In this document: positions 1 to 39,630 of the stretch, in pieces
Layout of the letters: each line of letters starts with the position of its first letter
How positions within the stretch are numbered: position 1 is the first letter of the stretch
Source: a virus
Length of the DNA stretch: 39,630 bases
Reading direction: 5' to 3' (one strand)
IMG/VR virus record: IMGVR_UViG_3300027759_000183
Location: 1-39,630 of that record
Made by a program: the position numbers and the translations under genes
The notes under the pieces: generated by a model
What the model was told of the DNA's origin: nothing
Seen by the model: only the letters and a program-made list of their open reading frames with translations
Database searches by the model: none

Positions 1-38
<38 letters not shown>

Positions 39-48
39 GTTAAATGGA

Positions 49-93
49 TATTACTCATTAGTAATAACCCACCCCCACCCTTTTTGGGGTGGG
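49..93. other. Two small inverted repeats downstream of the leftward gene
   Basis: Positions 49-55 and 60-66 form a 7-bp stem (TATTACT/AGTAATA, 4-base loop). Positions 74-80 and 87-93 form a second 7-bp stem (CCCACCC/GGGTGGG, 6-base loop). They lie just past the stop codon of the leftward gene at 108-296. Neither is followed by a clear T-run in the leftward direction, so a terminator role is only possible, not shown. Confidence 0.35.
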
Positions 94-107
94 TAGTGAG
101 TTTTGAT

Positions 108-296
108 TTATTTTGTATTGCTTAACTGATTTAATTGTAATAACTGAACTACTGAGCCGTATGCGTTTAACTCTATTCCTACGCGCTTGTATAATCTCAG
201 TAATTTATCAGTAAAGGCTTGGGTTAATTCCCCTTCCACCCAAACCACTTTCTCTTTATCCGCCAAAATGGTATAAGCCTTCACACTCTTAGCCAT
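108..296 (-). CDS. Small hypothetical early protein, 62 aa
   Basis: I do not recognise the family. The protein begins MAKSVKAYTILADKEKVVWVEG and looks like a compact alpha/beta domain without membrane segments or cysteines. I chose the ATG at 296 rather than the in-frame GTG at 302 because GGGGGTG then lies at ribosome-binding distance; the GTG would overlap its own Shine-Dalgarno. The same leader string, TGGAAAGGGGGTG, precedes the leftward gene at 39413-39571, which suggests that both belong to one leftward early unit if the contig ends join. It diverges from the gene at 474. Confidence 0.65.
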   Translation of the reverse strand: MAKSVKAYTILADKEKVVWVEGELTQAFTDKLLRLYKRVGIELNAYGSVVQLLQLNQLSNTK

Positions 297-473
297 AAGC
301 ACCCCCTTTCCACCCCATTTGGTAGGGGTAAAGGTGAGCCTACCCTATTTTGGGGGATTATTGGGTAAAAACACGCCTAAACTAAAGACCGGTCTTTCTT
401 GATAAGTGGGGGTATCTACCCTATATTTGGGGTAGTGGGCAAATCGCTCACTACTTAAAGTAAGGGGTAAGTA
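297..473. promoter_or_regulatory. Divergent intergenic control region with palindromes
   Basis: This region separates the leftward gene (start 296) from the rightward gene (start 474) and must hold both promoters. It contains a perfect 14-bp palindrome at 384-397 (AAAGACCGGTCTTT), a 6-bp hairpin CTACCC/GGGTAG at 416-435, and an imperfect 17-base inverted repeat at 435-451. The string GCCTACCCTATT at 339-350 recurs near the right end (about 39377-39388). No convincing -35/-10 pair could be assigned by eye. An operator role for the palindrome is inference. Confidence 0.5.
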
Positions 474-480
474 ATGAATA
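433..480 (+). repeat. Duplicated leader, copy 1
   Basis: This segment aligns with 913-959 with about seven mismatches and one gap over 48 bases. Each copy contains a 17-base inverted repeat (here GTGGGCAAATCGCTCAC), an A-rich spacer, and the Shine-Dalgarno/start string GGGTAAGTAATGAATA. The copies sit in front of the first two rightward genes, so they may co-regulate them at the level of transcription or translation. Confidence 0.75.
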
Positions 481-896
481 GGCATAAACCTATTAGCGTG
501 AAAATCGCTACTGCTAAGGTGATTAAAGCCTTAGAAGCAAAATTGGCTGAAGTAAAAGCCGATTACACAAATCAAGATGAACTGGAAGCAAAATACCAAA
601 AGCAGTTAGAGGTATGGCGCAAATCCGTTAGTAAGTATGCCGTTGCTCAAATAGCAAAAGCAGAAAACTTACGCACCAATTATCGTGCTTGGAACAAAAC
701 TCTAAATGTAGATTTTGACCTTGTATGTGATGAAGCGGATTTTCCAAAAGAACCTACACGCTCTTATGAGCAAATCCATAGCCACACCTACAACGAAATG
801 AAAAACGAATTGGAAAACGCAATTCGTATCTTAAAAATGACGGATGAAGAAGTAGTCAGCACTAGCACCTATAACGCTATCGCCCGTTATCTATAA
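474..896 (+). CDS. Hypothetical coiled-coil early protein, 140 aa
   Basis: No family was recognised. The protein is highly charged and largely helical. Residues about 10-75 are rich in Lys, Glu and Ala with heptad-like spacing, consistent with a coiled coil. The rest is a mixed helical region containing SYEQIHSHTYNEMKNELENA. There is no signal peptide, membrane segment or cysteine cluster. The ATG follows AAGGGGTAAGTA, a good ribosome-binding site inside the duplicated leader. Its place first in the rightward early group suggests an early host-interaction or regulatory role, but this is only inferred from position. Confidence 0.7.
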   Translation: MNRHKPISVKIATAKVIKALEAKLAEVKADYTNQDELEAKYQKQLEVWRKSVSKYAVAQIAKAENLRTNYRAWNKTLNVDFDLVCDEADFPKEPTRSYEQIHSHTYNEMKNELENAIRILKMTDEEVVSTSTYNAIARYL

Positions 897-912
897 AAAA
901 AGAGATGGAAAA

Positions 913-959
913 TAGTGAGCAAATTGCTCACGATATAAACGAAGGGTAAGTAATGAATA
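913..959 (+). repeat. Duplicated leader, copy 2
   Basis: This is the second copy of the 433-480 element. Here the inverted repeat at 915-931 is perfect: GTGAGCAA, a single A, TTGCTCAC. It ends in the ribosome-binding site and start codon of the gene at 953. The spacing from the palindrome to the start is the same as in copy 1 to within one base. Confidence 0.75.
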
Positions 960-1492
960 CATTAGAAATAAACGAAAACAAGGTTAGCGAATTGCGTCAG
1001 AAGTATGATGCGATAGTTAATCAAGAGGACAATATCGCCCGTGATATTGCCTTCCAGACTTTCCAAATTAGTGGCGCAAATGCCATTAACGATTTAATCG
1101 CAAGTGATGAAATGGATACGAATACCATTAACTTGGTATTGGGTTCATTAGTTGATTTACAAGTTAGAGATTATGCGGTGGGTATAACTACCGAAAGTAA
1201 TCGCGACAAGTTAATTAACATTTGGTCAGCGTTAGCGATAATCGCGCCTAAAGGGTCTATTGCGCCCGTTGCTACTTTATGCGCTATTGCTAATTATGAA
1301 AGCGGAAATGAAAAAACCGCTTTAGAGTGGTTATCTAAAGCTCAAAAAGATGAAAGCGAATACCCACTAGCCAAGTTAATTAATAGAGTAATCCAAGCAG
1401 GTTGGGGTGCTGAGCAATTTGCGGTAATGCGTAAGCAACTACACCCAAAAGTGGTTGCTACTATCTATGGCAATAATGATGAAAATAACTAA
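953..1492 (+). CDS. DUF4192-like protein, 179 aa
   Basis: The protein resembles the C-terminal half of the actinobacterial DUF4192 family. Residues about 70-160 contain a VRDYAVG-type segment, a W-x-ALA-x-IAPKG-x-IAPVATL segment, an alanine-rich ALEWLSKAQ repeat-like helix, a YPLAKL turn and a final AGW, in the family's usual order. Full-length DUF4192 proteins are longer, so this is a short phage version. The molecular role of the family is unknown. It is helical, soluble and lacks cysteine clusters. The ATG follows GAAGGGTAAGTA in the second copy of the duplicated leader. Assignment is from remembered family pattern, not a search. Confidence 0.6.
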   Translation: MNTLEINENKVSELRQKYDAIVNQEDNIARDIAFQTFQISGANAINDLIASDEMDTNTINLVLGSLVDLQVRDYAVGITTESNRDKLINIWSALAIIAPKGSIAPVATLCAIANYESGNEKTALEWLSKAQKDESEYPLAKLINRVIQAGWGAEQFAVMRKQLHPKVVATIYGNNDENN

Positions 1493-1508
1493 GAGGGGTA
1501 AAGTAGTT

Positions 1509-1616
1509 ATGGGGTTATTAGTATTAACTATTGCCTACCTAGTAGCCACGCAGGTTTGGTGGGTTGGTAATGGTTGGTGTATCGGTTCAGTAGATAAGTG
1601 CCTACTTAATCGGTAA
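1509..1616 (+). CDS. Tiny membrane protein, 35 aa
   Basis: The sequence begins MGLLVLTIAYLVATQVWW, a hydrophobic helix long enough to cross the membrane, and ends with a short tail holding two cysteines (GNGWCIGSVDKC). A purine-rich AGAGGGG lies about ten bases upstream of the ATG. It follows the DUF4192-like gene by 16 bases. The gene is too short for confident prediction. A single-pass inner-membrane peptide acting early in infection is the simplest reading. Confidence 0.5.
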   Translation: MGLLVLTIAYLVATQVWWVGNGWCIGSVDKCLLNR

Positions 1617-1872
1617 GCGATACTTACCCTAGAGGGGGGTTATCCAGTAATGGGTAGCCCCCTATCGCTATTTATGGGTGGCGCGGTGGATTAGATACTG
1701 GTGGAGAATTAGGCGGTGATGAAGGATAGTTATTAAAATTAGGGAGAGCCGATAGGTTAGCAAGCCCTGCGCCCTTTACTAATCCCCTAAGGGCTAGCGG
1801 TAAGGGGCTATCAGCCCCGCAAAAGGTCATTAGCGGTCAAACGCTACCCCACATTATTAACTCAGCCGTCTG

Positions 1873-2019
1873 TATATAGTATGTACCCATTACAAATATT
1901 TTTCCTAAAGTCAATATTTTGGGTACCAATATAGCTATATATAGTGACTTACGTCACATCATATAAAGTATTTTACCAGTAAGCGGGAAATCGACCAGAT
2001 TTCCTGCCTTATATATAGT
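1873..2019 (+). promoter_or_regulatory. Three TATATAGT boxes upstream of the late genes
   Basis: TATATAGT occurs at 1873-1880, 1938-1945 and 2012-2019, spaced 65 and 74 bases apart, in the AT-rich core of the intergenic region. Each resembles an extended -10 element, and the last lies about 230 bases upstream of the terminase start. No clear TTGACA-like -35 partners were found, so recognition by a phage-encoded or altered sigma factor is possible. This is inference from base pattern only. Confidence 0.3.
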
Positions 2020-2137
2020 AGGGGAGTAAAACGGGGTGTGGTGAGTTTTACCCCAAAGGAGTCGCTACGTTGAAGACTCCGCTCCTAGGTAGCATCCCTA
2101 AGGGATGATTACCATTCTACCCCTCACTTCGCTGTAG

Positions 2138-2166
2138 CTCGTTCGGGCGCCAAGCCCGTAAACGAG
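2138..2166. other. Two-part stem-loop
   Basis: The outer arms CTCGTT (2138-2143) and AACGAG (2161-2166) enclose inner arms CGGGC (2144-2148) and GCCCG (2154-2158) around the loop GCCAA, with a 2-base bulge on the 3' side. This gives 11 base pairs with no T-run after them. It is therefore more like a structured RNA element or protein-binding site than a terminator. Confidence 0.5.
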
Positions 2167-2249
2167 ATACGCTTTGCGGCAGGTGTAATAGGTTAATCAC
2201 CGGTAACATCAAATATCCCTCCGGTCTAAAGATTTACGACAGGAGAAGT

Positions 2250-4112
2250 GTGTCCGAAAATTCAGCAGATATAGCCAAGCGAATCATCCTAGGTTGTGTT
2301 GCTCAAGGTATGACCATCGAACAAGCTTGCGGTTCAGCCGGTAAGTCAATGAAGACCTATGAATACTATCGTCGCACCGATAAAGTATTCTCCGATAAGG
2401 TAGACCGAACTAGATTAGGTTTAAAAGACAAAGTCTTTGCCTCTGGTGATGTACACGATATATCTTTCGCTGAGTTCCGTGAGCGGTTCCTTAATCAGAA
2501 AACCTTCCCACATCAACAGAATCTGGTAGATGTAATTGAAGGCAAGGAACCAGGATGGCTACACCCCGCTATGAAGTGGGAAGAAGGCCTAGCCAGTAAT
2601 AGAATATTAATTAACATCCCGCCAAACCACGCCAAGTCCATAACGATAACCGTTGACTACGTAACCTGGCAGGTTTGTAAGAATCCTAACTTTAGAGTGT
2701 TGATCGTCTCTCAGACCCAGCGTCTTGCAGCAGACTTTCTATACGCCATCAAACAACGATTAACTCATCCAATGTATGAGAATCTGCAGCAAGCATACGC
2801 TGCTGGCGTAGGTTTTAATAGCAAATCCGCTTCGTGGCAAGCCACCCGTATTACCTTCGGAGATGAGCTAAGAGAATCCTCTGAAAAGGATCCCAATATC
2901 GAAGCGGTTGGTATCGGTGGTCAGATCTACGGTAAACGTGCCGATATGATCATCATCGATGACGCAGTTACATTAAGCAACGCTAATGACTTTGAACGTC
3001 AGATCAAATGGCTAACCCAAGATGTGCGTTCCCGTCTTAACCCCACAGGTAAACTGATAGTAATCGGTACTCGTGTAGCATCCGTTGATCTATATCGAGA
3101 ATTGCGGAACCCCGATAGGTATCCAGGCGGTTTAGTTCCTTGGAAGTATCTGGCTATGCCAGCACTGCTTCAGACAGATGAATCCCCTGAGAAGTGGGAA
3201 ACCTTATGGCCTGCATCAGATCAACCATTCGACGGGCAAGGTGAAGATCAAAAGAATGATGACGGGCTCTATCCAAGATGGAACGGTCGCAACCTCTTCA
3301 ATGAACGACAATCTATGGACGCTTCAACTTGGGCCCTTATCTATCAGCAACAAGACATTTCAGACGATGCTATTTTTGACCCCGTTTGTGTACGTGGCTC
3401 TATTGATGGTATGCGAAAGGCGGGAGCACTTAATGCGGGTTATCCGGGTCATCCTAAAGACCTTAACGGATTCACTTTCATTTGTGGCCTTGATCCTGCT
3501 ATGGTTGGTGACACTGCTGTTGTTTGTTATGCTATTGATCGCAGCAGCCACAAGCGTTATATTGTGGACGCTCATAAGATTACTCGACCTACTCCGGCAC
3601 AGATTCGCCAGCTCATTTTTGACTGGACAGATCTTTACAAACCTAGTGAATGGATCGTCGAGAAAAACGCCTTCCAAGCTTTCTTAACCCAAGACGAAGG
3701 TATCAAGATGCACTTAGCATCAAGGGGTGTAGTTCTTAAAGAACACCATACCGGTTCTAATAAATGGGATTCTGGTTTCGGTGTGGCATCTATGTCCACT
3801 CTATTTGGTACAAAGCAATTAGCCGATGGCAAACACCATCGAGATAACTTAATACATTTACCTAGTGATCAAACTGAGAATGTCAAAGCTCTTATAGAGC
3901 AGTTGATAACTTGGTCTCCGACTACTAAGGGTAAGACCGATATGGTAATGGCTCTTTGGTTCTGTGAGATTAGAGCACGAGAGATGCTTAACTACGGACA
4001 GTACGCACAGCATCATATGAAGAATCCGTTCCTATCAAGTTATGAAAGACAAAAACGAGTAGTAGTCAATATCGATGAACTACTTGCAGAGAAGGCTACA
4101 CAGTTCATCTAA
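2250..4112 (+). CDS. terL: Terminase large subunit (DNA packaging ATPase/nuclease), 620 aa
   Basis: This motor drives genome packaging at the portal and cuts concatemers. Residues 1-55 look like a small helix-turn-helix DNA-binding region (MTIEQACGSAGKSMKTYEYY). The ATPase domain has Walker A IPPNHAKS at 123-130, Walker B DMIIIDD at 232-238 and motif III IGTR at 272-275. The nuclease domain has Asp415 in GLDPA, Glu471 in EWIVEKNAF and Asp564 in KTDMVMA, the acidic triad expected of an RNase H-like fold. Length is slightly above typical because of the N-terminal extension. The GTG start at 2250 follows AGGAGAA. No separate small subunit was recognised; the N-terminal HTH may partly replace it. 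Confidence 0.95.
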   Translation: MSENSADIAKRIILGCVAQGMTIEQACGSAGKSMKTYEYYRRTDKVFSDKVDRTRLGLKDKVFASGDVHDISFAEFRERFLNQKTFPHQQNLVDVIEGKEPGWLHPAMKWEEGLASNRILINIPPNHAKSITITVDYVTWQVCKNPNFRVLIVSQTQRLAADFLYAIKQRLTHPMYENLQQAYAAGVGFNSKSASWQATRITFGDELRESSEKDPNIEAVGIGGQIYGKRADMIIIDDAVTLSNANDFERQIKWLTQDVRSRLNPTGKLIVIGTRVASVDLYRELRNPDRYPGGLVPWKYLAMPALLQTDESPEKWETLWPASDQPFDGQGEDQKNDDGLYPRWNGRNLFNERQSMDASTWALIYQQQDISDDAIFDPVCVRGSIDGMRKAGALNAGYPGHPKDLNGFTFICGLDPAMVGDTAVVCYAIDRSSHKRYIVDAHKITRPTPAQIRQLIFDWTDLYKPSEWIVEKNAFQAFLTQDEGIKMHLASRGVVLKEHHTGSNKWDSGFGVASMSTLFGTKQLADGKHHRDNLIHLPSDQTENVKALIEQLITWSPTTKGKTDMVMALWFCEIRAREMLNYGQYAQHHMKNPFLSSYERQKRVVVNIDELLAEKATQFI

Positions 4113-4122
4113 GGAGAAAACA

Positions 4123-4311
4123 ATGGGACAAACAAGTTGGATTACCAACGCTGAAGGCGAGCAAGAGTACGTAGACAAAGGCGCAATTACAATGCCTACA
4201 CCATCAATGGTAGGTGGTATGAAGTATGCAGCAGCTAAGGCTGTAGCGGATGCTACAGACAAAGTTGAATGGCCTACAAACGTTGCTGGTCAAACCGATC
4301 AAGGTATGTAA
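4123..4311 (+). CDS. Small hypothetical protein between terminase and portal, 62 aa
   Basis: The protein begins MGQTSWITNAEGEQEYVDKG and has an alanine-rich helical middle. No family, membrane segment or cysteines were seen. The ATG at 4123 follows AAGGAGAAAACA, a strong ribosome-binding site, so I prefer it to a longer reading that would start inside the terminase gene. Its place between terminase and portal suggests a minor virion or packaging role, but this is position only. Confidence 0.7.
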   Translation: MGQTSWITNAEGEQEYVDKGAITMPTPSMVGGMKYAAAKAVADATDKVEWPTNVAGQTDQGM

Positions 4312-4320
4312 GGAATTTAA

Positions 4321-6072
4321 TTGTTAAATATAAGAGAGATCACTGCTTTAGTATCTCGTCTACAAACTAAATATGCACAGCGTGATGGACGTATGCGTGA
4401 TGTGCTATCAGTTCGTCAGGGCGATATATCTAAAGTTTATCCGTCGATGTTTTCTGAGGAATATCCAAAGCCTCTCATCGCCAACCTTATTGACGTTTCC
4501 GCTCGTGATCTAGCGGAGGCAATGGCACCTCTACCAACATTTAGTTGCTCTGCTTCTAATATGGTTTCAGATGCCGCTCGTAAAGCAGCAGATACCCGTG
4601 CTCGTATTGCAAATTATTATGTAGGCCGTTCCGAACTTAGTGTTCAAATGTATACCGGTGCTGATTGGTATAACACTTACGGAATGATGATTGGTATGAT
4701 TGACCTTGATTACGAAGGCAATGAACCAACAATTAAACTTATTAACCCATTTGGTGCATACCCAGAGATTGACCGTTTTGGTCGTTGCTTATCTCTAACA
4801 CAGGTTGTTGGTATGGATGCACAGTCACTAGCGTCAATGTACCCAGAGTACGCAGATCAAATTTTAAATAGAAACACATTTACACCAGGCTCTCCATATC
4901 TTTCTTTAGTTCGCTACCACGATAAAGATCAAGATGTAATTTACTTACCAGAGCGTAAAGATTTAGTTCTAGCCCGTACACCTAATCCAATCGGTAGATG
5001 TATGGCTCGTGTTGCTTTCCGTCCATCTATTGATGGCGAAGCTCGTGGACAGTTTGATGATGTACTAGCAGTTCAGTTAGCCCGTGCTCGTTTTGCAGTA
5101 CTACAGATCCAAGCTGCTGAGAAATCTATTCAAGCACCTATTGCTATTCCACAAGATGTACAAGAATTAGCCCTTGGACCAGACGCAATTATGCGTTCAT
5201 CCAATCCACAATCTATCCGCCGTGTTCCATTAGAACTTCCTGTTGGAGTATTCCAAGAGTCAGGCGTATTAGAGCGTGAACTTCGTATGGGTGCTCGTTA
5301 TCCAGAATCTCGTTCTGGTCAACTAGACGCATCTGTTGTTACAGGTCGTGGCGTTCAAGCACTACAAGCTGGATTTGATACACAGATCAAAGCAGCACAA
5401 GCACAGTTCGCTAGAGTATTTGCTGAGTTAGTTAGCATTTGCTTTGAGGCAGATGAAAAACTATTTGGTAACAAGGTAAAAGAAATTCGTGGTATCGACG
5501 ACGGTACCCCGTACACAATGAAATATGTTCCAGCCCGTGCTATCAATGGTGATTACACTGTAGATGTTCGCTATGGAATTATGTCAGGATTAGATCCTAA
5601 CCGTGCAGTTATTGCATTACTACAAATGCGTTCTGACAAATTGGTATCTCGTGACTATGTACGACGTGAGATTCCCGTTGAGATTAACGTTACTCAAGAG
5701 GAACAAAAAGTTGATATTGAAGAAATGCGTGATGCACTAAGAGTTGCTGTAGCACAATATGCTCAAGCAATTCCAGCATTAGCAGCACAAGGACAAGATC
5801 CTTCACAGATCATTAGCCGTATTGCCGAAGTAATTCAGGGACGGCAAAAAGGTATGCAGATTGAAAATATTGTGGAGAAGGCATTTATGCTTGAACCACA
5901 ACCACAGGCTTCCCAAGGGATGCCTCAGATGCCGGTAGCAGGTGCGGCCCCCGCTCCTGCCTCGCAGCCTACTCCAGTACAAACTGGCGGTGCGGCCCCT
6001 GCTCCTGGCGAACAACCACAAGGTAGACCAGACATTGCATCATTGCTCGCTTCAATCGGCGGCGCAGCATAA
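4321..6072 (+). CDS. Portal protein, 583 aa
   Basis: The dodecameric portal forms the DNA entry vertex and docks the terminase. Features typical of portals include the ANLIDVSARDLAEAMAPLP segment, the aromatic motif GADWYNTYGMMIGMIDLDYEG followed by INPFGAYPEID, and a helical stem/crown region around residues 250-380 (ALQAGFDTQIKAAQAQFARVFAE). The last 60 residues are rich in Pro, Ala and Gln and probably disordered. The start is TTG at 4321 after AAGGAATT; no better start lies nearby. It directly follows the terminase and a small gene, the standard order for packaging modules. Confidence 0.88.
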   Translation: MLNIREITALVSRLQTKYAQRDGRMRDVLSVRQGDISKVYPSMFSEEYPKPLIANLIDVSARDLAEAMAPLPTFSCSASNMVSDAARKAADTRARIANYYVGRSELSVQMYTGADWYNTYGMMIGMIDLDYEGNEPTIKLINPFGAYPEIDRFGRCLSLTQVVGMDAQSLASMYPEYADQILNRNTFTPGSPYLSLVRYHDKDQDVIYLPERKDLVLARTPNPIGRCMARVAFRPSIDGEARGQFDDVLAVQLARARFAVLQIQAAEKSIQAPIAIPQDVQELALGPDAIMRSSNPQSIRRVPLELPVGVFQESGVLERELRMGARYPESRSGQLDASVVTGRGVQALQAGFDTQIKAAQAQFARVFAELVSICFEADEKLFGNKVKEIRGIDDGTPYTMKYVPARAINGDYTVDVRYGIMSGLDPNRAVIALLQMRSDKLVSRDYVRREIPVEINVTQEEQKVDIEEMRDALRVAVAQYAQAIPALAAQGQDPSQIISRIAEVIQGRQKGMQIENIVEKAFMLEPQPQASQGMPQMPVAGAAPAPASQPTPVQTGGAAPAPGEQPQGRPDIASLLASIGGAA

Positions 6073-6089
6073 AGTAAAGGGGGTGAACA

Positions 6090-6230
6090 ATGAACAAAGG
6101 ATCAAGAGCATCAGCTCCTATGTCAAAGCCAGTTGAAGGTAAGAAGGATACTTCTAAGCCAGCAGGCGGCAAGACATATTTCGGCTACACAGCAGCAGCT
6201 CGTAAAGGAAACAAAGTAAAAAAGGGCTAA
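6090..6230 (+). CDS. Small basic protein, 46 aa
   Basis: The sequence begins MNKGSRASAPMSKPVEGKKD and is rich in Lys, Gly, Ser and Ala with a short aromatic patch KTYFGYTAAARKGNK. It is likely disordered and may bind nucleic acid or the capsid interior. The ATG at 6090 lies after AAGGGGGTGAAC, a strong ribosome-binding site. In composition it resembles the tiny basic proteins downstream of the capsid gene (16761-17795), which suggests a shared virion or DNA-condensing role. That link is inference. Confidence 0.65.
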   Translation: MNKGSRASAPMSKPVEGKKDTSKPAGGKTYFGYTAAARKGNKVKKG

Positions 6231-6255
6231 TTAATTATTAGATAGGTGGTTGGGT

Positions 6256-6480
6256 GTGGACGACAATAAAAATTTCGTACCACGCCCGATTCACCTTGCA
6301 GATGTATTAGTCGTACTTGCAGGATTTTTTAATAACGTAGCACAGAGTGTAGTTGTGTTAACAGAAGAATTTTTAGAATTAACAGTTTATAATGCGAATA
6401 GAGAAACCAAAGTCAAGAAGGTTTGGGAAGACTTTGCTAACGATTTAGAAAAAATTGAGGAGGACCAAGATGGCGCTTGA
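6256..6480 (+). CDS. Small hypothetical acidic protein, 74 aa
   Basis: Residues about 14-40 (LADVLVVLAGFFNNVAQSVVVL) form a hydrophobic or amphipathic helix, followed by a charged helical tail ending EKIEEDQDGA. I chose the GTG at 6256, which has AGGTGG six bases upstream; a TTG at 6250 would begin inside that site. It overlaps the next gene by 11 bases. No family was recognised. A helical virion component near the portal is plausible. Confidence 0.6.
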   Translation: MDDNKNFVPRPIHLADVLVVLAGFFNNVAQSVVVLTEEFLELTVYNANRETKVKKVWEDFANDLEKIEEDQDGA

Positions 6481-6883
6481 AGACGCAGTTAATCCAATTA
6501 AAGGAGCATCAGGTCCAGGTAAGTATGCAAAGAGAATTGATCGTATGCCAGCTAACGCATATGGCGAGCAAAAACAAACAGCAGAAATAGCATCAGGTGC
6601 ACCATTGGCTAGAACTCCAGATGTTCGCCCAGCACCTGCATCAGAAGTTAAACAAGCGGCAACTATGGGTGAAGTGACCCCATTGTTTGCGCCAAGCTCA
6701 CGTCCATCTGAACCAGTTACTGCAGGTGTAGATATTGGAGCAGGCCCAGGCGCTGACGCTCTTATGATGAGATCATTATATTCAAACAACAAAGTTTCAG
6801 ATGCTCTTGCCCAAATGCTTCCTTACGACACCACTGGTGAGATTGGTATTTTGTATCAACAAGCTCTTGCACGGGGTATGTAG
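6470..6883 (+). CDS. Hypothetical virion-region protein, 137 aa
   Basis: The protein is rich in Ala, Pro and Gly for its first 100 residues (for example SGAPLARTPDVRPAPASE) and so probably extended or disordered. A short ordered C-terminus contains SDALAQMLPYDTTGEIGILYQQALARGM. The ATG at 6470 follows GAGGAGGA. Its stop overlaps the GTG of the giant downstream gene by one base (TAGTG), so the two are probably translationally coupled. No family was recognised. Location suggests a minor head protein or partner of the large protein. Confidence 0.65.
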   Translation: MALEDAVNPIKGASGPGKYAKRIDRMPANAYGEQKQTAEIASGAPLARTPDVRPAPASEVKQAATMGEVTPLFAPSSRPSEPVTAGVDIGAGPGADALMMRSLYSNNKVSDALAQMLPYDTTGEIGILYQQALARGM

Positions 6884-9800
6884 TGGCTAATCCAAATCTT
6901 GATGCTGCTGTTTTACAAGCAGGTATTACTGGTAAACAAAAAGAACAAGTTGAAGGCTTATCTAAATTATTAGATTCCCATCGTAAACTTATCTCCCTGC
7001 CAGAAAATGAAGCAAAAGCTTCTTATCAGGCATTACCTCAAGAACAACAAAAAGCACACACTTCTTTCTTTAGTGGAGACAATCCTGCTGGTTGGTTAGG
7101 CGGAGCAGCTCATTATTTAGGTTCTGCTGTTAAAGGTGGCATAGGTCGTACTTTTGGCGCATTAAATGAAATATCAGATTTCTCAACTCGTATTGCTCGT
7201 ACTGGTTTAATCGCAGTAGACCAAGGTGTTGATTTAAGTACAGCTTTTAAAATAGCAAATGACAAAGGCGACAAAGTATTTGACCCAAGTCGTATTGCTG
7301 ATGCTACTAAAAAATACGGCGAAGAAGTAATGTCCGTTGCAACAAAAGTTGCTAGTGGTATGACTTTGAGTGAGATTCAAGCAACAGGTTCAGATGCTGA
7401 AAAATTAATTGCATCTACCGCTGTTCAGAAAAAAGATCAAGATTATTTATTTAATGACGCTTTAGCTGCAGCACAAGCGGCTAAATACTCTCCAGGTAGA
7501 GCAGTAGCAAATCTTATTCTTCCAGGTTTTTTGGAAAAAGGTGCTTTATACAAAGGCATCTCTGGCGTAGTTGATGCTGGATATCGAGTCTTTGCAGATC
7601 CAACACTTATTTTAGGTAAAGCCAAAAAAGCTTACGATGCTGGTGATTTTTTGCTTTATAGAGTATTAGGCAAAGAAGATTTTACTTATGGTAAAAACCT
7701 TCTTGCTACTGCTGGAAATGTAGCACAAGTAGATCGAATATTTGCTAATCCAGCAACTAAAAATCTTTTTAATCAATACGGTGCTGCTTTAGAAAAATTA
7801 GCCACTGCCCGTAAGGCACAAGATAAAATTGCTGGCGCTGAAGCTTATCAACAAGCCAAGCGTTTAATTCCAGAATTTGGTCCTGCAGGTATGGATCAAC
7901 TTATAGTTGCTGGTGTTAAAGATGCCGATACTGCAGCAAACTATTTAAGGAATCACGCTGACGTAAAAAGTATTCTTACCGGTCAAGCTGCTCGTGGAAC
8001 TCCTTTAGTCCCAACAATGACCCCTGCTCGTTTTGCAAGAGTTCAATTCTTTACTACTGCTAACAAAATTATTAATATTGACAAAGCAGGTCAAGCTATT
8101 GTTAGAGCCATTTATGGTAATGCTGGTGAAGCCCAAGATGTAGTTGGTGCTCTTACTAACAAAGTTGGCGAAATTGCTCAAAAAGAAGCAGCGGTAGGAC
8201 GCAAAGTTGGCAAAATAAGAGACGGATCTATACGCTTAAGTAACAATCAAATTAGCGGACGTCTTGATCGTTTTGCTCGTAAGTTTTCAACTATTCCTTA
8301 TTTTAAAAATGGCTTCTTTGATGTGACTGAAGCAAACGCTTCTGAAAAAATATATCAACTTGCTGCATTAACAAACACTCGTTATCACTCTAGGGTTATT
8401 CAAGAAGCATTTGCTGCCGGTGATGAAGGCCAAAAGAAACAAATATTTACTGGTCTTTGGAACACTATTGCAGAAACACGTCAAGTTACCAGAACTGCTG
8501 AAGGCAAGAACTGGGTAGATAATTTTACAGGTACAGCATCAACATACTCTTATGGTTCAACCGTAGTGGTTGATAAAATAGGTCCTGATGGAAAACCTTT
8601 ATTAGATGAATTAGGCGAAGTAATAAGAGAAATAAAAAACCCTGCCGATTTTGACGGACAACAGTTAGCCCTTCACGGATATCAACTATCTAGTGCAATA
8701 GCAGTTCCTTCAGTTTTAGACCTTGATCGTTTATCTGCTCGTTCTGGAATTATTAACCGAGTGCTTGGTATTTCCCATAAAAAATGGGCAGATGATATGA
8801 CCTCTGCTTGGACTATAGGTACTCTTGCTGGTCCTAAGTTTCCTGTGCGTAACGCTGCAGAAGATCTAATGATGCACATTGCTATTGGTGGCAAAACCTG
8901 GGGCATTACAAAAGGTCGTTTCATCTCAACTAAACTGCGTCAACTTAAAGAGGCAGAAGCTGGTCTTACTGTAGAGCAAAAGAAACTTGGTCAAGAAATT
9001 GCAGACCTTACAGCAAAAACAGATGAACTTGCTAAAGACCCACTTAAAGCTGTTCAAGTTAAAGCCAACCAAGATCTTATTAAATCAAAGACCGATACTC
9101 TTAGTGGTCTTGAAGGAAAGAAGATCAAGTTTTACGAATCTAATCTTGGATTTGTTAATCGTTTAGTTGGTCGTAATCAAGTAAAAGAATTTCAGACCCG
9201 TATTGCTGCTGCTGGAGATGATGTAAAAAAAGTTCAACAAATTACTGCAGAAGCAATTATGACAGGTAAACTATCTTCTCGTGCTTTATCTAAAAGAGAT
9301 AAACAATTCCTAGAAGAGTTTGCTACATACGGCAGAACTCAAGATATGCTTGATGAGGTTGTAGAGGGCGGAAAGAATACTCTTAGCGGTGGAAGTTACT
9401 CTATCCAAGCCAGCAACGATGCCAAAAAATATGGCACCCTTCGTGCTCTTGAATATAACGGTAAAACATTTAAACAATCAGGTAGCACATTTACCGACAT
9501 AGATCCGGTAGCTAACGATCAATCACGTTTGTCTTGGCTTGTTAAACTTGCCCTTCATATCAACGATGAGATTGATAGTATTCTTATAAAGAATCTTAAT
9601 GAACCAAAAATTGCTATTGATAATCTTGTAAAGTATTTAGATGAAAACCCTGCATTAAAAGGTCGCTTTCAATCTATGTCTTCAGGTATAGCAACTACAT
9701 ATCAACACGCTGAGCGTGCCTATATGGATGTACTTAATACCTTTAGCAAGGCTAATGGTAAATTAAATGAAGACCTTTGGAACAAGGTTCGTAAAGTAAA

Positions 9801-11763
9801 TCCTGATGGTGAGATTGTTTTATCAAGTAAAAACCTATCGGTAGATGATCTTCCTTTAAAATCTCAAAAAGATATGCACCCAAGATGGATATCTGGTCCA
9901 ACTTTAGTACCAGTATCTGAAGGTCAAACTATGATTGCCTCTATATCAGATAAACTGTGGGATTATATGGGTGAGGCTAATGCTCGTTTTTCTCGTGAGG
10001 GTATTGTACTAGATGCAATGCTAGACATTCGTGGTCAAATGGATGAAACTGGCTTTGCAGATAGAGTATTTAAACAACTTACTGCTGGTAAAACCGGTGA
10101 TGACTTATTAAAAGCTGAAGCAAAAGCAAAAGAACACATAACTTCTTTAGTAGAAGAGATGGCTAAGAACAGAGTTCTTGCTTATGTAGATAATCCTGCA
10201 GTTCGTAGCCAACTTGCTATGTCTGTTCGTAACTTTGGACGATTCTATAGAGCAACTGAAGACTTTTATCGCCGTATAAGCCGTACAGTTCGTTATAATC
10301 CAGAAGCTCTTGTTAGAGCAAGCTTAACTTATGAAGGAATTGCTCATTCTGGTTTTGTACAAACCGATGAAAACGGAGATCAATACTTTTTCTATCCTGG
10401 TTTAACACCTGTTTACAAGGTAATGAGCAAGGTAATGGGATTGTTTGGTGTAAAAGATGCTTTCCAAGCACCTATGCCAGTTGAATTTGGCGCTAAGTTA
10501 AAGATGATTACACCATCCTTAAACCCAGATTCACTATTTCCTACCTTTGCTGGTCCGTTAGCAGCATTTCCAATTAAGATGCTTGGAAACATAGTTCCAC
10601 AAGTTAAAGATTTAGAACAATATATGCTTGGCGCATACGGAGTAGATCAACCAATGATTGCTTCTGTATTGCCAGCACACGTTAATCGTCTTTATCAAGC
10701 ATTAAACAAGGATGAGCGTAATTCTCAATCAGCATCTGCTATGAGAAAAGCTGCAACCTATCTTGAGGCTACAGGTCACGGCATAAAGCCAACTATTGAC
10801 CCAATAACTGGTGAAGAAATTGCTCCTTCATCTGGAGAACTTGCTGCTTATCAAGATAAATTACAATCTTCAACAATGACAGTTTTGGCTCTACGCTTTT
10901 TGTTTGGATTCGTAGCCCCTGCATCTCCATCCGTAACCCTTAAATCCGATATGGCTAAATGGGCAAGAGATAACGGTCAAGTAAATTACAAACAAGCATT
11001 TAATGACCTTATCAACAGATACGGTGATATTGATAAAGCAACTAAAGAGTGGATTAAATACTATCCAGATCAAATGCCTTACACAATATCTGAATCCGCA
11101 TCAAATGTAGTTGCTAACGTTAGAGCCGTAGAAGGTGCTACAACTTGGGTTGATTCTAACCAAGAATTGCTTGCTAAATATCCACAAGCGGCATCTTTCT
11201 TAATTCCAAATGCTGGTAAATTTGATTTTAATGCCTACAAGTTATTGTTTAAGTCTGGCTTAAAAACAAACAAGACAGTTACTGACTTTGTAAGAGAAGT
11301 TAATTCCGCTAAAGATCGTCAAACATACTATTCTAAGCGTGATGAATTTAATGAACAAATGTCCGTTACAACTGATGTTAATGCAAAGCGTCAGATTCGT
11401 GATGAATGGCAGGCTTGGTCTGACCAGTTTAAAGGTGTAAGACCTTTACTAGAAGAACAATTAGGACAAGGCGCTGAAAAAGCTATAGCAAGAACTAGGG
11501 CACTTGATGACCTACGTAATATGTTAAACGATTCCGCTGTTACAACTCAACCTAAGTTACGTTCTATCCTTAATCAGATGGTAACCACTTATGATGATTA
11601 TGTAAATCAACGAGATTTTACTACAAGCGTAACCTTTGGCAACAAACAAGATTACAAAGATCAATTAAAGGAAAACGCTAAATCATCATTAGAATCGTTA
11701 GCCCAATCAGATCCAAACGCACTAGCGGCATACAATTCTTTGTTTGCTCCGCTATTCAACTAG
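6883..11763 (+). CDS. Giant probable internal virion/ejection protein, 1626 aa
   Basis: This is the largest gene in the window. The product is mostly helical and rich in Ala, Lys and Gln. A coiled coil lies at about residues 684-750, and there are several hydrophobic, glycine-rich segments near residues 68-100, 200-250, 1190-1270 and 1326-1350 (VLALRFLFGFVAPASPS). No catalytic motif was recognised, including no lysozyme or transglycosylase motif. In podoviruses such very large proteins between portal and tail genes are commonly packaged in the head and ejected into the cell. That role is inferred from size, composition and position. The GTG start overlaps the previous stop. A polyvalent enzyme with hidden domains remains possible. 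Confidence 0.8.
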   Translation: MANPNLDAAVLQAGITGKQKEQVEGLSKLLDSHRKLISLPENEAKASYQALPQEQQKAHTSFFSGDNPAGWLGGAAHYLGSAVKGGIGRTFGALNEISDFSTRIARTGLIAVDQGVDLSTAFKIANDKGDKVFDPSRIADATKKYGEEVMSVATKVASGMTLSEIQATGSDAEKLIASTAVQKKDQDYLFNDALAAAQAAKYSPGRAVANLILPGFLEKGALYKGISGVVDAGYRVFADPTLILGKAKKAYDAGDFLLYRVLGKEDFTYGKNLLATAGNVAQVDRIFANPATKNLFNQYGAALEKLATARKAQDKIAGAEAYQQAKRLIPEFGPAGMDQLIVAGVKDADTAANYLRNHADVKSILTGQAARGTPLVPTMTPARFARVQFFTTANKIINIDKAGQAIVRAIYGNAGEAQDVVGALTNKVGEIAQKEAAVGRKVGKIRDGSIRLSNNQISGRLDRFARKFSTIPYFKNGFFDVTEANASEKIYQLAALTNTRYHSRVIQEAFAAGDEGQKKQIFTGLWNTIAETRQVTRTAEGKNWVDNFTGTASTYSYGSTVVVDKIGPDGKPLLDELGEVIREIKNPADFDGQQLALHGYQLSSAIAVPSVLDLDRLSARSGIINRVLGISHKKWADDMTSAWTIGTLAGPKFPVRNAAEDLMMHIAIGGKTWGITKGRFISTKLRQLKEAEAGLTVEQKKLGQEIADLTAKTDELAKDPLKAVQVKANQDLIKSKTDTLSGLEGKKIKFYESNLGFVNRLVGRNQVKEFQTRIAAAGDDVKKVQQITAEAIMTGKLSSRALSKRDKQFLEEFATYGRTQDMLDEVVEGGKNTLSGGSYSIQASNDAKKYGTLRALEYNGKTFKQSGSTFTDIDPVANDQSRLSWLVKLALHINDEIDSILIKNLNEPKIAIDNLVKYLDENPALKGRFQSMSSGIATTYQHAERAYMDVLNTFSKANGKLNEDLWNKVRKVNPDGEIVLSSKNLSVDDLPLKSQKDMHPRWISGPTLVPVSEGQTMIASISDKLWDYMGEANARFSREGIVLDAMLDIRGQMDETGFADRVFKQLTAGKTGDDLLKAEAKAKEHITSLVEEMAKNRVLAYVDNPAVRSQLAMSVRNFGRFYRATEDFYRRISRTVRYNPEALVRASLTYEGIAHSGFVQTDENGDQYFFYPGLTPVYKVMSKVMGLFGVKDAFQAPMPVEFGAKLKMITPSLNPDSLFPTFAGPLAAFPIKMLGNIVPQVKDLEQYMLGAYGVDQPMIASVLPAHVNRLYQALNKDERNSQSASAMRKAATYLEATGHGIKPTIDPITGEEIAPSSGELAAYQDKLQSSTMTVLALRFLFGFVAPASPSVTLKSDMAKWARDNGQVNYKQAFNDLINRYGDIDKATKEWIKYYPDQMPYTISESASNVVANVRAVEGATTWVDSNQELLAKYPQAASFLIPNAGKFDFNAYKLLFKSGLKTNKTVTDFVREVNSAKDRQTYYSKRDEFNEQMSVTTDVNAKRQIRDEWQAWSDQFKGVRPLLEEQLGQGAEKAIARTRALDDLRNMLNDSAVTTQPKLRSILNQMVTTYDDYVNQRDFTTSVTFGNKQDYKDQLKENAKSSLESLAQSDPNALAAYNSLFAPLFN

Positions 11764-11790
11764 ACTTAAACCTTGAAAGGACACTAACCA

Positions 11791-13287
11791 ATGGCTCTTG
11801 AAAAAGATCTTCAAGATTACTTGAAGTCTCGTAAAGATGTACAAGAGGCCCGTAATAAATTACAAGAGGCTAAAAGCAAAGCATCTCAACTTTCATCTGC
11901 CTTGGCCAGTGCTCCACAATCATCTAAAGCAAGCGTGCAGGAACAACTTAATTCTGCTAAAGCTGAACTAAATTCTTTTACTTCTGATTTTAAGAAAATT
12001 GAATCAGAGGCTAAGACTTTTTATAGAGCTAATAAAGAATCTATTCAAGCAGGTATATCTAAAGGCAAAACGGCTGAAGCAACTACAAACCTTGAAGATG
12101 CTAAACGTACCAGAGATGCCTTAGCTAAAGCCGGTCAATCGACTGCTGCATTAGACAGAAGAATTGCTGAATTAGAAAGTAATATTGCTGGTGGTTTTAA
12201 GTATGTTTCATCTGGTGGTACGGTTTCTGGCGAGCCCAACGTTAATCAAAACAAAGAAGTTCAACCAGAAAACTTTGATGAGTTGTCTAAAACTGCTCGT
12301 GAGTTTGTAAAAAATACATTAGATAATAAAGGCCGTTTAGAACTTGCTAATAAATTAAAAGCAGCCGGTATACCAAATGTTCCTATAACTGGTGAATATA
12401 CCGATGCCCTTGCTACTGCGTATAAATCTGCAATTGGTAGCGCTAAAAGTTCTTGGAACGCTTTTAAAGAGTATGCAACAGTAGAAGACTTTCTTAATGA
12501 ACAAGCACGCCAAGTAAGCGTTCTTAAAGCTGCGGGTGGTGGAGCAGAAGAACTTCCAAAACCTTTTGGCGAGCAGGCAATATATAACAAGAGCACAGCA
12601 GAAGGTGTTATAGATAATCTGTTTCAATCACTCCTTAAACGAGATGCTTCTGAATCTGAAATAAGTTCTTTATATAAAGAGTTACAAGCCGAGCAAAAGA
12701 AACTATCAAGTATCTCTAAAGGTACTTATAAGATGGTTGATGGTAGAAGAGTACTTGTTCAAGAAACTGGTTTAGATCCTAGAGTTTTCTTAGAAAACAA
12801 AATTAAATCACTTCCTGCTTACAAAGAAAGCCAAGCAGCTAAAGCAGAACAAAACAAGTTATCTCTTGCTGCTACCGCTTTGGCTAATGGGTATGATCTT
12901 GAAAGAGATTTTGGAGATCGACTACCTAATTGGCTAGATGCTATAAATAAAGGGGAAAGCATTTCTAAGTTCCAATCAACTATCCGCAACTCTGCTAGAA
13001 ACGCATTACCAGAAGCGGTAAAAAATTCTATTGATCCTAATGAAGATTTAACTACAGCTTTTGCTACCTATATCAGTAATTTCTCAAAGACATTTGGAGT
13101 ACCGGTAAGTCAAGTTTCTTTAAATAAGATACTACCTTTAGCCACAAACGATAAAGGTTTTATTCCAATCTATGAGTTTGAAAAGAAGAAAAGACAACTT
13201 GCTGAGTGGGATACTACTCAAGAGGCAAGAACAGAAACTGCTGGTATAGTCTCAACAGTTTTAAGAGACTTTGGATTTAAGGGGTAA
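11791..13287 (+). CDS. Coiled-coil virion protein, 498 aa
   Basis: Residues 1-150 are strongly heptad-like and Lys/Glu/Ala-rich (for example RNKLQEAKSKASQLSSAL and LDRRIAELESNIAGG), consistent with a long coiled coil. The rest is helical, with segments such as FGDRLPNWLDAINKG near residue 375. It follows the giant protein gene by 27 bases, after AAAGGACACTAACCA. Together with the next gene it probably forms an internal or connector structure. The family was not recognised and the function is inferred from position. Confidence 0.7.
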   Translation: MALEKDLQDYLKSRKDVQEARNKLQEAKSKASQLSSALASAPQSSKASVQEQLNSAKAELNSFTSDFKKIESEAKTFYRANKESIQAGISKGKTAEATTNLEDAKRTRDALAKAGQSTAALDRRIAELESNIAGGFKYVSSGGTVSGEPNVNQNKEVQPENFDELSKTAREFVKNTLDNKGRLELANKLKAAGIPNVPITGEYTDALATAYKSAIGSAKSSWNAFKEYATVEDFLNEQARQVSVLKAAGGGAEELPKPFGEQAIYNKSTAEGVIDNLFQSLLKRDASESEISSLYKELQAEQKKLSSISKGTYKMVDGRRVLVQETGLDPRVFLENKIKSLPAYKESQAAKAEQNKLSLAATALANGYDLERDFGDRLPNWLDAINKGESISKFQSTIRNSARNALPEAVKNSIDPNEDLTTAFATYISNFSKTFGVPVSQVSLNKILPLATNDKGFIPIYEFEKKKRQLAEWDTTQEARTETAGIVSTVLRDFGFKG

Positions 13288-13289
13288 CG

Positions 13290-14492
13290 GTGGCTACTAA
13301 TTTTACATACGGTTCAGGCAATCCCTTATATGTTGCACCTAAAACTGTTTCAAAATCTACTACAAAAACCACTAAAACTCCAACTGAGGCAGAAGTAAAT
13401 GCACAATTAGCAACAGTAACTTCTGGTCTTGATAAATCAGTAACCGCTATTCAAGATTATGCAAAGACTCTTGGCTATGACATCTCTTCTGGTACACCAG
13501 TTAAAGTTGAAACTGCCGGTGGCGGCGGAGGCGGGAGTGGTTTAACAGATGCCCAAATTGCTGCTCAAGCCGCTGCTGCTCAAGCAGCAAGAGAAGCTGC
13601 CGCTGCTGCTGCAGAAAAAGAACGCCAAGGAAAATCTGCCTATGCTTTATTATTAGCAGAGTTTAACAAATACGGCCTTGGTACTTTAGTAACGCCATTA
13701 CAAGATTTAATTAAACAAGGTTTATCTAAAGAAGAGTTTTCATTAGCTTTACAAAACACTGATGCTTATAAGAAACGTTTTGCTGCTAATACTGATCGTA
13801 TTGCTAAAGGATTAAGTGCATTAAGCCCTGCCGAATATATTGGTTTAGAAGATCAATACCAGAACATTATGCGTAACTACGGATTACCAGCATCTTATTA
13901 CGCTAAAGGTGATATGGGTATCCAAGAAGGATTTAACAAATTACTTGCTAATGATGTATCCGCTACCGAATTAGAAGATCGGGTAATGACTGCACAAAGT
14001 AGAGTTATCAACGCTAACCCAGAAATCAAACAAGCGCTTAGATCATTCTATCCTGATATTACAGATGGCGATATCTTGGCTTATACCCTTGACCCAACTA
14101 AAGCATTAACTGATATTAAACGCAAAGTAACTGCTGCTGAAATTGGTGGAGCAGCGTTAGGTGCTGGACTTAAGACAAGTCAAACAGCCGCTGAAGGATT
14201 AGCTGGATATGGCGTAACTAAAGATCAAGCACAAAAAGGTTATGGCGCTATTGCTGAGTTCTTACCTACTGGTCAAAAACTTTCAGAGATTTATCAAGAG
14301 TCTCCTTATACTCAAACACAAGCAGAACAAGAAATATTTAATCTTGCTAATTCTGCAGAAGCCGCTAAGAAGCGCAAACGTTTATCTCAGCTAGAGACTG
14401 GATCATTTAGTGGTTCATCCGGTGCTGGCAGTGGAGCATTAAATAGAGACAGAGCGGCAAGTAACCAGACCTTTGGAGCTGGCGCTTACTAA
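13290..14492 (+). CDS. Virion structural protein with Gly/Ala linker, 400 aa
   Basis: The N-terminal 75 residues are Thr/Lys-rich. A GGGGGGSG linker and an alanine-rich helix (AAAAQAAREAAAAAAEKE) lead into a helical domain at about residues 110-300. That domain contains LSPAEYIGLEDQYQNIMRNYGLP and a DVSATELEDRV segment, a pattern I associate with recurrent, unnamed actinophage virion proteins. The C-terminus is Ser/Gly-rich and probably flexible. The GTG at 13290 follows AAGGGGTAAC, three bases after the previous stop. Exact role unknown; internal or tail-associated protein is likely. Confidence 0.68.
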   Translation: MATNFTYGSGNPLYVAPKTVSKSTTKTTKTPTEAEVNAQLATVTSGLDKSVTAIQDYAKTLGYDISSGTPVKVETAGGGGGGSGLTDAQIAAQAAAAQAAREAAAAAAEKERQGKSAYALLLAEFNKYGLGTLVTPLQDLIKQGLSKEEFSLALQNTDAYKKRFAANTDRIAKGLSALSPAEYIGLEDQYQNIMRNYGLPASYYAKGDMGIQEGFNKLLANDVSATELEDRVMTAQSRVINANPEIKQALRSFYPDITDGDILAYTLDPTKALTDIKRKVTAAEIGGAALGAGLKTSQTAAEGLAGYGVTKDQAQKGYGAIAEFLPTGQKLSEIYQESPYTQTQAEQEIFNLANSAEAAKKRKRLSQLETGSFSGSSGAGSGALNRDRAASNQTFGAGAY

Positions 14493-14505
14493 ACAACTAG
14501 GCCTG

Positions 14506-14583
14506 CTAACGGGACGACTGGTCCGTTAGAGTGATATCAAACACCAGAAGTAGAAGCCATATAGAAATCCCCAAATCTATATG
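14506..14583 (+). promoter_or_regulatory. Two hairpins in the leader of the capsid genes
   Basis: Positions 14506-14512 and 14523-14529 form CTAACGG/CCGTTAG with a 10-base loop. Positions 14558-14565 and 14576-14583 form CATATAGA/TCTATATG with a 10-base loop. They occupy the 128-base gap before the scaffold gene, the longest gap inside the virion block. No T-run follows either one, so an mRNA-processing or stability role, or a promoter boundary, is more likely than termination. Confidence 0.45.
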
Positions 14584-14620
14584 AGGTCTACGAAACTACA
14601 AACAGAATGGGAGATGGACA

Positions 14621-15091
14621 ATGTCCAATTTCGACTACGAGGATGAAGATGACGATTTCACACAGGAATCTAATCAGAATAATGATCTCGTTAAACAGTT
14701 GCGTAAAGCAAACAAGCAGAAGGAAAAAGAGTTATCTGAGCTAAAAGCCCAGTTTGACGGACTTTCCAAAGCACAAAGAGAACGAGCTATAAAAGATGTC
14801 CTCGAAGCTCGTGGAGTGAATAAGAAAATTGCTTCTTTCATTCCTTCGGACATAGACCCAACTGAGGAGTCTTTGTCTAAGTGGTTAAACGAATACGGTG
14901 ACGTATTTGGTGTAACCGCTGAACCAACCCAAGATGTCGTTGACCCGGCTCAAGCGGCTGCGTATAAGAAAATGAATAGCGCTGTTGATAATGGATTAAC
15001 TCCAGATTCATCAGATGATATGCTAAGAAAAATTCTTAATACAAACAGCAAGGAAGAGTTGGACGAAGTCATACGCCAATCAGGGTTATAA
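14621..15091 (+). CDS. Probable capsid scaffolding protein, 156 aa
   Basis: Scaffolds guide procapsid assembly and leave before DNA packaging. The N-terminus is very acidic (DYEDEDDDFTQE), followed by a charged coiled coil at about residues 22-60 (KQLRKANKQKEKELSELKAQ) and a helical C-terminal part. This composition and the position immediately upstream of the major capsid gene are typical of scaffolds. The ATG at 14621 follows GGGAGATGGACA. No protease gene was seen nearby. Sequence identity to a named scaffold family cannot be shown by eye. Confidence 0.75.
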   Translation: MSNFDYEDEDDDFTQESNQNNDLVKQLRKANKQKEKELSELKAQFDGLSKAQRERAIKDVLEARGVNKKIASFIPSDIDPTEESLSKWLNEYGDVFGVTAEPTQDVVDPAQAAAYKKMNSAVDNGLTPDSSDDMLRKILNTNSKEELDEVIRQSGL

Positions 15092-15117
15092 CTTCTATCC
15101 GAAAGGCTAAAACCTAA

Positions 15118-16044
15118 ATGGCACTACCACAAGGTACGCTAACAGGTACCTCGGCAATCAGCAATTTAGTCCAGACAGCGTATGATCAATACGTCCGTAT
15201 GGCACTACGTTCCATTCCAGTAATGAGAGCGCTTGCAGATGTCAAACCTGTTCAACAGGCAATGCCAGGATCATCAGTTGTATTCTCAATCTATTCTGAT
15301 TTAGCACAAGCTACTTCAACTTTGACAGAATCACTTGATGTTTCATCCATTGCTCTAGGTAACCCAAATCAGGTTACTGTAACACTTCAAGAATACGGCT
15401 CAGCCGTAACAACAACTAAGAAGTTGAACCTAACTTCTTTCAACGATGTTGATGCAGCACTTGCAGACATCATTGCTTATAACGCTGCAGACTCTATCGA
15501 TTCTGTTGTAGCCTCTGTTTTAACAGCAGGCTCAAACGCAATCTATGCAGGAACAGCAACCAACACAGCAGGAATCACTGCAACTCAGTTAATCACAGTA
15601 TCTGACATCCGTCAGGCTGTAACTGAGCTTCGCACCAACAAGGCTCTGCCTCGTATCGGTGAGTTGTATGCAGGATACCTACACCCACGTCAGACTGCTG
15701 ACCTTCGTGCTGAAACAGGTACTGGTGGATTCCAAGACCTAACTAAGTTCGTTGATCGCACTCCGTTCGTCGCTGGTGCTGTTGGCGTAATTGAAGGTGC
15801 TTTCATTGTTGAGACACCTCGTGTTCCTTACGCATCAAATGGAACAACTAACGTTTACAAGGCAGTAATTGCCGGACGTGAAGCGCTTGCAGAAGCGCAA
15901 GGTCAAGATATCTCTACGATCATCGGACCTCAAATCGATGCGTTGCGTCGTTACCACACAATCGGTTGGTACTACTTCGGCGGATGGTCTCTACTCCGTC
16001 AAGCAGCTATCTACCGTGTGGAATCTGCTGCAACAAACGGCTAA
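15118..16044 (+). CDS. Major capsid protein, N4-gp56-like, 308 aa
   Basis: This forms the icosahedral shell. Residues 1-120 show the pattern of the N4-gp56-type capsid family common in actinophages: YDQYVRMALRSIPVMRALADVKPVQQAMPGS, then VFSIYSDLAQATS, LTESLDV, and VTVTLQEYGSAVTTTKKL with YNAADSID. Residues about 180-200 contain ELYAGYLHPRQ, and the C-terminus contains the GWYYFGGW motif. Codons are somewhat richer in C-ending forms (for example AAC, ATC) than in neighbouring genes, as expected for a highly expressed product. It lies directly after the scaffold and before a stable hairpin at 16059-16082. Confidence 0.88.
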   Translation: MALPQGTLTGTSAISNLVQTAYDQYVRMALRSIPVMRALADVKPVQQAMPGSSVVFSIYSDLAQATSTLTESLDVSSIALGNPNQVTVTLQEYGSAVTTTKKLNLTSFNDVDAALADIIAYNAADSIDSVVASVLTAGSNAIYAGTATNTAGITATQLITVSDIRQAVTELRTNKALPRIGELYAGYLHPRQTADLRAETGTGGFQDLTKFVDRTPFVAGAVGVIEGAFIVETPRVPYASNGTTNVYKAVIAGREALAEAQGQDISTIIGPQIDALRRYHTIGWYYFGGWSLLRQAAIYRVESAATNG

Positions 16045-16058
16045 TAAAACCGTTCGGT

Positions 16059-16082
16059 GGGAGGTGGGTCAAACCACCTCTC
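16059..16082 (+). terminator. Stable hairpin after the major capsid gene
   Basis: GGGAGGTGG and CCACCTCTC form a 9-bp stem including one G-T pair around the 6-base loop GTCAAA, 14 bases after the capsid stop. There is no T-run, so it is more likely a 3'-end stabiliser or a partial terminator that sets capsid expression above downstream genes than a full intrinsic terminator. Confidence 0.5.
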
Positions 16083-16101
16083 ATCACTTAGAAAGGAAGT
16101 T

Positions 16102-16452
16102 ATGCCACAAGTATTAGTAGGTTATTCAATAACCACACCTTGGCAATACCAGACGTGGGGAGCAGGTCAACCTTGGCCTGATAAATATTCTCGTCTTGCT
16201 GGTAGACCAATTACAGGTGGAACATCTTCGGGTCCTATTAACCCGTTTTTGACTGATATTGCTCGTGGAGTAACTTTAATTATTGATAACGGAGAAGTTG
16301 AAGAAACCTTATATCCGTATCAGGACACTTTATATAACGCTGACTACTACTTCCTCGGTGGTCACGTCTATAGCATTACAATTGAACAGGGTGACTTTAT
16401 GGCATCCAAAGGATATGGCGATTACCTAACACCAATTTATGAGGATCAATGA
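16102..16452 (+). CDS. Hypothetical head/tail protein, 116 aa
   Basis: The protein is beta-rich and aromatic, with several Trp/Tyr residues (TPWQYQTWGAGQPWPDKYSR near the N-terminus, YPYQDTLYNADYYFLGG later). No family was recognised. The ATG at 16102 follows AAAGGAAGTT, so I prefer it to a longer reading that would start in the hairpin. It overlaps the next gene by four bases (ATGA). Position right after the capsid gene suggests a decoration, fibre or completion protein. Confidence 0.65.
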   Translation: MPQVLVGYSITTPWQYQTWGAGQPWPDKYSRLAGRPITGGTSSGPINPFLTDIARGVTLIIDNGEVEETLYPYQDTLYNADYYFLGGHVYSITIEQGDFMASKGYGDYLTPIYEDQ

Positions 16453-16730
16453 GCAACTGTACATCAAGCTGTAAGACCCAAGATCACGATTCATATGGCG
16501 AGTGTATTAAACAAAACTCACCAATGTTTGCAGGATGCTTTCCAACTAGACAAGGTTGGGATAAAGACAAAGAGAATAAAGATAACAAAGAATTAGATTC
16601 CTACTGGTCTGCGTTAAAGCAGGGAGTAGAGCCAGTATCTACACAAAGAAAAGATATAGATGCTGCAATGAAAATATCAAATGATGTAGGCAAGGCCTTT
16701 GATGGCAACACAATGGGATTTAGAGACTAA
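16449..16730 (+). CDS. Small Cys-containing protein, 93 aa
   Basis: The first 30 residues hold four cysteines (C4, C8, C19, C30) in NCTSSCKTQDHDSYGEC and a following AGC, suggesting a metal site or disulfides. The rest is charged and helical, ending DAAMKISNDVGKAFDGNTMGFRD. Comparable SYGEC-containing short proteins occur after capsid genes in actinophages, as I recall, but without known function. It starts on an ATGA overlap and ends 30 bases before the next gene. Confidence 0.65.
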   Translation: MSNCTSSCKTQDHDSYGECIKQNSPMFAGCFPTRQGWDKDKENKDNKELDSYWSALKQGVEPVSTQRKDIDAAMKISNDVGKAFDGNTMGFRD

Positions 16731-16760
16731 GCGTCACTAAATAGAAAATAGGAGCAAACT

Positions 16761-16925
16761 ATGAAGAAAATGAAATCATCCGGTGGCGCTGAATCCACCA
16801 ATGACACAGGCTTCCGCAAAGGAAGTTCTAAGGGAATCACTAAGTCAACTATGGCTGGTGCTACTTCCAAGACTAAAGGCAGTGTTGCTAAATTTGCTGG
16901 CGGTAAGAAGAAGGTGAGCAAATAA
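16761..16925 (+). CDS. Tiny basic Gly/Ser/Lys protein, 54 aa
   Basis: The sequence begins MKKMKSSGGAESTNDTGFRK and is low-complexity, with Lys, Gly, Ser and Thr throughout and a basic end (GGKKKVSK). It is probably disordered and nucleic-acid binding. The ATG follows AGGAGCAAACT. Its stop overlaps the next start (TAATG). It opens a run of six very small genes whose products are mostly very basic. Confidence 0.6.
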   Translation: MKKMKSSGGAESTNDTGFRKGSSKGITKSTMAGATSKTKGSVAKFAGGKKKVSK

Positions 16926-17011
16926 TGTGCGCTGTATGTGGATGTGGTTACGCAAGCTACGACGATATCGAGACTGGTGCTCCTGCTAAGGAAGCCCCAA
17001 GCCAGAACTAA
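16925..17011 (+). CDS. 28-aa Cys-motif microprotein
   Basis: The protein begins MCAVCGCGYASYDD, with three cysteines in the pattern C-x2-C-x-C, followed by an acidic and then Ala/Pro-rich tail. Start and stop are each shared with neighbours through TAATG overlaps, and the coding phase is open throughout, which argues for a true gene despite its size. Cys-x2-Cys microproteins at this position recur in related phages as I recall. It could bind zinc or another metal when dimerised. Confidence 0.6.
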   Translation: MCAVCGCGYASYDDIETGAPAKEAPSQN

Positions 17012-17241
17012 TGGCCCGTCAACTTTACACCGAAAAAGGTGACAAGAAGGTTGATGCAAAGTTAATGAAACGGTTAACTCCTGCTCAACGCAAAGCGTTT
17101 GAGAAGATGGATGAGAAACACCGTAAGGTCAAGTATCAGAGTGAAGATACAAAATTAGATAAACAAATCATCAAGAAGATTAAGGCGAAACCTAATGGCA
17201 AAAATGGCAAAAAAGGTAAAAGCAAAAACAAAAGAGGCTAA
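17011..17241 (+). CDS. Small Lys-rich protein, 76 aa
   Basis: The N-terminal half is a charged helix (AKLMKRLTPAQRKAFEKMDEKH). The C-terminal half is almost purely basic (KIKAKPNGKNGKKGKSKNKRG), resembling a DNA- or RNA-binding tail. It starts on a TAATG overlap with the Cys microprotein. No family was recognised. A histone-like or capsid-interior DNA-neutralising role is possible but not shown. Confidence 0.62.
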   Translation: MARQLYTEKGDKKVDAKLMKRLTPAQRKAFEKMDEKHRKVKYQSEDTKLDKQIIKKIKAKPNGKNGKKGKSKNKRG

Positions 17242-17245
17242 AGTA

Positions 17246-17365
17246 ATGGGTGAGTTCAAAAGAGGAACTCTACATTCTGGTAGCAAAAAGGGACCAGTAG
17301 TTAAGTCCCGCAAGCAAGCAGTTGCTATCGCTTTATCTGAAGCTAAGAAAGCCAAAAAGAAGTAA
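17246..17365 (+). CDS. DUF6496-like microprotein, 39 aa
   Basis: The core LHSGSKKGPVVKSRKQAVAIALSEA matches the short DUF6496 pattern found widely in bacteria and phages. The family's function is unknown. The remainder is lysine-rich. It starts five bases after the previous stop and ends on a TAATG overlap with the next gene. The call rests on recognising the HSGSKKGPVV-x-(S/N)RKQA-x-AIALSEA signature. Confidence 0.7.
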   Translation: MGEFKRGTLHSGSKKGPVVKSRKQAVAIALSEAKKAKKK

Positions 17366-17640
17366 TGTCATCAGCAGCCTGGCAACGCAAAGAGGGCAAG
17401 AACCCTAAAGGCGGATTAAATGCTAAGGGCAGAGCATCTGCCAAAGCACAAGGTATGAATCTTAAACCTCCAGTAAAAAAGGCTGAGGCTAAGAAATCAC
17501 CAAAGGCTGCTGGTAGACGTAAATCTTTTTGTGGTCGTATGTGTGGAATGAAATCAAAATTAACCTCTGCTAAGACAGCAAGAGATCCAAACTCTAGGAT
17601 AAACAAGTCCTTACGGGCTTGGGATTGTAAGTGCAAATGA
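17365..17640 (+). CDS. DUF6321-like protein, 91 aa
   Basis: The protein begins MSSAAWQRKEGKNPKGGLNAKGRA, continues with NLKPPVK, RRKSFCGRMCGMK, KTARDPNSRINKSLRAWDC. This ordered set of motifs is the DUF6321 pattern I know from marine and freshwater phages, where it usually accompanies structural genes. Four cysteines are present: two in FCGRMC and two in WDCKC. Function unknown; the basic composition and Cys motifs suggest nucleic-acid or metal binding. It overlaps both neighbours (TAATG and ATGA). Confidence 0.72.
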   Translation: MSSAAWQRKEGKNPKGGLNAKGRASAKAQGMNLKPPVKKAEAKKSPKAAGRRKSFCGRMCGMKSKLTSAKTARDPNSRINKSLRAWDCKCK

Positions 17641-17795
17641 AGAAGAAAGCATTTTGGGATACAAAGAATCCAAAGAAAACTTCTAAGAAATTATCACCAA
17701 AGCAAAAGAGTTTAGCAAAAGCAAAGGCAAAGGCAGCAGGTAGGCCTTATCCAAATTTAGTAGATAACGCAGCAGCATCTAAAAAGAAGAAGTGA
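17637..17795 (+). CDS. Tiny basic protein with GRPYPNLVDN motif, 52 aa
   Basis: Nearly half the residues are Lys or Ala. The segment KAAGRPYPNLVDNAAAS near the C-terminus is a motif I associate with short proteins in cyanophages and pelagiphages, next to DUF6321-type genes. It starts on an ATGA overlap with the DUF6321-like gene and ends eight bases before the next start. The family has no known role; the company it keeps suggests a virion-related or DNA-binding function. Confidence 0.65.
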   Translation: MKKKAFWDTKNPKKTSKKLSPKQKSLAKAKAKAAGRPYPNLVDNAAASKKKK

Positions 17796-17803
17796 GGTAA
17801 GAG

Positions 17804-18090
17804 GTGTCATACGGTTATTTTGGTTCAACCCTCGTAGATGAATTAAATCGTCTCGCTAACGGTGGCACCTACCCTGCACGTTCTGCTTACTTAGATACAG
17901 CAGGAGCAGCTCAGGCTTGGGCCGCTGCTAAGAGCGTATCTCTAGGTAAGATAACAGATACAGTTGGAGTTATTAACTATATCGGTGGTATTACTACCCG
18001 TACTAGTATGTTAGATATTGCTGGTATCTGTAATAAGATTGCTGGTACTACTGGACTAGAGCCTGCAGCAGCACTGCGTGAGGTGGCTAA

Positions 18091-18094
<4 letters not shown>
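17804..18094 (+). CDS. Hypothetical tail-region protein, 96 aa
   Basis: The protein begins MSYGYFGSTLVDELNRLANGGTYP and continues with Ala/Gly-rich helices and a predicted small ordered domain (INYIGGITTRTSMLDIAGICNKIAG). I recall similar DELNRLANG-x-TYP starts in fibre modules of other phages, with no known function. The GTG at 17804 follows GAGGTAAGA. It overlaps the next gene through TTGA, implying translational coupling to the BppU-like protein. Confidence 0.62.
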
Positions 18095-19922
<1,828 letters not shown>

Positions 19923-19931
19923 ACTAACGCA

Positions 19932-20993
19932 ATGAAAGTTGCCGTCTATACAATAGCCTTAAACGAAGCAAAACACGTCAAGAGGTGGTATGAGTCAACC
20001 AAAGAAGCTGACTATCACCTTATAGCAGATACCGGTTCAACTGATGATACCGTTAAGATTGCTAAAGAACTTGGCATAATAGTTTATACGATATCTGTTA
20101 AACCGTTTAGATTTGATGATGCTAGAAACGCATCCCTTTCTTTAGTACCAGCCGATGCTGATTACTGTATCGCAATGGATATGGATGAGATTATGCTTCC
20201 AGGCTGGAGAGCAGGATTAGAGCAGGCTTATAAAGATGGTACACATAAACCTCGCTATAGATTTGTAACAGATTTTAATCCTGATAAAACACCTAAAGCA
20301 TCTTTCTTAGGATTTAGAATCCATACTAGACAGAACGTTAGATGGTCTTATCGTATCCACGAAGTACCGCAAGGTTATGATCGTGAAAGTGAAGAGACAT
20401 CTAAAGAGTATGACATAGAGTCTTGGCACTTACCAGATGGTGAGAAGTCCAGAAGTAATTACCTGCCTATGCTTGAACTGGCAGCTAAAGAAAACCCTGA
20501 TAGTAGAAACTTATATTATCTAGGAAGAGAATACTTTTACCAACAGCAGTTCCCGCAATCAACAGAGACTCTAAAAAAGTATTTAGATGTCAGTATATTT
20601 CCAGCAGAAAAATCTTATGCACTACGGATTTTATCTAAGACAGATCCTGATAACGCAGAAGAGTATTTGATTCAGGCTACTGAGGTTTACCAAAGTAGAG
20701 AATCTATATTAGCTTTGGCTAACTATTACTACCACCAGAAAAAGTGGAAGGAATGTAACAGAGTAGCCAAGATAAGCCTAGAACAAACTGTTAGAACAAA
20801 TGAGTTCTTATCAGAGGACTGGGCTTGGACTCATATGGCAGATGATCTGGTTGCAGTATCGGCTTGGAACTTAGAGAACTGGCAAGAGGCATACGAGCAC
20901 GGTAAAAAGGCAGTAGAGATAACACCAACAGATGAAAGATTACAAACAAATTTAAAGTTTTACAAAGAAAAGGTGGGTAATGACAACACTTAG
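19932..20993 (+). CDS. Family 2-type glycosyltransferase with TPR-like C-terminus, 353 aa
   Basis: The GT-A domain spans about residues 1-190: VAVYTIALNEAKHVKRWYES, ADTGSTDDT at 33-40, and the metal-binding DMD at 83-85 in IAMDMDEI. The C-terminal half holds tetratricopeptide-like helices (LYYLGREYFYQQQFPQSTETLKKYL and similar). The enzyme should transfer a sugar from an NDP-sugar. It sits inside the fibre module directly after the collagen-like gene, so the fibre is the obvious candidate acceptor; host surface glycans are the alternative. No clear ribosome-binding site precedes the ATG at 19932. It overlaps the next gene by 14 bases. Confidence 0.85.
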   Translation: MKVAVYTIALNEAKHVKRWYESTKEADYHLIADTGSTDDTVKIAKELGIIVYTISVKPFRFDDARNASLSLVPADADYCIAMDMDEIMLPGWRAGLEQAYKDGTHKPRYRFVTDFNPDKTPKASFLGFRIHTRQNVRWSYRIHEVPQGYDRESEETSKEYDIESWHLPDGEKSRSNYLPMLELAAKENPDSRNLYYLGREYFYQQQFPQSTETLKKYLDVSIFPAEKSYALRILSKTDPDNAEEYLIQATEVYQSRESILALANYYYHQKKWKECNRVAKISLEQTVRTNEFLSEDWAWTHMADDLVAVSAWNLENWQEAYEHGKKAVEITPTDERLQTNLKFYKEKVGNDNT

Positions 20994-21882
20994 TCAGATG
21001 ATATCTGAGGTTAGAGCAAATCTTGCAGGCTATACGCTTCGTCAAGATCGCATCACTAACCTAGCCAACCCTGGTGGCATTACCGCTACTGACTTATCTA
21101 TTCAGATTGGATCAGCAGAGAACCTTGCTAAAGGTGTTATCGAGATTGGTGATGAACTTCTTTGGATTACATCTTTTGATAGAACTAACTTAACATTAAA
21201 TGTAATACCAGGATTCGGTAGAGGATATCAAGGAACTACTCCAGCTCCTCACTCTGAGAACTCTCAGATTACTATGACTCCTACTTTTCCTAGATCAACT
21301 ATTCAACAGGCTATTAACGATACGATCAGTTCTTACTATCCAAAACTATTTGGTATCTATTCAACTACCTTTACTTTTAATGCAGCACAGGTTGCATACC
21401 AATTACCAGATGATGCACGAGATGTGCTCTATATATCCTGGCAAACTGTTGGTCCATCTAAAGAATGGCTACCTGTTAACAAGTGGCGTATTGATAAGAT
21501 GGCTAACGTAGCAGCATTTAATACAACAAAGACGGTGAACATTTATGACAAAATTATGCCTGGTCGTACGGTCCAAGTCTACTATTCCGCTTTACCCAAT
21601 AATCTCACTAATAGCACTGATAATTACACAACAGTTACAGGACTACCAGAATCCACAAGGGATGTTACTACTCTTGGCGCTGCATACAGATTACTGTCTT
21701 ATCTTGACACCGGTAGAATTAACCTTACCAGCGCTGAAGCAGATCTAGCAGATACCAAGTTACCTTCTACATCTGGTGCTTCTGCATCTAAGTATGTCTT
21801 TGCTTTGTACCAACAACGTCTACAAGAAGAGTCTGTTAAGTTGCAATCCCTGTTCCCTATCAGAACTCACTACTCCAAGTAA
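20980..21882 (+). CDS. Virion neck/tail protein, 300 aa
   Basis: The protein begins MTTLSQMISEVRANLAGYTLRQDR and has a strand-rich N-domain ending in GFGRGYQGTT, then a helix FPRSTIQQAINDTISSYYPKLF and a beta domain with YQLPDDARDVLYISWQTVGPSKEW and PGRTVQVYYSALP. This pattern recurs in short-tailed actinophages as I recall. The INDTI-x2-YYP helix suggests a head-tail connector or tail-tube-type protein. The ATG at 20980 follows AAGGTGGGTA. Role inferred. Confidence 0.65.
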   Translation: MTTLSQMISEVRANLAGYTLRQDRITNLANPGGITATDLSIQIGSAENLAKGVIEIGDELLWITSFDRTNLTLNVIPGFGRGYQGTTPAPHSENSQITMTPTFPRSTIQQAINDTISSYYPKLFGIYSTTFTFNAAQVAYQLPDDARDVLYISWQTVGPSKEWLPVNKWRIDKMANVAAFNTTKTVNIYDKIMPGRTVQVYYSALPNNLTNSTDNYTTVTGLPESTRDVTTLGAAYRLLSYLDTGRINLTSAEADLADTKLPSTSGASASKYVFALYQQRLQEESVKLQSLFPIRTHYSK

Positions 21883-21892
21883 GGAAGAATAA

Positions 21893-22762
21893 ATGGCAAG
21901 AGTATATTCCTCAACCAGCGTAGCTACTACTCTGGCTACATCGCTAACAAACATAGCAACCAGTATGACAGTTACTGCTGGCGGTGGTGCTCCACTGATT
22001 CAAGGAGCAGGCTTTACTAATGGTGACATCTTTACTATTGCCATTGATCCAGATACCCAGACTGAAGAAATTTGTTATGTAACCGCTAACTCTGGTGACA
22101 TATTTACAATTACTAGAGCACAAGCTGGTAGCAGTGCCGTAGCACACGCAAGCGGTGCAACAGTAAGACACGTACTTACTAGTGCTGACTTAGTATTCTT
22201 TAGAGATGGCGTAACTACTGCTAATGCTGCAATACCTGCATCTACCTTAACTACAAAGGGTGATCTATTAGCCCGCACAACAGCAACCTTGCAAAGACTA
22301 CCCGTTGGGTCTAACGGACAGGTCCTTACTGCAGATAGCACAGCAACCGTTGGAGTTAGCTGGTCTACATTAACCAATGAGGTACCTTCTCAAACTGGTA
22401 ATGGTGGCAAGTATCTAAAAACAGATGGTTCTACTGCTTCTTGGGCTAATGTTGATATCACTGTTAGCACAGCAACTGGTACCACTTATACCGCTGCAGT
22501 AACTGATGTTAATAAATTGGTTCAGTTAAGTAATGCTAACCCAATAACAGTAACCGTTCCTGCCTCAGTATTTAGTCAAGGTCAACAGGTTAATATTCAA
22601 CAAACTGGCGCAGGTCAAGTAACAGTTCAAGGAGATGGTACAACTACCCTTACCTCTACTGGAGCATCAGGACCAGCACCTAAAACTCGTGCTCAATACA
22701 GTGCAGCAACTATCGTTTGTACCTCTAGCAACAACTTCACAGTGATTGGGGATCTATCCTAA
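21893..22762 (+). CDS. Tail fibre/appendage protein, 289 aa
   Basis: The N-terminal 110 residues are a beta domain (SLTNIATSMTVTAGGGAPLIQG, then DPDTQTEEICYVTANSGD). The middle carries the phage-fibre signature STLTTKGDLLARTTATLQRLPVG followed by NGQVLTADS. The C-terminal 100 residues form a domain that is duplicated in the 138-aa protein at 23091-23507. Starts after AAGGAAGAATAA. Ends on a TAATG overlap. A receptor-binding or fibre-tip function is likely. Confidence 0.72.
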   Translation: MARVYSSTSVATTLATSLTNIATSMTVTAGGGAPLIQGAGFTNGDIFTIAIDPDTQTEEICYVTANSGDIFTITRAQAGSSAVAHASGATVRHVLTSADLVFFRDGVTTANAAIPASTLTTKGDLLARTTATLQRLPVGSNGQVLTADSTATVGVSWSTLTNEVPSQTGNGGKYLKTDGSTASWANVDITVSTATGTTYTAAVTDVNKLVQLSNANPITVTVPASVFSQGQQVNIQQTGAGQVTVQGDGTTTLTSTGASGPAPKTRAQYSAATIVCTSSNNFTVIGDLS

Positions 22763-23091
22763 TGCCAACCGTATATAAAGTTTTAGGGCAATCAGCCCCA
22801 ACTGCAGCAACGGCAACTACGTTGTATACAGTACCCGCATCAACATCAACAATTGTTTCAACAATAAATGTGTCTAACACTTCAGCAACTACTGACACAA
22901 TTCGTATCGCTGTAAGGCCAGCAGGTGCTACTTTGGCTAATCAACACTATGTAGCATACGGAGCAGTATTAGTAGGAGGAGCCGTATTTAGTATGCAAGC
23001 TGGTATAACTTTAGCAACTACAGATGTTGTAACAGTTTATTCAACAAATGGTACAAGTTCATTTAGCGCATTTGGATCGGAGATTTCATAA
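22762..23091 (+). CDS. Small beta-rich tail protein, 109 aa
   Basis: The sequence MPTVYKVLGQSAPTAATATTLYTVPA leads into alternating strands (TIVSTINVSNTSATTDTIRIAVRP, then YVAYGAVLVGGAVFSMQAGITLATTDVVTVYS). Such short all-beta proteins are common in phage fibre modules as tip or capping subunits. It is joined to both neighbours by TAATG overlaps, so stoichiometric production with the two domain-sharing fibre proteins is likely. Exact role unknown. Confidence 0.65.
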   Translation: MPTVYKVLGQSAPTAATATTLYTVPASTSTIVSTINVSNTSATTDTIRIAVRPAGATLANQHYVAYGAVLVGGAVFSMQAGITLATTDVVTVYSTNGTSSFSAFGSEIS

Positions 23092-23507
23092 TGTCAGTAA
23101 GTATTAGCCCAAATCCGAATACTTTAGGTCCAACTGGACCCACTGGTCCTACAGGTAGTACTGGTTCAACTGGTCCGACTGGTGCAGCAGGTGGCGGTAT
23201 CGCAGCAATCAACGCTCAGACTGGTACCACATACACTTTAGTAATAGGTGATCTTAACGATCTGGTAACTCTTAGCAACACTGGTGGTATCACTTTAACA
23301 GTGCCACCTTCGGTATTTGCTGCTAATGATGTTATCAATATTGCTCAGATTAATACAGGACAAGTTACCTTTGCTCAAGGAGTAGGAGTAACTATTAACT
23401 CAACTGGTGCTACAGCTACTGCACCAAAACTTAGAGCACGGTGGTCATCAGCTTCAGTAATTTGTACAGCCTCAAATACATTCTTAGTGGTAGGAGATAT
23501 TGCCTAA
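23091..23507 (+). CDS. Short collagen-like fibre protein with shared C-domain, 138 aa
   Basis: Residues about 13-35 form eight Gly-x-y triplets ([19 protein letters not shown]). The remainder is a beta domain clearly related to the C-terminus of the 289-aa fibre protein: both share LV-x-LSN, ITVTVP or ITLTVP, the SVF turn, GQVT, STGA and a final (V)VGD(L/I). The exchange of a collagen stalk for a different N-domain suggests modular shuffling. Joined to neighbours by TAATG overlaps. Confidence 0.75.
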   Translation: MSVSISPNPNTLGPTGPTGPTGSTGSTGPTGAAGGGIAAINAQTGTTYTLVIGDLNDLVTLSNTGGITLTVPPSVFAANDVINIAQINTGQVTFAQGVGVTINSTGATATAPKLRARWSSASVICTASNTFLVVGDIA

Positions 23508-24427
23508 TGCCGATTCTTGGAATTATTGCTTCACAAAATTATCCACGCACATTTTCTGTTGATTACTTAGTCGTAGCGGGTGGTGGTGGAGGGGCAGGAG
23601 ATGGTAATACTGTTGGAGGACCAGGTGGGGGAGCAGGTGGGCTTCGTTGTACTGTTACCGCTACTGGTGGCGGAGGAACTTTAGAATCTGCGTTAACTTT
23701 GTCACCTTCTACAAATTACACAGTTACAGTTGGTGGCGGTGGAACTGGTAGAACCAGTAGAACCGCCAATGGCAGTAATGGTGGAAATAGTGTGTTTTCT
23801 ACAATTACTTCTACTGGCGGTGGACTTGGTGCGTACACTCAAGGTCAAGACGGTGTAGGTGGCGGTTCGGGTGGCGGCGGTTCATATTTTAATAGAAGTG
23901 GAGGTAGCGGTACCGCTAATCAAGGTTTTAATGGTGGTACTGGACCTGGTAATGGTGTGGGATTAGGCGGAGGCGGCGGTGGCGGTGCGGGTGCAGTTGG
24001 TACAAATGCAGTAGCAAACGGAAATGCTGGTAGTGGTGGTAATGGAGTTGCAACATCTATAACTGGTTCATCAGTAACCTATGGAGGTGGCGGTGCTGGT
24101 GGAATAAATAGTGCGGGAACATATCAGCCTGGTACAGCGGGAACTGGTGGAGGTGGAGCAGCAGGTGCTGCTGGAACTAACAATGGTGGAAATGGTGGAA
24201 CTAATCTAGGAGGCGGCGGTGGTGGTGGGTCAGTTGAATCACCATCAAGTAGTGCTTTTCAAGCAAATGGCGGTAATGGTGGAAGTGGTGTTATCATTTT
24301 AAGATATCCAGATACAAAAACAATTACATTTGGCGCAGGTGTTACTGGAACTGAATCTTCACCCAGTGGTGGATATAAGCGTGCCACAATAACCGCAGCA
24401 ACTGCTGGAACAGTGAGTTGGTCATAA
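23507..24427 (+). CDS. Glycine-rich tail fibre adhesin, 306 aa
   Basis: After a short leader, DYLVVAGGGGGAG opens a region that is very glycine-rich to about residue 265, with repeated GGGGG runs separated by small polar residues. It closes with GGSGVIILRYPDTKTITF and a short beta tail. This arrangement, DYLVVAGGGGGG to GVIILRY, is a recognised pattern of phage adhesins with polyglycine sandwich-like tips. It probably binds the host receptor. The start is the ATG in the TAATG overlap at 23507. Confidence 0.8.
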   Translation: MPILGIIASQNYPRTFSVDYLVVAGGGGGAGDGNTVGGPGGGAGGLRCTVTATGGGGTLESALTLSPSTNYTVTVGGGGTGRTSRTANGSNGGNSVFSTITSTGGGLGAYTQGQDGVGGGSGGGGSYFNRSGGSGTANQGFNGGTGPGNGVGLGGGGGGGAGAVGTNAVANGNAGSGGNGVATSITGSSVTYGGGGAGGINSAGTYQPGTAGTGGGGAAGAAGTNNGGNGGTNLGGGGGGGSVESPSSSAFQANGGNGGSGVIILRYPDTKTITFGAGVTGTESSPSGGYKRATITAATAGTVSWS

Positions 24428-24768
24428 TGGCACATTACGCTTGGTTAGATGAAAACAATATAGTTGTTAATGTAACTGTTGGTGTAGATGAAACAGAACT
24501 AATCAATGGATTAGATACTGAAACCTTTTATAGTCAAGCAACAGGCTATAACATAAAGCGCACATCCTATAATTCTAAAATTAGAGGTACTTACGCAGGT
24601 ATTGGATTTACCTATAATCCTGATGAGGATATATTTGTAACTCCACAACCATATCCATCTTGGAGTAGGTCAGGTTCTTTCTGGAATCCACCAACTCCTA
24701 TGCCTACCGAAGGTATGTGGACTTGGGATGAACCAACAACTTCTTGGGTTCCAGTACCAACTCTTTAA
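24427..24768 (+). CDS. Cyanophage-type fibre-module protein, 113 aa
   Basis: MAHYAWLDENNIVVNVTVG, then a variable part, IKRTSYNSKIRGTYAGIGFTYNPDEDIFV, PYPSWSR, FWNPPTPMP and a closing Trp-Asp-Glu segment match a short protein family I know from marine T4-like cyanophages, where it lies among tail-fibre genes. Its role there is unnamed, probably a fibre-associated structural protein. It begins on a TAATG overlap with the glycine-rich adhesin. Confidence 0.75.
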   Translation: MAHYAWLDENNIVVNVTVGVDETELINGLDTETFYSQATGYNIKRTSYNSKIRGTYAGIGFTYNPDEDIFVTPQPYPSWSRSGSFWNPPTPMPTEGMWTWDEPTTSWVPVPTL

Positions 24769-24771
24769 ATA

Positions 24772-24846
24772 ATGGTTTACTTCCTAGCTTATCTAGGATT
24801 CTTTTGTGGTCTAATAATTGGGTACATCTATGGGAGGTCTAAATAA
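24772..24846 (+). CDS. 24-aa membrane micropeptide
   Basis: The peptide MVYFLAYLGFFCGLIIGYIYGRSK is one hydrophobic helix with a positive end, so it could insert in the membrane. It starts three bases after the previous stop and shares its stop with the next start (TAATG), which supports it as a gene. It has no strong ribosome-binding site and may depend on re-initiation. Function unknown. Confidence 0.5.
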   Translation: MVYFLAYLGFFCGLIIGYIYGRSK

Positions 24847-27041
24847 TGGCGTATGGCGATGATATCACCGAAGCGATCCCCTATAATTTATCCAACCCTC
24901 CAGTTAATTCATCATATAGCGGATCAACTGTTGCCTATGATATTGCTATTGGCGGTCAACCGTTCTTCTTAGAGACAAGCGATGATTCTCCTTACCGTCG
25001 AGTAACAGCGCAATACCGTAAACAACAGTTAGATACCACTAGAGAACCTGGTGAGCAGACTCTTACTGGTTGGTGGATCCGTTCTCAATCAACATTCCAC
25101 TTAGGTCAAGGTATTAATTTCTTTGAGCCAGCACAGGATGAGTCACTTCGTTTCCAATACAAGTACTCCAAAGGTTGTGATGTTTGGACTAAGGGTCAAG
25201 TAACTCTACTTAGAGATGTGACTTCCAGTAATACAACTACTGGTACTTTAAATACAAACCTGCGTCCATACCAATACGCTAGGTCTATTCGCTGGTCTAG
25301 TATCAACGGTACTTTACTTCACGATGATTACACTATCCGCAAGATATCAGTAGCAGGAACTCCTACAGCTTTTGTAACTAATACATCAGGAACTGATGCC
25401 CGTATATTCTCCGTTTGTGATGACGGTGTTTTTGCTTATTGGGTAACTAACTCATCTCCTACTGGAGAGTTAAGATTATATAGTAAGCCATTAACTGCTG
25501 ATACAAGCACACCAGGTACCCTTCTTTATACTAGCGTTGGTCTTACAGTTACTAATGCAGTTATTGAATTTACTAAACAACGTATCGTTGCTGGTATCAA
25601 TAATAAAGTCTATGAAATTACTACAAATCCAGTAGCACAGACTGCTTCTGTTACAGCAGCAACTGGTAGCGGAACAACAATTACATATACGGCAACCAAT
25701 ACTTTTACAGTTGGACAGTTAGTAACAATTACTGGATTAGGTGTTGCATCTGGTTCATCTTTAAACTTAGCAAACGTAACAATTGCCACAGCAAGTTCAA
25801 GCCAATTTACTGTTACAAATACAACTGTTGGTGTTTCATCAGGAACTGGTACTGCAACAGGAGTAGGGCTTATTCCAGCAGCCGTATACACTCACCCTGA
25901 CGAAGATATAATCTTTACTTCAATTACCTCATCAGGTGCTGCTATTTACATATCCGCTTATAGCGGTATCCAATCTAATATTTTTAAGTTTACTTTAGAA
26001 ACTACTGGCGCTATGCCTACCTTAACAGGTGCTATCACCGCTGCTGAATTACCAGTAGGAGAGAAGGTATTTAAAATTGCTTATTACCTAGGCTATGTGG
26101 CTATCGGAACCTCTGAAGGTTTACGAATAGCAGATGTATCCGAAGCTAACGGATCCCTTGCTTATGGTCCTTTAATATTTGAATCAGAGCAACCAGTCTA
26201 CGATGTAGCATTTAGAGATAGATATCTCTGGTGTGCTAGTAACGTTGATGGTTCACCTGGAGTTACTCGTGTTGACTTGGGTCAACAAGTAGGTGCTAAC
26301 TTAATCTTTGCCTACGCTTGGGATGTATATAAGCCTGGTGTTACAGGTCGTTTAACTACTGCCTGTGCCTTTAACGGTAACACTAATCAATTAACTTTTG
26401 TAAGTAATTATGTAGCCACTCCTGGTGCTGTATATATTGAAGAGGCATCAACTTTAGTTCCGTCAGCTTCTTTGCGTACTGGCTTTATACGTTACAACAC
26501 TTTAGAGAATAAGATCTTTAAGACTTTAACACCACGCTTTGATACTACTAACGGTGGTATAACAATCTTTACGGTACAAGCTAATGGTGCTGAAACTAAT
26601 ATCGGTGCCTATCCTCAAGGATCAAGCCTTACTCAAATCGGTATTCCATACCCTGCTACACCTCAACAGTATCTAGGATTCTTATTTGAATTTACTAGAG
26701 ATGATACTGATTCTACTTTGGGACCTAAGTTTACCGGATACCAAGTTAATACTCTTCCATCTATTCCACGTCAGCGGTTAATCCAATACCCTGCTATGTG
26801 TTATGACTTTGAGATGGACAAATTTAATAACCAAGCTGGCTATGACGGTGCAGCGTACAACCGTCAGCAAGTGCTAGAACGAATTGAAGATGTCGGAGAT
26901 ACTGTACTGGTACAAGATTTCCGTACCGGTGAATCCTACTTAGGGTTAATTGAAGAGCAAGACTTTATTAACCGAACACCTACAGACAAGCGCTATACCG
27001 GTTACGGCGGAGTGCTTCTTATTACAATCCGAAAGGTATAA
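24846..27041 (+). CDS. Large tail protein, 731 aa
   Basis: The N-terminal 110 residues contain a pattern recurrent in actinophage tail proteins: FFLETSDDSPYRRVTAQYRKQQ, then TREPGEQTLTGWWIRSQSTFH and GINFFEP. The centre is beta-rich with repeated strands consistent with a propeller-like fold. At about residues 275-340 a Thr/Ser-rich insert (TGSGTTITYTATNTFTVGQLVTI) looks like a bacterial Ig-like domain. The C-terminus is a compact domain ending YGGVLLITIRKV. It is the last gene before lysis and is probably the tail hub or knob. Precise role is inferred. Confidence 0.72.
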   Translation: MAYGDDITEAIPYNLSNPPVNSSYSGSTVAYDIAIGGQPFFLETSDDSPYRRVTAQYRKQQLDTTREPGEQTLTGWWIRSQSTFHLGQGINFFEPAQDESLRFQYKYSKGCDVWTKGQVTLLRDVTSSNTTTGTLNTNLRPYQYARSIRWSSINGTLLHDDYTIRKISVAGTPTAFVTNTSGTDARIFSVCDDGVFAYWVTNSSPTGELRLYSKPLTADTSTPGTLLYTSVGLTVTNAVIEFTKQRIVAGINNKVYEITTNPVAQTASVTAATGSGTTITYTATNTFTVGQLVTITGLGVASGSSLNLANVTIATASSSQFTVTNTTVGVSSGTGTATGVGLIPAAVYTHPDEDIIFTSITSSGAAIYISAYSGIQSNIFKFTLETTGAMPTLTGAITAAELPVGEKVFKIAYYLGYVAIGTSEGLRIADVSEANGSLAYGPLIFESEQPVYDVAFRDRYLWCASNVDGSPGVTRVDLGQQVGANLIFAYAWDVYKPGVTGRLTTACAFNGNTNQLTFVSNYVATPGAVYIEEASTLVPSASLRTGFIRYNTLENKIFKTLTPRFDTTNGGITIFTVQANGAETNIGAYPQGSSLTQIGIPYPATPQQYLGFLFEFTRDDTDSTLGPKFTGYQVNTLPSIPRQRLIQYPAMCYDFEMDKFNNQAGYDGAAYNRQQVLERIEDVGDTVLVQDFRTGESYLGLIEEQDFINRTPTDKRYTGYGGVLLITIRKV

Positions 27042-27046
27042 CGCAA

Positions 27047-27247
27047 ATGTCTATTGCTGACTGGGCAACCACCATATCAGGCTTCTTAGCCGTAGTAGTA
27101 TTTATCGGGGCAACCATTAGATACTTGATTAAGAATTATTTATCAGAGTTAAAACCCGATGGTAATGGTGGACACAATTTAGAAGGCCGAGTTGCCCGTA
27201 TTGAACAGCGAGTAGATGACATCTATAAGATGTTAGCGGAGCGGTAA
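27047..27247 (+). CDS. Small single-pass membrane protein of the lysis cassette, 66 aa
   Basis: Residues about 6-28 (ATTISGFLAVVVFIGATIRYLI) form one membrane helix. Residues about 46-66 (EGRVARIEQRVDDIYKMLAER) form a short coiled coil on the other side. Similar proteins sit next to endolysins in many actinophages and may act as a second holin or holin regulator. The stop overlaps the endolysin start (TAATG). Confidence 0.65.
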   Translation: MSIADWATTISGFLAVVVFIGATIRYLIKNYLSELKPDGNGGHNLEGRVARIEQRVDDIYKMLAER

Positions 27248-27699
27248 TGAATGTAGTTGATGCAGCAAAGTCTCAATTAAATTACAGAGAGACTGGTAAT
27301 AACGACACCATCTTTGGTAAGTGGTATGGATTAAACAACAATCCTTGGTGTGCGATGTTTGTATCTTGGTGTTATGACCAAGCAGGATTAGTATCTAAAG
27401 TAGCAGCCCAGACTAAGAAGGGCTTTGCCTCCTGCGATGCAGGACTTAAATGGTTTACCAAGAAGAACAAGATAGTTCCAGTTGGGCAGGCTCAAGCTGG
27501 TGATCTAGTTTTCTTTCAGTTTGACAAGGATGCTCAAGCGGATCACGTTGGTATTTGTGCAAGCAATGATGGAAAAAGTTTCCTTATGGTCTATGAGGGT
27601 AATACCTCATCAGATAGTAAGGGAAGTCAATCAAATGGAGATGGTGTGTTTCTAAAGAAACGTTCCTACTCCCTGATTATGGGCGTGGCTCGCCCTTAA
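27247..27699 (+). CDS. CHAP-domain endolysin, 150 aa
   Basis: This cysteine peptidase/amidase cleaves peptidoglycan at lysis. The CHAP signature is complete: the catalytic Cys35 in NNPWCAMFVSW, a GDLVFFQF strand at 85-92, His100 in ADHVGI, and a polar residue in YEGNTSS near 117-119. The protein is a single catalytic domain with no cell-wall-binding repeat and no signal peptide, so it needs the holin for export. It lies between two small membrane-protein genes in a compact lysis cassette. Confidence 0.9.
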   Translation: MNVVDAAKSQLNYRETGNNDTIFGKWYGLNNNPWCAMFVSWCYDQAGLVSKVAAQTKKGFASCDAGLKWFTKKNKIVPVGQAQAGDLVFFQFDKDAQADHVGICASNDGKSFLMVYEGNTSSDSKGSQSNGDGVFLKKRSYSLIMGVARP

Positions 27700-27708
27700 A
27701 GGATGGTT

Positions 27709-27915
27709 ATGAAAGATCTAATAGCTAAGTTAAAGAGCAAAGAGTTTAAGTGTATGGCTAAGTCCTATGCACGAGCAGTCCTTGCTTCAGCAGTAACTAT
27801 GGGTGTAGCACTGGCAACAGATATGTCCCCAGAGTACGCAGTTCTAATCGGTGCAGTAGCAGCACCACTTGTTAAGTGGGCTGATAAAGCAGAGAAAGAA
27901 TTTGGTCGTAAGTAG
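27709..27915 (+). CDS. Probable holin, 68 aa
   Basis: A basic N-terminus (MKDLIAKLKSKEFKCMAKSYAR) is followed by two hydrophobic segments at about residues 22-37 and 42-56 (YAVLIGAVAAPLVKW) and a charged tail (ADKAEKEFGRK). Size, topology and position directly after the endolysin fit a class II-like holin. I chose the ATG at 27709 because AAAGG lies six bases upstream; the ATG at 27703 touches that site. It is the last rightward gene before the terminator. Confidence 0.75.
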   Translation: MKDLIAKLKSKEFKCMAKSYARAVLASAVTMGVALATDMSPEYAVLIGAVAAPLVKWADKAEKEFGRK

Positions 27916-27940
27916 TATCTAGTTTACTGCGAGGTAAGAC

Positions 27941-27972
27941 AGAGGGCCCCTTAACCGGGGCCTTCTTTTTTT
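27941..27972 (+). terminator. Rho-independent terminator after the late operon
   Basis: AGAGGGCCCC (27941-27950) pairs with GGGGCCTTCT (27957-27966), giving a 10-bp stem with one G-T pair and the loop TTAACC, followed by TTTTTT. This is the clearest intrinsic terminator in the window and ends the packaging-to-lysis block. The 3' end of the leftward 37-aa gene is encoded within it. Confidence 0.93.
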
Positions 27973-28064
27973 ATGTCTTCATTTGGTTCATCGGGATAAC
28001 AACTGTAGGTACATCCTTCAAAGCCACTGTTATAGCCACAAGTACATTCTTTATAGTCAGACAT
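27951..28064 (-). CDS. 37-aa Cys-rich microprotein
   Basis: The sequence begins MSDYKECTCGYNSGFEGCTYSC with five cysteines, then an acidic tail. The spacing suggests a small zinc-binding or disulfide-linked fold. The ATG follows GAGGATAT, seven bases after the stop of the 74-aa gene. Its last codons and stop lie in the stem and loop of the rightward terminator. Real-gene status rests on the Cys pattern and operon context. Function unknown. Confidence 0.6.
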   Translation of the reverse strand: MSDYKECTCGYNSGFEGCTYSCYPDEPNEDIKKEGPG

Positions 28065-28070
28065 ATATCC

Positions 28071-28295
28071 TCACATCTTATCAATAGGGCAGGGCACTGT
28101 TACTAAGTTACCGCAGTTAGCACAGGTTGCATCTAAGAAGTACCAGCAGATCTCATAGTCATCAAACTGGACCAGCACAGTGAATACACTTGAACCGCAA
28201 GGACAGGTATGAAGAGGTCCTAGTGAGCGGAGATCAGATCCAAATTTTTCAGGGAGTTTTTCTTTGTTTCTTCGCAGCGTTGGTAGACGGAACAC
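28071..28295 (-). CDS. Zinc-ribbon protein, 74 aa
   Basis: Two knuckle-like cysteine pairs, CPCGS at about residue 31 and CANCG at about 58, flank a strand region FDDYEICWYFLDATC, ending VTVPCPID. This is a zinc-ribbon pattern I have seen in short actinophage proteins. The basic N-terminus (MFRLPTLRRNKEK) could contact nucleic acid. The GTG at 28295 follows AAGGATACTGG. It is the first gene of a two-gene leftward unit. Confidence 0.72.
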   Translation of the reverse strand: MFRLPTLRRNKEKLPEKFGSDLRSLGPLHTCPCGSSVFTVLVQFDDYEICWYFLDATCANCGNLVTVPCPIDKM

Positions 28296-28456
28296 CCAGT
28301 ATCCTTACTAATCACAGCCCGTAAGGGCTGTTGTTTTTACTCGCTGACGCTCGTATTGTACACATACACACTCCTCCGATAACAGTAGCTGGTGATCAAC
28401 GGCGTGTCTTAGTTCACTATGTGATATCTTTATCTCAAGACATAAGGAGGGCAACT
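28296..28456. promoter_or_regulatory. Divergent intergenic region
   Basis: This 161-base gap lies between the leftward zinc-ribbon gene and the rightward middle operon, so it should contain both promoters. No convincing -35/-10 pair could be assigned by eye. It contains the hairpin at 28314-28331. The ribosome-binding site AAGGAGGG at 28444-28451 belongs to the downstream peptidase gene. Confidence 0.45.
28314..28338 (+). terminator. Hairpin with T-run in the leader of the middle operon
   Basis: ACAGCCC (28314-28320) pairs with GGGCTGT (28325-28331) around GTAA, followed by TGTTTTT. Read rightward this has the form of an intrinsic terminator or attenuator. No rightward gene lies between it and the terminator at 27972, so it may insulate the middle operon from read-through. 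Read leftward it forms a 5' untranslated hairpin before the zinc-ribbon gene. Confidence 0.6.
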
Positions 28457-29029
28457 TTGACAACTGTTGTTGGAGTGCAAGGTAAAACATTTTGTATCTT
28501 AGCTGCTGATTCGCAGATTACCGAAGATAACTTACGTACTATTTCTTTAAAGACGCCTAAGATAATTGAGAAGGGTCAGTACCTTCTTGCGATCACTGGT
28601 GATACTAGGCCTGGTGATATCTTAACTTACAACTGGAACCCGCCAGCATATAAAAACCAAGATGAAGTTCAGTTTATGGGCAAGCGAGTTATCCCATCCA
28701 TCATAAAAACGTTTACCGATAATGGTTACGCTTGGAATGATAATGAAAAAGATAAAGACGCTGGCTTTGATTACCTGATTGCTTTCAACGGGTTCATATT
28801 TCATATAGCCTCCGATATGTCATTCATTCAGTCCGAGGGCAATTACTACGGTATTGGTTCCGGTGGTCAGTTTGCTTTGGGATATATGTATTCACGTCGC
28901 AGTGATAAGTTCTTAGTACAAGATGAGGCAGCAGAGTTAGCACAGAAGGCAGTAGAGACTGCGTCGTTGCTTGACATCAATACCTGTCCTCCGATACAAA
29001 TAGCCGTGCAAAAAAGAAAGATGAAGTAA
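28457..29029 (+). CDS. HslV/proteasome beta-like Ntn-hydrolase peptidase, 190 aa
   Basis: The product is related to the self-compartmentalising peptidases HslV and 20S proteasome beta. With the TTG start at 28457 (AAGGAGGG five bases upstream), removal of Met exposes Thr1 in TTVVGVQG. In that numbering Asp17, Gln19, Thr21 and Asn24 match E. coli HslV, and a lysine sits at 34 near the HslV Lys33. Residues about 145-152, GIGSGGQFALGY, match the conserved GSGG motif of the family. There is no propeptide, as in HslV. It should cleave peptide bonds in a ring oligomer, possibly with a host ATPase. No phage unfoldase gene is seen. First gene of the middle operon. Confidence 0.88.
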   Translation: MTTVVGVQGKTFCILAADSQITEDNLRTISLKTPKIIEKGQYLLAITGDTRPGDILTYNWNPPAYKNQDEVQFMGKRVIPSIIKTFTDNGYAWNDNEKDKDAGFDYLIAFNGFIFHIASDMSFIQSEGNYYGIGSGGQFALGYMYSRRSDKFLVQDEAAELAQKAVETASLLDINTCPPIQIAVQKRKMK

Positions 29030-29199
29030 TGAACAAGACTGCAAAGTTTGCTGTACGGGAAGCTTATGAAAAGGGTTATCTAGATGGTATCACTGCCAGC
29101 AAAGATAATAATATTAATTGGGAAGAGCAAAACAAAATGAGAGAGCAGTGGCTACGGGATAATCCCGATGCAGGATACATAGGATGGATGTCAATATGA
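29029..29199 (+). CDS. Small hypothetical protein, 56 aa
   Basis: The sequence begins MNKTAKFAVREAYEKGYLDGI and is charged and helical, with several Trp residues near the end (WLRDNPDAGYIGWMSI). No family was recognised. It is linked to the peptidase by a TAATG overlap and to the nuclease by ATGA, so all three are probably co-translated. A partner or adaptor for the peptidase is conceivable from position only. Confidence 0.6.
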   Translation: MNKTAKFAVREAYEKGYLDGITASKDNNINWEEQNKMREQWLRDNPDAGYIGWMSI

Positions 29200-30143
29200 A
29201 AGATTTATTAATAGAGATTTTAAGGAACAAAGATGCGGCCCGTAGTCGCAGCACTCAGAAACAGGTTGGACCGTCTGAGTTAGGAGGATGCCGCCGTAAG
29301 GTTTGGTATCGTCTTAATGATCAACCTGAAACTAATGACAACGAGTTAAAGCTTGCTGCCATTATGGGTACTGCGATTCACGCTGAGATTGAAAAAGCGT
29401 TGGCTATTGCTGATCCATCCGGGGAAAAGTATGTAGTCGAAACTGAGGTCGAGTACAACGGAATGAAAGCACACATCGACCTATGGATTCCTGAAACTGG
29501 TGATGTTGTAGATTGGAAAACTGTTAAGGTTAAGAACCTTTCATACTTCCCATCACAACAACAGCGGTGGCAGGTGCAGGTGTATGGCTACTTGTTAGAG
29601 AAATCTGGTAAGGGGATTCCCAGAAATGTCAACCTTGTAGCCATCGCCCGTGATGGTGATGAAAGAGATGTAAAGGTCCACTCTGAACCATATGATTCTA
29701 AGATTGCAGAAGAAGCAATGAACTGGTTGTCTGCTATTAAGGAAGCTACTAGTGCACCAGAGCCTGAGAAGGATGAGAATTACTGTAAGTTCTACTGTAA
29801 ATATTATGACGCTACTGGCGAGATGGGATGCGTTGGCTTAAAAAAAGAACGTATCAAAGAGGCAGAGGTGGTGATTGATAACCCCGACGCCGACAAGAAC
29901 GCTTTGTTATATTTACAACTTGATGAACAAGTTAAAACTTTAACAAACGCAAGGGATTCAGTTAAGACATCACTAGAAGGATTTGCTGGCACTACTAACA
30001 GTGGTATCCAAATATATTGGACATCTGTTGCTGGTCGCAAGCAAGTCGATTCCGATGAAGTAGAAAAACTTCTCGGTTTCGTACCGTACAAACAAGGACA
30101 AGAGACCACCCGTATCTCTGTCAAACCAACTGGAGGAAAATAA
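29196..30143 (+). CDS. Cas4/RecB-like PD-(D/E)XK nuclease with Fe-S cysteines, 315 aa
   Basis: A nuclease of the Cas4/AddB superfamily. It shows His62 in GTAIHAE, Asp95 in AHIDLW, the D-x-K pair Asp106/Lys108 in VVDWKT, and QVQVYGY at about 127-132. Four cysteines, Cys32 in GGCRRK and Cys197, Cys201 and Cys212 in YCKFYC-x10-C, have the one-plus-three arrangement that binds a 4Fe-4S cluster in this family. It probably processes DNA ends in replication or recombination. The ATG at 29196 (ATGA overlap) has AGGATGG upstream at good distance; an ATG at 29184 lacks one. Confidence 0.85.
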   Translation: MKDLLIEILRNKDAARSRSTQKQVGPSELGGCRRKVWYRLNDQPETNDNELKLAAIMGTAIHAEIEKALAIADPSGEKYVVETEVEYNGMKAHIDLWIPETGDVVDWKTVKVKNLSYFPSQQQRWQVQVYGYLLEKSGKGIPRNVNLVAIARDGDERDVKVHSEPYDSKIAEEAMNWLSAIKEATSAPEPEKDENYCKFYCKYYDATGEMGCVGLKKERIKEAEVVIDNPDADKNALLYLQLDEQVKTLTNARDSVKTSLEGFAGTTNSGIQIYWTSVAGRKQVDSDEVEKLLGFVPYKQGQETTRISVKPTGGK

Positions 30144-30505
30144 TGGCCGCTTCAAATAGCGATACAGCACTGCAAGTTAACTTCAAACTAAAAGATGGAA
30201 CGCTTGTAAATGTTTATGCCAAGACCAACACAGAGTTAGAAGGACACCTGACACAAATTCAGGATCTATCTACTCTAATCTCATCAGTATCATCATCGCT
30301 GAATCAATCAGCAGCAGCTAACGTTGCAGTTGCTTATGCAACTAAAGCATTAAACGCTGCACCTATTAACGGAGATGCTCCAACCTGTAAGCACGGCCCA
30401 ATGAACTACCGCACTGGAGAAGGTGCTAAGGGTGCTTGGCGTGCTTGGATGTGTAGTGCTCCAAAGGGTGCAACAGATAAGTGCGACGCCGTCTGGGTTA
30501 GATAA
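30143..30505 (+). CDS. Zinc-finger protein, possible ssDNA-binding, 120 aa
   Basis: The N-terminal half is a short beta domain (LQVNFKLKDGTLVNVYAKTN) followed by a helix rich in Ser and Ala. The C-terminus, from about residue 80, contains CKHGPMNYRTGEGAKGAWRAWMC and then KCDAVWV, giving a C-x-H, C, C zinc-finger pattern. Similar fingers end short replication-associated proteins in other actinophages as I recall, some annotated as single-stranded DNA-binding. Starts after GGAGGAAAATA with a TAATG overlap to the nuclease gene, which supports a joint DNA role. Confidence 0.68.
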   Translation: MAASNSDTALQVNFKLKDGTLVNVYAKTNTELEGHLTQIQDLSTLISSVSSSLNQSAAANVAVAYATKALNAAPINGDAPTCKHGPMNYRTGEGAKGAWRAWMCSAPKGATDKCDAVWVR

Positions 30506-30508
30506 CCT

Positions 30509-30763
30509 ATGCGGGTTCCCACAAAATTTGAGAACCCGTTATGTTCTGAGATAGATACAGAACTATTCTTCCCTGAAAACGGTGAACAATTTCAAGCCGC
30601 TACCGCTAAGAATGTTTGTAAGAGATGCCCACACATTACTGAATGTTTTGAGTGGGCATTACATAACGAATCATATGGAATATGGGGAGCAAGTTCTCCT
30701 AGGGATCGTAAGAGATTACGAGCAAAGTTAAACATACAGTTAAGAAGGGAAGAGGTTGCTTAG
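30509..30763 (+). CDS. WhiB-family Fe-S transcription regulator, 84 aa
   Basis: WhiB-like proteins are found in actinobacteria and their phages, and bind the primary sigma factor. The four cluster ligands are present: Cys12, then Cys37-x2-Cys40-x5-Cys46 in VCKRCPHITEC. The GIWGASS turn at about 57-63 and the basic C-terminus (RDRKRLRAKLN) are typical. The phage protein probably redirects host RNA polymerase or represses host promoters. It follows the zinc-finger gene by three bases and overlaps the ATPase gene by eight. This is the best single marker of an actinobacterial host. Confidence 0.93.
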   Translation: MRVPTKFENPLCSEIDTELFFPENGEQFQAATAKNVCKRCPHITECFEWALHNESYGIWGASSPRDRKRLRAKLNIQLRREEVA

Positions 30764-31592
30764 TCTAAGCAGAGCGTGGGGTGGAGTCACTACAAAGGCT
30801 ACACCGCTACCTGATGTGTGGCCTTCTTTGAAGGCTTCTGAAATCAGGTTTAGACGTGGACAAGTTTGTATGGTTGCTGCTGCACCCAATGCAGGTAAGT
30901 CTATGTTTGCTTTGATTTATGCTTTGAAAGCTGACGTAAGAACCTTATTCTTTTCTGCTGACACCGACACCACAACAGTTATGATGCGAGCAGCATCTCA
31001 TCTATCAGGTAATTCACAACTAACCGTTGAGAATAATTTAAATGCCAGTCCTAAATGGTATGACAAACACTTTGATAAGATGAAAAATATCCAATGGGTC
31101 TTTGATTCATCACCTTCATTAGATGATATTGAGAGTGAGATCAAGGCATACATAGAGTTATACGGTGCTGCTCCTGAACTAATTGTTATAGATAACCTTA
31201 TGAATATTGCTGCTGAAACTGATAATGAATGGGCAGGTCTTAGATCTATTATGATGGAGTTGCACGATATGGCTCGTCATACTGAAGCCTGCGTCTTAGT
31301 TCTTCATCACGTATCAGAGCAGAGTGAGTATGGACAGGGTATGAACCCACCACCTCGCAGAGCTATTCACGGTAAAGTAGCACAATTACCCAGCCTGATA
31401 TTAACAATGGGTTATGATCCTTTTAATAAACATCTAAGGGTTGCAGTTGTTAAGAACCGGTTTGGTCCACACGCAGCGGATGGATCTATTTCAGTACCTT
31501 TGGCAGTTGACTATGCTCACTGTCAGATAGTTGAAAGAGATGCAGCACCTGTTGTATACAAAAAATTTGACCAAGCATCCATACTACATTAG
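30756..31592 (+). CDS. DnaB/RecA-like ATPase, probable replicative helicase, 278 aa
   Basis: A RecA-fold ATPase of the DnaB/RepA type. Walker A is APNAGKS at about 43-49. A TLFFSADTD strand carries the acidic residue after Walker A. Walker B is LIVIDN at about 142-147. A VLVLHHVSE motif corresponds to the DnaB-type H3 region, followed by a basic segment and a C-terminal strand (AVVKNRFGP). The length fits a stand-alone C-terminal helicase domain without the DnaB N-domain. The TTG start at 30756 overlaps whiB. Context with a primase and nuclease fits replication. Confidence 0.82.
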   Translation: MLSLSRAWGGVTTKATPLPDVWPSLKASEIRFRRGQVCMVAAAPNAGKSMFALIYALKADVRTLFFSADTDTTTVMMRAASHLSGNSQLTVENNLNASPKWYDKHFDKMKNIQWVFDSSPSLDDIESEIKAYIELYGAAPELIVIDNLMNIAAETDNEWAGLRSIMMELHDMARHTEACVLVLHHVSEQSEYGQGMNPPPRRAIHGKVAQLPSLILTMGYDPFNKHLRVAVVKNRFGPHAADGSISVPLAVDYAHCQIVERDAAPVVYKKFDQASILH

Positions 31593-31598
31593 GACACT

Positions 31599-32270
31599 AT
31601 GAACACTAACCTAGTAATTATTCCATCAAGAGGCAGACCTGATTCTATTGATCGGGCTGTTAAGTTTATAAAAGAAACCAGCATTATTTCTGATATCTGT
31701 GTGGCTATAGATGATGATCAGGCTGACCTGTACCCAAGACTAAATGATGTTATCTACGAGGTAAACCCAAGACTTAGAATGAATGGCACACTTAATCTGG
31801 TGGCTAATAAGTATGTTGATAAGTATAAAACTATATTCTTTATGGGTGATGATCACCTACCACAAACCCTGCAATGGGATCACTTCTTATCGGAAGCCAT
31901 AGCATCTAAAGGATACGGTCTTGCTTATGGTAATGATCTATTCCAAAAGAAGAACCTTGCTACAGCAGTAATGATGAGCACCAATATCATTAAGAGCTTT
32001 GGCTTTATGGCACCACCTAAGTTAGTTCATCTATTTATGGATAACTTCTGGATGCTACTTGGTATGGACTTAGATTCTATCTGGTACTTTGATGATGTAA
32101 TTATTGAACACCTACATTACCTTGCTGGTAAATCACAGGTTGATGCTGGCTATATTGAGAACAACGCTCAGGATGTAGGTTCTGCTGATCAGAAAGAGTT
32201 GCAACGATATGTTGCTGAAGAGTATCCTGCTGATCTTGCTAAGTTCAAGGAGTCAATAGGTATCAAATGA
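31599..32270 (+). CDS. GT-A type glycosyltransferase, 223 aa
   Basis: The protein opens with LVIIPSRGRPDSIDRAVKFI, a typical nucleotide-sugar binding start, has DDD at about 38-40 and a metal-binding GDDH at 83-86 in FFMGDDH, then a helical C-terminal half. Length is that of a minimal GT-A domain. It is the first of a three-gene sugar cassette with another transferase and an NDP-sugar epimerase, placed between the helicase and resolvase. The acceptor is unknown: phage DNA, virion protein or host surface. Starts after AGGACACT. Ends in an ATGA overlap. Confidence 0.72.
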   Translation: MNTNLVIIPSRGRPDSIDRAVKFIKETSIISDICVAIDDDQADLYPRLNDVIYEVNPRLRMNGTLNLVANKYVDKYKTIFFMGDDHLPQTLQWDHFLSEAIASKGYGLAYGNDLFQKKNLATAVMMSTNIIKSFGFMAPPKLVHLFMDNFWMLLGMDLDSIWYFDDVIIEHLHYLAGKSQVDAGYIENNAQDVGSADQKELQRYVAEEYPADLAKFKESIGIK

Positions 32271-33013
32271 AACAGGTAATTTCCTATTCTCTTTATGGTC
32301 AACAGATGAAGTTTCTAGTTGGCGCTATAAAGAACGCACAGTTAGCACAGCGGTTCTTCCCTGAGTTTACAGTGCGGTTTTATGTAGGAAATTCTGTACC
32401 AACCTGGACTAGATCTACCTTAGCTTTATTCCCCAATGTGGAGATGATAACGGTTGATGAACCAGAGAATAGCATTTCAAGGATGTGGAGATTTAGAGCA
32501 ATCCTAGATCCAAGTGTTGATGTAGTCCTATCAAGGGATGCTGATGCCCGTCTATCCTACCGAGAGGTGATAGCACACCAAGAGTTTTTAGATTCACCAT
32601 TTGGTTTTCATATTATAAGAGATCACCCAACAGGACACGGCTATCTTATCTCTGCTGGTATGTTTGCTTGTAAGAATAAATCTATGCACTTCTTTGAGAA
32701 ACTATGGAGTGAGACACCCTTGCGAGATACTTATATGCAAGACCAAGAGTTCTTATCCAGTCAGATCTATCCGCAGATAGCAGGTAATTGTTTAGTTCAC
32801 GATCCTTATTACAACTATCAACCGTCAGAACCTAGTAAGAAGAAGATGATTCCCCGTAAGAAGATCAACACTGTCTGCCATATTGGAGCAGCGTTGGATG
32901 AGAATGATGTCTTTGTATATAGAGCAGACCTTGAGATGTCATTAGAAGAATCAGGCCACGTTAAATATATCTACGATTGGGGCACAGATGAAGATCTTAA
33001 TTACCGGAAATAA
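32267..33013 (+). CDS. Glycosyltransferase-like protein, 248 aa
   Basis: The sequence carries a DxD-type metal site at 91-93 in SRDADARLSYRE, preceded by MWRFRAILDPSVDVVL and followed by the HQEFLDS and DHPTGHGYLISAGMFA segments, the pattern of a GT-A family often found in capsule and lipopolysaccharide clusters. The C-terminal 60 residues are basic (SEPSKKKMIPRKK) and then acidic. It begins on an ATGA overlap and shares 26 bases with the epimerase gene, showing tight coupling in the cassette. Confidence 0.72.
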   Translation: MKQVISYSLYGQQMKFLVGAIKNAQLAQRFFPEFTVRFYVGNSVPTWTRSTLALFPNVEMITVDEPENSISRMWRFRAILDPSVDVVLSRDADARLSYREVIAHQEFLDSPFGFHIIRDHPTGHGYLISAGMFACKNKSMHFFEKLWSETPLRDTYMQDQEFLSSQIYPQIAGNCLVHDPYYNYQPSEPSKKKMIPRKKINTVCHIGAALDENDVFVYRADLEMSLEESGHVKYIYDWGTDEDLNYRK

Positions 33014-33848
33014 AGGATTTGTTGGTAAGTATTTTACGCAAGAGTTATCTGAACTACCTAACGTAAATATTAGAGGCGTTGATATTAAAGATGGTTTAGA
33101 TTGCAGGGAGTTCTTTAAGGTAGATGATACTCAATACGATTTAGTAATTCACCTTGCCGCTATCGTAGGTGGCAGAGAGTCTATTGAGGGTAGACCATTA
33201 GCAGTAGCTGATAACTTATCTATTGACTCAGAGTTTTTTCAATGGTGTTTACGTACGCAACCTAGAAAGATAGTTTACTTCTCATCATCAGCAGCATATC
33301 CAGTATCGCTACAGTGTGATCAAAATATAAAGCTAAAAGAATTTGATGTTAACCTTAGATTTCCTGGTGCACCTGATATGACTTACGGTTGGAGTAAGTT
33401 AGTCGGTGAATATCTTGCCCAATTTGTACCAAATGTCCACATTTTTAGACCGTTTTCTGGGTATGGATGGGACCAAGACCTGACCTATCCGTTCCCTATG
33501 TACATTAAGAGAGCGGTAGAACGCAACGATCCCTTTGAAGTATGGGGAACTGGTCAGCAAACAAGAGACTTTATACATATGAGAGATGTGGTTAACGCTG
33601 TACTTGCTGCGGTAAGAGAAGGTATCACCGGTCCTATCAATCTAGGAACTGGTAGATCTACATCCTTTATACAGTTAGCAAAGATGGTAAGTGAGGCAGT
33701 TGGCTACACACCAGAGATTAAAACTAACCCCGATAAGCCTGTCGGATGTATGTTCAGAGTCTCTGATAATAAAAAGATGCTAGAGTTCTACACTCCGAAG
33801 ATTACATTAGAGCAGGGCATAGATGAGGCGGTGAAGAAGTTTGGCTAA
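32988..33848 (+). CDS. NAD-dependent NDP-sugar epimerase/dehydratase, 286 aa
   Basis: A short-chain dehydrogenase of extended type. The NAD-binding loop is GNKGFVG at 7-13. The catalytic residues are a serine in SSSAAYP at about 99-101 and the pair Tyr133-x3-Lys137 in TYGWSK. FRPFSGYGW and the TRDFIHMRDVVNAV segment are typical of GDP-fucose synthase or UDP-glucose epimerase relatives; the exact sugar cannot be told. It likely makes the donor for the two upstream transferases. Start at 32988 lies within the previous gene. Confidence 0.85.
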   Translation: MKILITGNKGFVGKYFTQELSELPNVNIRGVDIKDGLDCREFFKVDDTQYDLVIHLAAIVGGRESIEGRPLAVADNLSIDSEFFQWCLRTQPRKIVYFSSSAAYPVSLQCDQNIKLKEFDVNLRFPGAPDMTYGWSKLVGEYLAQFVPNVHIFRPFSGYGWDQDLTYPFPMYIKRAVERNDPFEVWGTGQQTRDFIHMRDVVNAVLAAVREGITGPINLGTGRSTSFIQLAKMVSEAVGYTPEIKTNPDKPVGCMFRVSDNKKMLEFYTPKITLEQGIDEAVKKFG

Positions 33849-34002
33849 CACAGAGATTACATACCTTAAGAAAAAGATTGCACAATTAGAAACTGACTTT
33901 GCTTCTTTTGCTAGTTTACTTATCCAAGCAGGACTTATAGAAGTTGTTGAGGAAAAAGGTGAGCGAGTGTTTAAGGTAAACAAAGTGAAATTAGATGCCT
34001 AA
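33841..34002 (+). CDS. Small helical protein, 53 aa
   Basis: The product begins MANTEITYLKKKIAQLETDFASFA, a heptad-like helix, and ends with a short basic strand (ERVFKVNKVKLDA). It could be a small dimeric coiled-coil protein. The TTG at 33841 overlaps the epimerase stop by eight bases, and the stop overlaps the resolvase start by eight bases. Reading frame and couplings support it; no family is recognised. Confidence 0.6.
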   Translation: MANTEITYLKKKIAQLETDFASFASLLIQAGLIEVVEEKGERVFKVNKVKLDA

Positions 34003-34357
34003 CCCAACCTACAATAGACGCAAGGGTGCAGCCTTTGAGATAGATGTAATGAAATGGTTTCGTAAGATGGGTGTACTAGCAGAGCGACTACGCTTATCAG
34101 GCAAGGAAGATGAGGGTGATCTAGTTGTTATTGTTGCTGGTGATTCTTACATCTTTGAGTTAAAGAATACAAAAAGTTTAAACTTGAAGGAGTTTTGGGA
34201 TGAAGCGCAAGTGGAAGCTACTAACTATGCTAAGCATCGTGGTATTGATAAGCCTTTTTCTTATGTATTATTTAAGAGGCGAGGAGCGGGGATCCACAAG
34301 GCGTGGGTCATCCAAGATCTAACACAATGGCTGGAGGAAAAAAATGCCAACACCTAA
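33995..34357 (+). CDS. Holliday junction resolvase (Hjc-like), 120 aa
   Basis: A small PD-(D/E)XK enzyme resembling archaeal-type Hjc resolvases. The core is RRKGAAFEIDVMKWF with Glu15, then ERLRLSGKEDEGDL with Asp42, then the E-x-K pair Glu55/Lys57 in YIFELKN, and a helix rich in Glu (EAQVEATNYAKH). It should cut four-way or branched junctions so that replicated DNA can be packaged. It overlaps the next gene by 14 bases. Similar genes are common in actinophage replication modules. Confidence 0.83.
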   Translation: MPNPTYNRRKGAAFEIDVMKWFRKMGVLAERLRLSGKEDEGDLVVIVAGDSYIFELKNTKSLNLKEFWDEAQVEATNYAKHRGIDKPFSYVLFKRRGAGIHKAWVIQDLTQWLEEKNANT

Positions 34358-34538
34358 TGGCGAAATAACAACATCAGAAATATGGGTACAAGAAGGATCA
34401 GATAGCCCTGCGTTATTAGTAAACGCTGGTTTGGTATCTGATGTTTCAAAACTTATTATGGGTGGAGGAGATTCATTTGAAGTAGCTACAGATATAATTA
34501 AATTAGTTACTGCATTTAACAACAAGGAAACAGAATGA
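34344..34538 (+). CDS. Small hypothetical protein, 64 aa
   Basis: MPTPNGEITTSEIWVQEGSDSPALLVNAGL leads into an acidic helical second half (DSFEVATDIIKLVTAFNNKE). No family or motif was recognised. GGAGGAAAAAA gives a strong ribosome-binding site for the ATG at 34344, inside the resolvase gene. It overlaps the next gene by four bases (ATGA). Confidence 0.62.
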   Translation: MPTPNGEITTSEIWVQEGSDSPALLVNAGLVSDVSKLIMGGGDSFEVATDIIKLVTAFNNKETE

Positions 34539-34717
34539 TCTGCGAACGTTGTAAATCTGGTGGTGAGCTGAACAAGATTGGTCAGTTCAAGCGTGCCAGT
34601 AATATGCACGACAAATGCAAAGGGGATTGTGGATGTCAGCACAAGACTGGTCCAGGAACAGGAAGTCGGGCAAAGGTTTTAGCGGAACCTCTGCGAACTC
34701 AGTTCCCATTGGAGTAA
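34535..34717 (+). CDS. Small Cys-rich zinc-finger-like protein, 60 aa
   Basis: The first 36 residues contain MICERCKSGGELN, then NMHDKCKGDCGCQHKTG. A C-x2-C pair followed by H-x2-C-x3-C-x-C gives enough ligands for one or two zinc ions. The C-terminal part is Arg/Pro-rich. It overlaps the primase zinc-ribbon gene by 85 bases in another frame, so its C-terminal residues may be constrained by that overlap. Probably a zinc-binding partner of replication; not proven. Confidence 0.62.
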   Translation: MICERCKSGGELNKIGQFKRASNMHDKCKGDCGCQHKTGPGTGSRAKVLAEPLRTQFPLE

Positions 34718-35010
34718 TAGTTCGGTTCTACGGAGGAGAAGTAAGAGAAGGTAAGAACGTATCAGTTAGGTGTTGTGTTCATAACGACACTAGAAAGTCT
34801 GCGGTAATTGATACTATCAACAACCTCTATTACTGCCACACCTGCGGAGTAGCAGGTAATGGCGTTAATATAATTACACACAAGGAAGGATTGGAGTTTA
34901 AAGATGCAATCAAACGAGCAGATGAAATCCTTGCTGGTAGCGGCGAACCAATACGCTCAGGCAATAACTCCAGAAACTCTCGCCTATCTAAACGGACGTG
35001 GAATCTCTGA
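34633..35010 (+). CDS. Primase CHC2-type zinc-ribbon subunit, 125 aa
   Basis: This is the DNA-sensing zinc-binding part of a DnaG-type primase. The motif VRFYGGEVREGKNVSVRCCVH gives Cys47-x2-His50, and NLYYCHTCG gives Cys68-x2-Cys71, the CHC2 zinc set with the expected strand spacing. GVAGNGVNIITHKEGLEFKDAIKRADEI is the typical segment that follows it in DnaG. The ATG at 34633 follows AGGGGATTGTGG. The protein ends in a basic tail, and the catalytic TOPRIM part is a separate overlapping gene, so the primase is split. Confidence 0.85.
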   Translation: MSAQDWSRNRKSGKGFSGTSANSVPIGVIVRFYGGEVREGKNVSVRCCVHNDTRKSAVIDTINNLYYCHTCGVAGNGVNIITHKEGLEFKDAIKRADEILAGSGEPIRSGNNSRNSRLSKRTWNL

Positions 35011-35551
35011 AGAAGTTGCTGCTCTATATTCTTTAGGCACAGTATCTGATCCAATCCCAGGGCACGAACACCACATAGGATGGTTATCAATACCATACAT
35101 AACTGCGCTTGGTCTTTGTGTTGGCTTTAAGTTTAGAAGATTAGATGAAGGCAAACCTAAGTATGGTTCACCTCTTGGTCAGAAGGCACACCTATATAAC
35201 GTTGCTGATATCTGTAAGTTGTCATCAAGAATTGTAGTTTGTGAAGGTGAGCTAGATACTGTAATAGTTTCAGGTGTATTAGGTATGCCAGCAGTAGGAG
35301 TTCCCGGTGTTGCTGCTTGGAAAGATCACTTTACTAAATTGTTTAACGGTTATGATGTTATATATATCGTTGGTGATAATGATGTTAAAGAAGATGGTAC
35401 AAATCCTGGGGCAGAGTTCTCACGGCGTGTCGCAGGGGAGGTGATCAACGGAACAATAGTACAATTACCACCCAATATGGACATAACGGACTATTACTTA
35501 GCTAATGGTGCCGATGCAACGAAGCATTTATTGGGGGTTCCAAATGTATGA
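34904..35551 (+). CDS. Primase catalytic TOPRIM subunit, 215 aa
   Basis: This carries the catalytic half of a DnaG-like primase. A helical N-part (YLNGRGISEEVAALYSLG) and the SIPY and KFRRL-x6-PKYGSP motifs match the region just before TOPRIM. The metal-binding residues are Glu114 in VVCEGELDTV and the DND at 158-160 in YIVGDNDVKEDG. It starts at 34904 after GGAG, in a +1 frame relative to the zinc-ribbon gene and overlapping it by 107 bases. The two halves should act together to make primers for the helicase. Confidence 0.87.
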   Translation: MQSNEQMKSLLVAANQYAQAITPETLAYLNGRGISEEVAALYSLGTVSDPIPGHEHHIGWLSIPYITALGLCVGFKFRRLDEGKPKYGSPLGQKAHLYNVADICKLSSRIVVCEGELDTVIVSGVLGMPAVGVPGVAAWKDHFTKLFNGYDVIYIVGDNDVKEDGTNPGAEFSRRVAGEVINGTIVQLPPNMDITDYYLANGADATKHLLGVPNV

Positions 35552-35948
35552 GCAACTCAGACCTGATGGAACTAGCCAAATGGTTGGCAACCTACGGGAT
35601 ATCCGTGATCAAGATAGATTACGCAAACGAAACCATTCTGATCAAGCTGCCACCAGCCAAGGCATAACCCAAGAGTTTATAGATACTGTAAGAGAACTGC
35701 TAGATGAAGCAGGTAATTTACTTCTAAGAAAACAAATGGACTACGGTCCAACTAATATATCTAAAGCACCGGGTGGTCCGATCAACGGACTGCGTGTGCG
35801 TATGCACGATAAGATTGCAAGAATAAATAATTTGATTGATAAGGGCGTTGACCCGCAGAACGAATCACTTAGAGATTCTTTTATAGATTTACTTAACTAC
35901 TCCGCCATAGCAATTATGGTATTAGAAAACAAGTGGCCTAGTGAGTGA
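35544..35948 (+). CDS. Nmad1 (DUF1599) family protein, 134 aa
   Basis: After a charged N-terminal region, the segment from about residue 45 (DTVRELLDEAGNLLLRKQMDYG) to NGLRVRMHDKIARINNLID and SLRDSFIDLLNYSAIAIMVLENKW matches DUF1599, also called nucleotide modification-associated domain 1. The family is linked by gene context to modified or restricted nucleotides, but its biochemistry is uncertain. The ATG at 35544 has GGGGGTT upstream. It overlaps primase by eight bases and the sigma-like gene by eight bases. Confidence 0.75.
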   Translation: MYEQLRPDGTSQMVGNLRDIRDQDRLRKRNHSDQAATSQGITQEFIDTVRELLDEAGNLLLRKQMDYGPTNISKAPGGPINGLRVRMHDKIARINNLIDKGVDPQNESLRDSFIDLLNYSAIAIMVLENKWPSE

Positions 35949-36576
35949 AGAATTACATCCGACCTTCTATGAATTAGTACCTAGTGTAGCTACAGTTATT
36001 ACTCGTAGATTTAAAGGATGGGTAGATAAGAAGGATGTAATACAAGAGTGCTACGCCTGGTCTCTAACTAAAAACGCACATTTTTTTGAGCAGTTAAATG
36101 AACCTGATCTTAATAAGCGTCAGCGTAATGAGAAGCGTATCGCCTACCAGATGAGGCGTATGGCAGAACGCTATGCCCGTAAAGAGAAGGCAAGCAAGGC
36201 TGGCTATCACACCAGCGATGAATCCTTTTATGAGACAACCACTATTGCACAACTTCTACCCTTTGTAATTCAGTCAGTCTTACACGGTACTGTCTTGCAA
36301 CAGGCACAGGATATGATCAACGATGGTACACCAAAGAAACCATCAGCACCTGCTGAGAGCGGTAATCTAATTGCTATCCTCCTTGATATTAAGAAAGCAT
36401 ATGAGAAGTTAGATGTTGATGAAGCCAAGATACTAGAGCTTAGATACCACGATGCTTGGACACTTAATCAGATAGCGCAGTACCTAGAGGTAGCAGTATC
36501 TACCGCTGACCGCAGGTGTGCTAACGCTATGCGTAAGCTACAAGATTTGCTCGGCGGTGATACACCTTGGAGTTAA
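35941..36576 (+). CDS. Sigma-70-like RNA polymerase factor, 211 aa
   Basis: The N-terminal 65 residues contain a segment (WVDKKDVIQECYAWSLTKNAHFF) reminiscent of sigma region 2. The middle holds basic helices. Residues about 155-205 (AYEKLDVDEAKILELRYHDAWTLNQIAQYLEVAVSTADRRCANAMRKL) match sigma region 4 with its helix-turn-helix. It is shorter and more divergent than a host sigma factor, so it could be an alternative sigma, an adaptor, or a DNA-binding regulator. The GTG start at 35941 overlaps the Nmad1 gene. It may recognise late promoters such as those before the terminase. Confidence 0.72.
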   Translation: MSEELHPTFYELVPSVATVITRRFKGWVDKKDVIQECYAWSLTKNAHFFEQLNEPDLNKRQRNEKRIAYQMRRMAERYARKEKASKAGYHTSDESFYETTTIAQLLPFVIQSVLHGTVLQQAQDMINDGTPKKPSAPAESGNLIAILLDIKKAYEKLDVDEAKILELRYHDAWTLNQIAQYLEVAVSTADRRCANAMRKLQDLLGGDTPWS

Positions 36577-36734
36577 ACTATAATTTTAAATGTATTTGCG
36601 GTGTTATCTTATCTGCTAAGACTGAACTGCAACTTGAGTTTATGTTAAATCGTCATTCCAAAAATAGTAAGATACATAAAGCTCAAGGCTGGAATAATCA
36701 TTCCGGTTTAGCAGGTGGTGAACCTTGGAATTAA
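36567..36734 (+). CDS. Small Cys/His protein, 55 aa
   Basis: The protein begins MELNYNFKCICGVILSAKTELQLE, with a C-x-C pair, then FMLNRHSKNSKIHKAQGWNNHSG with three histidines, and ends GGEPWN. This could be a small zinc finger. The TTG at 36567 overlaps the sigma-like gene by ten bases and is preceded by GGCGGTGAT; using any later start would drop both cysteines. The end of this gene repeats the arrangement seen at its beginning, with a TTG start for the nuclease inside CCTTGG. Confidence 0.58.
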   Translation: MELNYNFKCICGVILSAKTELQLEFMLNRHSKNSKIHKAQGWNNHSGLAGGEPWN

Positions 36735-37111
36735 AAGAGCCTGAGTTATTTGAATACTTAAAAGAGTTTCATTACTCAGACCTTGAGAAGAGTGAAGAGT
36801 TTGACACTTGGGATTGCGTATCCCTAGAACATAAGATGTTTATAGAATTAAAGTCCCGCAAAACACACTACCCTGAATTACTTATCGAAGAGATGAAGTA
36901 TCAGGCGTTAGTTGAGGCAGCAGGTATCCGCTCACTCTCACCTTGGTATATCAACGCAACACCTGAAGGTATATGGGGATTTGATCTAAGTAAACTATCA
37001 GCCCCAGCTTGGGCAGATAAGTGGCTACCTAACACAACAGAGTTTGGTAATAGATCTAGTCGCACCAAGTTAGTAGGTTTCCTAAAGGTAAGTGATGGAG
37101 TAGCTCTCTGA
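36725..37111 (+). CDS. PD-(D/E)XK-type phage nuclease, 128 aa
   Basis: A compact nuclease-like fold. The motif WDCVSLEHKMFIELKSRKTHYPE gives Asp30 and the E-x-K pair Glu41/Lys43. EEMKYQALVEA and the strand YINATPEGIWGFDLSKL follow in an order I associate with small actinophage endonuclease-like proteins. Its target is unknown; host DNA, recombination intermediates or restriction are all possible. The TTG at 36725 overlaps the preceding gene by ten bases. It ends in a CTGA overlap with the last gene of the operon. Confidence 0.7.
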   Translation: MELKEPELFEYLKEFHYSDLEKSEEFDTWDCVSLEHKMFIELKSRKTHYPELLIEEMKYQALVEAAGIRSLSPWYINATPEGIWGFDLSKLSAPAWADKWLPNTTEFGNRSSRTKLVGFLKVSDGVAL

Positions 37112-37275
37112 TATACGAATACAAGTGCAAGGTATGTGGTGGGGTTATATCTATTGAGCGTCCTATCTACGGTATGGAAGATACTCCTATTTGCTGTAAT
37201 GAATTAACCTCTCGCCTATGGTCTGCCCCATCTATAACATTTAAGGGTAAAGGCTTTTACTCAACCGACAAATAA
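37108..37275 (+). CDS. FmdB-like zinc-ribbon protein with CTG start, 55 aa
   Basis: The frame opens YEYKCKVCGGVISIERPIYG, continues DTPICC and ends SAPSITFKGKGFYSTDK. The YxYKCxxCG start and the closing FKGKGFYSTD are characteristic of FmdB-type zinc ribbons. No ATG, GTG or TTG exists in frame after the preceding stop. CTG at 37108, in a CTGA overlap and with GGAG seven bases upstream, is the best start; ATA at 37111 is the other option. It is the last gene of the rightward middle operon, four bases before the terminator stem. Confidence 0.72.
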   Translation: MIYEYKCKVCGGVISIERPIYGMEDTPICCNELTSRLWSAPSITFKGKGFYSTDK

Positions 37276-37279
37276 ATAA

Positions 37280-37301
37280 CCCCGCCGGAAGGGTAGCGGG
37301 G
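37280..37301. terminator. Bidirectional terminator at the convergent point
   Basis: CCCCGC (37280-37285) and GCGGGG (37296-37301) form a 6-bp GC stem with a 10-base loop, extended by ATA/TAT beyond one mismatch. Rightward it is followed by CTATCTTTATTAT, and leftward by TTATTTATTTG. It lies five bases past the last rightward stop and faces the end of the leftward cluster, so it probably serves both. Confidence 0.8.
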
Positions 37302-37313
37302 CTATCTTTATTA

Positions 37314-37343
37314 TGACCGGAGAGAAAGGTTAAGAACCGGTCA
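37314..37343. other. Inverted repeat TGACCGG/CCGGTCA
   Basis: TGACCGG at 37314-37320 and CCGGTCA at 37337-37343 form a 7-bp stem with a 16-base loop, just past the stop of the transglycosylase gene on the leftward side. The half-site GACCGG also occurs in the 14-bp palindrome at 384-397. A shared protein-binding site is possible; a second terminator stem is the alternative. Confidence 0.35.
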
Positions 37344-37363
37344 AGGTTTAGATACTATCATAC

Positions 37364-37786
37364 TCAGTAGTAGTTGTGCTTGAGAAAGAAACTTTTTGCC
37401 TTGCAAGGTGTTTGGTATCTTTTAGAAATATATTTAAGACCTCGCAAGATTTGATACTCAGCTCTGCTATCTCTCTCTCCAAGGAGTTGAGCAATTCCGT
37501 AAGCACTTGATCCTCTTTGGTTTTTTGCATAGTTATCAAACCGACTTTCAGCGGTCCAAAGGGAGAGGAGGCACTCCCACTCTCTTCCTTGCCACCCGAA
37601 ACCAGCCTGAGCGTAGTCTTTTGCGAGCTTCTTGTTATGGTTCTTCTCATCTTGTGTTGCCTTCCTGTTTGATATAACACCATCAGGGATCCTCCCTACT
37701 GGCGGTGTAAATAACTTATGATGACCTTGTGTTAGTAGACCTAGTGTTGCCAGTAATATCAAGCCATTTCTTACCCATTTTTTCAT
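37364..37786 (-). CDS. Secreted transglycosylase/lysozyme-like protein, 140 aa
   Basis: A signal-anchor (MKKWVRNGLILLATLGLLTQG) is followed by a charged linker and a domain with GFGWQGREWECLLSLWTAESRFD, catalytic Glu80, then SSAYGIAQ and LRGLKYISKRYQTPC. This is the goose-lysozyme/SLT-like fold found in actinobacterial peptidoglycan enzymes. It would act outside the membrane and so differs from the CHAP endolysin. I chose the ATG at 37786 because it gives the signal peptide directly. It overlaps the upstream gene by 71 bases. Possible roles are superinfection control, wall remodelling or late lysis. Confidence 0.78.
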   Translation of the reverse strand: MKKWVRNGLILLATLGLLTQGHHKLFTPPVGRIPDGVISNRKATQDEKNHNKKLAKDYAQAGFGWQGREWECLLSLWTAESRFDNYAKNQRGSSAYGIAQLLGERDSRAEYQILRGLKYISKRYQTPCKAKSFFLKHNYY

Positions 37787-37937
37787 CAGCTTCAATCTCT
37801 TCCTCAAGGTAAGCACGATATACATTTGGATAGTCATTACCCAAACGAGCTAACGCTCTGTCCCTTGCTCTACGATAGTTCCTCTGACGAACTGCTTGTG
37901 CCTTAGCGGTTTCTATTCTCCGCTCTATCTTACTCAA
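37716..37937 (-). CDS. Small basic protein, 73 aa
   Basis: The sequence MSKIERRIETAKAQAVRQRNYRRAR is strongly basic. The middle, RALARLGNDYPNVYRAYLEEEIEADEKMGKKW, resembles short actinophage proteins I recall that share the pattern RAR-x-RAL-x2-L-x7-Y-x3-LE-x-E. It is likely all-helical and may bind DNA. The TTG at 37937 overlaps the upstream stop (TTGA). The DEKMGKKW codons also encode the start of the transglycosylase in another frame. Confidence 0.65.
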   Translation of the reverse strand: MSKIERRIETAKAQAVRQRNYRRARDRALARLGNDYPNVYRAYLEEEIEADEKMGKKWLDITGNTRSTNTRSS

Positions 37938-38200
37938 TTACCCCACCTCTCCATACAATTTGCGATAGTGGATAGTACTATGGAAGTGATTTCAATCTGA
38001 GGCGACACCTCTCTGGCGTCCTCCTCATCTGTCAGCCACTCCGATACCCATATTTTACTGTCTAACGGGCTATTACGATACCACTTTAGAGCCTCTGACG
38101 GGCTCTCTCCGCCCCATATGGCTAGGTTCTGAGCGTCTGATACCTCATAAAATATGATCCGCTTTAACGCCCCGTTGCGTAGCTCTATAACATTACTCAT
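37934..38200 (-). CDS. Conserved actinophage-type hypothetical, 88 aa
   Basis: A mixed alpha/beta protein containing AIWGGESPSEALKWYRNSPLDSKIWVSEWLTDEEDAREVSPQIEITSIVL. This GGESP-x-EAL-x-W and W-x4-EDA pattern recurs in short actinophage proteins of unknown function as I recall. The ATG at 38200 follows AAGGGGAAGTA and overlaps the previous stop (TAATG). It ends on a TTGA overlap. No catalytic residues were recognised. Confidence 0.7.
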   Translation of the reverse strand: MSNVIELRNGALKRIIFYEVSDAQNLAIWGGESPSEALKWYRNSPLDSKIWVSEWLTDEEDAREVSPQIEITSIVLSTIANCMERWGN

Positions 38201-38283
38201 TACTTCCCCTTCTCATAACATTTGTAGCAGGTATACCCCGATACATCTTGATCTAGGTTAGCGCAATCACACTCTTTACTCAT
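38200..38283 (-). CDS. 27-aa zinc-knuckle microprotein
   Basis: The whole protein is MSKECDCANLDQDVSGYTCYKC plus a short basic tail YEKGK. Two pairs, C-x-C and C-x2-C, can bind one zinc ion. It overlaps the 71-aa gene by eight bases and the 88-aa gene by one (TAATG), in step with the coupling of the rest of the cluster. Function unknown. Confidence 0.6.
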   Translation of the reverse strand: MSKECDCANLDQDVSGYTCYKCYEKGK

Positions 38284-38491
38284 TCTCTTCCGCCCTCTCT
38301 AGTAATGCTGATATCCCGAAATCTTCCTCTGAGATATAGTCTGGTGCCCAATCGGTGATGTGTTCCCAAGCTTCACGGCTGATCTTTCTACCCTTGTTGC
38401 TCTCTACATCTTCTTTTCTGTACCATTGGATAACTAACTCCTCCTCCAGCGGTAGATTGCTTAGTTCTTCTAGCACTCTCTTTACTTTCAT
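38276..38491 (-). CDS. Small acidic protein, 71 aa
   Basis: The protein begins MKVKRVLEELSNLPLEEELVIQWY and continues REAWEHITDWAPDYISEEDFGISALLERAEENE. The pattern of a helix, an LP-x-EEEL-V-x-QW strand and an acidic C-terminus is common in small phage proteins, though not one with a named function. The ATG sits in an ATGA overlap with the upstream zinc-ribbon gene, after GGAGAGTGCAAT. Confidence 0.63.
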   Translation of the reverse strand: MKVKRVLEELSNLPLEEELVIQWYRKEDVESNKGRKISREAWEHITDWAPDYISEEDFGISALLERAEENE

Positions 38492-38598
38492 ATTGCACTC
38501 TCCTTCTCTTTCTCACAAGGACACCACGCCCCCAGATTTAATTTGCCGCATTTAGGGCAATTCCAAAACTTATTTTTAAGTGGATCGGTTTCACTCAT
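38488..38598 (-). CDS. 36-aa zinc-ribbon microprotein
   Basis: The sequence begins MSETDPLKNKFWNCPKCGKL and continues NLGAWCPCEKEKESAI. CPKCG and CPC form a classic zinc-ribbon ligand set in a minimal frame. The ATG follows GAGAGGGTGAGTAA and overlaps the upstream stop by four bases (ATGA). Its stop overlaps the next start in the same way. Confidence 0.62.
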   Translation of the reverse strand: MSETDPLKNKFWNCPKCGKLNLGAWCPCEKEKESAI

Positions 38599-38738
38599 TT
38601 ACTCACCCTCTCCCTCTCCCTCTCAATTGCGTTATCGGTAAGGCAGTTATCACACACATAACCGCTTGTGTTGTATTGCTTGTTATACCACTCAGGGTTT
38701 GTTATTTCCCACCCGCAAAATTGGCATACAGATTTCAT
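38595..38738 (-). CDS. 47-aa zinc-finger microprotein
   Basis: MKSVCQFCGWEITNPEWYNK and then YVCDNCLTDNAIE give two C-x2-C pairs, about 24 residues apart, as in zinc-ribbon or treble-clef folds. The tail ERERERVSK is encoded by a GA-rich repeat that also supplies the ribosome-binding site of the next gene. Coupled to both neighbours through ATGA overlaps. Confidence 0.65.
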   Translation of the reverse strand: MKSVCQFCGWEITNPEWYNKQYNTSGYVCDNCLTDNAIERERERVSK

Positions 38739-39046
38739 ACTTTTACCTCGTCCTCATCGTCCTCAAACTGATCTATTAGGTGTTCGAATCCAGCATTAGG
38801 ATCTATATGGTTAGTAGATACCGCTTGAATAAAGCGCAACGAACAAGAATTATCATACCAATCCTCTACCATTTCAAACATTTCATCGGCAGACATCTGG
38901 TCAGTAGTAATTAGTGGTTCATATTTATATCCACGCATAAGCTCTACTTGCTCATCGTCCATTAAAATATAGATCTTATGGCAGGTGTCCCAAGCGATAC
39001 CTCTAGCATTATTTATACGATCATAAACCAGATCAGGGTTTTTCAT
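38735..39046 (-). CDS. Acidic hypothetical protein, 103 aa
   Basis: The product has a net negative charge, with segments MKNPDLVYDRINNARGIAWDTCHKIYILMDDEQVELMRGYKYEPLI and a very acidic end (IDQFEDDEDEVKV). The motif GIAWDTCHKIYILMDD-x-Q suggests a compact alpha/beta fold. Acidic small proteins of early phage genes often bind host enzymes as DNA mimics, but this is speculative here. Starts and ends on ATGA overlaps. Confidence 0.65.
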   Translation of the reverse strand: MKNPDLVYDRINNARGIAWDTCHKIYILMDDEQVELMRGYKYEPLITTDQMSADEMFEMVEDWYDNSCSLRFIQAVSTNHIDPNAGFEHLIDQFEDDEDEVKV

Positions 39047-39177
39047 TTCATTACCTTCCTCTCATTAGTTAATTGGATTAATCTTCTGGCATCACTTTCT
39101 AACTCCTCTAATATATAAAGTTTGTGAGCGCACTCCGATATCGGAATCAAGCACTCACCGCATAGGGTTTGGTTCAT
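39043..39177 (-). CDS. 44-aa Cys-containing microprotein
   Basis: MNQTLCGECLIPISECAHKLYILEELE has C-x2-C followed by C-x-H, four potential zinc ligands, then a charged helix (ESDARRLIQLTNERK). It is joined to the upstream 34-aa gene and downstream 103-aa gene through ATGA overlaps, a strong argument for its being translated. Confidence 0.63.
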   Translation of the reverse strand: MNQTLCGECLIPISECAHKLYILEELESDARRLIQLTNERKVMK

Positions 39178-39278
39178 AATCCGCCCCCATTTACCAATTC
39201 TTTGATGTTTTCGATTACTTCCTCATCAGATAGCAAATCTCCATCTGCGTTAATCCATTCCTGGATTTTGTCTATCAT
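39174..39278 (-). CDS. 34-aa microprotein
   Basis: The sequence is one or two short helices: MIDKIQEWINADGDLLSDEE followed by VIENIKELVNGGGL. The ATG at 39278 has GGGG four bases upstream. It overlaps the next gene via ATGA. It is the first gene after the (CT)11 tract at 39296-39317. No family was recognised. Confidence 0.55.
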   Translation of the reverse strand: MIDKIQEWINADGDLLSDEEVIENIKELVNGGGL

Positions 39279-39412
39279 TTCCCCGTTAGTAGGCACTCTC
39301 TCTCTCTCTCTCTCTCTTTCTCTAATTAAGCAAGCACTCGCTTGCTTTCTCCCACCTTAGTAGGATACTGGGCAAGCCTACCCTATTCAGAGCAAGTTTG
39401 CCCAATAAACCA
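39279..39412. promoter_or_regulatory. Leader with GA tract and inverted repeats
   Basis: On the plus strand a (CT)11 tract lies at 39296-39317. A perfect 8-bp hairpin AAGCAAGC/GCTTGCTT with 4-base loop lies at 39328-39347, and a TGGGCAA/TTGCCCA repeat at 39370-39404. GCCTACCCTATT here also occurs at 339-350. The region precedes a leftward gene cluster, so a promoter is likely within it, though no -10/-35 was assigned. The hairpin has no T-run leftward. Confidence 0.45.
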
Positions 39413-39571
39413 CTACTTAGCAGTTTTGGCGTATTCCTTAAACAAACGGGTAGCTTCCCTTTTAGTATAGAAATAATAGGATTTAGTTAATGCCCACTCT
39501 CTCCCACTCTCTCCCACAAATGCCGACAATACCCACGCACCTTCATAATTTTTTCGGTAATTGATATTCAC
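39413..39571 (-). CDS. Small hypothetical protein, 52 aa
   Basis: The sequence MNINYRKNYEGAWVLSAFVGE continues GREWALTKSYYFYTKREATRLFKEYAKTAK. It looks like a small alpha/beta fold of aromatic strands followed by a basic helix, as in many phage proteins of unknown role. The GTG at 39571 has GGGGGTGAGA upstream, preceded by the string TGGAAAGGGGG shared with the leader at 296. The (GA)15 tract lies just upstream. Confidence 0.65.
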   Translation of the reverse strand: MNINYRKNYEGAWVLSAFVGESGREWALTKSYYFYTKREATRLFKEYAKTAK

Positions 39572-39585
39572 TCTCTCACCCCCTT

Positions 39586-39625
<40 letters not shown>

Positions 39626-39630
39626 TTTAT

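Follow-up and report, generated by a model that had tools for sequence, protein, structure and literature searches.

The window analyzed here, a 39.6-kb IMG/VR virus record taken at its full length (39,630 nucleotides), comes from a common freshwater virus group infecting actinobacteria and encodes a terminase, portal, major capsid protein, tail fibers, endolysin, WhiB, DnaB, primase, and sigma factor. Among these genes lies one for a proteasome-family protein (hereafter the hslV-like gene), in a slot bordered by a zinc-ribbon-like ORF and an exonuclease gene. The features of this region are as follows.

28071-28295, minus strand: divergent 74-aa zinc-ribbon-like ORF, one border of the slot, present in 75 of 80 relatives and at 170 of 172 slot loci
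28314-28331, plus strand: terminator-like hairpin followed by a T-run, 5' of the hslV-like gene (consensus match only)
28340-28408, no strand assigned: conserved upstream region, putatively regulatory, with the CTCGCTGACGCTCGTATTGTA block and with CGGCGTGTC at 28400-28408
28444-28450, plus strand: Shine-Dalgarno sequence AAGGAGG, kept in close relatives
28457-29029, plus strand: hslV-like gene, predicted proteasome-family (HslV/BPH-like) N-terminal threonine peptidase of 190 aa, TTG start
28460-28462, plus strand: codon of Thr1, the putative nucleophile, an invariant residue
28508-28510, plus strand: codon of Asp17, an invariant residue
28559-28561, plus strand: codon of Lys34, an invariant residue
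28598-28600, plus strand: codon of Gly47 (oxyanion), an invariant residue
28856-28867, plus strand: GSGG motif, residues 133-136
29029-29199, plus strand: small 56-aa ORF right after the hslV-like gene, not always present
29184-30143, plus strand: Cas4/RecB-type exonuclease, the other border of the slot
30509-30763, plus strand: WhiB-like regulator in the same operon, an actinophage marker
30756-31592, plus strand: DnaB-like helicase in the same operon, used as a bait gene

The product of 28457-29029 matched Pfam PF00227 (Proteasome; 5.8e-9, above the curated cut-off) and the profile of PHROG 1040 ("peptidase HslV family"; 1.6e-25), and a PDB search with the family profile retrieved the betaproteobacterial proteasome homologue BPH (6e-10), HslV, and 20S beta chains. 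An AlphaFold model built from 34 sequences (pLDDT 84, pTM 0.84) recovered the HslV/proteasome fold for which structure prediction had been proposed, with a Foldseek match to the PDB at 7e-10 and probability 1.00; BPH was the best PDB match (TM 0.71), followed by 20S beta and HslV (TM 0.67). As modeled, the protein is an Ntn alpha-beta-beta-alpha fold of the PF00227/MEROPS T1 superfamily. The original prediction had aligned it by eye and without gaps to E. coli HslV through Thr1, Asp17, Gln19, Thr21, and Asn24, and these positions hold against a reference sequence identical to PDB 1e94, as does the GSGG motif. The lysine that it had placed near position 33 is indeed present but required correction, as the catalytic residue is K34, shifted by a single-residue insertion from Lys33 of HslV and 20S subunits; K34 occurs in 136 of 136 sequences, while K31 varies. 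Across 135 distinct relatives, there was zero variation at T1, T2, D17, Q19, T21, and K34, and likewise at G47, D48, R50, D53, D172, and N174, with position 24 being N or D across the family. Pairwise dN/dS among close relatives was ~0.05 (0.035-0.07), and the protein is thus under strong purifying selection.

A true start further upstream would leave Thr1 unexposed. In every hslV-like relative inspected, the start codon and the following Thr-Thr fall at the identical point, while the frame 5' of the start is variable and often closed within 1-8 codons, and no conserved upstream extension was found among these relatives. In addition, a TANNNT -10-like box ends 4-9 nt before the start at 90 of 137 distinct loci, against a background of 9% estimated from random positions. 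Together, the fixed start, the variable or closed upstream frame, and the nearby box leave no room for a conserved propeptide. Methionine aminopeptidase removes Met before Thr, so a Met-Thr start would expose Thr1, and the earlier expectation that removal of Met alone suffices stands as a prediction from the sequence.

The same -10-like layout precedes an alternative gene of the slot, the HExxH gene described below, at 26 of 35 loci. The hslV-like loci with this box nearly always start with ATG and usually lack a Shine-Dalgarno sequence, a layout as expected for leaderless mRNA, and most of the remaining loci, including the window, combine a Shine-Dalgarno sequence with a TTG, GTG, ATC, or ATA start. 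The gene therefore appears to have two initiation architectures, leaderless ATG versus Shine-Dalgarno plus TTG, the window being of the latter type. In many relatives, a GTGTCGC..GCGACAC palindrome adjoins a -10-like box at this distance of 4-9 nt from the ATG. The ATC and ATA starts (L048, L207, L248, L271, L373, L390, L402, L412, and L418) belong to several lineages, mostly with a Shine-Dalgarno sequence, and four of these nine distinct cases have no in-frame start upstream at all; such rare starts could limit translation. Conserved blocks occur over 28340-28460 and the corresponding region of relatives. Among them, a CTCGC..GCTCG element at 28340-28360 has outer bases that seem to co-vary in relatives (AC..GT, AT..AT, TC..GA), and its minus strand includes TACAAT, which might serve the divergent ORF as a promoter. 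As a genome-wide operator, CGGCGTGTC found no support, with only two copies in the window, which is not above chance.

Gene order in the relatives runs from the divergent zinc-ribbon ORF through the hslV-like gene and the exonuclease to WhiB and DnaB, and this fixed place bears out the claim that the gene heads an early or middle operon. An actinobacterial host, also proposed from the sequence, is well supported by WhiB, by the relatives of the DnaB-like helicase, which were actinophages only apart from unannotated ct2KA10 records, and by a cultured, largely colinear relative (OX376641, LanE43-AprF5, judging by its name Planktophila phage F5, isolated on Ca. Planktophila). With Ca. Planktophila LanE-43 and its phages E7 and F5, a host and phages bearing a homologue are available in culture (PMC10202952), and the host order is likely Nanopelagicales. 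The portal (4321-6072) had no Pfam or PHROG match and was 40-49% identical to portals of Streptomyces phages (42% for annotated ones) and ct2KA10. The head/tail module also contains a 1626-aa ORF (6883-11763) without a Pfam match.

No phage ATPase partner had been visible to the first reading, and none emerged here: searches with PF00004 (AAA) and PF07724 (HslU-type) were empty for the window and its near-complete relatives, although the host may have an HslU. Two candidates elsewhere were rejected. The AAA gene of DSL-LC01 lies ~10 kb away, adjoins a gene annotated as cobalamin biosynthesis, and is probably of CobS/CobT type, and the single AAA match in LanE43AprF5 overlaps its DnaB-like helicase gene.

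We placed the protein among its relatives using trees of 54 sequences, in which the long branches leave the deep order unsure. Phage homologues split from HslV, 20S beta, and BPH with support of 99/99, and the branch of the window's group also holds DSL-LC01-like phages, Pumpernickel (Microbacterium), and LanE43AprF5, with mixed support (66/97). The sister of the Met-Thr-Thr actinophage branch consists of proteins from phages and plasmids, the majority beginning Met-Thr-Cys; these are suspected to include AAH and PPH, which Fuchs, Alva and Lupas described in 2021 as proteasome homologues associated with phages (PMC8665760). A clade uniting the hslV-like proteins with HslV was weakly rejected (AU p=0.031) and there was no grouping with PrcB, so the membership in HslV or PrcB for which phylogeny had been suggested as a check was not borne out; BPH stands apart in the tree, yet a joint clade with it was not rejected (AU p=0.25). 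Hence, the gene represents a phage-specific branch of proteasome homologues rather than HslV proper, insofar as the HslV clade is weakly rejected. With the window protein as query, no close relatives were found in bacterial genomes, and the same search with a profile returned nothing beyond genes resembling BPH in proteobacterial MAGs and one short, partial hit in a Nanoarchaeota MAG.

PHROG 1040 proteins (from DSL-LC01, Planktophila phages LanE43AprE7/F5, Pumpernickel, and others) share full-length homology and the same catalytic residues with the window protein and, like it, have no recognized cognate ATPase, but those of the named phages are at best 31-33% identical to it, and the window's group differs by its slot in the early operon and by the metallopeptidase that can occupy this slot instead. 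The nearest solved relative in both sequence and fold is BPH (PDB 5ovs/5ovu), which likewise has no propeptide, no known unfoldase, and a longer charged pore loop than HslV; its loop is strongly acidic, while that of the window family is mildly so (mostly 11-15 aa, median net charge -2), and its context is bacterial whereas the window homologue is phage-borne. HslV (ClpQ) shares the fold, Thr1/Asp17/Lys, and GSGG with the window protein but works with HslU, for which no gene was found with the latter. AAH and PPH resemble the window protein in being phage-borne, compact, and without a propeptide; PPH is ~140 aa (PMC8665760) versus 190 aa here, and the 2021 survey reported no Actinobacteria-specific phage with AAH and no telling genomic context (PMC8665760). 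Elsewhere, Aeromonas phage 2L372X (L190) has two adjoining genes that are each annotated "peptidase HslV family," and other phage or plasmid hslV-like genes (L183, L185, L187, L191, L193, and L194) have a gene for thymidylate synthase, ThyX, thymidylate kinase, or dCMP deaminase in their vicinity, an observation made without control for how common such neighbors are.

Within the window's group, the slot between the zinc-ribbon ORF and the exonuclease always holds one of two genes. Among 233 distinct relatives with readable flanks, 193 had the hslV-like gene and 40 had the HExxH gene, with none having both and none neither, and an earlier set of 172 distinct loci divided in the same way (137 and 35, again with no locus having both or neither); these loci are metagenomic and related, and the counts are not independent events. 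The DnaB and exonuclease baits are independent of the slot gene and so exert no selection on it. With the DnaB bait, the first set contained the hslV-like gene in 30 of 39 loci with enough flank, and all nine loci that lacked it, plus one more, had the HExxH gene in the same place. By bait, the hslV-like and HExxH counts were 35 and 10 for DnaB, and 39 and 18, 59 and 0, and 26 and 11 for three exonucleases. The exclusion extends beyond the slot, as searches over the whole length found no hslV-like gene in near-complete HExxH records and no HExxH gene in near-complete hslV-like records (including LanE43AprF5 and DSL-LC01), at tblastn thresholds of 1e-3 to 1e-4, at which highly diverged homologues could be missed. 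By parsimony, the exonuclease tree requires eight switches of the protease, at least five of them forced by supported branches; these counts come from a single quick tree on which SH-aLRT was the sole measure of support. Between the most similar loci that differ in their protease, the DNA on either side of the gene is 80-91% identical, and the two protease ORFs are without recognizable likeness. The zinc-ribbon ORF was considered as a co-swapped partner and rejected, since its own, poorly resolved tree needs 12 changes and no co-segregation with the protease was seen. Some relatives carry other small genes beside the slot gene.

The HExxH family comprises proteins of 107-127 aa (~110 aa) in which the HExxH motif takes the form HEVTHAVI or a variant of it, e.g., L202:2976-3359, L204:3964-4287, and L247:3739-4071 among the 40 distinct loci, and the residues H53, E54, H57, E74, E75, and H83 are constant. 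We liken it to Pfam DUF6782 ("putative metallopeptidase"), whose cut-off was passed by three of four members, to PHROG 1233, and more weakly to M78/IrrE and SprT, which suggests a zincin-type protein unrelated to the hslV-like one and having in common with it the slot and a predicted peptidase nature. Its AlphaFold model was confident (88), and a fold search against the PDB returned no significant match (best E 0.14), with zincins such as IrrE/PprI and selecase prominent among the weak matches; the assignment as a peptidase accordingly rests on the motif and Pfam. No homologues were found among INPHARED phages, and in the remote relatives L308, L328, L330, and L334 the HExxH gene sits among replication genes instead of in the slot.

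That the slot is occupied by either gene, never by both or neither, suggests that infection needs a proteolytic step that either enzyme can supply. We lean, with modest confidence, toward the hslV-like protein being an early viral threonine peptidase that performs a protease-generic step which a zincin can take over, and the broader proposal, that phages of freshwater actinobacteria require one early proteolytic step for which a viral proteasome homologue and an HExxH metallopeptidase are interchangeable, seems to us evenly poised. In the course of events that we infer, the promoter-proximal position in a replication and takeover operon would lead to early expression, removal of the initiator Met would make Thr1 the nucleophile, and the subunits would assemble into a BPH/HslV-like ring with the active site inside and no dedicated unfoldase; the peptidase would then cut or degrade a single protein, or a small number of proteins, of host or phage. 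In sister phages, the putative metallopeptidase, with matching flanks and a similar promoter layout, fills the same place. The earlier suggestion that the protein replaces or poisons the host proteasome gained no support; the swap with an unrelated putative metallopeptidase points instead to straightforward proteolysis, and because a small zincin takes the same place, the task would most simply be to cleave one specific protein, of host or phage origin, and not bulk degradation. One slot for two proteases is no proof of one function, and further observations count against the favored reading: the LanE43AprF5 homologue lies outside the early operon, the HExxH model lacks a significant fold match, and BPH, the nearest characterized relative, was inert in standard assays (PMC5777263). 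Given that inertness, a narrow substrate range of the hslV-like peptidase would not be surprising.

The first operon position might instead be a hot spot at which accessory takeover or counter-defense genes are exchanged, so that the two proteases would have different targets. Repeated swaps with near-identical flanks fit cargo exchange too, and so do the additional small genes beside the slot gene in some relatives. Such a hot spot should, however, show empty, double, or third-type slots, which were seen at 0 of 233 distinct loci; moreover, the exclusion holds across whole genomes, including those that carry the gene at another site (LanE43AprF5 and the four remote relatives), and both kinds of gene are predicted peptidases. 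We consider this unlikely. Slightly less probable still is a head maturation or virion protease that processes scaffold, portal, or another virion protein. This alternative is kept because the LanE43AprF5 homologue (L084:20001-20537) begins 15 nt after the portal gene, a usual position for a prohead protease, and no other head protease was recognized in the head module of the window. Yet the head-module place was found only in LanE43AprF5, and the two alleles found in the window's group are both early-operon genes that neighbor the exonuclease and helicase; in addition, neither of the protease families occurs in Streptomyces phages whose portal and capsid are homologous, and the window has a separate scaffold-like gene. 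It is very improbable that the protein docks on a host AAA+ unfoldase (of Mpa, ClpX, or HslU type) or redirects or poisons host proteasome subunits: an HslV-like fold without a phage ATPase and an actinobacterial host would suit such a partner, but replacement by a ~110-aa zincin is not expected of a subunit mimic, and the invariant active-site residues make a mere poison subunit unlikely.

When phage proteasome homologues were first described, in 2021, nothing hinted at their function (PMC8665760). One branch of them is a fixed gene, under strong constraint, in a phage group that is very common and in which a natural experiment has replaced the viral proteasome homologue with an unrelated predicted protease at least five times. 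The role of these homologues is now testable by seeking a substrate that both enzymes cut. If the proposal of interchangeable proteases is true, it would give a first functional lead for proteasome homologues of viruses and an example of unrelated proteases that have repeatedly replaced each other at a single viral locus.
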